From Diphasiastrum complanatum (lineage: Eukaryota; Streptophyta; Lycopodiopsida; Lycopodiales; Lycopodiaceae), in assembly GCA_029204225.1 (NCBI GenBank), contig CM055100.1:34278645-34342644 (forward strand): a stretch of DNA of 64,000 nucleotides, written 5' to 3'. The position numbers and the translations under genes are program-made. Positions 1 to 64,000 of this stretch are shown here, piece after piece (position 1 is the first letter of the stretch; every line of letters begins with the position of its first letter). Below the pieces are notes generated by a model. The model searched no databases, had not been told where the DNA came from, and was given only the letters and a program-made list of their open reading frames with translations.

Positions 1-1740
1 GGAAAATCTAGATGGAGTTTTTTAGATCTCTGGATTATTGGATAATGTAGTTAGATCTTCTTGAAGATCGGATCCTATGTTTGGTTATAGGATGGTCAGA
101 TAATCTTTTTGATTTTATGTTGATCAGATCTAAAAGCAAAGGACTCTCTTGGAGAGAAAACTCTGGTATGGGACATCAGTGATTTCAAAGAGGAAATTCT
201 TGTGCGAGAATGACCAGTGGGTAGCTCAAAATCAATTGATGTTTTCAACTGATTGAATGGAATTTAAATCTTTTATGCCCAAATAATTATCTCTAATTGA
301 TAATTTTTTATTGAAAGTAATGTTTCTATCACTTGGGATAAGATATTTTATGATTTTGAGGATAAAGTCCAGTTGTAATAGTATTGGATACTCATTTTTT
401 ACTTTTTTGAATCTTCGATATCTTATACGTTGTCTCCTGGGAACTTTTTAATCAAAATTATGAAATTTATTTTAAAGGGGGTAGAAGAAAATGATAGGAA
501 TAAGTCTTTCATGAGATCAACCAGCTGCATAAATTTCTTTTGTGGAATCTTGTATGTGTGCAATGGTGGAACTATCCAGTGGAATAGAGAAAATCTCTAG
601 TGATTGTTTTGAATAATCTGGAACTAGAGAGGTTTTGGGGAGCTGTTAGATATTCATGATTATGGATAGTGGTGGTAAAGATTAACTTAAGATTTCGCTG
701 ATTGGATTAGATGGAATAAAGTTTTAACCTTGACCTTATGTCCAAAGATGTCTGTATAAGTCAACCTAATCTTAGTTTGTACATTAAGATCTGTAATAGG
801 TTGATTGGTTGAAGAATTTATGTTTGAAAAAGTATGATGGTTGGAAAACTTGTGATATTTACTTCAGAAATTTCCCAAATATGTTATTTACTCAAGAGAA
901 ATAGAATATTTTGTAGCTGAGTTACAAGATTCTCGGTGAAATATGTAAGTAACATATGCAGATTTTGGAGGAATCTGCCAGATAAAGACATATGTGTTTA
1001 TGTACTGGGTGATGATGAGATTTTCTCATATGTGCACGATTAATCTTGTTTGGATCTACTATGTATTCCTGGTTACTAAGGTTATCTGGTGTACGTAACC
1101 TAGTTGTTGAACATAGACATATGATCAAGTATTGTGTTTGACAATTACTTGCAGAGGTAACAGATCTATTCTGATAGATCTATAGGTTAACTTAAAAGTG
1201 ATTTGGATATAGATCTAAATGTGGTGTTGTACATGTACAATTAAGAGCTGCACCTAGACATTTAAGATTTCTAAATCATGGGCAATTAACTTGAGTAGTT
1301 GATTTACTCATGTGGAAGTTAATTGGTAAAACGAACAATGTGAAGAGAATTCACCAAAAACTGTTTGTTTTGTGTGTATTGCTTGTAAGACACATAATTT
1401 GTGAGTCATTTGGCCCTCATCCGAAAAAATTGTGTGCATAGGATATACGAAATTCTTGGGTGTGTATTTAGTGATTGTATCCCAGAGCGCTCAATTGAAT
1501 ATCGGATCCTAATGGTTCCAAGAATGGTAAACTAAATTTAGTTGAAATTCAGCAGAACTTTGTAATCTCTAGATATTATTTTAGGTGATTGTATAAAGTT
1601 TATCTCTGCTAGTGACCAATGACCTTGAGAGGACCCAGACACTCTAATTGAGACATATGGAGTAGTGCATGTACGTGTGACTGGTATAGACAAGAGGTAT
1701 GCATGAAGAGCTGTGATCTATTTATAGTTGACCTGCATGG
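1..1740. other. AT-rich sequence without a recognisable gene
   Basis: I see no protein family in either strand; open frames are short and unconvincing. The stretch borders degenerate retroelement sequence to its right, so it is probably old transposon-derived DNA, but this is inference only. Confidence 0.4.
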
Positions 1741-1990
1741 GGATTGCATGGGTTCATGCACAAGATCCTACTCTCTATATATTGAGGTAGTGATTATTCC
1801 GTCGACGACTTTGGTTTAGGTTATCTGTAAAGCTCTTCTCCTCTTGCTATCACATGGCATGGATTGGGGGCTAGATCTAGGAGGGATCTCAAGGAGGGAT
1901 CTACGATTGGTTGGGTGGTTTTGCTCCTTAGTCTCTCTTGTGTTTTTCTATCCTCATCATAGGGGTTTTCCCTGGTGGTCTTTACAATGT
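1741..1990 (+). promoter_or_regulatory. Possible LTR promoter region with TATA box
   Basis: A TATA-like CTCTATATATTGAGG lies at about 1773-1787, followed by a pyrimidine-rich stretch of the sort found in the R/U5 part of plant LTRs. A similar TATA context (CTCTATATATGAGG) occurs in the copia-type LTR at about 50038. No LTR ends or partner copy were found, so this could also be chance AT-rich sequence. Confidence 0.25.
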
Positions 1991-2115
1991 CTGCATATTT
2001 TTAGGACTATACGATCGAGGATCTCACAATCCAATTACCTCAAGCTCAACGTGAGCCAAATGATAATTCGCCCTATGAAAGCCCTGCCCGCACCATCACT
2101 TTTTCCTTGAGTGAA
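1991..2115 (+). repeat. Fragment of Ty3/gypsy pol (copy of 5794-5917)
   Basis: This 120-bp stretch aligns along its length with 5794-5917, the segment just upstream of the reverse transcriptase in the Ty3 element to the right. Both contain the phrase CAAGCTCAACGTGAGCCAA. It is therefore a pol scrap, cut off from any RT domain. The orientation is the same as that of the larger copy. Confidence 0.7.
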
Positions 2116-2430
2116 TGTTAGCAACTGTGCTAACACAGAGAGAATAAAAAAAGAAAGAAATAAAACTCCATGGCATGTGTTTTGTAAGTCCACGTATGAG
2201 TATCTGTCAATAAATTTCAACCATGGCATGTGTTTGTAAGCCCATGAGTAGAAGCTTAAATACTAATAAAATAGTTTAAACTTAGATTTAGAACTTAGAC
2301 TTAGAAAACTTAAGATTAGAAATATTTTATCTTAAGTTTTCCTAATTAAGAAACTTTGAAGTTCTAAATTCTAAGTTAAAAGTTCTAGAAAAAGGCTAGA
2401 AACAGATTAGTCCCATAAGTTAGTAGATAC
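2116..2430. other. AT-rich spacer with a small direct repeat
   Basis: No gene is visible. A short phrase CCATGGCATGTGTTT occurs twice, near 2168 and 2221. It may belong to the 3' part of the minus-strand retroelement whose gag starts at 3371. Confidence 0.3.
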
Positions 2431-3371
2431 TTATGGAAGACTCTCCTTGCCATAAAAGGAGAGGTATTTGCATTGTAAACAACAATTTGTGATTAAGACA
2501 AAATTACTATTGTGATTATCTTGCATTTCATTGTGTAGGGCGGCTGCTGGGAAATGATTTCGCAGTTGAGGGCATTCATTAGCAACGTGATGCTGTGAGC
2601 AGATTGGACACCAGACATTTTCCCTTGCTGGAAAGGATTTCTTAGCAATATGTTTCATGGCGGTTTGGAAATTGGCAGTGAGTTTATCCATATGAGATTG
2701 TTGAGCTTTTTGCCAGGTTTCCATTTGATGTAGAAGTTTAGAAGATTGAGCAATATTGTCAGACTTTGGGTGATTAGGACGATCCGGATTCTTAGATTTC
2801 TTTTCACGATGGTCAAAGTCGTCGTCTGAAATTTCGTCTTCCTCATGGATAGCATCGTCATCACATCTTTAAGTTGGTCATAAAGGTCAACTGGTTTGAG
2901 TTCACGACGGATGTTTTTAGGCAATCCAGCTAAGAACAGTTTTATGGCCATACATTCGGTGATATTTTCATCAACACATTCTACTGTGAGACGTTTAAAA
3001 TGCTCAATGTAGTTTCGAACAGACTCTTCGCGACGCATCTTGATGTGGGTAATTTGAATGAACGGGCTCTGAGTCAGTTTGGATGGTTTGAAACGCTTGA
3101 TGAGAGCGTCCTTGAGGGTGGTCCAAGAAGCAAGATCAGGAGCTTCGAGATTCAAGTACCGTTCCTTGGCGGTTCCATAGAGTACCATAGAAAATAGGTG
3201 TAGCTTTTTAGTTTTAGAGGTATCTCCATAAAAACGACATGCATTATCAAAGTCTTGGAGAAATCGGACTGGGTCAGATTCTCCATCGTACTTTGGTGCA
3301 TTGATACATGGAATTCTTTGTTCTAGTCGTGGAGGAGCCAAATTACAAGATTTAGCACAGTCACAAGACAT
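2431..3371 (-). pseudogene. Ty3/gypsy-type gag, frameshifted
   Basis: This is the capsid/nucleocapsid gene of a Ty3/gypsy LTR retrotransposon. The start is taken at the ATG at 3371-3369 (MSCDCAKSC). A typical retrotransposon gag core follows, including FLQDFDNACRFYGD, the W-x-x-L-K-D-A-L-I-K-R-F helix region and the RNYIEHFKRLTVEC segment. About 170 codons in, near 2860, the frame shifts by one base. It continues in another frame through an acidic/basic linker into a zinc-knuckle-like CPICSQHHVANECP near 2575-2615. Gag packages element RNA in virus-like particles. No pol follows on the minus strand, so the copy is broken and non-functional. A plant Ty3-type primer-binding site lies upstream at 4127-4139. 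Confidence 0.75.
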
Positions 3372-4126
3372 GATGCAAAATACAGATGAGCAGGTCAGTA
3401 CTGTACTTGGCAAAAAGACAATTTGCTTGCAGAATTGATGGTGTAGGACAAAAAATTGGTCTTTCTGGTCGTGATAGAATTTGTGGTCAGGCTGAGAAAT
3501 CATGGAGAGGCAGAATAATCGAATTGTAATACTCCCGAATTCTGACAAGGAGTTTTGAATGTCAAAATAGTGATTTTTCTAGATTTTCTGGAAAAAAATT
3601 GTACTTTTAGAATTCACGGGTAGGACAGAGAAATTGTACTCTTTGAGAACGATTTCTTAGGCTGGATGGTGAATTCTAACAAAGAGGTTTGACTGACATA
3701 TAGGGAATTGATGAGATCTAGCCTCAATGAAGCCCGCAAATTCTAGGACAAAGATTTGGGTGAGATATAAGAGATTTTGACAGTATATCAGGCTGTTTTA
3801 TCAGAATCTAACCGTGGTCAGAATTCGTGGAGGTGATAAAATGAAAGATCAAGGTTTGTTAGGGCTATAGACAAGTTGGCGAATTCTGATATACCTGGTT
3901 GGTTTGAAAAAAGGTCACTTGGTCACTTCTTTTCAAGAAAATGCCCAAGTTGACTCTTTTGTTGCTTCCCCCCGGCTTGATAAGTTGCTCCGCAGCTCGT
4001 GTAGGACCTAGAGAGACGACTCGTGCTGTTTGTTGGTATATAGAGACAGGCAAACAAGCAAACATACAACACGGAAGCAAGAGAACAAAAAGGAGAAGAA
4101 GCTAGGTAAAAGTTACTTAAATAACA
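3372..4126 (-). other. Leader between primer-binding site and gag
   Basis: On the minus strand this 750-bp stretch lies between the primer-binding site and the gag start, the expected position of an untranslated leader in a long plant Ty3 element. No conserved protein is visible. Purine- and AT-rich phrases such as GAATTCTGAC recur loosely. Confidence 0.4.
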
Positions 4127-4140
4127 GCAACGGCGCCAAT
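4127..4140 (-). other. Ty3-type primer-binding site
   Basis: Read on the minus strand, the sequence is TTGGCGCCGTTGC, the classic plant Ty3/gypsy primer-binding core. The bases before it (CTTCCAACA) fit an LTR 3' end, so the 5' LTR of the minus-strand element should lie to the right of 4140. I could not define that LTR's outer end. Confidence 0.65.
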
Positions 4141-4539
4141 GTTGGAAGTATTTCTAGTGTGTGCGGTGGCTAGATCTACTTAGAGGTGTGGTATAGGGAT
4201 GTGGAGATTTGTCCGTTTTTTAAGTTTGTACAACAAGCTTCAACAGACATACGAAAAGAATCAACAGGAATGAGAGCACTAAGGCTTACCCAACTAGTGC
4301 CTGAAACAGAAATAAAGCTAATTAGTAACAACAATAAAAATCCTTGCTAATGCCGACCCAACTACCTTCCACTTCCCATAAAGTACCTCACAAGCCCTTT
4401 GAAAGCAAAACCCTTAAAGGTACCGAAGCTTGGGGAGATTTACTACAAGCCAATGTCACTCTTCCTTTCCATGTGCTCTGGAAGCATGTTGGCCAGTGAA
4501 ACAACAGATCCAATTCAATAACACCACCACTACTGACAA

Positions 4540-5670
4540 GTTGCTTGAAATGCCCTTACATCTAATCAATCCATTCAACGAATGAGGAAACATCAAAATT
4601 TTAGCTACCCATCATCAATTCCGTGAAGTTTTAGCAGTACTCGATGGTGGCTCCGGTGTCAATATCATTTCCACATCCCTCATGATAGAATGAAATCTGA
4701 GAGACAAGCTAGCCAAACCCACTTGTCAGCTTCAGATGGCTGATCAAAGTGTAGTCCGACCTAGCGGTTTTCTTCCACACGTGCTGATCAAACTAGGAGG
4801 TCTCAAGTTTTATGTCAATCTCGTATACGTAGTACTTGATATTTCCAATAATGCCTATTCTTATAAATTACTACTTGGTCGTCCGTGGCTCACCAATGCA
4901 TGAGTCGTTCGTGACTGGAGCAAAGGCCGAGTCACTTTTGGAAATCGTGACAGTTCTGTCACCATTGATTCAACGGATAAACTCAAACCTGCACGCATCC
5001 ATGACGAAGGATCCTCAACCACCAACTCAGTATTTGAGTCATACCATTCCAGCCACAAAAAATGTCATTATGTTAATTCTATTGATATCATAAACTAGAG
5101 TGACAGTCTAGCTACCATTGATTGTGTGAATGCCGATTATTGTGCTCAACATCAAGATAATTGTACCTCTCCACTCCCGATCGATCACGACCAATTACCT
5201 GATCTGGATATACCTATCATTAATATCAATTTTTATTGATATTCTTCCACACCACGATGAACTACTAAATGTTGCATGGCTACCTACTAATGAATCGGAT
5301 GATTTCTTCATCGATGATGAGAATGTCTTACGAATTCAAAATTGCCCAGCAGATTTGGACATTTTTGATATTCAGATCCTCAATTATATGGAGGCGTTCC
5401 CACTTAGGACCTATCCGCAACATGCGTCCAACGTGGAACCAGTTGCCAAGGTTGCACTTGAAAAGACTGAGACAAAATTCTACCATCCCAAACGTCCACA
5501 CTATCCATGGGATCTCTGTGAGGAGGAGACTATCTTTCAAATTGATGATGAGATCCTCCATGACATACCAACCGTCCCTCATCCACACTCCACCACCAAA
5601 GCCTCAACCACGTGGTCATACTATGAAAGAGAAAATGAAAAAATCGCTTCAAATTCAACCGTCGGGTGAC
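4540..5670 (+). pseudogene. Ty3/gypsy pol, protease region (broken)
   Basis: This is the aspartic-protease part of a Ty3/gypsy polyprotein. Near 4640-4660 the frame reads VLDGGSGVNIIS, the DGGSG variant of the retropepsin active site. It is followed by a segment ending LLLGRPWL near 4875-4895 and then by TIDCVNADYC near 5115. The frame is cut by stops at several places, for example after the protease active-site region and after the RPWLTNA phrase. Downstream (5130-5669) is an open acidic linker. The related fragment at 29850-30309 shares the same segment order. The copy cannot make a working polyprotein. Confidence 0.7.
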
Positions 5671-5814
5671 CTCACCATTGTTAGAAAAGTTTATAAGATT
5701 GCCTCTGTCCCTACACCAGCCCTCGAACATTCCCAATCACCATTTTAGCAAGAGAAAGACAAGGCCCCCCTCAAATCTCCAGCCCATGATGTTCCTGCAT
5801 ACTTTAAGGATGAT

Positions 5815-6750
5815 ATGATCGAGGATGTCATAATCCAATTATCCCAAGCTCAACGTGAGCCAACTGGTAATTCACCCTATGAAGGCATTGCACAAACCAT
5901 AACCCTTTCTCTAAGTAAGCCAAATGAAAAAAATGACTATCTTGTCCACGTTAGAGCTCATCTCAATCGCGAACAACGCAGACGGCTTGAAAAGCTCCTG
6001 CGAAAATATCGACATGTCTTTGCTTGGACCTATAAAGACATGAAAGCCGTCTCACCTCAAGTAGTTGTGCATCATATCCCGCTTAAACCGGGTGCGAGGC
6101 CCACTGCTAGTTGTCCATACATATGCAATCCCATCTATAAGGCCACTGTCAAAGAAGAATTACAACGTCTCTTAGATGCGGGATTTATCTATGAAATTGA
6201 ACATACTGAGTGGGTCTCCCCAATTGTCATCGTTCCCAAGAAAAATGAAAAACTCCGAATCTGTGTCGTTTTTAAAAAACTTAACGCCGTCACTAAATGT
6301 GATCATTTTCCATTACCTTTTGGAGAATCCATCTTAGAAAATCTAGTAGGAGATGAGGCTTACTCCTTCTAATATGGCTTTAGCGGATACAATGTGATCC
6401 AACTCGCTCAACAGAAAACCGTTTTTGCCACATAATGGGGAACCTTCTGCTGGAAAGTCATGCCCTTTGGTCTCTGCAATGCTCCTAGCACCTTCCAACG
6501 TGTTATGCAAGCGGCCTTTTCTCAACAGATGGGCGATACCTTAGAGGTTTACTTGGATGATTTAGGAGCACATTTCGAAGAAACACGCCATCTGTCTGTG
6601 CTCGAATTTTTTTTTTATCCAATGTCAACGCTTCGGCATCTCTCTTAGAAAAATGCCAGATTTGTATTACCCATGGTATTGTGTTAGGACATATTATCCC
6701 ACGAAATGGCATTGCCACTGACCTTGAAAAGACCCACAAAACGCTTTCAA
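5815..6750 (+). pseudogene. Ty3/gypsy reverse transcriptase (broken)
   Basis: This is the reverse transcriptase of the same plus-strand Ty3/gypsy pol. The first 185 codons are open and carry RKYRHVFAW, the block WVSPIVIVPKKNEKLRICV, and then KLNAVTKCDHFPLP. After a stop at about 6370 the frame resumes with FGLCNAPSTFQRVMQ and the catalytic YLDD near 6550. A remnant of the following block (GIVLGHIIPRNGI) can be read in a shifted frame at 6660-6720. RNase H and integrase are not recognisable. Stops, a frameshift at a T-run near 6610 and the missing 3' half make it a pseudogene. Confidence 0.8.
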
Positions 6751-6778
6751 AAAACAGACTACATGCCTTGTGCGCTCT

Positions 6779-7095
6779 AGCAACATCGTTTGTGTCCCAA
6801 CAGTGTGGTCCAATCTGCAGGTCATAAGTTCTAGCCAATTAGATGTTCTATGCAGTTGAGGTGTGTGCCATGTTGCTTTGCACAATATGATATTTTTATC
6901 ATTTTTTTTTGTCATTCAACAAAATATTGTGATGACACAATTATGCCATCAAAGGCCTACAGACCTAACAATGTTTCATGTATTCTAGTAGATCTCAGAG
7001 GTGCTTTAGCAATGTTTTGTTATTCTACCCTAACAATGCAGTCCAATCTACAAGCGATACGTTCTAGCCATTTGGATGTTATGTGCAATCTTAAT
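6779..7095 (+). repeat. Imperfect direct repeat, about 235 bp apart
   Basis: A 55-60-bp phrase near 6800 (containing GTCCAATCTGCAGG and TTCTAGCCAATTAGATGTT) is repeated imperfectly near 7040 (GTCCAATCTACAAG, TTCTAGCCATTTGGATGTT). No gene is visible here. Confidence 0.45.
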
Positions 7096-7099
7096 GTCC

Positions 7100-7970
7100 T
7101 TTATTGTTTGTAATTAGTTGCTCTGTTGATGTGCAGATGCGTTGTGTTCCGACATCAATGAAACGAGGCAGTGGTCTAAAGCAATGTGTACAAACTTGTC
7201 GAGATTGTCAAATGAAAAAAATTTGCTCATATTTACTATGAAATTATAAAATCTAATGATGATCTTGAACTTGGATCTAAGCCAATATCAATTGCACAAC
7301 AAATCAATTGTAAAATTGCTAGAAAAATTTCTACACAATCTCACTAGTTTGATCAGGATCACTCTACCAAAATGAAATAGAAACAAAAGCTATTCAAAGT
7401 GAACAAGTCAAAAAACAGCAATAATGCATTTAATTCCTTCCTCCAATAGAAATTGAACACACAAACATCATCTTCTACACAAATGTAGAAAAAAACCAGA
7501 GATGAGATGATAGTATTGTCTCCAAGGCTTCCAAAAGTGAAATATATCTTAGGTTCTACATTCTTCACACCCTACTTGTTATTTATAGCTGAAAGTGATG
7601 CCTCTCTCTCCTATGTCTAGATTGGTTTGGCCTAGTTTATCCAAAACTTGACCTAAACTAGTCATATTGGCCAAAATTGCCAAGTAAAACTGAGAATATT
7701 GTATGTATAAGTGACTCTAAGTGAATTTGGACCCAATATAAAATAGTCATGTACACTGATTTTACTCGGTGTGGAATAACCTTGTTGTTGGATTATTCTC
7801 CTTCTTACCAATCGACTAATTGGTTTAAATCTTCATCCATTGTTCATCCAGTTCTGCAAATTTTCTCGTGTGTTTCCACAGTCTGTAGAATTACAAGTGT
7901 CTTTACACAGTCTGAAGAATTACACGGAGTTTATGACAGTGTCTCCTTTTTTGCCTGTCAAGAATCCCGT
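7100..7970. other. Stretch without a recognisable gene
   Basis: AT-rich sequence. The longest open frames (7359-7568 minus, 7749-7973 plus) are low-complexity and show no family signature. It may be retroelement-derived because it sits between Ty3 pol and an LTR-like promoter region. Confidence 0.3.
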
Positions 7971-8650
7971 TGAAAAATGCAGTGTCTCCTTTTTCGCATT
8001 TTTCGCCTAACAGAATTCTCGTGTAAAATCATAGTGTCGCATTTTTCGCTTTTTTCAAAAAGCCTCAAATGTTAAGGAAAAGACTCTGGCAAAGTGTGGG
8101 GCAACCCTAAATGAGATTGAAGGGCACCTTCTTCTTTTTCTCTTTTTTCACAAAAAATCCGACAGTGTCGACTGTGGCTGTTTTAGCTCATTTCTGCAGA
8201 GCTACAGTTTTGGTTCATTTATGTAGACAAAACGTTTACGACCAATTTCACCGCTTATCAACAATCAATGACAAGGACCAGATGGATGCCAACGGATCAC
8301 CAGCCAACTGGCAGTCGCAATTGATGACCTAATTTCTTAGTATAAATAGTTGTTCATATTCATACAGTTTTAATCATCTTAAAATCAAAATTATCAGAAT
8401 TTTTTGAATAGTTAGCTCTCTCTCTCAAGCCTGCGAGCTTGAACACTCCTGAGCATTATAGCTCATTTCTTAGAGTTGTTTTAGAAATTGCTATTGCGCT
8501 ACTGCTTATCAGCATTGTGCATTAGTTCAGACTTTTATTTTAGCCGCTCAGAGATAGCATAGAGTACGCGGCTTCGATCCGCAACTTATTGTACTCATTT
8601 ACTTCTGTTTCCTTTTGAATCAATACTATCCTTTATTGCGTTCAGCTTCG
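7970..8650 (+). promoter_or_regulatory. LTR-like promoter region with TATA box
   Basis: A clear TATA box (TATAAATAG) lies at 8341-8349. It is preceded by repeated pyrimidine-rich phrases such as CAGTGTCTCC and CGCATTTTTCGC (7980-8050), and followed by a leader that looks like R/U5. No protein follows in frame. It resembles the U3-R-U5 part of an LTR, but no second copy or ends were found in the window. Confidence 0.3.
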
Positions 8651-8991
8651 TCTCATAATGTATGTATTTTCTGGAATTCTTCGCAACTAATTATTTGTCT
8701 GATAATTTTCGATGATTAATTGTTTGGCTACAAAATCACTGTAGTACTGACGATTTCAGAGTTAGTTACTATAAGATCAAACATGATTTCTATCACTATT
8801 GTTTTGTTTGAAAAAACTCAGATTGCAAAGAAGAACATGGCACACACTTCAATTGTGCAGAAGACGAAACCTACCTACCTCTTATTATAAGAAAGAAATC
8901 TACCTATTTCAAACTTTGCACACATCCGCCATAGCTGCCTAAGAAAGATGATGAATGCGAAACAAGACGAATGCCAAATGCAGATGTTGAG

Positions 8992-9150
8992 ATCAAGTTT
9001 CATGAAGTTCATGTGAAAAAAAGCCACAGGTACCCTCTACACAATGAAAGGTGCCATGCAGGGCACACAATCAGATGCTCATTATGTTTCATAAAGTTCA
9101 TATGTAAAAAAGCCATAGGTACCCATTACACAATGGAAGGTGCCACAGAC
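8992..9150 (+). repeat. Two-copy tandem duplication, period 89 bp
   Basis: The phrase beginning GTTTCATGAAGTTCATGTG at 8997 recurs at 9086 as GTTTCATAAAGTTCATATG, and the similarity continues through GGTACC and ACAATG-AAGGTGCCA. An open frame of 82 codons simply reads through the repeat and is not a convincing gene. Confidence 0.6.
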
Positions 9151-9375
9151 ATGACACTATTAGCAGTAAGAATTTTCGAAATTTTTAGGCGAGGCTCAAA
9201 GATAGTACAAACGACTTGAGATGCAAGGTCACTACACTTGGTGCATTGAGGAAAGGTTACCCATGCATGGTAGGCTCATAGCCTCTCACGCCCTCTACTT
9301 CTAACACCATGTTTTTAAGGCTGAGCCAGGCCTGTATGGGGTGAGGTCATATACTACGCTCGCTGGACCAAAACT

Positions 9376-9660
9376 GCTATATTTTAGCCAGAGGTAGCCT
9401 TAATTTGAGCAGCGGCGGCCGCCACGAAAGGTCCAGTACTTCAATTTCGATGGTACATGACCTTCTCCTCAAACCTCTCGCTCTCGCTTCGCGCGCTGCT
9501 GCTCTCTCTACTCTAGCAGACAGCTAGCTCGTCAAGCCTTCTCTGCTCTCTCTCGTTTCCTTTCCCTTCCTTTTGCTTCTCGTTCTCAGCATGCAACGAC
9601 GTCTTCATACGATCCTGCCATAGCGGTTGGATCTACCATACGGATCGCAGTATCCAATAA
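9376..9660 (+). promoter_or_regulatory. Probable promoter and 5' untranslated exon of the SNF2-PHD gene
   Basis: A TATA-like TATATTTTA lies at 9378-9386. It is followed by an island much richer in GC than its surroundings (GCGGCGGCCGCC near 9412) and then by a CT-rich stretch (9461-9580, many CTCTCT runs), typical of plant 5' leaders. A possible donor CAATAAG/GTTCGT ends the leader at about 9660. The ATG at 9591 opens only ten codons. Assignment to the downstream gene is by position and orientation. Confidence 0.45.
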
Positions 9661-10075
9661 GGTTCGTCTGGTGCTTTTTCTTTCATTTTCTATTACAATA
9701 GTCGTTTGATTTCTGAACAAAGCGCATAATGTATCTTAAGTTTAATATGATTCTATCATATTCTGTTGCAATAGTGTTTAAATTTCTGAAGGAAGCATAA
9801 TGTCTCTTAAGTTTCGTCTCTTGCCTTCATTTTTCTGTTGCAATAGCCTTTAAGGCATCATATCTGTTAAGTTTAGTTTGGTGCCTTCATTTTCTGTTGC
9901 AATGCCGGCATGGCCTCTAAATTTCTGAGGGAAGTATGATGTCTCGTAAGTTTGGTCCATGGCTTCTTCATTCTTTATTGCAATAGCGTTCAGATTTCTG
10001 GAGGAAGCATAATGTATGTTAACTTTACTCCGCTGCATTCATTATCTTCTGCAATAGGCGCTTGGATTTCTGAAC
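9661..10075 (+). repeat. Degenerate tandem repeats, period about 72 bp, six copies
   Basis: A unit built around TTCTGTTGCAATAG, ATTTCTGAAGGAAGCATAATGT and CTTAAGTTT recurs. The TGCAATAG core (or its variant) starts at about 9694, 9767, 9839, 9898, 9979 and 10050, giving spacings of 73, 72, 59, 81 and 71. The array sits directly after the presumed 5' leader exon, in the presumed first intron. Confidence 0.75.
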
Positions 10076-10228
10076 GAACCATTTCTCAAAGAATACGGTA
10101 TACGAATTAGGATTCTGTCAATATTTTTTCGTATTGGTGAAACTTTGAAGATGTATTGGATTCAAGATAGAATAAAGATTTTCCTTCATTTTCCGAAAAG
10201 TATGATCTCAAGCTAAACCGCAATGTAA

Positions 10229-10419
10229 ACTGAAGCAATAAATGTTCATGAATTTCGTCAAGTGCTCGTATTCATATTGCTGTTGAATGGTCGTTCTCAA
10301 GATTTTGACAAGTATAGTATTGTTGAATCAAAGAACGTTATAAAGATTGCAGAATGGAAGCCATTAGAAAAAGTACGCGCATTCGCAAGTCCCGGCTGGT
10401 GTACATTCGCGGGCAACCG
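10229..10419 (+). CDS. Tentative upstream coding exon of the SNF2-PHD gene
   Basis: An open frame from 10229 ends in GGC AAC CG before GT at 10420. Splicing to the AG at 11308-11309 completes an Arg codon and keeps frame with the next exon, so the phase fits. That is only weak support, since one phase in three would fit by chance. The frame has no ATG, so the exon must begin at an acceptor inside this interval (candidate TTCTCAAG near 10300) and the true start codon lies further upstream or is missing. I recognise no domain; visible phrases are NVIKIAEWKPLEK and SPGWCTFAGNR. Confidence 0.35.
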
Positions 10420-11309
10420 GTATTTTCTTTGTGATCTCTGTTATTCTATCTTATGAACTGCATGCAGCTGACATCTGCGCAAATTTCTACGAGCAATACT
10501 AAAAAATAATGTATAAACTGTGTAATCATTTCCTTGGATGTCATCGTTCGTCTTCTTTTTCCTTTATATTTTTGGAGCTTTATTTTGCTACATTGGTTTC
10601 ACATCTGCGAAACATGGGGCTAACGCCCAAGACCTGCAATTGCTGAGGGCATTCGCTTTGAGGCCAGAGTAATGCAAAAAGAGTCTAGTTGTTTCAGTGT
10701 TTATAGGCATGGTGACTCACATACGGCATTGTGATCACACCCTCGCTCATACTCTGTATATTGTTCATATGTAGGTGCTCAGGCTCAACAATTATACGCT
10801 CGAACACGGGTATCTTTCTCTAGTAGACAATGCACGGAAATGCTAGCTCTTGTTTGTTTGCGCAATAGGGGCTAAATTTTCTGCTGACAGTGTCGGTCTG
10901 CTTATCAACTTCAGACTAGTAGGGTATAATGGATCAATGTACGACATATGATATAAAGTGTTAGCTCAATAGCTGAAGTAGTTTAGTTCTAAAGGTCAAA
11001 TTGTTCCAGGAAGTCACAGTGGTTCTCAATACACCTATGATTTCTTGCCGAAAACATGTTATTCTACCGTCTAAACTTTGAAGGCGTGAAAATTGTAGCA
11101 TTCGAAATATTATATTTCTAATTTTGAGGGCATAAATACGTGTGCCCCAGCCTAGATTTTTGTGCCACTTAATTGCCAGTGAATTTGGAGCATAACTAGC
11201 AGATGTGAGCATAACCAATGCATCCGCAAATGGTCTGATTTCTGAAAATGCACTTAAAATGTTGTAGCTGATAACGCTCCAATAATCTCTTAACTGGTCG
11301 TGTTAACAG

Positions 11310-11607
11310 GGAGCCAAGTATTGTCAAACATGAAGTGAATGATGACTCATCATCTGATTGTGTTATTGTGAGATCCATGCGCAAACGTCCCTTGGTGAAC
11401 ACGGCAAGGAAAATAATGGATGACGACTCATCATCATCCATGATGGATGACGACTCATCGTATTCCATAATGGATGACGACTCATCATCATCTGATGGCA
11501 TTGATGTGGAATCAAAGTGCAAGCCTTGCCCGGTGAATGCAAAGAGGAAAACAGCACTGTCTCACAGACAGCCGAAGGAGACTGATTGGTCCACAGCAAA
11601 TACCAAG
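11310..11607 (+). other. Acidic Ser/Asp repeat exon of the SNF2-PHD gene
   Basis: The first secure exon encodes three to four tandem copies of an M-D-D-D-S-S-S-S-like unit (11415-11500). They are built from a repeated ATGGATGACGACTCATCA phrase with a 30-33-bp period. Such acidic serine tracts are common in nuclear proteins and are candidate CK2 targets (inference). The 3' edge is set at AAG/GTTCAA (11607) because only this donor joins in phase to the next exon (ATT GAG CAG at 11693). Confidence 0.65.
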
Positions 11608-14600
11608 GTTCAAAAAACAAAATTAAGTAAATTCCTGAGTTTGTTTGGATGTTGGAAATTCATGACATAATCTGATATTTTAATTTCAACAGATTGAGCA
11701 GGACTATAAGATTGCTAAAGAAAAGAGAATGGTGTATATGGCTTCCATTCTTGATCTTCTGGCACCGTTTGTGACTTCTGAGGTGAAGAGTTACATCAAA
11801 GCACATGCGCATGACATGATCTGCAAGGAGACTTATCCAAAGACTGTAGTAAAGCGACAGCCCAAGTGTATAGTGAATGGGGAAATGCGTTCCTATCAGC
11901 TGGAAGGCCTCTCTTTTATGATTTCCATGTTCAACAATGGGCTGAGGTTTCTGGCATTCTCAATTTTTAGTTGGCAGATAGACTTGTTGCTGCACTGTTG
12001 ATTTGTACTATATGTAGTAGCAGACGAGTACCTCGCTATGTTGAGGCTGCAAGGGTTTTATCAGTAACCCATATAATTGTTGATTGCATTGCTCAAGTAC
12101 ATCATAAAGTTCATGGTTTGTGCACTGTGTGCTGTATTAGTTCTGTGCTAGTAGCAGGCATCCTGTTGTTTCTACTGCCTTAACTCTGGTACCTTTCTAT
12201 AGTGCAATACTTGCTGACGAGATGGGACTTGGAAAAACTCTCCAAACAATATCTTTTCTTGGATACCTGAAGGTGAGAATGCTTTGACATACAGTTGAAA
12301 TTATCTGTGGTTTGCTGGATTCTCCTTGATCGATAAAAGGAAACACAGATGTGCAATTTCTGTTACCCTTGGGTGCTTCGTCATAATGCTAGTCTAAAGA
12401 GAATTATCTTCAAATCTTTATTCTGTGGTAGTTTGTTGCTTACCTTTTTTGTGATTGTCAGCTTTGGGGCCTGGGCTAGAACTATTATATGCTCGACTTT
12501 TTCAGAGAATGACATAGTTGGCAGCAAGTCTACAAGCATATGCTATGCTTTCCAGTGTTTGTCTTTTGAAGCACTAATCTATCCTACTCATTATGATTTT
12601 AACATTCCATTGCATCTAGTTCGAGCGGAACATAGGAGGTCCCCATTTGGTTGCTTGCCCATTATCGGTGTTGTCTTCTTGGATGGGAGAGTTTAAACGA
12701 TGGTGTCCTGAGCTTCGTGTTCTACGGTTGCATTCCTCTGATAAGAATGAAAGGGAACGTGTCCGTAGGTGAGACAATTGTATTCGCTTTTGTGAGCAAA
12801 GTTCAATTACATCTAGCAATGAATGTGGTTCCATATATGTTGCTTAAGTGCTCTTTTTTTTCTTATTCACAAGGATCTCTTTGAAAGGATTAGGAATTGT
12901 GGAATAATGTGGCTATTATCTCAAGAATGCTCTATTTGACTAGCTTTTGTTATAGGGATCTCTTACGGGATGCTACATCCTTTGATGTCGTAGTAACAAC
13001 CTATGAAATGCTCACATCTTCCAACATGAAGGTATACAACTATGCAAATGAGGACTAGCTAAAATTTAGCTTGAATGCTCTATTTTTAGTTACCCATTAT
13101 TGTTGGTTTCTAAAAATAAAAATACGGTCAAAGAGCTCTTGCATATTAGATTGTCATGTTGCCTATAAGTACTTTTATCAGTAGTATAGGTCGTTTTTGT
13201 TTTGGTTTTTGGGTGTTGTAGCATGTTGTGATCCAAGATGCCTTGTTATACATGCCATTCTTATCACAGAGTCTCCTTTCAAGAATTCATTGGCGTTGCC
13301 TAATTTTGGATGAAGGTCATAGGTATGGTCGATGCCACATGGTGAGATGAACTTTATTGCAAAGTGTTGTTTTTCCGTTCTTTCATGCAACTCACACGCT
13401 ATTGAACTCCTTATTTCAGGATAAAAAATGACAAGACAATAATTTCAGATGCTGTTCGACACATTAAGCGACAAGTGAGTTATTTTGTTTTCCATGATTA
13501 CTTTTTGCAATCAAAATTTGTTATGCCTATCATAGTGATGGTTTATTTCTTGTTGCAATGCTAGAACTTGTTGCTGCTCACGGGAACACCGCTTCAGAAC
13601 AACTTACATGAATTGTGGGCTCTCTTAAACCACATGTTTCCAGACATTTTTACATCATCAGATCTCTTTAATAAATTATTCAGCTTCTCAGAGCATTTTG
13701 TTGATAGTCAAGGACTTGAGAATGTGCATCTATTATTGAAGGCTTTATCCTTGCGACGCTTAAAATCTGAGGTGGGTCAATGTACTTCAGCTCTTGATCT
13801 TGCTGTTATGATTAGTGCATACTTGATTATTTTTCATATACACAATCGAATGAAAAACTGTATTCAATTTTTTAATTTGGCTCAGGTCGAACAAAATATA
13901 CCTGAGAAGAAGGAGATAAAGGTGTATTGCCCACTTTCCAAAAATCAACACTTTTGGTAAGCAGATGGTGTGCTAAGATCGAATACTATTATCTGCGATA
14001 TGTAATATTGCTAGAAAAGATGGCTCAAAAGGCCTCTTCTTCAAGCACATCTATAACATGGTGAAGATTATGATTCGAGTTACTATGCTTCTCTTTTCTG
14101 AATGACATTCAAAGAAATCTCAAACAACACCCATTGAGTGTAATGCCAAGTTATCTAGTCTTTTTTTGTTCATGATGATTGCTCTCTACTTCTAATTTTC
14201 CGTTTTAGCTTTGTCTCAAAAATGGTAAATTATGAATTTTTATAGCTTTGAAATAAAAAATAAAAACAGTTGCTTGATGTGTTGAAAGTATTGTCGAATG
14301 ACAAAAGGATAAGCGACTTATCCCTGCAGATTGACTGAAATGAAGTTGTGCCATGTATTGAGAAAATCCTGTGTCTAGATCAATATAATTGCGAAGGTCT
14401 TTGACAACCAAGAAATTTTATCTTTCAAAATATATCAGTATCAAGCATCAACACTAGAAAATATGGACTCTTGCTATAATGTTGTTGTTCTAAAGAATTC
14501 ACAATTAACTTCAGATAAAGAGTACCTAGATAGTAGTAGTGTCATCCTCATTAAGTTAAAGGGGATAAGAAGTTCCTAGAAGGATTTGGATCAAACATCA

Positions 14601-17600
14601 ATGACAAAATTGAATTCAATGAATAAGGATTCATGGAAATTCAATCAAACATGCCATTTAACATGTTGATATCCTTCATGTACGTAGGTATCGACGCTTA
14701 CTGCTAAAGAATAGTCGGCTTCTTTTGCAATTGGAGGCAGAGATGGCTGGAGAAATCCCCGAAAGCAAGGTAATTGATGACTTTAAGCAATAAAGGCATT
14801 CTATTCTATGTTTGGTTGAATTTATGACGGATAAAATTCATGATACTAATTGCAAAGCAAGTTTCTCAATGGTGTGTGGGAATTTTTTGTATTGATGCCT
14901 CTCTCGATTTGTCACTTAATTTGGGTTACCCTTAAATCCAGGATCCAGAGGCATGGAAAAAGTTACAAAGCCTAATGATGCAGCTTCGAAAGTGTGCCAA
15001 CCATCCGTAAGTAGATTCTAGAGAGTGTATCATTTGTTTTAGACCTTTTGGCACTTAGAAATCTCTACTTTTTCTAATAAAGCAGTTTCATTGTTCTATT
15101 ATTTACTATCATGTATGTAATTGCCTAACAATGTTGTAAAGGACCTATTGGTGTCAGATGCCATGAAGCTTTCACATTTCATGCATGATACAAATTTGAT
15201 TTTGGACAAGACATGAGTTTGAGTTGATGTTGACTTGTCAGTGTGGTTATTTGGTGAAAGGTACCTTTTTCCTGGGGCAGAACCGAATCCACTTGAAACT
15301 GGGGAGGACCTTGTGCTAGCTTCTGGAAAGTTGCAGGTTGATTCAATTTTCTTCCAATTTGTGAACTTTATCATTTTGTTAAACGGTTATCAATTTTAAG
15401 AAATCTTGGCCATACTTAGGGTTCAACCAATGGAAAGTCATGAGAACTTCCTTGGGTCGAGGATTTGCTCTTCTTTTAGGACATTCTCATGGAACCCAGT
15501 TTTGTTGCCAATTAGGAAGGTCCCCTAATTGTATTTATGATGTGCATCATTTATCTTTGCGTGGAATCGTTGCAAGTTATCTTGATAATGATGGCCTTAT
15601 CTAATGTTGAACTTAAGTAAAAGTCGATTAAGCAATTTGTGGGTTATGGCATGGATCATGTAATTGACGCATGTTGTAGTGCATCGCGTAAAATCCCTTG
15701 TTGCCTTTGTGCAGCTATTGGATCGTTTATTACTCAAACTGAAAGCTGGAGGCCATAGAGTTTGCTTGTTCTCCCAATTTACATCGGTAAAACACTCAGC
15801 ATTTAAGATTGCCCGACATGAACAATTTCTTTTATGTATTCTATGATAAGCTAGGGAGTGATACATAAAAGAAATTGTACATTCATTTTGCAATGTTAGT
15901 TCCGTTTGGTGCTTAGCATTTCTAGATCCTGGAGCTAATCTTGTGGTCTTATTTCACAGACATTGGATATTCTCGAAGATTTTGCTAGGATGAGAGGCTA
16001 TGACTATAGAAGGCTAGATGGTTCAACAAACAGGGTGAAACGTGCTATTGATATGATCTTGTAAGAGTTTTGTTCTTGATAGTTTACAAGTTTAGTTATT
16101 GGAGTTTCAAAGAGATTAATTTTCATGAGAACTACGATAGTTTACATTAAGCTTAATAGTACTTTTGCGGTCTCTTTATGCCAGATTTAACAAGCCTGGG
16201 AGCTCAATTTTTGTTTACTTATTGTGCACAAGAGCAGGTGGCCTTGGAATCAATTTACAGGTTTACTTCTTATGACATTGCTTCAAGTTTTTTGCTTGAG
16301 ATCGAAATAACCATCTTTTATGGAGATGAACAGAATGCTTGTTTAAATAGCGATATGAAAAGTCAATTAAGACTGAAAACATGCAATTTTGATTCTTACT
16401 CTTTTTAAATATTTTGTGAAGCTCAAGCCTTACCATAATGTCTTGAGCAATTCACTTTTGAGGGCAATCTACAAGACTTTTTGCTTGAATGCAACATGAT
16501 TGTCTTCCACTTTTTGCTATTAGATGTAAAAACGCTATATTTAAAGTTTACATTTAATTTTTGACATGCAACTTGAAGAAATCTGCTATTTCATTTCTAT
16601 TTATTTTGTTCTTCATAGAGTTGAGGCCTCTAGATGATCAATAAATCTTAATCACTCAATCTAACCATCATGGCATGATCGTTACCTAAGCTGTAGCTTA
16701 ACAATGACTTTAAGCTTTGATGGCAAACACACGCTATGGTAGCAAGCTCTTGATTTGATGTGGATAGTAGAATGACTTACGGGATAGGAACAAGACGTGT
16801 GATGTCAAACCCATTAGGAAATTCTAATAGGCTAGAAAGTAAAATAATTCTACATAGATGATTTGCATTAGGTTGACGTGTGATTGTCAATTTGTGCTTG
16901 TTGACTCAACATTGAGTTGTTGGACTCGTTTCGAAACCATGTATGCAGAATTAGTCTCATGAGCCCAAGAGCTTTGATTCTAACTATAAACTTTATATCA
17001 TCATGCAATCCACCAATCTACAATTGAAAGACCCCATTTAGTAACATATTTTTATCTAGACTAGTTCTCAAGAAACGAGGGTGTTGATGATGTGTGTGGG
17101 GATGTTGTAGCATTTGGTCCATCCTATGCATGATGAAGTTGATGGTCTAACACTTTGTTGTTCGACTCCATAGGTTGGAAGAGTGCATGTCTTCTTTGCT
17201 ATGTCGCTTATTATCCTAGATATAACATGAATATAGATCTCAAAATGAGAACAAAGGATCATCTATTTCAACAAGTCTCACAAATGAGTTATGGTTACAA
17301 GCACATGATATTGGAAATATTAGATTTTTGAGAATGTGAAACACATGTAGTAAGATTAAGGACAACTGATAACTTAATTTGGATTTAAGGAGCTCACTTG
17401 CAAAGGCCTTTTGTGTATTTGTTGACATTTGCTTTGAGGGCATTAATTGATACAAGCTTGAAAAGTTGGGAATGTGAAATACAATAACTAAATTGGTTGA
17501 TTAAGCATGCAATTGTTACAAGAATGAAGAGGAAAGTAAATAATAGAAGTGAGTCGCAAGTTATGGCTCATAATCAACTAATGTCATGAACACATGATGG

Positions 17601-20600
17601 TAATCGAAACAAAATAAATACATCACAAAGATTAAAAAAAACATGTTGAACCCTAAAGCTAATCGCATATAAAGTGCAACATTTGAAGCTTTTTGACCAA
17701 GTCCCAACAATGCGTTTCCATATAGACCTTCAAGTATATGCAATGTTCCAGAATAGTTGCTCATAAAATACTTAGATTGAGATGCAAGTAGGAGCCCAAT
17801 TTTAGTCGGTCAAAGTGAGCCACAAATTTGTAAGCAAAGTTTTGATCATCCATGACAAAAAGCTCAATTCTAGAATGTGTCTTCCTTATGAATTGCATCA
17901 AATATTGCACCATAAACTTCTATGACACATCTTCGACTACAATAGCTCCACTACAGTACAACAAATCTGTGGTCACATCCATCAAATTAAGGGGCTTGCA
18001 TCTTTGAGCCCTTGAGTTAGCTTTCTTGCACTTCCTAGTACTTATTGCCTACTTTCATCTCACTGCACTTGCTTTAAGGCCAACATTACATCCACCTATT
18101 TAGAAGATCAACCTTTGAAGTTATCAAATATCCCCAAATTGAAGTCCATGTGACACGAATTTATTCCTTGTTTTTCTATGATGGCAAAGTGCTCCAAATC
18201 CTCTCTTAGGCAAATTATTTACCTTGCAAGAAATATTATGGATACTTCTCGTGACTATTGCTTAGATACTCTAGAGGACTTCACCCCCATAGTTGTGACT
18301 TCAAAGGACAATGCATGGTCTTTAATTTTTAAAGATGGATATCCTTTTGAGAAACAGCCCCACAATCGAGTCCATGAACTTAAAACAAAGCCCATGGTGC
18401 CTCTTTCCTTGTCAAAAAATTGTATAAGCTCCATGTCCAAAATAAAGATAAGCACAAATGTAATATGTACCTGAATCTTGTGGTAACGTAAATCATATGA
18501 GAAAGGTCCATGTTCATGTCTAATGATACATGCATCATCAGTTGGTGTACTTTTCCAATTTTAACAAAAATACAAATAAAAAACACCATCCAAACTAGTT
18601 ACAAATCATTTTGATTAATTCTAAGATTTAGCTAGAGTGGTTCACTCATGTAAACTACAATCTACCAAGGATCATTGTAAAACTTTTGACTAATAGTCAT
18701 CATGCTATTGATGTTTTGTGCAGACTGCAGACACAGTTATTTTGTTTGATAGTGACTGGAACCCACAGGTGAATATCTTTTTCAATCTTGAGTTGATACC
18801 TTTATGGTCATCCAGACATTGAGATGGAGAATCGAATTTCATAGAATGGTAGCGTATTTCATTGCTTTGCGACTAACCTTGGCTTATTAAAATTCGATGT
18901 TTTAAGTTCTATATGGAGTTTCTTCGTATTTTCAAAATTGTTTTACATGACTTAGTTGCACACTTACATGCATATTTTGGATAACTTGGACCTTGTACCC
19001 TCCGTTATGTGACGTTTCTACCGCATGCTTTGAGTACTTTAACCCATTATGGATTGTGGTTACTTTATGTTTATTGATACCATTTATTCTACAACGCTAA
19101 TGACATGAGTAGGGATCTTGTAACATTTGTTCCATGCGTGGATGATGATATTGCGAGTCTAAGATTCTGTGGTTGGACTCCATAGGGCTTGAAGATTGCA
19201 CATCTTCTTTGTTATATTGGGTAATATTTGAGACATGACATAAATATATTTATGGTAGCATCTATTGGTCATAGGGCTATTATTGTGCCCTAATAGAAAC
19301 TAGAAAACCTAGTCCCTCATAGACCATAAATAGGCCTTGAGGGCTCAATATCGATGGTTGATTTCTTGAGGTTGGTTCTTATATTAGAGAATAATTCAAG
19401 ACTAGTTTAGCAGGGCTTGCATTTATTTTCAATGCTGCTAGGCTAAGTTTACCTGCATAGGTTGTTGTCTTGTTATTGCTCTATGTTAGATTTTCTTCGC
19501 ATTTTTGTATCATCTCTCTTTCTTTCTATTGTCATTTGTTCATAAACTAGTATCAAAGCTCTTTTTCGGCTAAGAGGTTGGTCTTCACTTCCTACATGCT
19601 TTAGCGATGACACTCACCATAGTGTCTTCTTTCTCTTGTTAGTTTAAAGAGAAAACCTTGATTTTTATTGGTTGATTGAAATTTTCTTTAAGGTGGTCAA
19701 ATTTCAATTGTGAAATATGTTCGCAACCCTATTTTCTAAATATTAAGAGGATATAATGTTGTTTGTCACACTCAACATGTGTAAGGCTACACGCCAAATT
19801 CTTTTTTAATTCTCATTGACTTACATTGTGTTTTTGGTAGTTTTGAGGTCTGCCATAAGATTTATGCTTATTTTTTGTCTTCCTATTCTAGGATGTTTCA
19901 AAGTTTTTCCAGAATTTTGGATCATCAAAAGTTGAGCTATTCAGTTTCTAGTTTTTTGTTTGTTTATTTCAAGAATTAGTGTCTTTCGCACATATTGCAT
20001 TTGGGACATTTTTATGTTTTTCCCTATAGTAGGGTGCTGTTTTTGCACTTCACAAAATCTTAATTTGATTTATATAAGTTTAGATACCTTTTAGGGCATT
20101 CTAGAATTCTATTTTTTCATACATCAATTTTTATGCTTTCCAAGGTTTGAGTACATTAATCTAATAAGTATAGGGTGTTCTGAGTTCACTTTACGATTGG
20201 ATATTAAAATCTCCACATCTTGGGGGGATCAAAATCTTATTTTTGAGGATTTTGCACAATACAATAAACAATATTCACAATCTGATGACCCTCTTGTAGT
20301 ATGCAGATGCACTTAGCATTTGATAAATTGTTGATGATATAGCCACCTACTGAAATGTTGTTGTCATCATTTTACTACTATGCACTTGGTCTGTATGTCT
20401 TTCTCCAACATAAACCTGATAGTAGCTTGACATATAGAACTTGATAACTGGATCATAAGTTTGATGAGATTCTATTTTGACTTGCTCAATTCGTTCATTG
20501 ATTTGCATTTTCCAATCATACTCTTTGATAGAAGTTTATTAGCGACTCCCTCTCCATCTGGGACCTGCGATATCTCCTGCTTATACTTAGCTCTCAAATG

Positions 20601-23600
20601 CTGTCTTCTATGAATCCTATTAAGGAAATGACACATTAGTGGCATTTAAACTTGATAAAACCTTCGATGCTTCAATTGTGTTTTGAAATAAACAAATTCG
20701 AAACATTGGCCCCCAAAACCCTTAACAAGGTTGAAAGGGCCTCAAAATGTGTCAAATAGACCCAAGTAAGCCCAAAATACAAAAAATTGTAAGGCATGCT
20801 TCTTATCTAGTACTTTGGGGCATGTTTCTTTTTGAGTGCGTCTAATAAAATAATGGTCCATGTATGTCTATGGGTGTGGAATGTGGTAGTCTTCATAAAT
20901 TATGGCCCCTTGTGAGATGAATATGGGGTTTGTTGCATGGAACTTAACACTTGATGTTTATTGTAAGTTGGGTGATGTTGCTTTTACATGCTCACTCATT
21001 CACTTTTTCATATCTGCACCTTTGAACACTCATACTAACTCTTTGCAGGCCAACACCTTAACAAAAATTGTAAAGAATACGACAATGTTTTATATGTTTG
21101 ACCTTGTGATTCTAATTTCCAAAAGCGTTTCAAATGTTCAATTCTTAAATCCTACAAATAATTGAGATTTTCACAAACAAACAAGTTTATTCTCATGAGT
21201 AGACAAGTGTTAGAGAATAACAAGTCAAAGACAAAGATATCTAGACTAGATGCTTGCTTGAGTTATTAGTACATCATATCAACTGGTTCCTTTTTGCTCT
21301 GTCGCCAATTCTAGTTAAGTAGCGTGCACCTTCAGTCGAAATATGTCAAACTATAGAATCTAGATGAACATACATCGAGGCTATGCATCATAGATGAGAT
21401 ATAGACTCAAGTATCTATAGACGAGTCACATACACATCTATGTGCTATTGAGTCACATTTGTATATGGATGAAGTGGTGCACTCTTTTATATTGGAATAT
21501 TTTTGCTAATTGATTTAAATTGAGTTTTCTGCATACAAAATCGAATGTCGTTGATAACAAGGCTATTGTAGAATACGCACTCATTGTGGAGCACCATGGC
21601 TAGATGAATGGATCAACACTGCCAAAGAGGAGCATTCATTTGAACAAAATGATGTAAAACCTTTTTTGGATATAGGTAACTTGATAGCTTATGGTGCCAC
21701 TTTTATGTCGCAATAGATGACACAATACTTGCAAAAAAACTCAAGGACAATCACTTCTCAAGATTACAGAAATCATCCAGCTAAGCATGTGTCCGTGTCT
21801 CATCCATACATGCATCGTGCATGTGTGATGACATTGTTCTTATGGTTTTACTTCATCGATAAGAACTTATTTGGATATCCTTGTATCTATCTCATCGTTG
21901 GACACTTTAATTGCATCTACGAGAGCTTGAATTCATCTACCCATGACTCGACAAAATGAATAATCTAGATGCCTTATCTTTGCACTATTTATAAATCTTT
22001 GAACTAGTCAAAATTGTCATTTGCTTATGTCATCCAATAAGATGTGAGACTTTGTCCCTTAATGCCTTTGAGCTACAATTTCTAGACTCTATTTTCTATA
22101 CTGTGATTTGCAAGCACACTCTTGTCTTCGAGCCTCTATCTTTTAGAAGTATATTCTATGTGCCAACATCTGATTGAAATTATGAAATAGGAACAATCTT
22201 GAAAGTATGTACGCAAAACCCTAAGATGAAGTGACAAACCCTAAAAAGATGCAGTGTTGAACTGTAAACTTCTATATATCAAAACGAAAAGCTTTGAGGT
22301 GCATTAGAAACATCTTATGTAGAAGAAGATCCACTTTAAGAGCTAACTAAAAGTTCACATAAAACATAAAGGAAACATTTATAAAATTGATGAATTTTGA
22401 GTCAATTAGTGAAGTTTCATACTTTTGATGTGTAAAGCGTAGAAGAAGCCTCCTACCTTAGGAAGAATAAAAAAATGTCAATATATCATAGAAACTACAT
22501 AGAATTTTTTAATCTTGAATTGTACACATCTAAATTACGTATTAAGAAGGCCTGATTCTAAAAAAAATGATGCTATGCAAATTTTCTCGAAAGTCGTGAC
22601 AAAATACAAAAGTGACCACCAAAAAAGAGTATGCAAAAGTTGATTTTTGAAAACTTAATTTTGCTTTTATATTGAGTTTTCAAAACCCACACGTACTCTA
22701 CAATCATTTTGTCATTGATTTCATGTCATTCTTTATTTCTATTTCCTACTCTCCATGTCGTCCAGTGTTGTGTCGAATCGCGATTCGTTGAAAGAACCGC
22801 GATTCGAAAGTCCTTTTCGAAAAGGTCCGGTTCGAACCGTTTTTTGACTGTTCGAACCGTTTTAAAAAAAAAAAACTCATCGCCTCCTCCTCGCGACTCG
22901 ACCTCCTGCTCCTCGCGACCTCCTGGAACCTGCTCCTGCTCCTCGCGACTGCTCCTCATGACTCCTGCTCCTCGCAACCTCCTGCTCCTGCTCCTCGCGA
23001 CTCCTGCACCTCGCGACCTCCTGCTCCTGCTCCTCGCGACCTCCTGCAGCCTGCTCGTTACCTCCCCCTGAAGCTTCGCAGATTTCCGCGCCTGAGAGAG
23101 AGAGATCCGAGACAGAATATAGATCAGCGAGTCTCAGAGAGAAATCCGAGAGAGAGAGAGAGGGGTGGAATTGTGTGTCACGTGTGGCTGTTGACGTGGG
23201 TGTTCAGTGTGTGTGACTGTTGACAAATGTGTGTGTGTGTGTGTGTGTGTGTGTTAAATGTTTGACAATGTGTGTGTGTTTGTGTTTGTGTGTGTGTTGG
23301 TGTGTTTGATAAATGTGTGTGTGTGTGTGTTTGATAATGTGTGTGTGTGTGTGTTTGAGTCTTGACAATGTGTGTGTGACATGTGTGAATTGTTTTTTTA
23401 TGTTAAAAGAGTGTGTTTGAGTCTTTGAGAGAGAGGGAGGTAGACTTAGCTGCGGTTGTGTGTGTGTGTGGAGGGAGGTCCGTGGGAGAGTTAGCCTTTA
23501 GGTGTGTGTGAGTGAAAAATCAGAATTTAGGAGGGGGACCCGGGAGAGAGACTAGTGGGGAGAGAGAGACTAGAATCTAGATAGTCGATACCATGCCAAG

Positions 23601-26600
23601 AGAGAAGGATCGCTTGTGGGATCATGTGAGAGTTGCTTCTAATTATGGCACCTCAGGCACTAAGAGGTGGACTTGCAAGTATTGTGGCAAGGACTACACA
23701 AGTGGCCCCACTAGAATAAAGGCACACCTATTGCGTCTATGTGGTTATGAGATCGCAGGTTGTGCGCGAGCACCTGACTGATTGATGATACCTGCAGCTC
23801 CATCTACGGCTACCTCGGAGGGTCATTCTCCCACAGGTTGGTGAATCGTGATCGTAAATTGTAATCAATGATTCGGAAATCTTAAGCTGTTAATAGTAGT
23901 ATAACCTGTAAATCCATTATCCTGTCACCTGAGCTATTGACAATTGTAAGTTGTTGCTAGATGCTAAATAGAAAATATTTGCATTGATGATTGTGTTGTA
24001 AATTATAATTCATTGCATATGCCATATCGTATGTACTTTGACATTACTACAATCTACAGACTACTACAGTCTACCACGATTCATCTATCTCCACTGTAAT
24101 TTGTCGTAAATTCTAGAATCTAGGTACTAACTAATAATTTGTGGCCATTGGCAATGTGCAACAGTTCCAGCAGGCCCTTCCACATCACAGGGTCAGACTC
24201 AGAGTCAGAGTGATGCGGTGGCACCATTGTCACGAGGCTCTTCTCAGTCCCAGAGCCCTACTGGTACACATCTTAGGGGTAGAGACATGTATGTGCCTTT
24301 CAGCAAAGTAACAAGGACATAGCCACTGTATCTGTTAGGAGGTGTTTTTACATGTGCAACCTCCCCTTTCACTTGGCTGCGACCCAGCATGGAGGGAGAT
24401 GATGAGACATGTATCTAGGATTGGTTCGGAGTGGGAGGGACCATCCATGCGGCAGTCGAGGACGACTCAGTTGGTTGCCGAGCGAGACTCCGTGGATAGG
24501 GAGCTAGAGCCTATCATGAGATCATGGGCCATGTAAATCCTGATTCTTAAACCCTACTTTAATGTAATTAGTAATTAGTAATTACTAAATTAATACTAAT
24601 ATGTATTGTCATTTATGTTCTAACTTCTAACTTGAAATTCCAAGTTTGAAGTGGCGAGTGCCAAGTTCTAACTTCTAAGTTCTCTCTCTTAACTTTTATG
24701 TTTTAAAAATCAAGAATGATGGAAATAGTTATATTTATTGACCAATTACATAAATTGTTAAATTTTAATGCAATTGACAATTGCCATCTGAAATCTGAAT
24801 TTTGTGGGCAATGAGATCTTTTGAACTAGGTATGGGTGCTCCATCATATCAGATGGTTGGATTGATACCAGGAATTGCCATATTGTAAATATATTGGTTT
24901 CTTCTTGCTTGGGCACGATGTTCTTGAGATCCATCAACATCTCGGGCTTAACCTTGGATGCCCAGACATTGTATGGATTTATTGACGCGGCCATTGTGGA
25001 GGTCGGCAAAGAGAATGTTGTGCAGGTATTGGTTCTTGACTTTCAGTTGTGTAGTGAGAAATAAAAATGAGTGAAAACTTTTTACTTACACTACTTGTTC
25101 AATGTTGCTTCTTGAATCATGGACTTGTCACTTCAGAGAAGATCGATTTTGGACGTTCCGATGTTGCATTGATGATTGTTGTGCTTTGTAGGTCATCACC
25201 GACAATGCGGCAAATTGTGTTGCCATGGGGAAGCTCGTAAATGAAAAGTACCCTTTGATCTTTTGGTCACCCTGTGCTACACATTGCTTAGACCTCTTGT
25301 TTGAGGATTTAGCAAAGTTGCCATGGATTGCAGAGGTACTAGACATAGGCCGGTTCTTGGTGAGGGTACCAAGAGACCGAGGGTCCTAAGTATGTTTAGG
25401 GAGTATTCTAGCCTCGACATATTGAGGCCTACCCCCACCAGGTCTACTTTTCTATTCATCAAATTTGATTCAAATTTCATCACTTAGATTCTTACTACTT
25501 ACTATTTAGAAGCTAGTACATAGCTTACTAGCAACTACTAACTACTTTCGAGACTCCAGTTTCAACCTAAGACCTTGTTATCCGATAATTGCTTTGTTGA
25601 AGCTAATACAATTTGCAATCATGATCCGTTCCACAGGTTTGGCTTTATTTTCATTGTTTTGGAGCGCCTCGTGAAGGTGCATGATGGCTTGAGACAGATG
25701 GTGTTCTTACAGCCTTGGCGTCAATGGAGGCACTCACGAGAGCCTAAGGCTCAGCGATTTGAGAGAATTGTGCTAGCATCTCCTTTTTGGGATGATGCAC
25801 GGGCCATTATCATAGTGTTGCAGCCTCTTTACACTGTCCTGTGCCTTATGGATAGAGAGGGCTGCACTTTGGGCCTTCTCTATGAGTTCATGGACAGGCT
25901 GGGAGAGCATATTCGCATCTGCAATACCTTCAGTGCAGAGAGGTTTGTATTATGCATTATCTCTTATCACGATTGATGAGTGTTTATGTAATATGTAGTA
26001 TGTAGTAATAAGTATGCACCATATGACATGTATGATGTATGATTTTCAAATTTTATAGGGTTGAAGAAATAAGAGAAAAGTGGCAAGCCAGGTGGGAGTG
26101 GTTCCATCAGCCTCTACACGCTATGGCTTGCATTCTTCATCCTCTATGGAGGAATGAAGATCAATTCCATAATGCAGAGCTCCGACAAGGATGGTGCACA
26201 TACATTGAGAGGGTCTATCCTAATCCTGTCATGCAGGATTCACTCAGGGATGATCTCAATGTCTTCAGGTATAAGTCCTTAGTCATGACAATTCTCTGAG
26301 ATTTGTTATTTTTTCAAGTCCTTTGTCTTTCTTGAATCCCAATGAAGTGAGTGGCCACATTGTCACACTCGGCACTCACTCATAAATGATCTTCAATGTG
26401 CATTGTCACAACTCACGTGTGCACTATGCAGGCGTGAGGCTCTTGAGTTTGGGTGTCCAAGAGCGCGGCTCAGAGAAGGACAACTGCGCCCTGTTTCATG
26501 GTGGGACAAGTATGGGGGCGATTGTCCTCAATCGCAGAAGCTCGCCATATGCATTCTCTTACAGGATTGCACATCGAGTGCATGTGAGAGGAATTGGAGT

Positions 26601-29600
26601 TTGTTCTCTCTGATTCATACGAAGAGGAGGAACAGGCTTAGTGTTGCACAATTAGACAGGTTGTGTATGTGCACGCCAATCTGCGGCTTCTGAAGAAGAT
26701 GAAGGGGGCGAGGGAGCCTATGCAGGTAAATTGTAATTTGATAGTTGCAATTGTGTTTGAACATTGAAATTTGAATCCTTAGTGACATTCTAAATGTGTT
26801 GTTCTACTGTCTACATACTGCAGGTAAATCTAGATGACATTGATGTGACGAAGGTTCCAAACCTACCACCAAGGTCACAGGAGGTAGAGGACGTGTATGC
26901 ACTACTCGATGATGACGCCATGCAGTTTGTAGGTGAATCTCAAGTTCCAATTTCAAGTTTTGAAATTTGAATTAGCCCTTGAGCCTTGAGGCTTGGGCCC
27001 TTGCAAGTTGGTCCTTGCCACTTGGAAGTTTGAACTTTGAGCTCCATCCCATGTTCTAAGTAGTAAGTTCTAGCTTTAGAAATTAGAATTGAAACTTGTA
27101 ATTGTGAATTGTCACCCTTTGCCAATCTTTGTGTGCAGGACCTACCACTCGTGTTGCTGCACGTCGCAGGACAGGGGGAGAGGCTTCCAGTTCTTGAGCC
27201 CACGAGGACAAGGAGCCACTAGAAGACGAAGACGATGCAGAGACCTCGGAAGATGAAGCCGACAATGAGGATTCCTCAGAGGATGAGAGTGATCTATCTG
27301 ATGATGCTGATAGCATTGATGAGGATCCTGCTCCTGAGCCTTGCACGTACGAGGTCACAGATTCCACGGGTGACTAGGAGGAGGCTACGTTAGGCTTTAG
27401 TGACTAGACTCAGGGGACTGGCCCATTTGTATTTACTATTTAGTATTTAGTATTTTGGTTAGTTTATAGAAATTAGGAGTTGAATTTGAACTTTGAAGTT
27501 TTGAGATTATAAACTTGAGCAACGTTATTACCATTTGGCATTTATGGATGAGTTAAAACTACATATAAGACTCAGGTAACAAGTTTACTTTTCGGTAATG
27601 TTCAAATGTGGAATGTTTCAATTATCAATGTTGAATGTCGAATGGGATTTGTACTCACAGACTACGGCAAGTTGTGAGTTGTAACTCAAGAGTTAATATT
27701 TAGAAGTTAGTACTTACTACTTAGTATTGTAACTTGTTACTTGTAAGTTGTAAGAAGTTAGAACTTAGTACTATAATCTATTACTTGTTAAAAGTTACAC
27801 TAATATTGTATACATTGTCATTTTCGTGAAATTTGAATCATTGAACATTTGCTAATTTACCACTAACTAACCATGCACATGGTACATTGGAATATGACAT
27901 ATGTAATATGTATAATGTGAGTTGTGACATTGTAATGTTAAAAAAAAAACCCTAAAACCGATTCGCCGGTTCGAACCTGGTGGCTAAGATTTTTTGTTTA
28001 TTGAATTTTTTATTGTTGTTTTGACTTAGATCCTTTGACTTTTTGAGTTGCTTGTATATTGTTTCTAAGGTTTACCTTATGACGTCACTGACTTCTCTAT
28101 ATAAATTTGTGAAATTGGATATATTCTATATTTCAGTTTTCTCCTAAGCTAGTTGCAGTGACTTCTTCTATTGGGGATTATAATTATACTTAACGAGTGT
28201 TTTATTGCTTTGTCGAGCTCAATGTCTCTTGCTATGGAATTGAGTTAGACAATTTGTTCTGGTGGTGTTGTACAGGCCGATCTTCAAGCTATGGGGCGAG
28301 TACATCGTATTGGTCAAACAAAGCCTGTGAGAAAACACTGTTCTCAGCTACAGACTACTAGGTTTAATGAGCCAAGTTGAGGTTTACTGCTTGTTTTCTC
28401 TGTCTGATTAGAATGCCTGTCCTGTTGCTTTTCTCGGAACTAATTTTATTGACCTTGGTGTCTAGGTTCATATATATCGGCTTGTGACAGCTGGGACTAT
28501 TGAAGAATATATGCAATTAAGAGCTGATAAAAAACTTTTTCTGGGCAAGGTATGCATATCTAAGTCCCATTCTTCCAACGTTCTCTTCCACACTTACTGT
28601 TATGATCAAAGTGATGATGTACACAAATTTGTTGCTGTTCTGATGATTAGCCTCTCTTAATTCTGAGCTGTGCAAAGCCTTATGCTAGTAGAAGCATCAA
28701 AAAAAGAAAATTAAGCTAGCATTTATATTATAATGTTTGAGGTGGACCAAGGTCCATGTAGTTGTCCATGACAACTTGAACATAACTCCTCCTCATCCTC
28801 AAAAAGACCGAGTCTGGACTATCTTGGAAAAGGACGACAAGAGTATTATTTCATGTCGATGAAGACTGTGAGTGTTGTAGACACAACTGCTCCTTCAAAA
28901 CAAAGGTGTGATTCAGTAACCTAGGAAAATTATGGAAAACTTCTTTTGTTGACCTTGTAAATTTGTATAGGAGCTTTACTATGGCACTGCACAACAGACT
29001 TAAGAACATCTCCTGATGATCCTTTCAAAAATGTCTACATGGAAGTGCAAGTAAGATAGTCGCCACAAGCAGTGGAGGGATCAGCGATTAGTGCATCAGA
29101 AATGACACCATATAGAAGACTAACATGGAAAATACTTCAAAGTTTTGAAATTGGAGGAAATTTCTGTTGTTAGGGTTATGAGTGTGACGAGTTTCAAGAT
29201 CTCAAATGGCCCATAACAATTCAGCAGCTACACACTAACTACAGTTTAACCACTAGACCTATACTATTCTGCAATAGTAGGTTTTCTAGCATTTCTATAA
29301 ATAGAAGCCAAAAATCACCATCTTTAGCAAACACTGGGATAACAATCAAGCGGTCGTCCAATGAAGTCATAGCTACAAGCTCCTAAGCTGTACACATCAT
29401 CTACGATTTAACCAGTAGACCTATACTATTCTACAACAGTAGGCTATATGGTATTTCTATAAATAGAAGCCAAACATCACCATCTTTAGCAAACACTGGG
29501 ATAACAATCAAGCGGCCTTCCAATGTAGTCATAGCTACAAGCCCCTAAGCTGTAAACTTGAAACTCCTTAGAGTTTTATGTTTCTGGTCTCCGTAGTTCA

Positions 29601-32600
29601 AAAACCTCTTCTACATTTAAAGATCAGAAGCTATTTATGGCTGAAGCTTTATCAATCTTTTATCAAGATTGTTGGTACAAGCAGAGTAGCTACTGAAAGT
29701 TTGATTCAGATTGACATATTGAACCTCAACAAACGTGACATCGTGTTCGTGCTTGCCCTATTCATGCTGGAACTTGGGCATACTAAGGGACAACACCAAA
29801 GAGGCACTTCTTATGATCTCCTGAAATTTGTGTATAAATGGAGTATCTGAGAATGGAGTCGTCATTGGGGGGAAGCTGAAACTAGGAGGTTTGAGCTTCA
29901 CGCTAGAATTGGTAGTGCTAGATATCCCTAGCAACGCCTATTCCTATGAATTGCTCCTAGGTAGGCCATGGCTCTCTAACGCGTGAGTAGTGCACGATTG
30001 GAATAGAGAGCGCGTGACATTTGGCAATTGAGAAACATCAATCACCATCGACTCTGCTGGTAAGATCAAACCCGCACGAATCGCCGAATATGGATCTTCT
30101 ACCACAAAGTCTTTTCTTGAAAATTACCGTGACATCATAGAGAAGGGCCACCATACTAAGGCTACAGATATCATTAATTGGAGCCACAGCTTGGCAACAA
30201 TCGATTGTGTCAATGCGGAACATTGCGAGCTCAATACACATCACACTGATAGCGATGAATCCGCCGTTGAACCAACTGATTTGGATACTCCTATCTTAAA
30301 CGTCAGTTAGAAAAACTGGGTCATTGTTTGAAGTTCGCTGTTCTTTGCTGTGATGGTATCTTGTAGGGGTGTTTTAACTTTGTTTTGGACTACTTGTGTG
30401 AGAGTTTCAACTTTCTCATTGTTAATAACAATGTAGCGGCTGGGGGTTTGATTGACAATTTTTGTTATCCCCTTCTTATCAAAGTAGGTCGCACAAGGCC
30501 AGGTAGCCATTTGCATAGTTTTCTAAGGCAAAATAATCTCACGGCCGGTTGTTTATGAGGGGCTTGTTTGTGATGTTTCGTGCAAATTCTTCGGCTGGCT
30601 TTGCAATATGTCCACAATCTGAAAATATTTTTATTGATATTCCTTTTGTGTTCTGAAGTTGTCAACACCATCTTGTGACAGGCTCTGAAAATGGGTAGCT
30701 TTCTAGCCTGACCTCAGATATAAAATTTTCGTGTTCCAATTTTTTTGTTTTTATGCTCAATTTATCGAATGCTGTGATTTTCTGCAGGTTGTAAACGAGC
30801 ATACAATTTTGCTTTGTATGCTCAATTTATCGTTTGCTGTCATTTTCTCCAGGCTGTAAACGATGGTGGTCTCGGCAATGCTGAAGCATCTGACTGCTCA
30901 AATTTCTCTGAATTGTTTACAGCAATAACTTTTGGTGCACAGGTGCATTCTCTGACATGCAATAGGGGTTAAAATATCATTTTGGAGAGAATGCTAGATA
31001 TTCTAGTACCATTCATGCAGCCTGCAGGAAAAAACACCAAAATCACATCTTGCCACACGTTGTGTATAAACATGTGGGCCCATTCTAGTTTCATTTATCC
31101 TGTCATATGTTTGTCAGGCTATTATGCAATCAGATGATACCTCGGAGCTGACCGATGAAGATCTTGACAGCTTAATTAATCGCTCAGGGACAGGTCACAG
31201 TCAAGTAGGTAGAAAGGTATGAATTATCAACTCTTGCCTAAGAATTTTTTTCGGAATCTTTTGCTGGCTCAATGCAATTTGCAGTTCGTATGTTGTTTGG
31301 CCTTTTGTTGCAGGCTGTCTATCTTTTGTAAAGTCATGACAATGTTCACTCAAGCTACATATTCTTGATTGTCGATGTTAGTTTACCGTATATTTCAAGC
31401 TTTTGGATTCAGTTCTTTGATACTAGATGCATAATATTAGACTTCATGGTTTGCTTTAAATGTTCCAGTTAAAAGAATATTGCATCATAAATTTGCCAAC
31501 GGCACCAGTCATTAGGACTATTCTTGTGATTCTGCAGAAACGTTGCTGACAAAGGATCTATGGTTTTGTTCCTTACTAGACATTTATGAAATATGTTTGG
31601 AATACACTTGTTTTGTGTTCATGTTGTCTGAATTTTTAGAATTTTCCTTTTATTATACTGTTAAGATGTTTCTTGTTTGTCAACAAAGAGACCAAGCTGT
31701 GAAACCTTTTGAGCAGTCTAAGCACTGATTGACCTAATGAAGATTAAAATGGCTGTCATCTAGACTGCTCTATTCTTTAGTCTGAACTTCAGGCATTGCC
31801 CCCACGATCACTTAACATCTCAACCAGTTGAGTGAATCTGCATCTGTTGAAAGGGCAAGAACTTTTGATGTTGTGCCGTGTGCAGACATTCAGGATCACA
31901 TAAGTTGTGAAGATCATAGCCAAGGCCTCATCGCAAAATTTCAAAAATGTGGCATCTTTCCTCCACTGTAGTTTTGCCACCCTCCTGTATGCTTAGGGGA
32001 AAGAGGTTTTCTCCCATCCATATCGAGTTTTCCTGGTCACAGTAACTTGTGGAATTTCTAAACTGACATGAAATACAGCTATTGGTCTGGATATTATTGT
32101 GTAGTCTGATCTTATGTTCCTGCAAATTGGTCACCAGGTAAACATGAAGGGCTGAGTGTGCAACATAGATGATTTGAATTGTGTTCCTATTTTTGTCAGT
32201 CAGTGGTTTAAAATAGAAAATGAAATACTATAGGTTTATGCTGTTGTCTATGATTGAATCAGTAAATTCATTAGTAGAGTTTGAGATCTTCATGCAATTT
32301 GCGTCAACAAAGAATTTGTAATCTCTTTTGATATGCCTTTCGAATTTAAATCGTCTACATTTATCCTAGTCGACATGATTCTGATGAACAAGCAGAGCTC
32401 TCTAACTACACTTAAATTCAATCTACGCTCGTGAAGAGAAAATAGAAGCTCTACTGTCCTGATTGCTGAGCACAATTTCCGGTCTGAAAATTTTAAGATC
32501 TTGTCTTTCAAATGGACGATACAGGTTTGTGATAGTGGTTTACGGATATTTGGGTGTCAACACATTACTTCGATATTTCTGATTTCTTGCGTGCGAATTC

Positions 32601-35600
32601 TGCAGGCAAAGTTACAACCGCCTGAAGCTTCACCTCTGGGCAATTCATTCAGCATCAAGTGCTTCAAGGTATAAGTTTAATCAGGAAGAAAGTTCTTATC
32701 AGTCGACTTGACTACTTCCTTTCAGGTCTAAAGATTGAGAGTTCTGAACTCTTGAGATACGTTGTTTTCCTTGGTATTTCAATCTTAGACCTTCTTGTGG
32801 AAAAAAAATAGATATCATCTCTCTTATGTACAAATTGTAAGGATGATTGAAACTGCAACATTTTCAAAATAATACACTAAGAAAACTAGGTCAGAGAGCG
32901 TAGAATCCTGGTAAGAAGAGGAACGCAATAGCTGTCACTTCCTGTTGATGCTGCTTCAAAATCCTCATAATTATTATGACAATGAATTATAGAAACTGGT
33001 AAGACGGGTCACTCCACCCAAAAATTATTCATACCATGCTATCTTGCACGGATGTACTTCAGAATCTGTTCTAATTCTTTAGTTTATATCCCCTTCGTGA
33101 ATTTGTCTGGATACTGCATATTTCATAATTTTTGTAGCCGATGCTTTATGGTATTAAATGTCTACCAATGCTGACGGTTATGGTTAGTACCTGGTTTCTG
33201 ATTTTGCGCTGGTTGCGAAACTTATTTTCTGAAAGCTTAGTCTGTGTTTCTTTGCTCAAGCTTTGACTTATATTTTATTCAGATGTATGGTTTCTTTTAG
33301 CTTCAAAAGACATATCCTCTTCTGTTCTTGTTGTCCAAGTTGAAGTTCTCATGTTCTCATTCTTTTCTAACTATGGATTTTATCCTATCGGTCTGTGTCA
33401 GGTTTTCTATGCGATTTTGGTTACAATGTTTTTTTAAGGACTTCCATATTGCTGTCTGAACTCTGAAGTATGACACTTTGAGGTCACTTCTCTGGTTGCA
33501 ATGTTTTGACTGCCATATTACTTGTCTGAACTGTCCTACTTTAAGGTCACTTCACTTATTCTTGTTTTGTAAGCTTGGCTGCTCATAGTCTTTTCTGTCT
33601 TTCACAAAAAATTTCTTGCCTAGCTTTAAGTATCTAGGTCAAGTTCAATGCTAAGACACAATCACTTTTACGGTTAAGTGGTTTATTAAATAAATCTGGA
33701 TTTATCAAGCTAAATTGGCATTTGATGTATGTGATAAGCTTTGAAAAAGCTCATGGGGACTCCAGCATGGCTCTTCTAAGCAGTCATTCTATTCTTAAAG
33801 ATAGCAAATGGGACCAGCAATTTTTCTAGGTGTGTTGAATAGTCCACTTGTACCACAACTTGGAGATTTAGCGGGTTCTCTAATTTGAGCTTTGTAGGGA
33901 ATGCATTGTCTATTGATAAAATGGGAATGTTTTTGGGCTACAAAAGCTCACCTGCTAAGAGGACATAGATCATGCATGATATTAGTCAGATGTAAGTTTC
34001 AACATTTAGGTTGAAATATGAGCTTTGAAAATTTGCGAGCAAGTATATATACATGACTCAGTATTTGTGCTGCCTCAAAAATATATGTGCAAGAAGAGCA
34101 TTGAAGATATTTATGATCTGATTTTGAATTTTATCTGCAACTGAAAAGTTTTGTACCCTTTTTTCAATCTTTCAGTGAACTATTCTGTTGCGTTTATGAA
34201 GGATGCACATGTAAGTACAGTTTGTATAAATTCTGGAAAATTCAAAAAAATAACCATATAGCTTTTTAGTCTTGTTCTATTGGAACTCATAACTGTGCAC
34301 AAAGGCTGCATTTGAGTCTTGAGAATTTTCAGTTGGAAAAACTAGAGTTAATTGCATTTCACAGGGCATAGACTATCGTCAGTTTTCACTGAAGGATATT
34401 GGGACGGAGTGGAGGGAGACTTGTAAGCGGAAGCGTACAACTACCACTGTGACAATTGATGGATATTCTGTTAGTACTGATTTCCACATTAGCCTTAAGT
34501 TCTGATGTCTACACTAGCATAGCTGACTGGACTACCAAATGAATATCAGCTTTCACATTTTGAATTCAGTAGGATTTTTGGGTTTATTGACCTTTTGTTC
34601 AAAAGCACGAGTGTCCTGAGCTGTGTAAATATTTTTGTGATGGTTGAAGGTACTTCGTCGAAATTTGTATAGCCTTGAAGCAGGTGAACCAAGTGTTTAT
34701 GATCATGAATGTGCTCGAAACATTCAGGTATTGACAGGTGCCTGCAGTCAGGATTTTTTAGATATTTGCGTTGTTGATCTGGTTCATGGATTTATGTAGA
34801 CTTTGTTATCATGCAGGAGACTGTGAAGAAACACAGCAGACAGATTGCTGGAGTTGACTATGAACATCAAGATGAATGCTTGGTACGTTGGCTGTGAACA
34901 TAACCTTCTTGACAGGAAATCGGGAGACACTTTTAATAATTGAAGTAACCTAGTAAACAGCTTATTTTTCATCTGTGGTTGAAAAGTTACCAATTGCTCC
35001 TTATAGGTTTTTCTGTCACTTATTGAGATTGCACTTTCTACACTATCTTAGATCTTTTAAACAAGATTTGTTGATGTATGAATAGTACACCATCAAAGCA
35101 GATTTTGATCAGAGGTCATGCACAAGTCTACAGGTGTGTTGGGACGGCGGCCTCCTCCTATGCTGCGATGGCTGCCCAGCCTCATATCATGCTGAGTGTC
35201 TAGGTGTTAGTGATGCACAAGCCAGGCTTAAGTGGTTCTGTCCTCACCATGCATGTGGGATTTGTGAACGTAAGGTAAGAGAATCTACCTGACAATATAA
35301 GTATTTATTCAGTATCCTAGACTTAACGGCAATGCATAACTACACAACATAGAACTATCATAGTCGATGCTTAATGTATCTGGCTGAGGTTTTTCATTCA
35401 CCTCTAAGAGCTCAAAATCTCTTGGAGGTTTACTAGAAAGAAGATGACTTCACTGGCCTACTCTGTAATTAGTCTAGCTAGTGACATTAAGAATTCAGAT
35501 GTACTCTAAGAATCTAGGGCAAACTTTTTCACGCTAAATTTGAGAAGCCTTGGAATATACTTGTGATATTTAGGAGAAATGCTTGATGAGAAATGTTTGC

Positions 35601-38600
35601 CATCTCACATTTATGCAAGTCGTCATATGTTTGCCACTTTCATCGAGAAATGCAGCTTGTTGATTTACTTGATGAGTGTCATATTGGATACGGAAGTTAT
35701 TTTTAGGGCTCGAGAAACAATGATGAGAACGAGGAGTGATACATCCATGCATACGCATGCGTGATTGCTTGCATCACCCTTGGGTTGCATCATGTAGAAA
35801 GGTGAGGATATCAACATGCAATGCTAGTTATGATAGTACACAAGCCTTATCATTATCATCTAATGAGTCCTTCCCTAAGATTGTGACCCTCAATAATGCT
35901 CTTTGCAAGAATTCTAGACCAATCTCATGGTCATTCCCCATCACAGTCCATTCATGAATTGGGGACCTATTGCCATGGAATCTCAACATGCTTCAAATAG
36001 AGCTGTGTGCGTAATATTTGCAAGCTAGTTGCAAATATCTTTCCATTCTGAATGAGCTCCAATTGCTACTATATAATGCAAAATTGTATAAAACATAAGA
36101 AAATTCCTTCGTTCTTCTTGCCAGAGGTTCTCATATGCAGATGTGGAAGATGATGAACCAATGAATCTAGTCTTGTGTATTGTGCAACAACAAACTTCTA
36201 TTGCATACGTCCCTCTATCCTTGTTTTATGTTAGTCGTGCATGTCAATCTTGTGTTGTAAGCATAGCATAGAAAAAGCAAGACACCACTTGAGGCTTACC
36301 ACCTATGCCCTCCTACCATTAAGCGTTGAACCTCTACCTTGCTGATGCAGAGATAGATTGGAGATGGGACTATCGCTTGCAACAAAGCTCAAGAGATTAT
36401 GGAAGATCTCCTTCCCTCCAGGACACCCAAAGGTTAATTGTCCTCCCAAGCTTACCTACATATATAGGGGATGGGGAGGGACAAACTAGGGAAGGCAACA
36501 TGGGATAGAGCACACTTTAAGTTTGTTGAAGAAGTGCACCTTGCTTCCCTAGGCTGTGCCATGTTATTTTTGTCAAATGTGTCCCAATATGCAATAATAA
36601 TGTGCTCGAAGTTGTTGAAATAACTACTTGCCTAGTGCCGCTTTTGGCCGCATCTTCATCTCTAGCCACTTCTTGTGGCATCCGAAGACAATACCTTTCC
36701 AAAGAGCAATAGGTCACAATGCACACTAATTGATAAGAATCAATGCTTGTTTTTGGCTTCATCGAAGTTTTCCTACATGCTTAGTGGCATTAACCCTAAT
36801 AGCGAAAGTGACAACTATGCTCTCGGTTGTGAAACTCTGAACATTCGAACAACCATTTCCGTCGATCAATTAGTTGTCCCACTGAGTTAATATTCCCTTT
36901 TTTGACTCAAGCAGTCATTATCTTCACTACTTATCCTATTGTGTAAATAGTAAAATCATCTACTCTAGATTGTTAGTATAATCGATTACTATAAGTGAGA
37001 TAGATAGTGTAGTTGTCTATTCTTGTAGTTCGTGCAATTGATTGCAATAAGCAATTAATACTTTGACAATTACACATTCACCCAAAAGATGAGCTTGTCA
37101 ACCACATGCATGTAACATACAAATCTTACATGGCACTAGGCAGACTATTCCACAATGCGCTTTTTAAAATACCTGAGTTTTCCACAATTAACCATATGGG
37201 AATAATTTTAGGTTGTAATAATTTGCCACCCTGGGATTGGCATCAATTGGTCGATCATGCCCAAAGACAACAAGTAATTGCAATTTTATAGCCTAGTAAT
37301 TGCGAAGCCTTATAACCACAACTGATTCTCCTAGGCTTATGGGACCGGAGCTCCCATCATACCCAGAAAGGGGTCTTCTCCCATGTGTATTCTAGCTCCT
37401 CAAGAGCATTAATCCATCGTAAGCTATTCCCATCCTTGAATGAGGTTTTCATTTCTTTTACTTGCTTCAATAGAATTTTTGTGATGCTTCTCAAGAACTT
37501 GCATGTAGTCTCAAGAGGATTAGTCCATCCTAAGCCCTAACCATGTCATTTGTGAACGTTCTAATATTAAATCCATTCGTCAAAATCAAATTAGCATGGT
37601 AAAAGCGAGAAATCAAGAAACTAGTTAACAATTAAGAGACAAGATAAAGTAAGGGAAACTTATCGAAATTAGGCAAAGAAAGGCAGATGTCTCCATTAAG
37701 TGATCGTTCATTACATAAGGGCCTAGTGCTAGAGCATGATCAAACTCTCATGTGAAGGTTGGCACACAAAGGAACAAAGCCATAGCTCTCATTGAAGAGA
37801 AGCCCCTAATTCTAATAAGAGAAAGTTATAATAAGATGAATAGCCTCCAAAATTAGCACAACCTTAACTATATATAGTGGTCTTTTGTGTCTCTAGTATG
37901 AGCTTGGGGCATTCTTAGGCTTAGCCATTATTACAATTCCTATAGTGAGGGCGTTTATGCCCTTTTGTTAACTATCCTATGGAATTGATCCTATTCTAAT
38001 CTAGTACCTTGGCTATATTTATCACCAATAACTCAGCACATGGGCTAAATACATTTAGAAGGTTACAATTTAACCTAGGACAGGTTTTTTTATTCCTCTT
38101 AGCTTCAATAGGAAGAATGCATTCACATTCCATCTTAAGAGCAATAAACAAACAAGAAGCCCTATTTAAAAGTAGTAAGGACTTTCAAATCTTAAATGTA
38201 AGGTTCTTACTTAAGGTGCTTACACACAAGTATCTACAATTATTAACAAGAGCATTAGGGTAAGTAAGCCCTATAGATCAACACATTTTGCATATATTTA
38301 AAACATGATAAATCTTTACTTTTAAGGTACTTCCTTACAAAATGAGTGCTAACCCAATTCCAAACAAGAGATATCAACATATTATGGCTTTAAACAATAG
38401 GTTACTATCTTAAGTGTTTACATAGCTATGGTGCCTCATACCACTGCAACCCATCTCTATGCCAAAGATGCCAAGCCCAGGAATTGGATGACCTTAAGTA
38501 GCAACATAACATTGATCCAATGAGTGGTGATTTTGTGCTACACAATGCATATTGTAGACCGTTGGTTATGTAGGTTAGTCCATGAGTTACCCACCATAGT

Positions 38601-41600
38601 CTTAGGGTGATTCCTACATCTGATCTCCTTGCACTAGTTATCTAGAAAGAGTCAACTATAGCAATCATAGACTCATAGTTGCCCATGCATTAACTAAAGT
38701 TAGCTATAGCTTCAGTCATGGTGCACTAGGACTCACTATAGTCGTATAAGAGTTAACTCAAGTCTTGTAACCTCCTCTAGGTATCCCTTGACCTAAGGAT
38801 ATACCAAGCGTGAAGGTGGTCTATTACAATTGTTGCTAAGAAAAACCATATGGAGACAACTTTTGAGAATGTTTTAGGAAGTATTGGATTGCATCAAACC
38901 TCAGAAAAGGTCACTTGACATATTGATATACCAAGTATCAAGGTTGTTTGTTACAAATGTTGGTAAGAAAGACGATATGGAGACAACTTTTGAGAATGTT
39001 TTAGAAACTAATGGAATAGTTGAGAATTTAGTTAATATGTTTTCATCCATTTGTTTAACAATAAACATAGATAGCGTCATGAAATAGCTTACTCAAAAAT
39101 GATTAGAACATCCTTACAAAGCTGGAAATTTTTTAACAGAGCAGATGCATGGCAATGAAAAGAATAACATCCTAAGGATAACCTTGTTTGCATAGGCTGC
39201 TGCTGTGGGAGGTCTTCTCTTTCGGTGTGAGATGTGTCCAAATGCTTATTGTGAGGATCACCTTCCAATTGAAGTAAGTCATTTATAACATTGTTATGCA
39301 GAGTCTTTGATGGGTTAACTAAGTTTAGAAAGTGCATACATATAGATATGTAAAAAGCAACATTCAATCAAGTCACGTGTAGTATTTGTGATTTGAATGT
39401 TTTGATAGTTGTGTATTGGATGGATAATTATGTACAAAATAACATTTCTCAATCTAAAGCTAAGTCCATTGTCTCCTTATACCCTGTAAGATTTTGCTAC
39501 TGCTAAGAATCTATTTTGCATAATAATCTAGGGAGTTTTTCCATAAGCTTTCCTTTTAATTTGTTGATCAATGTGATTATCTTCTTTGTATCTTTGCTTT
39601 GACATGACCAAGAAAAATATATAGTGGAAGTTTAAGGAGTTTGCAACTAACTTTTGTGTGACTATAGATTGCAAAAGTGTATAGGCCGAGTAGTGGCAAT
39701 AAAGGATGGTCATGACAAGATTGCAATATATGGGTAGAATTATAAATTGTACGGACCAATACTGATATCGAAGTAGAGTACTTACTTCCTCAAAGCTCAA
39801 AAGGATGTGCAAGATTACTGGACTAAAGCAACACCATACAGGCAATCTATAGTCACGCAACTAACTGTTGTGTGACTATAGATTGCGAAAAATAGGCCGA
39901 GTAGTGGCAATGAAGGATGGTCATGACAAGATTGTGATATATGGGTAGAATTGTAAATCGTATGGACCGATACTGATATCGAAGTAGAGTACTTACTTCC
40001 TCAAAGCTCAAAAGGATGTGCAAGATTACTGGACTAATTGGGAACTCTGCTACGATAAGTAGACCATGTTGTACCAAGAGACAAATAAGAATTAACATGT
40101 ACACAACATCTCCCAATTATCACCTAATATCATGTTGCCAAAAGATTCCATAAAGACTTTGCTACTAGGAGTCGAGCTAGGAACTTGGCTAGTATGCGTG
40201 AAAAGGATTGTGGTGCCACATAACAATAGAAGAATTCGTGCGAGTAAAATGAACGACTTGTCTCCATCAATCATACACATCACATGCTAAGATAACCAAT
40301 GTTGTACCAAAATGGCGTTCTGGGACCTTGCGTTTTGGAATGCAGCGTTCCGGAGCCTCGGAACGTCATAAAAAAAAACACACAGAATTTTTCTAAAAGA
40401 CATGCGAAACCTCATTTTGCAGTGCACTTCAAGAGGAGACGAGGACTTGTTGAGTGAGCAATAGGAGGCCAAATAGCTTGTGTGAGCAATCTATGTGAAG
40501 GCCATGGTGTGGAAGGTGATTGTAGCGCATAGAAGAGGGCAAAAGTTAGTAGGTGGAGATTTGCAGACAAAACAACTTCTTGAAGCTTTTTTTCACCTTT
40601 TTTTCTTTGCTTTGTTTGGAGGCTATAGTAGAGTTGCTAGGGAGAGAGTGATTGCATGGTCCCAAGCTTTTTGTGCATGGGTGGTCACCATGAGCATCCA
40701 TGTAGTTTGGGGTCATGAGGCCCTTTTGCATAGTTTTTTTTCTAGGTGTTGTGTTTAGCGATTTTGGGTATGTCTTAGGTATATTGAGTTTTTGGCCTTT
40801 TTATAGTGTCTTGAGGGTTTCTATTGCCATGCCTATGATGGGATGAGGCTTGTGGGTGGTGAGCATTCCTAACTTTTGCAGCATGACGACAAGGATCATT
40901 TCACATTTTCTTGGTTTGACCAGGTAGATGGGTGGACCATGGGCATTGCCCCATGCATGGAAGTTCCTGCACTTGAGCGAGAGTGCCTTCTGAGCACATA
41001 TGGAGGAGCAACAACTAGTAGGCCCAACATGCTATAGATTGGTGGGCAGCTGGGTTCTATTGGCCTAGGATCAAGGGTGGGCAATAGCTGTGCACCTTCT
41101 AGCATGGGACATCACGGCCTAGTTCATCAATAGCAGGTCCATCACGTTCTCCATTAGCAACAATAGCAGGAACATGGCCATCATGACCTAGTCCATCGAT
41201 AACGGGGCCATCACAGACTTCATCGGCAGAGGCAGCCCATCACGGCCACCATTAGCAATAGCAGTAGGGCCATCATGTATAGGAGAGGTTTTTTTCATCA
41301 AAGCTATCTGAATACAACTCAAAGCACACCAAAGTAGGCTATGAAATATCCACTTTATTGATTTCTCTTCAAAGTACATGGCAAACTATCCAGATAAACA
41401 CATAAGGGCACTGTTGCTAAGTCTCCCCCCAGCCACTTGCTGCATCGATTATGATGAGGAATGCCTCTCTCTAGGCTCACTTATACACAATCCTCAAGCA
41501 CCCACTTAACCTTGACCCTTTCCGAACGTCGACACATGGCGAACCCCATGCACAATTGACACTTGCCACTTGGTAGTACCCTGACACATTGGCAAGCGAG

Positions 41601-44600
41601 TAGGAGGACCGTCCGACCTGTGTCACTCATGCACTGGACCAAGTGTCCCAATGAGCATATGACACGTGTCCTGTTGACGGTCAACTCCTACTTTTTAGAA
41701 GGTCAGTCCAGCAGCCTCTAAATTAAGACCCAGTACCCTATACCAAATATAAGCAGGACAACAAGTTACCAAAAACTTGCTATTTGCATTTTTACAAAAC
41801 ACCACAGGCCGGTGTGAGCCATTAATATTTACAAATTTACAAGTTTGACGTGTTCACACTGAGGCTTATAAGTACATAACAAAAGGAGTCATTTTGGGGA
41901 GGACCTATTGACTGCAGTGGCCCAGGTTTAGCAGACACAACAGTTCTATGGCGGCTACGGGAGGTGTTGAGGAGAGACCACGGGGTGGAGCACACTTACG
42001 TCCTAGAGTTGGCGGGCCACGGTCGCATTCATCTACATAGAATAGGGCAGGTAGATATCAATAGAGCGTAGTGCTTGTAGGGTGGTAGCGGACACACCAT
42101 GAGGCAGCCACTAGACTTACACGCTAGTTTGTTTACAATGGCTGCCTTGCATTTGCCTTGGCTGACACCATTATCTTCCATGACATGATGAGGGGGGTTG
42201 CAGCTTGTGATGCCACTTGGAGCCCCCCCACACGCGATGCTCTTGGTACTCGCCATTCGATAGAGGAGTATGCATGCATCACAAGAAAGCTCAGCTCCAT
42301 ACTAGATGCATGGGCCACATGTGGTTGCTCTATTCTATCGAATGGGTGGATTGATATCAGGTACATGCCTACTGTCAACATCTTGGTTTCATGTTTGTTG
42401 GGCACTGTATTTTTCAGGGGTTTGGGTGCTGCTCTAGCTGGCATGCATATATATGAAGTAGTCATCGAGGTGGGGATGCAACATGTAAACAATGCTGCCA
42501 ATTGTGTGGCTATGGGTGAGCTTTTGAAGAGAGACTATATTGCTATTCAATTGGCCCTATGTGCAGCACATTGCTAGAGTTAACGTTCACATTGTTATTC
42601 CAAATGTTGTCATCTAGGATTGATTAGGATTAGTGGGTCATGCCTGCATGCTAATTCTAGGGGCCTTTACCTATATTTAGTAAAAGTCAAGCTAGACTAT
42701 AGTTAGACAAGTTCGAGATTCTAGCGCTTGATCTATAGATGTGTGTTGGTGCTCTTACCATATATAGAGACATTAATTAGGCAATTGCTTTCACTTTTGC
42801 TTTTGGTATAGACCGAAGTCTATAAGCATGTAGTGTGCCCTAGCTCATTTGCAATGGGACATAGTTGGAGTCTCCATCACTTGTGTTCTCTCTCATGTGT
42901 TTGGCTATTGTTTCATCGCAATAGGAATCTTGTCCGAGGTTACTTGTATGAGCAAGTCGGTTTTCTAACACATGCTACATCGATCTTGTGATGCATGACA
43001 TAGGAGGCCTCTCCTGATTCTCACAATCACATCCAATGCCATCTTCTTGGTCCATTTTGTAACTAGGAAGAAGAGGGCCTCACCATGTGCATGACATATA
43101 GCGCACTGGATTTGAAGAAGCCAACACTCACACGCTTTGCCTACCACTTTGTTGTGTTGGAGTGGTTGCTTCGGGTTCGACTTGCATTGCACCAGATGGC
43201 AGCCAGGCCCGAAGTCCCACAGTGGTATTGTAGCAGCGAACCGATTGGACTTAGGTTCCAGAGGATTGTTCTTGGAAATGATTTCTGGTGATAGCTCGAA
43301 TACCTGCTTAAGGTCCTATAGCCAGTGTACCATGTGCTGCTTTAGGTCCTGCAGCCAGTGTACCATGTGTTGAGGTTGGTGGATCGAGGGGGTCCTGCAC
43401 TCGGCCTCATTTATGAGTTTATGGACATGATTGGGGATACCCTGCAATAGCCATTTTTTGATGAGCGCATGCATATACTTTGGTAACATGTTTTGTGCAT
43501 TCGCTTTGTAGAAGTTTTTAGCATTGTCGAGTTGTTTTTCAGACAACGCAATGATTACTTTTTGGTTTTTGAAGGATGTTAGCTATCTGAGAGAAGTGAA
43601 TGATAGGTGAATTTCTTGCACAAGCCCATACATGCAGTTGCTCATTTGCATCACCCTATGTGGATTACTAGAGCCATACACAGAGACGCCGAGCTTGTGG
43701 ACGAATGGGGAACATACACATAGCATGTGTATCTAGGTTAGGGTTGTCCCCCAATAGGGCTAGTAGCTATCTAATCATTTTGTTTTTAGCACTCGTGTAA
43801 TTGTCAACATTGTGTACCTTTTGACGACTCATTCCTTTCCGAAAATCTGACAATGTCGACTATCTTTGTGCAAGTCATGGCCCCTTGTTGCGCATCATCG
43901 AGAGACAGATCTTGCATTTATGTCACTTGACTCTATGAGTCCGTTGTCCATCTATCATACTCATGTACTTGGCCGTTGGCCCACTTCTTCGTGCTAAATC
44001 CTTACTCTGAAAAAGAACTGCAAAAGAAGGGCAACAGTTCTCCCCAGAATTAATGTGGCCTTCCTCTAGAGGCCCAGTTTGCCCTACAAGTAGAAGTAAC
44101 TATTGGTCCAAGGGTTCAATCTTTTCTAAGACTACCCCTAATTATGCTAAGGAAAATGGTTCCTAGTGTCTTCCATGCAACTATGAGCTTATTATGCAAG
44201 TTTCATATTTTCGTATGAACTGCTTGACAGAAACCAATGCATCATCCAGTTGCTTCAAGTATCTTCCCTTCGCGACAAGATATTACATGGGTGATAGATA
44301 ACTAAGTTTTCATCCAATTTTTATGTCTTCATTCTCAGTCTTGAATGATGGTTTTAGTTGATTCTACAAGTTTCTCTCCTGATTACAAAATTTTGTCAAC
44401 CTGAATGCATCAATCTCCACCACGTTTTCTCTGATCTCCCTTTGCACACTTATTTTCTCCATCGTCCTTGTCGTTGCTGTAACTCATCATTGTGTTGTCA
44501 AATGAATTTGAATGCATACAAAGGTTTATTTCTTCTGGCACTTCTCCCATTCTAACACATCGGCAGGCCGTGATAAAATATAATATGTCTTAACTTTTCT

Positions 44601-46546
44601 TGATCTTCTTGATTTTGGAAGCTTCCTGTATAAAGACCTCAACATGTCAGGGGGTGGGAATCTATCCTAAAGAGTTACATGAACTCAAATTTACCGTTAG
44701 TGGCGATAAGTTGATAACTGCAATAGTAAGTCTTGTTTGAAAGCTTATATCATATTGCAGACATGATTCCCATGCCTCCTGATTCTTGAAATGTTTCTGA
44801 TTCTGTTAAATATAGAACCTATGCAGTTCTATAGATTAATCGGCTTTGTATGAATATCGATGCTTTTGTGAACCAGCGACTTACTCCCAAGAGGTACAGC
44901 ATCATAGGAAATCTTCATACTTCTACTGTTCTAGACATTTATGGAATTAACTTCTGCCATTCATTCTTCATCCTTTGTGTGTTCAAGATAATTGATAATA
45001 ATAATTAGAAAAGTTTGGAGTTAAGGAGCCTGCTTTATTTCTAGTTATTGTACATTTCTCGTTGATGAATTAAGATTCACACTGTTTTCTACTTCTTTTT
45101 TTGTTTTTTTGTTGGTTGTCATTTACTTTTGGCCAATGTCGGCCTACAAAAGTGATTCTGGATTTATTTGAAACCTAGATAGCAAGTTAGGATTGGACCG
45201 ATGAGACCATAAATAATGCTTGTTGGATAACATCTTTTTTACTTTTTTCCTTATATATATCTTTCTTTGTGTACTTTCTACTTCCTGGTTGCAAGCACAT
45301 TTTATTATGAGTTATGTATTCAAGTTGAGTATGTGAATTTGGTCATGTTCCAACCTCACAAAGAGATTCATATCTAGTAAATTGGCCCAAAAGTTCTGAT
45401 CATAATAATTACGATAAATAATTTAATGGTCACTGTCTGCCTTAAGTATGCTGTTTGCTATAAATTATAATGTTGAGTTTGGATGTCTGTTTCATCAAGG
45501 TGCTTGTGATTAGAAATTGATGATAGATTATCAGTTTTAATCAAAATGCCTACAATAATCATGAAAATTTTAATGTAGTGTTATCAGAAAGTGTGAAATC
45601 AGGAAATGTGCAGCTAGTTTTGCATTGAGTATGTCAACCAAGCAATAAGTTTCTTTTAGCTTGAATTATTTTGGGTGACGGCTGTAATGTGGCTCATGTA
45701 ACTTATGTCAGACCTTGCACAAGCCCCCAGCTATCATCAGCAATTTACTTCATATCAAAATACAACCACTGCAAGTCCATTCTGTGTTTGCAGTTGTGAC
45801 AAATAAAAGCCTTAAAGTGTTGGCACAAAGGCTGTGTTGCTTGAAGTGAACTTTTCTGAAGATTTCTTATGTAGGTCTCATAGTGTTGGATCTCTTGGTT
45901 TTGCATTTTGATTCAGAAATTTCTAGTAGCGTTCAACTTTAAAATTTAGAGCTCTTTGTTCAAAGGTGTTTGTGTCTGCTTTTAAGAGAAACTTACTGAA
46001 CTTTCCCTGCAGGCTGAATTGATTGGAAATTGTAGGCGATTTGAGGAACTTGGCCAAGTACATCCCAATCAGGCATGAAGTTTTTCCGACAATCTCAACT
46101 AGACTTTTTCTGATGATTTTTTTCTGTTGTTGTTTATGTTACTGTACCTTTCTTACTAGCAGGTGCTCTTCTGTAATTGATAACAGAATTTTGTGATTAT
46201 GCAGGCACATTATATTCATTGCAGTACCATTTGTCAATCATTTGCAGCAAGTAGCACCCAAGATAATGCCTTGCGACATCCAGATGGTGGAAAGCAGGAC
46301 GTGAAAGTGGAGGAATCTGATGACATAGAACTCGAAAGTACTATAAAAAAAGAGGAGAGAATTTCTGATCATGTTTGCTCCCTGAATGCTCTATCCAAAA
46401 GCTCAAAACAAACCAAAACACAACAATATCAGGGTGTATATGAAGTTACCAGCTCTGCATCACCAAACAAAGGGACTAAACTGCTGACTCCAAAAAAAGA
46501 AACTGAAAACTGGAGTTCATTGCAAATATTAATGCCTGTCAGTTAG
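11310..46546 (+). CDS. SNF2-family chromatin-remodeling ATPase with C-terminal PHD module
   Basis: This is a nuclear DNA-dependent ATPase expected to move or evict nucleosomes. The 28 exons are 11310-11607, 11693-11946, 12203-12272, 12620-12768, 12956-13031, 13222-13322, 13420-13474, 13565-13771, 13886-13956, 14688-14769, 14942-15006, 15261-15336, 15715-15786, 15960-16060, 16185-16260, 18724-18768, 28276-28326, 28466-28549, 30853-30942, 31118-31216, 32606-32668, 34365-34469, 34650-34727, 34817-34882, 35134-35274, 39196-39273, 46013-46072 and 46205-46546. The joins preserve frame without a stop over about 1,017 codons. The order is an acidic Ser/Asp N-region, a SNF2 N-lobe with DEMGLGKT and DEGH, a C-lobe ending in GRVHRIGQ, a linker, and a PHD plus second zinc cluster. 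The ATPase core is closest to ISWI/CHD-like plant remodelers, but no HAND-SANT-SLIDE or chromodomain is seen. I know of no named Arabidopsis counterpart. The start codon is unresolved; exon edges come from GT-AG rules, family continuity and phase. Confidence 0.85.
11693..13771 (+). other. SNF2 ATPase N-lobe exons
   Basis: Seven exons encode the first RecA-like lobe. [12 protein letters not shown] is the Q-motif region. [20 protein letters not shown] (12203-12272) is motif I, the Walker A that binds [23 protein letters not shown] (12620-12768) is motif Ia. [10 protein letters not shown] is motif Ib, [12 protein letters not shown] (spanning 13322/13420) is the Walker B DEGH box, and [20 protein letters not shown] (13565 onward) is motif III. 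All catalytic residues expected in an active SNF2 ATPase are present. The unspliced open frames at 11971, 12349 and 12651 are intron artefacts. Confidence 0.85.
13957..14687 (+). other. Intron without inserted gene
   Basis: This 731-bp intron separates the exons at 13886-13956 and 14688-14769, with donor TG/GTAAGC and acceptor TACGTAG. It is AT-rich and I see no transposon or ORF of note in it. Confidence 0.6.
16261..18723 (+). other. 2.5-kb intron with degenerate repeat
   Basis: The intron separates motif V from the 45-bp exon. A stretch at 17095-17240 resembles 19110-19255 in the next intron, in the same orientation. Open frames at 17240-17764 and 18178-18589 have no recognised similarity. 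Confidence 0.6.
17095..17240 (+). repeat. Dispersed repeat, copy 1 (pairs with 19110-19255)
   Basis: Shared phrases with 19110-19255 include GACTCCATAGG followed by TTGAAGA/TTGGAAGA, GCACATCTTCTTTG/GCATGTCTTCTTTG, and the preceding GGTCCATCC/GTTCCATGC. Similarity is roughly 70% by eye. The right copy precedes LTR-like sequence, so both may be old LTR pieces. Confidence 0.5.
19110..19560 (+). repeat. Degenerate copia LTR-like repeat with PBS-like end
   Basis: The left 150 bp pairs with 17095-17240. Then come a TATA-like CATAAATAGG (about 19325), a pyrimidine-rich leader, and AGTATCAAAGCTC near 19548. The last is a plausible decayed form of the copia primer-binding site TGGTATCAGAGC. No gag follows, so this is a relic at best. 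Confidence 0.4.
19561..22750. other. Gene-free intronic sequence
   Basis: I see only short uninformative open frames (for example 20902-21165 and 21717-21959). No transposon domain, RNA gene or strong repeat was recognised. Confidence 0.4.
22882..23055 (+). repeat. GC-rich minisatellite in the hAT 5' region
   Basis: A unit resembling CTCCTGCTCCTCGCGAC is repeated about eight times with variation. The frame 22709-23071 reads through it as Leu/Ser/Pro repeats and is not a real protein. Its base composition differs strongly from the surrounding AT-rich intron. Confidence 0.7.
23166..23400 (+). repeat. TG microsatellite tracts
   Basis: There are several interrupted (TG)n runs, the longest at about 23227-23254. 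They are separated by phrases like TTTGACAATG and TTTGATAA that recur, so the tract looks like a tandemly expanded unit as well as a simple repeat. Confidence 0.8.
23593..27377 (+). pseudogene. hAT transposase gene with introns (BED, DUF659, dimerisation domains)
   Basis: A BED zinc finger opens at the ATG 23593 ([20 protein letters not shown], then LLRLC). A DUF659 region follows: [19 protein letters not shown] near 24836, then [19 protein letters not shown] and [14 protein letters not shown] at 25196-25335. The middle part is in 25630-25945 and 26060-26270. The hAT C-terminal dimerisation block [13 protein letters not shown]...[20 protein letters not shown] lies at about 26500-26640. An acidic tail (26824-27377) ends at TAG 27377. 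Exon junctions look GT-AG (CAG/GTATTGG and TTGTAG/GTCATC). The tail has an in-frame TGA after ASSS at about 27197, and the segment between BED and DUF659 (24170-24540) is not open in one frame. The family cuts and pastes DNA; this copy looks recently inactivated. Confidence 0.8.
29235..29558 (+). repeat. Two-copy tandem duplication, period 162 bp
   Basis: The phrase TTTAACCACTAGACC at 29245 recurs at 29407 as TTTAACCAGTAGACC. The match continues through ATTTCTATAAATAGAAGCC and CATCTTTAGCAAACACTGGG to CCTAAGCTGTA. Identity is high, suggesting a fairly recent duplication. Confidence 0.85.
29850..30309 (+). pseudogene. Ty3/gypsy protease-region fragment
   Basis: Frame phrases [29 protein letters not shown] and [13 protein letters not shown] match in order the segment at about 4790-5150 (KLGGLKFYV, VVLDISNNAYSYKLLLGRPW, TIDCVNADYC). 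Stops interrupt both, one at the same place after RPWLSNA/RPWLTNA. No active-site Asp or RT is present, so it is a 460-bp pol scrap inside a host intron. Confidence 0.7.
30753..30865 (+). repeat. Tandem duplication of an intron 3' splice site, period 65 bp
   Basis: ATGCTCAATTTATCG...TTTTCTGCAG/GTTGTAAACGA (from 30753, AG at 30786-30787) is followed by ATGCTCAATTTATCG...TTTTCTCCAG/GCTGTAAACGA (from 30818, AG at 30851-30852). The second copy gives the in-frame exon (AVNDGG). The first copy would add 65 bases and run into TAA two codons after the second AG. Confidence 0.8.
32669..34364 (+). other. 1.7-kb intron without inserted gene
   Basis: Lies between KCFK/ and /GIDYRQF. The sequence is AT-rich, with a loose repetition around TCACTTCTCTGGTTG and TCACTTCACTTATTC near 33480-33560. 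Nothing coding is recognised. Confidence 0.6.
37544..38060 (-). mobile_element. Solo LTR of the 50.9-57.1-kb element family (diverged)
   Basis: Aligns end to end with the two LTRs at 50927-51487 and 56521-57067. It begins TGTCATTTGTGAACG and shares AAATCAAGAAACTAGT, TAGAGCATGATCA, CTCCAAAATTAGCAC and CAGCACATGGGCTAA. A minus-strand TATA box (CTATATATAG) lies near 37870. There is no internal element sequence beside it, so it is a solo LTR left after recombination, much older than the LTR pair downstream. Confidence 0.7.
38775..39020 (+). repeat. Two-copy tandem duplication, period about 127 bp
   Basis: ATGGAGACAACTTTTGAGAA occurs at about 38850 and 38977, preceded in both copies by CTTGAC..., ATATACCAAG and TACAA-TGTTG-TAAGAAA. 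The frame 38884-39087 is a by-product of the repeat. Confidence 0.75.
39643..40050 (+). repeat. Two-copy tandem duplication, period 214 bp
   Basis: GCAACTAACTTTTGTGTGAC at 39643 recurs at 39857 as GCAACTAACTGTTGTGTGAC. The match runs through GGCCGAGTAGTGGCAAT and GATATCGAAGTAGAGTAC to GATTACTGGACTAA. The minus-strand frames at 39528-40116 merely read through the repeat; I recognise no protein. Confidence 0.85.
41900..43560 (+). pseudogene. hAT transposase remnant (DUF659 region)
   Basis: The frame 42158-42577 encodes a DUF659-type segment: [12 protein letters not shown], then [19 protein letters not shown], and [18 protein letters not shown], ending AHC. It corresponds piece by piece to the hAT at 24836-25300 ([29 protein letters not shown]). 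Further remnants at 43135-43450 ([14 protein letters not shown], then [20 protein letters not shown] in another frame) match 25630-25900. The intron between the two DUF659 halves in the other copy seems lost or deleted here. A 33-bp tandem duplication (43310/43343) repeats the LQPVYHVL segment. No BED or dimerisation block was recognised, so it is inactive. Confidence 0.7.
43600..46012. other. Gene-free intronic sequence
   Basis: AT-rich intron of the SNF2-PHD gene. No transposon domain, RNA gene or strong repeat was recognised apart from low-complexity T-rich stretches. Confidence 0.45.
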
Positions 46547-47300
46547 GCTCAAGGATCATCTGCCATTCTTCTCTGGATTCTATGGGTGCTAGTCTTGAAG
46601 CAAGGAGAAGTCTGCAATTGTATAACCAACAACTTAAGCCAGTGGGGACGGAGGGTTATTCATGTGGACATCGTGGTGGAGGTTCTTGAATGACAAAGTT
46701 CAAAACTTGAGCTCGCACATGAAGTTCTTGAACCTTCGAGTGGTTCTTGGCGGTTGGGTGCTTTGGTACGCCTTATTTATCTTCTGCATAAGAGCCTAGT
46801 GTTTGTTAACATCACAGGCTTACTCACACCAATTGGAAAGGCCATACTTGTTCAACATTTTGAGTGCTTATCAATGTGGGGTTCTGCAGTTGTCCAATGG
46901 ATCAATTTTCTCAGGGCCTTACATGAAGCTGAATGCGACCTGTATCTAGCATGTATTGTATTCAGTGGATGACTTCAAGCCAGATTTCAGTTGTCTTTCA
47001 TCTAAAAGTCAAATTTTGGACATTCATGAAGTCAAAGTAAAGAAAAACACTACAATGTATCTGTACTTGTGACACTCACTTCCATTTCAAACAAGTGGAA
47101 AAAGAAATCAGTCAATGCATTGCCCTTTATTTTTCTTGCAGGAGTTTACCATGAAAAATGTTACAATGTGATGAATTTTTTCCTTAACACTTCTGCTTTT
47201 AAGTTTATTCAGTATGTTTTTCACGTTGTGTACAGAACTTAAGGCATAATAATTCGACTTGTAACTTTCCCTGGCAAAATAATCCCAAAAAAAAACGTTA
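46547..47300 (+). other. Probable 3' untranslated and flanking region of the SNF2-PHD gene
   Basis: Follows the TAG at 46544-46546. It is moderately AT-rich without a gene. The frame 46754-46972 has no recognisable family. The polyadenylation site could not be pinned down. Confidence 0.4.
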
Positions 47301-49480
47301 AGGGCTGTTTAGGTTCCTTTGGAACGACTTGGAACAGTTCCGGTCCGTACTTTGGGAACTATGCTACTATGAATAACCAAGGCAATAACCTTTGAAGCAA
47401 AAACTCCCCGTAGTCATTTTTTTGAATTGTGCAAGTCATGAACAACGTGACGTTGGGCAATGACTTTTTGAGACACCTAGATAGATCGTAGAAAATAAAA
47501 CTGGGCCTTTATTTGGTTTGCTTCCCCAATGATCAAAGCATGCTCCCACGGCATCTCAAAAGAGAAAAAATGGAAAAATATTTTGGTCTGAAAATTGCAA
47601 ATCAAGGCTGTTTTCTGCACTTGGCCGTTACTGAAATTCAGGCATTCGATTGGGTATGTCTTGGGAACCAGAAAAGAAGGTAAAAACGCAACACGTTTGA
47701 ATAAAGTTTCAGATGCTTCAATAGAGTTTCAGATGCGTATGATGGTGAGAATGGCCAACTCATCATTTCGGTGTCAATACATGAATGTGTTGATTGCTCT
47801 AAATTGTTGAATGATTGCTTAGTGTATAGTCAAATTTGTTGACTGCACCACATATTGATGAATTTAGTTCATCGCAGTGGCAATTTTCGCTAGCTGAATG
47901 TGATGACTAGCTAGGGAAGAGATGAATGCATTGCTTACTTGGTATAATTGTTAATTTTGTTGCTCGAGTAAACAGATATTTTGTTGCATGTAAATTGGCA
48001 TTTAATGTGAGAATAATCCATTTCTAAGTCAATTTGGATTTGTAAGGGAAAAAGCACGCTGTTTGGTTATCAAGTTACCTCAATAATGTAAACATGCAAT
48101 GGGGGCTATGCCATTAAGGTGCACCATGTCGGGAGGGATTCAATTCCATAATCTCTCCAAGGCGTTTCTTTCGCCTCAACTATATATGCATTGCTTCTCT
48201 AATCCAGCGTGTATGCAAGTGGGTGTGGAGAGGGATCTAACAGCCCAAGGTGGTTTCTCCACACCCATTACCATAATGTCTCCAAGGTGGTTACTCCACT
48301 CCAACTATATGCATCATTTCCTTAGTCGATCTACCTCAACGTCTCGTCATGCCATGTGGAATAACTGAATTTGTGTGGATGCACCACACAAAATGCAAGC
48401 GGGAGTTGAGAATCTAACCGAGAACAGTTCCCCTCCAAAACGTTTTTGGAGTTTTGAAACTTATTTTTTAGTGCAGATAATCCATGCAAATAGACTTTTC
48501 AATGTTGTTGCTTGCAACTCTAGGTAGACTTACTTAATTTTGTCGGAAATGCTATTTAAGCGTGGATTATCTATGTGTGGATGCTACACACATACAAAAT
48601 ATCCGAAAATCGACGTGGATGCTCCACATAGACAAAATCTCCAAAAATCGACGAAGTGTCAAGTCTCGCGTGGATAAACACAAAGTTCTATTGTGGTGAC
48701 ATGAGAGCTCTATCACTTCTCAAAGTGTTTAAAAAATTTGAAGCTGTTGTAGGTGGGGATATGCGCTCTTTTAGATCAAGAATAGGTTCATTAATGTGAA
48801 AAATGTAAAAGATATCCATCCAAGATCTTGACTTTTGGGGTGTTAGGCCACATAAATTTGTGCACTTGTAAATATGCTAGTGGTTAAATTTGGAGCAAAT
48901 TTTGACTTAAATTAGCTCGAGTTAGTGTAGGTTGCTTACACTTGCCATGATGGTAGAGACATCAAGGATTGCACCTCATAATGTTATTTTGCCATGTGGA
49001 CCAATATGAGCAAGAGGTGTACCAAAATAGTCCAATCATAGTAAGAGGTGATTTGAGAATGGTCCAATCATAGAGCTATGTTGCCACCTACCTTGGATCT
49101 CGAGCCACTCTATGAGAGTGAGAGATTGCATAGGCACTTACTTTTTTTTTTTAATGAGATTTGAGCTCCAACACTAAGAAAATTTTTCATATTCTCTCTC
49201 TACTTGAGAACAAATGTTTGTATCTTCTCTCTCTACCTGAGAGCAACAAGTTTTCATACTCAGTAATTTTCATCAAGTGTCCTCTCAATGTGAATGATAG
49301 TTTTTGGATGGTAGAATGCATGCATGTGTGCTTTTGCCTTATATTGTCAAGATAGATTGTTTGCATCAATTAAGAGATAGATTCACACACCTTAGAAGAT
49401 CAATCACATTGTTTTGCAAGTCTCCACATGTGTGAAAATGTTGACATGGTACGAGAGCTAGCCTAAGGATGATTTGCATG
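47301..49480. other. Intergenic stretch with short repeats
   Basis: No gene recognised. Two small repeat patterns are visible: a CTCCAAGG-containing phrase repeated near 48155 and 48280, and GTGGATGCTACACA...AAAATCGACG repeated about 40 bp apart near 48575-48645. A PAL-like GGAACGACTTGGAACAGTTCC lies near 47320-47341. Confidence 0.35.
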
Positions 49481-49499
49481 CATCAGGCTTGGTGACATA

Positions 49500-50020
49500 T
49501 TGCTTGAAAAACTCGGATTTGAGAGTGTAGTTGATTTTTTATGCAATCTAGGGGATTTTTGGACCAACAGGGAACAAAATCACATTAATTTGATCCTTCT
49601 ATATGTTGATGACTCAATGATCATCAACAATTCGAATCAGTTACTTTATGAGACGAAGACACTTTTGTCGAAGGAATTCGAAATGGCCGATTCAGCCTCT
49701 GTGTAGTACCTTATGGGAGTTGAGATAACAAGACACAAAGCGAAGAGAAGTATCATGTTAAGTCAAGTAAGATAAGTGTACTCTACATGTATGGCATGGA
49801 GAATTGCAAGTCAATAGACTCGCCTATGGACCCAGGATTGAAACTACCAAAGGATATGTGCCCAACAATCGATGCAGAGAAGAAAGAGATGTGCAAATAC
49901 CCCTATCAATAATAGTCAGATCGATCATGTATGTCATGGTCTGCACTAGACCTGATCTTGCATTTACAGTCAGCACATTGCAACAGCTACTCATGGAAGA
50001 TGTCTCTCCACCATAGGCAC
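49500..50020 (+). pseudogene. Ty1/copia reverse transcriptase, C-terminal remnant
   Basis: The frame starts in the catalytic region: LILLYVDDSMIINNS (YVDD motif), then LLSKEFEMADSASV. After a stop come LMGVEITRHK, the linker SIDSPMDPGLKLPKDMCPT in another frame, and YVMVCTRPDLAFTVSTL, all in the canonical copia order up to RNase H. The frame changes at least twice. Everything upstream (gag, protease, integrase, fingers) and the RNase H core are missing. It is joined directly to LTR-type sequence. Confidence 0.75.
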
Positions 50021-50264
50021 CTCCGTTTTCTCCAACAGGCTCTATATATGAGGTAGAAACTCGCCCTACCTACTCCACCACTCTTTTGGTGTTTCATTGC
50101 CAAGATCTCTGAGACTCTTGCTTTCTATTCCTCTAGCTTGGGTTGAAGCTGATGGAGTCGGTTGCTTCTACTTGGTTGAGAGGTTTCTCCACAATGTGTT
50201 CTAAATTGTTTTGTCTCGTAAGCATGATCTTGAGGAGGTTTCCCTTACATTGGTATCAGAGCAA
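50021..50264 (+). mobile_element. Copia-type LTR part followed by primer-binding site
   Basis: A TATA box (CTCTATATATGAGG) at about 50038 is followed by a pyrimidine-rich leader ending TTACA. Then comes TTGGTATCAGAGC at 50250-50263, the plant copia primer-binding site complementary to initiator tRNA-Met. A primer-binding site follows a 5' LTR, yet RT sequence lies upstream; see findings. No gag is seen downstream. Confidence 0.6.
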
Positions 50265-50499
50265 GGCTTACAAAGATCAGAGAATTTCGAGCAGTGTTAC
50301 TTTTTGTCAAAAATTTGATGTGGATCAATTGGAATTCTCATCCAGGTGGAGAACAAGATTGCAAGTGGGTGTATTCTCCCGATTTCCATTTGCATGTCCC
50401 TAAGATTCAGTTCTCTTGTTTTTCAACATTCAAATGTCAACATTTTTTAAAAACATTGAAGACCTGGCCATCTTTAATGACTTCAACTTGATATGAGCA

Positions 50500-50926
50500 T
50501 TCTATGGTTCATATGCGGTCTATAACGGATTGCCAAAAACCACTACAAAGGCAACAACTACGGTCTATGTGTGAAGGCAAGGAACCACCCAAGCACCGCA
50601 AGAATGTCAGTTGCGGTCTACGTGCGGAGGCAACAAACCTCCCAGACACCGCAAGGCTGCAGCTCATGAAGTTAATGACCGCCAGGGCACTTCCCAAGGC
50701 ACCGCAAAGTACCGTCAAGGCACCACAAGGAACCGCCTAAGGGACCGTCAGGAACCACAGGAGTCAACCCGACGGTCACTATGCGAAGACCACTTACCAA
50801 AGGAAACCGCAAGCTACCGCCAAAGCACTGCCCAAGGCACTACAAGACACTGCAAGAGTCAACCTTACGGTCACTATACGAAGACCACTGACCAAAGGAA
50901 ACCGCGAGCTATCACTTGCGATCTGT
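50500..50926 (+). repeat. GC-richer tandem-repeat array (interrupted by LTR element)
   Basis: Two nested patterns occur. A 53-bp unit around TGCGGTCTACGTGCGGAGGC repeats near 50558/50611. A 95-bp unit starting GAGTCAACCCGACGGTCACT at 50761 recurs at 50856 as GAGTCAACCTTACGGTCACT, continuing with GACCAAAGGAAACCGC. Related sequence (GGAAACTGCAAG, TTGCAGTCTACATACG) continues at 57080-57180, on the other side of the LTR element. Open frames here are repeat artefacts. Confidence 0.7.
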
Positions 50927-51487
50927 CATGTGCCAACCTTAGCATTCAAACATCTAATCCATTCATTAAACATCAAATTACAATGGAAATGCAAAAAATC
51001 AAGAAACTAGTCAAATATCAAGAAGATAGCTAAAAGTAGCAAAACTTCACCAAATTAGGCAAAGTAAAGTATCATTATTCATGATTATGGATCATTCAAA
51101 GGATAGGGCCTGATTCTAGAGCATGATCATAGCTCTCATGTGATTTTAGGCACACGAACCACTTTCTTCATCAAGAAAGCTCTCCAAGAGAAGCTCCAAG
51201 ATCTCTTAAAACTCAAAATTACAAAATGAACAATAGCCTCCAAATTTAGCACGACCTCAACTATTTATAGTGGTCAGTTGTGCCTCTACTATAAGTTTGG
51301 GGCCTTATTTGGCTAATTTGGGCCTTACAACCATTATTACAAGTCCACTATTCACAAATATAGCGAGGTTGTTTGAGCCACCTTATTAACTGTCCTAATG
51401 ACTAATTCTAGTCTACTTTAGCTCCATGGCCATATTTGGCAATTCATTAATAAGCTCATGGGCTAATTACATGCAGCACATGACACT
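50927..51487 (-). repeat. LTR (3' LTR of the minus-strand element)
   Basis: On the plus strand it starts TGTCATGTGCCAACC and ends GCAGCACATGACA, so its ends form a 10-bp inverted repeat. The purine tract at 51488-51502 marks it as the 3' LTR. Confidence 0.8.
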
Positions 51488-51671
51488 CCCCCTACTTTAA
51501 GCATTTTTGCCCTAAAAAATGAAGACCATGTAGCTCTTTGTTGAGTGTCATGCTTCACGAATCCTTTGGTGGTAGTCGAATCATATTTGGCCACCTTGAA
51601 TAAGAAACATCTTTTCTTGTATTATTCTTGTCAGTAGCCATCTACCGTTCATCAGATTTTGCTGCCTCTGC

Positions 51672-53730
51672 TTATTGTCGTAGAACAAGGTTGCAACGAG
51701 AATTCTTCATAAAGAACCTTTGATCTACAACTGATCCCATTGATTTGATAAGATCACTGAAGAAGAGATTGTTGAAACACAGGAAAGCCTCAAGTTGCAT
51801 TAGTTCTGCATGAGTTGACGGGATCCAAGCAACAGGACATTCAATGGTCTTCTTCCCTAGTATCTCTCTTGATTGGATAGGGTATCCAATTCCAGATGCG
51901 TCTGTTTTTGTCCCTGCATCTGGTGTTGTTATTGCCTTGTGTACCACTTCATAATGAATGATCTTGATTTCATTTTGAAGTTCCAATGCATCCAATAAAT
52001 GCAAGCATTCCACATTCGGATTCATCAAGTCCCATGTAGTGAAGGGATTCTTTTGGTTATCTGTACACAAGGAGTTTGATAGTCTTGAATTCGGTTCCCA
52101 ATCTATTTTCCTTGTTGATAGGATCAATGCCATCCTCTAACGTGTTATATCACTCAGTTGATTCATATTCAGAAATTAATCCAAATAGATCATTGTCAAT
52201 AATACGGTCATAACCACTGATTTGTGGAGTAGAATGTAATTCCCGACAATTGGATTGTACTCCATGATTTGTTAGCTGCAACTGTAGAAATTTGTTCTGC
52301 TCATAATATACCTCTTTATTTTGACCTTTGACCTGATCATTACAGCTATCGAACAAGATTTGATCTGGATTTTCAAATTGGTCTTCATTCACTTGTCCAT
52401 TGGTGCTTTGCTGATATTGATTTGCCTCCGTGGAAGGTAGATCGATATCAAGAATTTTGCTTTATTCCTTGAAATCATCAGCTTCATCAGAATATTCATG
52501 ATCTTGTTTGCTCAAAACATCTCAATCAATATCTGCCTTTGGCTTGGAATTTTGCCCTTGGACTAGAGGAAACGTTGTTTCATAGACATCAACAGTGGTA
52601 CACAATTCAGGATTAGTAGTTTGAATATCAATTGGTTGTTGTGGAATACCAACCGATTGCAAGATAGAGTCAAAACGAGCAACCATCTTGTTGTACATTT
52701 TTTGCCATCTTTGCTCTGACCTTTCTTGTAATTGTTGCCCTGTTTGTTTTGTTTGTTCGGTACTATCCTGTATGGCAGTTAAAAGTGTACCTAATATTTC
52801 CTTTGTTTCCACTGGTCACTTTACTAATAGTAGGGTCTACACTATTATTTGATCTTCCATGAATATTGACCCACTGTTGTTGAGTTGATGGCGTTAGACT
52901 TTTCACAAAATTGACATAGGGACTGGAAATTGTCGCTCCATTTGCCACAGTGACATAGGGACTGGAAATTGTCGCTCCACTTGCCACAATAATATTCCTT
53001 TCCTCCTAAGAATCATTTGCATTGGCAAATGATGTTCCCATCAAAGAAGGACTAGTCATACATGTAGTGGCATAGAGAGAACACCCTTCATTGGTGTCAA
53101 TTTCTTCACTTTCATAGGCATCTTCATAGATCTCATAATCAACATTATCATCCTCATTATGATCGAAATGTTGTTCTGCAACATGGTGACGTCGTCTTTT
53201 GAGTTCTTCAAGATCATAGAATTGTTCCATGGGCTCATACTGGTCTTTTGCTCCACAATGCACATGTTGTTGCTCATCCACGCTTATCGCTTCAAACTGA
53301 TTCTCAGTAGTAAATTGGAATTAATCTTGACCTTGATAATCACCATCATTGAAGTCCAGTTCATCTTGATCATCTAAGGGTTCAACTGCTTCATTTGTAG
53401 AGCCATCTTCAATGACTGCTTCGTGTTGTTCCTCGCTCTGCTGATCGTTGTTGAAATCTTTAGAGTAATGGTCAAGTTCAGAAGTGTCGTTGTAGTCCTG
53501 ATACTGATCATCATTAGCCAAATCATCGTTCTGGTCTTGATACTGATTGTTATCAGTGATGTCGTCACCTTGGTCATAATCTTCGATGTAATCATCACTT
53601 GATCGCAATATTCCTCCACATCATTGTCACAATCGTCATCACAGTATGACTGATCGTCCTCCTCTTGTTCATAATGCCAATCCATTAGAGTCAATGTGGA
53701 ATAACTAGATCTTGTAACTATGGATTGCAA
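51672..53730 (-). pseudogene. Decayed acidic ORF of the LTR element
   Basis: From 53730 leftwards one minus-strand frame runs with only two stops (about 53321 and 53006) to about 52763. It continues in a second frame from 52812 to 52150, and 52133-51672 is open in a third. Together they look like one broken ORF of perhaps 600 codons or more. The N-part is extremely Asp/Glu/Tyr/Gln-rich (DYDQGDDITDNNQYQDQNDD). The middle contains a 12-residue duplication (GATISSPYV twice, from a 36-bp repeat at 52913-52987) and a likely coiled coil (TKQTGQQLQERSEQRWQKM). I recognise no domain; by position it could be a gag-like protein. Confidence 0.5.
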
Positions 53731-54312
53731 TCTTGGGAAGAATTTGGAAATGGTATGAAAACCAGTTTTAACAAGGTGCAGTCAAGCGGTGACAATAGAC
53801 ATGAGTTTTTTTATTAGAGCAAGTAAAAAGGACTTTTGAGAAGGTCAAATTTTGATCCAAATAAGACTTCTACACTGAAAATCTTGTTGAGCTAATGAAG
53901 TTTGCTTTGTACAGCACTGAAATCCGAGGTCACAAGGAGAAGTTATGAGAATTCACAGAATTCAAAAAAATTCAATGTATATAAGAACTTACAAAAGGGG
54001 TAACGACAAATAGAAAAATAAATAAAATCGGAGGAATGATTACAAAAGTAAAGTTATTGTAATGGGCTCAGAGAACTGAGCACTTTTTGCTCGTGCAGTA
54101 CTAAAATCTGAGATCATATTAAAAAAGTTATGGAAGCTTGAAAACTTGGTGGAGAACAAGAAATGAACGAACTTAAAAATAGGGGCCTTAAGAGAAAAGT
54201 TTGGTTTCTTTGAAGCATTGGACCGTTGAATAAATGGAAACTGTAAGCAACCTTTGAATTTGATGGTATTTTAAGAGAGAACGATCTCAACCGGAGGTAA
54301 GAGAAGGGCCGG

Positions 54313-54314
<2 letters not shown>

Positions 54315-54359
<45 letters not shown>
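54315..54359 (+). repeat. AG microsatellite
   Basis: About 22 uninterrupted AG units lie inside the non-autonomous LTR element, followed by two copies of TCTCGACCGAAGGTAA. Microsatellites of this length are typically polymorphic. Confidence 0.9.
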
Positions 54360-54362
<3 letters not shown>

Positions 54363-54544
54363 TCTCGAGAGAGAAAATCTCGACCGAAGGTAACGATGGA
54401 TCTTTGTATCTCGACCGAAGGTAAGGATGGATCTTTGTCTCAGCAGGTAGCATCAAAACCTTGAAGAATTGCTCATGATACATCGCGAAGAGGTAGTCAT
54501 GGCATATTGTTTTCAATGGGCAGCGATGGCAAAAGCATTGGTCA

Positions 54545-54916
54545 ATGGAAAAGAAATGCGTGGGACTTTTAGCTCTAGGTAGCAAGACGGCAATCCAAAC
54601 TGATGATGTTCCTTGTCTGAAGAAAGAAGATAACTGTGAGCACGTAATCGAAGCTTTTCAGCAGAAGTGGAAATGGCAGAGTGAGAACAAGTCTTTGGCA
54701 TTTGCTTTGCTCGGATCGCTTTGGCTCATGTTTGTTGTTACTGGATGCCTTGCTGTAGTGAAGCTCTGTGTAATATACGTAGGGTCGTTGATGATTCAGC
54801 AATTCATCGACTTCACGGCTAAAAAGGATGGCCCTTGGACAGAGGGAACTGAGCTTGTACTGCTATTGTTTGTTTCAAAATGTACTGAAGTTCTTACAGA
54901 TCATCAAAGAAAATGA
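54545..54916 (+). pseudogene. Captured ABCC (MRP-type) transporter fragment
   Basis: The open frame of 123 codons reads like the start of the first ABC transmembrane domain of plant ABCC exporters. IQTDDVPCLKKEDNCEHVIE resembles the plant DDIPDL linker, then comes KSLAFALLGSLWLMFVVTG, AVVKLCVIYVGSLMIQQFID, and LVLLLFVSKCTEVLTDHQ. The family pattern ends with EVL-x-x-HQ at the same point. In full ABCC proteins this segment precedes about a thousand more residues; here the frame stops just after HQRK and no nucleotide-binding domain follows. It lies inside the LTR element and antisense to it. It is a gene fragment, not a working transporter. Confidence 0.75.
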
Positions 54917-55149
54917 TGGAGAGAGCATCTGACACACTTGAATAGGACCTACGCCTGCTGTTAACCTCCACCGCTTGCACAACAAGCAAATGTACCAGAG
55001 CTGCAAATGTACTGATTTAATTAGACATCTGCGCCCTCTGCTGAAATGCACTTAAATAGAATATTGCACTAACTCTTTACTAACTACGCACTAGCTACGC
55101 CCAGCTTGCTGACCAAGGGGCAAATCCTTTCTGACAGAGAAAAAGGTTT

Positions 55150-55500
55150 CTGAATCGACATCACATAGCCAAACAGTGTATGTATGGGATCTTGATGAGA
55201 CTTTGATCATCTTCCAGACGCTGTCCACATGCGAGTTTGCAGAAGCTTATAAAGGATCCAAAGATAATAAACAAGGAGTTAAATTGGGAAGAAATGGGAA
55301 AGCTTAATTTTCAAGATCTGCGATGAGTATTGCTTTCATGAGCCAAACATTGCTGCATTGAGCCAGCATTGTGATGATGGAGCAAATCTCACTGATTACA
55401 ACTTCAACGCAGATGAAATTAGACTTCTTTTTTAACAGATTCTGAATGCCGTAAACTCGCTTATCGCCATCGCTGGGTAAAGAACATCTATTCTCTAGAC
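55150..55500 (+). pseudogene. Captured plant EYA phosphatase fragment
   Basis: QTVYVWDLDETLIIF at about 55175 matches the HAD active-site strand of Eyes-absent proteins (D-x-D-E-T). FAEAYKGSKDNKQGVKLGR follows. After a one-base frame shift near 55290 the text continues WESLIFKICDEYCFHEPNI, then LSQHCDDGANLTDYNFNADE. After a second shift it reads CRKLAYRHRW near 55450. The order and spacing are those of plant EYA, a Tyr phosphatase of the HAD superfamily. The C-terminal half of the domain is missing. It lies 240 bp downstream of the ABCC fragment, on the same strand and inside the same LTR element. Frame shifts make it non-functional. Confidence 0.75.
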
Positions 55501-55718
55501 TGTTTCTGTCCATTCCCTCATGGCTGCTGGCAAGAAGGTTAATGGTAGACAGAGAAAGGAGTGCACCGGGTGCGTGGAGAACAGGTTTGTGTTTCAGTAC
55601 GCGTGGACCACTTTTTTTTTTTTTTTGATTTTATGCCATTTTTTTGGCAAATTTTTTTTACATTTGTGGTGGAATGTGGATGTGGATAACCAATGACGGG
55701 CTGCCACATAGCACATGC

Positions 55719-55855
55719 ACATTCCATCGGAGAGAGGAGAGAGAACGTGCATTCTACCGGAGAGAGGAGAAAGCAAGTGAATTCCACCTGAGAGAACGTG
55801 CATTCCACCGGAGAGAGGAGAGAGAAAGTGAATTCCACCTGAGAGAGGAAAGAGA
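55719..55855 (+). repeat. Tandem repeat of about 33 bp
   Basis: A unit resembling ATTCCACCGGAGAGAGGAGA followed by GAACGTGC or AAGTGA recurs about four times. The frames here, on either strand, are repeat artefacts. Confidence 0.75.
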
Positions 55856-55859
55856 ATGA

Positions 55860-56497
55860 TAGATTAGTAAGAGAAAGAAAATTGGATGGACATTATGCTC
55901 ATGGAGGTGGTCCCAAAATACAAAGGACACCTAAGCTTTTAAATGGTAGTTAGGGTTGTGTCAAAATTTTTAAAATGAGTTGGCAAAAACTTTAAAATGA
56001 AGAAATGGAAATTTTTTTACAAGGAAACAAAACTTCAAGAATGAAGTGCTTCTCTCCCAAAATACTACCAAAAATTTAGTTTAATACCTCCTTCACAAGA
56101 ATTGCCATATCTCCCTCAATTTTCAACCAAATTGGCTGCAAATTGGCTCAGAATCAAGCTAAGAGTGATATCTACAATGCTACAAAATTACAGTAAAAAA
56201 TTTTGGACAAAAATTCAGCCAAAAATGGAGAAAACAGACTGCAAAAAACTACAACTAGCTAAAATTGGAAAGAAAACACTAAAATGGCCATAACTTGGTC
56301 ATTATAGCTCCAAACCATAAAATCTCAGTACCTCCAGAAAGCTAAAAGAGAGATCCACAACAAGAAACTATACAAAAATGAAAATTAGATAGTCAAAAAC
56401 TGAATGAAAGCTTGTTGGAAATTGAAAAATCAAAAAAACTAAAACAAGAAACTCTACCAAATTTAGCAAAATCCACCAAATCTAATGGGAAAGGATC
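55860..56497. other. AT-rich 5' part of the LTR element interior
   Basis: Read on the minus strand this is the leader between the primer-binding site and the captured genes. It is A-rich on the plus strand, with no gene recognised. Confidence 0.4.
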
Positions 56498-56516
56498 TAA
56501 TGCTCTTATACCAAAA
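56498..56516 (-). other. Primer-binding-site-like sequence
   Basis: On the minus strand it reads TTGGTATAAGAGC, one base different from the copia-type TTGGTATCAGAGC. It is separated from the LTR core by a few bases. The last 11 bases of this LTR copy (GGCACATGACA in the other copy) are not present before it, so the LTR/PBS junction is rearranged or decayed. Confidence 0.6.
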
Positions 56517-56520
56517 TTAA

Positions 56521-57067
56521 CCTAGCATTCAAACATCTAATCCATTAATTAAACATCAAATTAAAATGGAAATGCAAGAAATCAAGAAACTAGTCAAAAA
56601 TCAAGAAGATAGCTAAAAGTAGCAAAACTTCACCAAATTAGACAAAGTAAAGTATCATTATTCATGATTATGGATTATTCAAAGGATAGGGCCTGATTCT
56701 AGAGCATTATCATAGCTCTCATGTGATTTTAGGCACATGAACCACTTTCTTCATCAAGAAAGCTCTCCAAGAGAAGTTCCAAAATCTCTTAAAACTCAAA
56801 ATTACAAAATGAACAATAGACTCCAAATTTAGCATGAACTCAGCTATTTATAGTGGTCATTTGTGTCTCTACTATAAGTTTGGGACCTTACTTGGCTAAT
56901 TTGGGCCTTACAACCATTATTACAAGTTCGCTATTCACAAATATAGCGAGGTTGTTCGAGCCACCTTATTAACTGTCCTAATGACTAATTCTAGTCTACT
57001 TTAGCTCCATGGCCATATTTGGCAATTCATTAGTAAGCTCATGGGCTAATTACATGCAGCACATGAC
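56521..57067 (-). repeat. LTR (5' LTR of the minus-strand element)
   Basis: Pairs with 50927-51487, most differences being transitions. It ends GCAGCACATGACA on the plus strand and is followed by TGATC. Relative to the partner it lacks the 10-11-bp terminus next to the primer-binding site. Confidence 0.8.
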
Positions 57068-57218
57068 ATGATCCATGCGCGAACCAGTCTCACCTGCAGC
57101 TCCGCCAATACACCGCCGACGAGGCATTGAAGGAAACTGCAAGACGACAATTGCAGTCTACATACGATTGCGATAAGCACCGTTTTCTCACGCTCCCAAA
57201 GCGGAGTTCAAATCTAAG

Positions 57219-57833
57219 TGATGTATGCTTGTGTAGATGTTATTGTACATTATTTCATGACCAAGTACACACTTCAAACTAAACCAATCTTTTAAATATA
57301 GATTAGTTAAACGATTCTTGTAACAAACAAGAACAATGTGTATAAATACATTTCCAGCTCTCATTTAGCCGGGGGCAACAGAGCGGAAGATTTAGCATCT
57401 GCCCCACTTCAGGCAGTAAGCAATATATTGTTGATCTTGATCCATGACAAGCAGTTTAATGTAATATACAAGCAACACTTTTTTATCATCTGTGTTTAAC
57501 GTAGATGTTTGTGTGTTGTGATTTGATTACATCCTTCTATTTACTTGTCTTGTTCATTCACTCAGTCTGACAGATCACGGACGTCTCTGACTCCTCAGAA
57601 TCAGATCAGACAATGGCGGTCTCTAATGCCTGAGGAACAAGCGCAATCATTTTGCACCATTATTCTTAATTCCGTATTGAACGTTCTCACTCAAATTGAT
57701 TGATAGTAACTCCAATACTCTTCGGTGGATGTGATCATACTAGTATCTGAACACGCAATTATTTTAACGGTCCTATATCAATTCGGGAGCTGTTCTGCAC
57801 TCTATCTTCTTCTCTCCCATTTCAATTCCATCA
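57219..57833 (+). mobile_element. Copia 5' LTR
   Basis: Begins TGATG and ends CATCA (inverted ends). It carries a TATA box (TATAAATACA) near 57340 and an R/U5-like leader rich in TCTTCT. It is followed by primer-binding-site sequence and a copia gag, so it is a 5' LTR. No matching 3' LTR lies in the window. Confidence 0.6.
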
Positions 57834-57910
57834 AGTGCTATCAGGGCTGATTAGCATTGAGCCACACGTTTGTTTCATTAGTTGGTATCAGAGCTGATTA
57901 GCATTGAGCC
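57834..57910 (+). repeat. Duplicated copia primer-binding site
   Basis: TGCTATCAGGGCTGATTAGC at 57836 and TGGTATCAGAGCTGATTAGC at 57883 are two copies of the same junction, 47 bp apart, both followed by ATTGAGCCAC. Only the second keeps the canonical TGGTATCAGAGC. Confidence 0.75.
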
Positions 57911-57991
57911 ACTTCAATTCCAAAAGTGGTATGAGAGACTAGTTAAATAAACCAAGAGGTTATTCTACTTTTTGATTACTGTTAGTTCAAC

Positions 57992-59540
57992 ATGTCTCTT
58001 ACTAGTAACACTTCATCTTCTTCATCTAACGAAGTTAGAGTCGTTGATAGATTCAACGGATCTAACTTCTATATTTTAAAGTTGAAACTCCGGATGATGC
58101 TTATAGATAGAGATCTTTGGGATGTTGTAGATGGGTTAGGTCCCAAAACCAGACAACGGTGATCATGAATTAGCGAAGTTATGGAAAATCAAAGATCAGA
58201 AGGCCCTGACATCAATCACGTTGAATCTGGCCGACTCCCAAATATCCCACTTTACCACATGCAAATCCTCTAAGGAAGCATTAGATTTATTATAGTACCT
58301 TTATGATATTCAAGATGTAACCACAATGTTACACCCTAGAAGGAAGTTCTTTACTCTCAGAATGTCTGATTCAACAGCCATCACTTCAACAGTTTCAAAT
58401 CTTTACTAGATCAATTGTCAGCTATAGGATGTGCTATTCAAGATGATGTTGTTGTAATGGCTTTGCTTTTTCTTTACCAAAGTCTTACTTTGTTGTGATG
58501 ATCTCCACTCAACCTGACCTGACTCTTCAAAAGGTCATCAATCATCTTCTTCAAGAAGAAATGCGGAGAAAGATCAGTGATCTGTCCATCAAAGACAAAT
58601 CCCTTGCTCTATACACCAAGAAGAAAATTAACTTCAAGGGCAAGAATCAAGTGTAGAAGCAACATCAACAACAAAAGCCTGAAACTCAATCAGAGAGCAG
58701 TGGATGTAAGAGGGTTAACCACGACATCAAAGATTGTTGGATCCGTATCTACAACGAGCCTAAGAAGCGGCAACACCAACAATCGGAATCTACCAATGCG
58801 ACGAAATTCAAGGAACAAACCTATGATGAAGACAAACCTTCAAAAATGTTAATGGATTACAACAATAGTAGCAAAGCAAACTACGATAGCTGCTATTTGG
58901 ATAGTGGCATTACCCAACACATAACTCCTCAAAGAGAATGGTTTACTAAGTATGTAGCTTACACCAAAGATCAATTTATCTACATCGGAGACTCAAGCAC
59001 CAACCGTGTAAAAGGAAAAGGAACTGTGAAGATTGCATTAGAAAATGCATGCTCTATTTTTGTTTATGATGTCCTTCATGTACCTCAGCTATCTAAGAAC
59101 ATGTTATCGATTTTTAAGATAACCGATGAGGGCTACGCTGTTACATTTTCTTTTGAACAGTGTACAATCTTCAATTAAGATACTACTCTAACAACATGCA
59201 GTCGAGTTGGAAATTTATATGTACTCTCTGACTCAATTGCACTAGCTACCACATCTCATGAAAATGTAAACAATCAAGCTTTATTGTGGCATGGTTGATT
59301 TGGACACATCAATACACGATCTCTTTCTTGCATGCCTTGTAATAATTTAGTTGATGGATTGTATTTCTCTCTTTCATTAGATTGGAAATCATTATTCTGT
59401 GAATCTTGCATTTATGGTAAAAACTTTATAAGCAGATTCCCTAGAACACATGCTCCAGTGCATGAGGGTGGGTCGGTTGTGACCCTATGGATGGGCGGAT
59501 ACGGTACGTCGTCACTGGTATGGAGTGTGCAATAACCTTC
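57992..59540 (+). pseudogene. Ty1/copia gag-protease-integrase start, truncated
   Basis: Gag starts at the ATG 57992, with RFNGSNFYILKLKLRMMLID and DLWDVVDG. After a frame shift near 58150 it continues LWKIKDQKALTSITLNLADS, the usual copia gag core. A zinc knuckle (CKRVNHDIKDCW) is readable near 58707. The protease begins CYLDSGITQHITPQREWF (LDSG active site, 58890-58930), followed by HVPQLSKNMLSI. Integrase begins LLWHG-x-FGHINTRSL near 59282 (HHCC zinc) with FCESCIYGK at 59395. The homology stops at about 59470, before the integrase catalytic core. Several stops and shifts are present. The element is cut off, with no RT or 3' LTR on this side. Confidence 0.8.
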
Positions 59541-60900
59541 ATTGCAGTCGGAGATCTTAGGGAGTTGTAACATTTACTTTCTCACCTCGTGTTCTATATT
59601 ACGTAACCAAAATCAACGATTTAGCTTACTTTCAATTGCTCAACTTTTGTTGCCTATTAGTTTATATCATATCTAACAAGTAATTTGGTCTTCTCATTAG
59701 TGGTTTTGGCTTGGATGCTCTTGAAATGCATGGATTTGCGAAAGAGTTTTAACAGTCTCAAGGGTTAGCATGGCATGGATTTTCCCTAATGCCGATTTAT
59801 GACTATACTAAGCCAACTCTAATGATTTAACATTCAGCTCGAGTAATTTATGGTTTGTTACAAGTATCAGTCTAAGTTGAACTTCGTTTAAAAGTAGGAT
59901 CCAAGCTTGAATACTCCTGAAAAACATGGATATACTCAGGGGTTTGACACCAGAGCATGACTGGATACTTTTGTAAGGATTTGTATGGCAAGGAGTTGCC
60001 CTAATACCTCTACGTGTGTGTCCTCGCTCATCCTATTGGATAGAACAATTCTCATGAATGCTTAACTTTTTTCACGCACACTATATTATGCAAATTAATT
60101 GATTGATATGGACCAATATCGGTTCACCGATCAATATGGCACTCGCCTTGATACAGTAAATAGACGGTTTGGCCTATCGCTAAAAACCTTCAATTGGAAT
60201 GGGAAGATTTCGACTATGACTTTTTTTATTGATAGTCATGTTGTTAAGTAGTGAAGCTTGTCTTGTAAATGGATAACAACTAACATTCAAAGTTGACACT
60301 TGTCTTCCTCAGATACTAACTCACGCGATTTTGTGTTGTGAGATGGTGGCAAGTACCAGCTGGATGTCTTGAAATAAGTTTTGCTTTATGATATTTTTTG
60401 TACTGTATTTTACTTTTCAGCTTTATATTTTACCTTGTTGGCTTATGAATAAAAGTTTCAAAGGGTTTGGTCTTGCTTAAGCAAGAGGAACTATGTGTAT
60501 GCTTTTAAGTCTCTCTTTGCATCCTTGGGATGCAAATTCGATTATCCTTTGGTAGGTATAGTATCAAACCTTAAACCTTTATTATGGTCATCGGCTAACA
60601 TAAGGTCTTTTCTATTTATTGTTCAGTCCATAAGATGGTTTCAAGATATGGGGATTAAATTCATTTTTTTAAGAAGTTAAAATTTTACTAAAAAAATGCC
60701 AATATTTTGAATGTTATATTCAAAAAGAAAATTAAAAATTAAAAAAGTCTTATTATGTTATACTTTACATATATGAAAGAACATAAGTTATTATTATTTT
60801 TAAATTTCCAAATTTGTTCTTATTGAACATATTCAAATGTGAACAACTTATTGAATGAAAAAAACATTCAAAATAATGTCAAAATTTCAAATTTTGAGCT
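59541..60900. other. AT-rich spacer without a recognisable gene
   Basis: Sequence between the truncated plus-strand copia element and the end of the minus-strand one. Short open frames only, for example 60495-60680, and nothing recognised. Confidence 0.4.
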
Positions 60901-61992
60901 TGAACTTCATTGTTCCTATAAAGATGCCTTGCCCATAGAAACACATCTAAATATCTTAAAGTCCATAGTGGGTAGCGCTAAATCTATCATATCAAAGCTA
61001 ATTGACAAATCTTTCTTGATTGCTTTGATGAGCTCTTCATCATTGCTTGTGATCATGAGATCATCTACATACAATATTACTAGATTGATGCTAGAGTCAT
61101 GACAAAAGTAGTAAATATTAGAATCAAAGAAAGTGCATAGTAAACTTCTAGACAAGAGGTATCTATCAAAGTGGCTATACCAAGCAAGTGATGCTTGTTT
61201 CAACCCATATAACACTTACTTCAATTTGCATATTTTGTCGTCCTTGCCTTGTACAATAAATCAAAGTGGTTATTGCATGTAGACTTCCTCTTCAAGTTCT
61301 CCATTAAGTAATGTTGATTTCACATCCATATAGTTTAGATTCCATCTAAACATAGTCACTAATGTGATGATCATAGTAAGTGTATTCCACTTGGCTACAT
61401 GAGCCGAGGTCTTCTCATAGTCTTTGCCTTAATTTTGCACATATACTTTTACGACAAGTCTTGCCTTATGTTTCACTAGGGCCCCATCTACATTATACTT
61501 GGTTTTGAACACCCATTTATTACCAATGAAACTTGAAAGCAGTGTCATTACTGCGTCTTGATCGTCTATGACTAATCCGACAACGACCATTTGCTTCAGC
61601 AGGTCCTTGAACTAGTTGATGTGATTTTGTATGGCACCATCTGTCATCTTCAAGGAGAAGAATTTTCTCTTGAGATGTAGTTTGGAAGCTATGTCGTGCA
61701 CTTCGTACAAGGTGCTCAAGATGTCTCAGACTTCCTTAGAGGTCTGAGCTTCAAACACATGGCCGATTTGCGTGTCCGATATGTTGAGGATGGTCAGCGT
61801 GAAAGCCTTTCCATCCTTTAGCTTCCATCAGGAGATTGCAGCGTCGTTTGCTTCGGGTCTTGCCTCTGCACATGTGACAACATCATACAACTCCTTAGCC
61901 ATTAGCACAATTTTCATCTTAAATTTCTAGAGATGATAATTGGCTCCATCGAGCTTGTCCACGATAGGACTGGCTTTCCCTTGGGAATCCAT
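60901..61992 (-). pseudogene. Copia gag fused to reverse transcriptase by internal deletion
   Basis: Gag starts at the minus-strand ATG 61992 (MDSQGKASPIVDKLDGANYH) and continues through TLTILNISDTQI and SKLHLKRKFFSLKMTDG to AVMTLLSS. Within four residues the frame becomes RT: KWVFKTKYNVDGALVKHKAR, LKQASLAWYSHFDRYLL and LVILYVDDLMITSND (YVDD at about 61060). Zinc knuckle, protease and integrase are absent. Four stops sit inside gag and several more in RT. Sequence similarity ends near 60901, so RNase H and the 3' LTR are missing. It could not make enzymes. Confidence 0.75.
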
Positions 61993-62078
61993 GTGGAAGT
62001 TAGTCTAAGTGATAATAATAACTATCAGTGACTTAAGAATGAAAATCTAATGCTATTTACAGAACAAGTATCAGACTT

Positions 62079-62095
62079 ACTCTGATACCATGATG
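62079..62095 (-). other. Copia primer-binding site
   Basis: On the minus strand, CCCCATCA/TGGTATCAGA: an LTR end followed directly by the initiator-tRNA-Met-type site, about 90 bp upstream of the gag ATG. The 5' LTR should therefore occupy 62091 rightwards. Confidence 0.7.
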
Positions 62096-62620
62096 GGGAA
62101 AAATGGTCCGACAACTCGGACTGGTCGAAACAATCCTACTATTGCGCGGAGGCAGTGATCAACTAATTCCCTCGGTGCGTGCACTACAACAACAATAGGC
62201 GAACACAAAAGTAAAGTAGAGCTTAATTGTCCGGTTGTTTGCAGAAGTGGAAGAGTAGACAATCAGACAAAGCAGTAAGAAAGTCAGACATGAAGACATA
62301 GTAGAAATGCATACAATTATGACATGAACTTTGAACACAATAAAAGACAGCGATTGATTCAAATTAATGTATAGAAATACAAGTCGGTTTGATGCTATGA
62401 GCACAAGACAATAGCAGACGAAACCGCATGCTCAGGAAGCTAACTCCCCTATGTAAAAGCTATATTACTGAGAATCAGTCTGAAAGAAAGAATCGATGCA
62501 TGAAAGCATCTACAATATCTGTCTCTCTGTAAATCACTATAATTGACCCACTTACTTAATTAGATTACAAGGGTCATCTATATAAAATTTACATTTGTGT
62601 AGATAAGTGTACAAAGAAGA
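62091..62620 (-). mobile_element. Probable 5' LTR of the minus-strand copia element
   Basis: Lies directly upstream of the primer-binding site on the minus strand. It contains a minus-strand TATA-like TTTATATAG near 62578. The outer end is not defined. The frames 62077-62404 have no family. Confidence 0.4.
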
Positions 62621-62689
62621 TGGCGTGGAGCCGTTGTGCCGTCTGGAGGAGATCGTGGCTGCTGATGTCATTGTCAAGTTGTTGCACAG

Positions 62690-62900
62690 TACAGGACGTG
62701 GATGTGAGAAGGCCTCGACTATTCGGAGTCGAGCGAGTCGCTGTTGTGACCAATTAAGTTGGGGTGGTCGAAAAGTCGATATGTTGGACGAGCCGGGTTT
62801 CCCCGATATGTCGGTTGAGTCGACAAGTCGGACTCCCCAATATGTCGGCCAAGGCGAGCTTCCTCGATAAGTCGGCCAACTCCGATAAGTCAAATGCCAT
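62690..62900 (+). repeat. GTCGG-rich imperfect tandem repeats
   Basis: A phrase like CGATATGTCGG or CGATAAGTCGG recurs at 20-40-bp steps (62778, 62803, 62840 and 62867, approximately). It is more GC-rich than the flanks. Short frames on both strands read through it. Confidence 0.5.
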
Positions 62901-63129
62901 TATCTTGCCTGTCTCAATAATAGAGTATTTCTGTAGATTGTGCGACAATTCATGTAAAATTGCAACGATATGAATGGAACCAGATTAACATGGGATTTAG
63001 GAGAGTAGAGGAGATAAATTCAACAATAAACACCCGCACTATCTTTGTTAGTGAAGAGATTTGTAATAATGATTGGGAGACCCAATTTAGCCTAATAAAA
63101 TCTCAAACTCACAGAAGAAGCACAAAAAA

Positions 63130-63380
63130 GGATCGCTATAAATAGTTGAAGGCATGCTAAATTTGAAAATTATTCTACGTTCATTTAATTTGGATTCTTG
63201 ACAACATCTCTTCAATAAGAGCTATTGCTTTGGTGGTTCATATGCCAACCTATACTTGAAAGCTTGATCATGCTCTATCAATAGGCCCCTATGTAATGAA
63301 TGATCAATTAGTGGAACAATTCATTCATTCTTTGCCATATTTGGTGAAGGTTTCCACATTTTGTCTAGTATCGTGATTTT
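63130..63380 (+). repeat. LTR fragment of the 50.9-57.1-kb family, opposite orientation
   Basis: Read on the plus strand it matches the minus-strand LTR sequence: CTATAAATAGTTGA (TATA box), GCATGCTAAATTTG, TTGATCATGCTCTA, AGGCCCCTATGTAATGAATGATC and TTTGGTGAAGGTTT. It is diverged and lacks both termini. Confidence 0.65.
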
Positions 63381-63718
63381 TTGTTTTTACCATATTATGT
63401 AATGTATAAAATGGGTAAAATGTTAAGCTGCTATGATTGGCCATTGGCATTATTGGTAACGAGGATGACAACTACTAGAAGCATAAGTGTGATCTTCTTG
63501 GTTTGTAGACTCGTGTGATTCCGTGTGTGGCTTGGAGTAGACATCATCGAATCCCTGGGGCAAGGTTCACATTCCACAAATCACAAATAGAAGCATGTTT
63601 ATTTGTAACTTGTGTAGATCTTCATGCAGGTAGAGCATGTTGATCTTGGTTGCCAACCTTTGAAGCAAGTTATTGCTTTTCGTCCATAGAGCCCTTCAAT
63701 AGGACAAAATGTTGCATT

Positions 63719-63850
63719 AGAGGTAATTTGTGCAATCCTAATCACCATGTGACACGGGTTGAAGGAAATGGTAAGGTGCATCAGAGGTAATTTGTGCAAA
63801 CCTAGTCACCATGTGACACGAGTTGAGGGAAATGGCAAGGTGCATGGGAA
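63719..63850 (+). repeat. Two-copy tandem duplication, period 64 bp
   Basis: AGGTAATTTGTGCAA at 63721 recurs at 63785, and both copies continue with CACCATGTGACACG and AAATGG-AAGGTGCAT. No gene is involved. Confidence 0.8.
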
Positions 63851-64000
63851 GGCCCACTCATCTCCTCTTGACATCGCTTCGAAGGGGTAGGCGAGTTACA
63901 TGGAAAGGCGCTCTAAGTGGCATGTTGGAACGCCTTTTATTTACTCGAGGTCAAAGTTCCGCTCTCATTATGAGGATTAGCTTCAAGATAGAGAGCATAC

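What the first reader, a model, noticed from the sequence alone, without database searches (positions are those of the whole stretch)
50927..57067. Non-autonomous LTR retrotransposon that carries pieces of two unrelated host genes
The element has LTRs of about 96% identity, a purine tract, a PBS-like site and a plausible 5-bp target duplication, but no RT, integrase or protease. Its interior holds an ABCC transporter segment and an EYA phosphatase segment within about 1 kb of each other, on the same strand. Gene capture is well documented for Pack-MULEs and Helitrons and reported for some LTR elements. A double capture of these two genes in one non-autonomous LTR element is, as far as I know, not described. 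This is the best candidate for something new in the window.
Basis: partly seen in the sequence, partly recalled or inferred. Interest (0 to 1): 0.85.

Follow-up and report, generated by a model that had tools for sequence, protein, structure and literature searches.

The report
Retrotransposon family carrying spliced host-gene pieces
This is a plant retrotransposon that carries pieces of at least four host genes, copied from spliced messenger RNA, and several related copies carry pieces of other host genes in the same part of the element; this is known behaviour (maize Bs1) taken further than usual.

Summary
An LTR element lies at 50924-57068, on the MINUS strand, with 24 differences in 550 LTR sites, PBS, PPT and a 5-bp duplication with one mismatch. 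It carries four host genes, not two: ABCC, a CotA-like multicopper oxidase (MCO), EYA and a peroxiredoxin. The MCO piece lacks exactly one 226-bp intron; EYA in four sister loci lacks exactly a 304-bp intron. The source was spliced mRNA.

Family copies share a leader and an unknown ORF and differ in between. In 15 of 29 such intervals I identified host-gene pieces, also of SAM synthetase, SKP1, prohibitin and an LTI65-like gene; nine of the 15 were picked for matching the finding. Eight introns of five genes are missing precisely. Cargo has moved between LTR subfamilies. By my count 11 of 13 captured pieces are antisense to the element RNA (p=0.022, post hoc), which plain minus-strand template switching does not predict.

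Verdict: real; new variant of a known kind.

The parts
50919..50923 (.). target-site duplication, left copy CGATC
   Evidence: one mismatch to the right copy
50924..51485 (-). 3' LTR (562 bp)
   Evidence: ends shared with other family copies
51486..51500 (-). polypurine tract TTAAAGTAGGGGGAG next to the 3' LTR
   Evidence: same in L014, L021, L024
51672..53730 (-). decayed internal ORF of the family (acidic, unknown; no gag, RT or integrase match)
54273..55966 (.). cargo interval, variable between family copies
54315..54358 (.). 44-bp (AG)n tract
54565..54912 (+). ABCC transporter piece, inside one exon of host gene C7:73.334 Mb (94.8%)
54914..55134 (-). multicopper oxidase (CotA/spore coat A-like) 5' UTR and N-terminus; 226-bp intron exactly absent at 55040/55041
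55137..55495 (+). EYA phosphatase piece, broken by frameshifts; 330-bp intron plus 21 nt of exon absent at ATGAGC about 55338-55343
55493..55540 (+). peroxiredoxin remnant (48 bp, 81% to the host gene; 115 bp in L009)
55967..56518 (-). conserved family leader between PBS and cargo
56502..56513 (-). primer-binding site TGGTATAAGAGC (TGGTATCAGAGC in L014, L015, L017, L021, L023)
   Evidence: iMet assignment recalled
56519..57068 (-). 5' LTR
57069..57073 (.). target-site duplication, right copy TGATC

Best explanation
A non-autonomous LTR retrotransposon family whose copies pick up pieces of spliced host mRNAs between the 5' leader and the internal ORF. Shown: intron-free pieces of several host genes in this interval, shared changes that mark single captures later copied, and the same cargo in backbones of different LTR subfamilies. 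Inferred: the pieces enter during reverse transcription inside the particle of an autonomous partner, by template switches at short matches, and then spread by transposition and by recombination between co-packaged element RNAs. The mostly antisense orientation suggests that the switch often happens during plus-strand synthesis onto an mRNA, or during minus-strand synthesis onto a host cDNA.
For: Eight introns of five host genes are absent at the junction in captured pieces: EYA 304 bp (L009, L010, L014, L015), MCO 226 bp (window) and 145 bp of a paralogue (L057-L059), LTI65-like 344 bp (L042), 109 and 98 bp (L043), all; SKP1 7,547 bp (L066) and the C19:10.86 Mb gene 831 bp (L067). A ninth, EYA 330 bp, is gone with 21 nt of exon between two ATGAGC copies (window, L009, L010). 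Host pieces were identified in 15 of 29 cargo intervals. Window and L009 share EYA at 95.8% while LTR and leader are only 80-81% alike. Shared changes against the parent in ABCC (window and L010, alignment) and the same 21-nt loss in EYA point to single captures. The EYA-peroxiredoxin join has a 4-nt overlap ATGG in the two parents.
Against: No autonomous partner was searched for, and no RT was found in the copies read. No expression data. The antisense excess is small in number and was noticed after the fact. The fixed site is partly by construction: I looked for host pieces mainly in the interval between ORF and leader. The L067 gene has an intronless paralogue at C7:3.676 Mb that is 95% and 90% like the captured piece, so that piece need not come from mRNA directly. 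In 14 of 29 intervals no host gene was identified, nine of them without any protein search. ABCC lies inside a single exon and says nothing on splicing. Four of the junction alignments carry small gaps (L015, L057, L058, L059).
Confidence: 0.85

Rival explanations
1. Processed pseudogenes made by a LINE-type machinery were inserted into the element one after another, and the element then carried them along.
For: Intron-free pieces fit any reverse-transcription route; multi-part chimeras attributed to LINE template jumps are reported in a fungus (PMC2104539, title and abstract start in a listing).
Against: The pieces end inside exons, EYA and peroxiredoxin join directly with a 4-nt overlap, and the joins I read show no long poly-A. 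Target duplications around single pieces were not searched for systematically.
Confidence: 0.08
2. DNA-level capture, as by Pack-TYPE elements, Helitrons or repair of breaks with genomic DNA.
For: The EYA 330-bp intron loss could be a DNA deletion between two ATGAGC repeats.
Against: Eight other introns are removed at GT-AG borders. One is 7.5 kb long.
Confidence: 0.03
3. A one-off chimera in one element lineage, not a habit of the family.
For: The copies with EYA, ABCC or peroxiredoxin seem to descend from shared captures.
Against: Other copies carry other genes: SAM synthetase (L038, Pfam 3e-18), SKP1 (L066, 2e-20), prohibitin (L037, 1.7e-6), LTI65-like and a C5 gene (L042), MCO C-terminus (L043).
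Confidence: 0.04

Closest known systems
Maize Bs1 (transducing LTR retroelement)
   Same: LTR element with pieces of several unrelated host genes (three in Bs1; review PMC13317346, passages), exons only (PMC4717578, section 13).
   Different: Here four genes, one in opposite orientation to the others; most pieces antisense to the element; other family copies with different cargo. The orientation of the Bs1 pieces was not seen in a paper here (PMC2899935 not held).
Soybean TRIM GmaRetroS15
   Same: LTR ends, 5-bp duplication, pieces of three host genes, introns absent (PMC4717578, section 13).
   Different: The gene-carrying TRIMs there are 1,172-1,449 bp; this element is 6,145 bp with a 562-bp LTR and an internal ORF.
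Maize LTR elements with gene fragments
   Same: 425 elements in 81 families, at least 189 independent captures (PMC2774510, passages); that is more than two captures per family on average, so repeated capture within a family is implied there.
   Different: That survey reports no LTR element with pieces of more than one standard nuclear gene, under its conditions. Whether captures there share a site or a strand was not in the passages I saw.
Retand elements with antisense ORFs
   Same: Antisense coding sequence inside an LTR element (PMC11963269, passages).
   Different: Retand antisense ORFs are conserved and lie between pol and the 3' LTR; in the passages seen they are not described as fresh host-gene pieces.

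Membership tests
Non-autonomous LTR retrotransposon | paired LTRs with inverted TG..CA ends, PBS, PPT | tested here: met
   PBS with one mismatch to sister copies
Non-autonomous LTR retrotransposon | 4-6 bp target-site duplication | tested here: met
   5 bp with one mismatch; exact in L014
Non-autonomous LTR retrotransposon | no own reverse transcriptase or integrase | tested here: met
   ORFs and Pfam
Non-autonomous LTR retrotransposon | mobilised by an autonomous partner | not tested
   no partner searched for
Bs1-like transducing LTR element | pieces of more than one host gene between the LTRs | tested here: met
   four genes
Bs1-like transducing LTR element | introns absent | tested here: met
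   (226 bp in the window; 304 bp in sister loci)
Bs1-like transducing LTR element | transcribed and translated chimeric ORF | not testable with these tools
   no expression data; the window pieces are broken by stops and shifts
Pack-TYPE or Helitron capture | introns kept in captured genomic DNA | tested here: not met
TR-GAG | single ORF encoding gag | tested here: inconclusive
   internal ORF without Pfam gag match; a diverged gag cannot be excluded
TRIM | miniature element (definition recalled; gene-carrying TRIMs 1.2-1.4 kb) | tested here: not met
   6,145 bp with 562-bp LTR

The most novel reading that the evidence does not exclude
The family is a habitual collector of mRNA pieces at one leader-side site, and takes them in antisense by a second-strand route: plus-strand synthesis switching onto host mRNA, or minus-strand synthesis switching onto host cDNA, helped by GA/CT-rich tracts that are dense in the cargo interval. 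The element RNA would then carry long stretches complementary to host mRNAs (exact runs of 56 nt to ABCC and 54 nt to EYA) and could feed small RNAs against them.
Probability: 0.25. Interest if true: 0.72.

Novelty: new variant of a known kind. Interest (0 to 1): 0.5.

Why it matters
Captures of genes by LTR elements are often known as single events whose order and route are lost. Here one family in one genome offers several captures in one interval, with parents, exact splice junctions, shared later changes and cargo swapped between subfamilies. That makes the route of capture, including its strand, open to direct counting. If the antisense excess holds on a full census, template switching between co-packaged RNAs during minus-strand synthesis does not explain most captures here.

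Tried and rejected
Pfam on the ABCC segment and on two pasted EYA fragments gave no matching family (one unrelated hit at 0.017). Protein fragments of L021 and L017 cargo, about half of the residues printed, gave no solved-structure hit at 0.1. The later Pfam scans used fragments chosen by eye: eight of the 130 printed and two; seven cargo fragments of L066, L067 and L072 out of the list. Among cargo fragments they identified SAM synthetase and SKP1 firmly and MCO at 0.0034, below its cut-off. So the 14 intervals without an identified gene (L017, L029-L033, L035, L036, L039, L040, L044, L063, L068, L072) are mostly untested: five had one or a few fragments searched (L017, L031, L039, L044, L072), nine had none. 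A CPN60-like reading of the L067 and L037 tails rests on two hits at 0.022 and 0.064, below gp41 hits that I take as chance, and is not claimed; the L067 gene is named only by its locus. The LTI65 name rests on a Pfam score below its cut-off (4.4e-4). The label 'type II' for the peroxiredoxin is recalled.

I considered L023 as evidence that peroxiredoxin was captured before EYA. L023 is a 97-99.6% copy of the L009 region with the EYA stretch deleted, so it says nothing on order. L015 is 98.2% identical to L014 and is not counted as a separate capture, though it is listed among the loci with the EYA junction. In one search the peroxiredoxin query was cut at the wrong place and matched nothing; searches are used instead.

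Family copies fetched but not counted among the 29, because I could not delimit their cargo interval or did not analyse it: L018, L024, L028, L034, L041, L060, L061, L062, L064, L065, L069, L070, L071; L015 and L023 as near-identical copies; L026, L027, L048, L050-L053, L055, L056 served only as match partners. L033 and L057 are counted although only their ORF-side anchor was found. L069 lies in an element that matches the L043 cargo at 87% over its whole length.

Codon positions 1/2/3 of the ABCC differences are 5/3/10. This looks like coding constraint, but it also counts changes on the parent's side, so no claim is made.
Full report
WHAT IS THERE. The window lies in a 1.74-Gb genome of 5,176 contigs, at C9:34278645-34342644. 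I take it for a plant from the gene content; a homosporous lycophyte is my guess from genome size and the number of large contigs, and was not tested. The element spans 50924-57068. Two LTRs (D1) differ at 24 of 550 aligned sites, K2P 0.045. At an assumed rate of 1.3e-8 per site and year (recalled, grass value) this is about 1.7 million years. PPT and PBS are on the minus strand, next to the left and right LTR, so the element reads from right to left. The PPT equals that of L014, L021 and L024; the PBS differs by one base from TGGTATCAGAGC in L014, L015, L017, L021 and L023; L014 shows an exact 5-bp duplication.

FOUR HOST GENES. Searching 54545-55500 against the genome, following L009 further and fetching the hits gave four parents. 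(1) ABCC: C7:73.334 Mb, 94.8% over 348 bp inside one exon; the parent has ABC_membrane at 1.8e-15. (2) MCO: C19:43.739 Mb, 91.5% and 93.8% on either side of an intron; the parent matches spore coat protein A at 1.1e-13. This piece is on the minus strand. (3) EYA: C7:7.223 Mb, 94.1% and 90.5%; the parent matches human EYA2 at 1.1e-16. (4) Peroxiredoxin: C4095:16.99 kb, 85% over 115 bp to L009; a 30-residue stretch of the piece matches peroxiredoxin 1tp9 at 9.9e-6. In the window only 48 bp match it (81%), since a deletion at 55495 removed the EYA 3' end and the peroxiredoxin start, which L009, L010, L014 and L015 still have.

SPLICED mRNA WAS THE SOURCE. For each intron I joined the parent's exons over 35 + 35 nt and aligned them to the element. 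The window's MCO piece crosses the site of a 226-bp GT-AG intron without gap (57 of 62 identical; the match ends 8 nt short of the query end). EYA in L009, L010, L014 and L015 crosses a 304-bp intron site (67 of 70, 60 of 68, 64 of 68 without gaps; 64 of 67 with 3 gap positions in L015). In the window, L009 and L010 the other EYA intron (330 bp) is gone together with 21 nt of exon, between two copies of ATGAGC. That loss could be slippage on cDNA or a DNA deletion, and I do not count it.

OTHER COPIES. The LTR and the internal ORF region have many relatives (first-look candidates 2,656 and 1,168, rough, 40 scored in each). Copies share a leader after the PBS (about 55967-56518) and the ORF, and differ in between. 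I analysed 29 such intervals: the window and 28 loci (20, 9). Thirteen more fetched copies were dropped because their interval was not delimited or analysed, and L015 and L023 as duplicates. Host-gene pieces were identified in 15 of 29: window, L009, L010, L013, L014, L021, L037, L038, L042, L043, L057, L058, L059, L066, L067. Nine of these 15 (window, L009, L010, L013, L014, L021, L057-L059) are the finding itself or were fetched because they matched its cargo. L038 was fetched because it shares a module with L021. Among the 19 fetched for their backbone or a neighbouring hit, without a known host piece (L017, L029-L033, L035-L037, L039, L040, L042-L044, L063, L066-L068, L072), 5 have one: L037, L042, L043, L066, L067. 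These are lower bounds: protein fragments were chosen by eye, nine of the 14 negative intervals had no protein search at all, and the genome search scores only the best 40 candidates. The site is partly by construction, because I looked for host pieces mainly in this interval; the ORF and leader were checked only by alignment between copies and by Pfam on eight ORFs.

The further genes are: SAM synthetase N-terminus in L038 (Pfam 3e-18; solved structures 3e-17; I identified no parent gene among the hits); prohibitin in L037 (1.7e-6; 88% over 134 bp to a Band_7 gene at C7:66.53 Mb); SKP1 in L066 (Pfam 2e-20; 96% and 99% to two exons at C12:45.46 Mb); an LTI65/LTI78-like gene at C8:31.84 Mb in L042 and, in another part, in L043; a C5:52.62 Mb ORF without Pfam match in L042 (87% over 171 bp); the MCO C-terminus in L043 (94.7% over 150 bp; solved structures 9.1e-5); the MCO 5' end in L057-L059; a gene at C19:10.86 Mb in L067. 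Introns absent at the junction: LTI65-like 344 bp (L042; also the loci L055 and L056), 109 and 98 bp (L043), MCO paralogue 145 bp (L057-L059, with 2 gap positions each); SKP1 7,547 bp (69 of 69 aligned bases identical, one base of the query unaligned) and the C19 gene 831 bp (67 of 70). With the window's MCO and the sisters' EYA this makes eight introns of five genes (EYA, MCO, LTI65-like, SKP1, C19 gene; two MCO paralogues counted as one gene). The C19 gene also has a paralogue at C7:3.676 Mb that lacks this intron and is 95% and 90% like the L067 piece, so this eighth case is weaker.

CARGO TRAVELS BETWEEN BACKBONES. The window and L009 are 80% alike in the LTR and 81% in the leader, but 95.8% in EYA, and share the 21-nt loss. 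Modules are shared in other combinations too, for example L021 with L038 (245 bp, 93%), L021 with L044 (305 bp, 82%), L038 with L044 (312 bp, 83%). Window and L010 share several ABCC changes against the parent (alignment), as expected from one capture.

STRAND. Counting each captured piece once per presumed capture, antisense to the element RNA are ABCC, EYA, peroxiredoxin, SAM synthetase, prohibitin, LTI65-like (L042), LTI65-like (L043), the C5 ORF, MCO in L043, SKP1 and the L067 gene; sense are the window's MCO and the MCO of L057-L059. That is 11 of 13, two-sided binomial p 0.022; 10 of 12, p 0.039, if the two LTI65-like pieces are one event (p values; strands read). The count was made after seeing the data, and independence of the events was not tested further. 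A minus-strand jump from element RNA to a co-packaged mRNA would give sense pieces; this is general knowledge of reverse transcription. Antisense pieces need a plus-strand jump to mRNA, a minus-strand jump to host cDNA, antisense transcripts, or selection against sense pieces in the leader.

GA TRACTS. Runs of (GA)7 or more occur 22 times in 30,592 bp of the 29 cargo intervals, 22 of 22 as GA on the strand antisense to the element, in 18 of 29 intervals; outside the element the window has one in about 58 kb. Four of nine parent loci have such a tract, on one strand or the other; two of the four are MCO paralogues. This may only be an inherited repeat of the family.

LITERATURE. Seen: PMC13317346 (passages: Bs1, three genes; [quoted passage not shown] the latter on LTR elements of rotifers that capture additional ORFs). 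PMC2899935 on Bs1 was not held. The maize figures, 189 captures in 81 families, imply repeated capture within families, so that part is not new. Searches on capture in LTR elements, template switching, non-autonomous capture, multi-gene capture, lycophytes and antisense capture listed no title that names a family with repeated capture at one site or a strand excess; apart from the papers named I saw only the listed rows (at most 12 per search), and the library lacks most subscription journals.

VERDICT. The finding is real and richer than reported, but multi-gene capture by an LTR element is known. Less documented, as far as these searches show, are captures of many different mRNAs in one interval of one family, cargo exchange between subfamilies, and a suggestive antisense excess. 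I file it as a new variant of a known kind.

Noticed in passing
29 cargo intervals; window 54315-54358: (GA)7+ tracts are about 40-fold denser in the cargo intervals than in the window outside the element (22 in 30.6 kb against 1 in about 58 kb), always GA on the strand antisense to the element (22 of 22). Possible switch sites or an inherited repeat.
   Followed up: partly
window 53687-54124; L028 1860-2297: This 438-bp stretch is 98.9% identical to a copy at C8:59.075 Mb (and 98% over 395 bp at C18:39.8 kb), while the other long matches scored there are 74-92% alike. Unexplained.
   Followed up: no
L027 998-1102 and L010 4570-4947 (C11:51.411 and 51.439 Mb): The start (54511-54615) and the rest (from 54611) of the ABCC cargo lie about 28 kb apart on opposite strands and overlap by 5 bp, as if a copy was split by insertion and inversion.
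   Followed up: no
window about 52142: Several family copies (for example L014, L017, L018) have about 190 bp more at this point of the internal ORF region; the window copy seems deleted.
   Followed up: no
window 2655-3548 (-) and 5815-6372 (+): ORFs that look by eye like Ty3-type gag and reverse transcriptase of another element; name recalled, not tested.
   Followed up: no
window 50251 and 57883 (+): Two further TGGTATCAGAGC primer-site-like words flank the element, so it may sit among other LTR elements.
   Followed up: no
MCO genes at C19:43.74 and C19:46.69-46.79 Mb: Pieces of this multicopper oxidase family occur in at least three separate cargo lineages (window; L057-L059; L043), with two different donor sites in the 5' UTR intron. 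It may be a preferred donor.
   Followed up: partly
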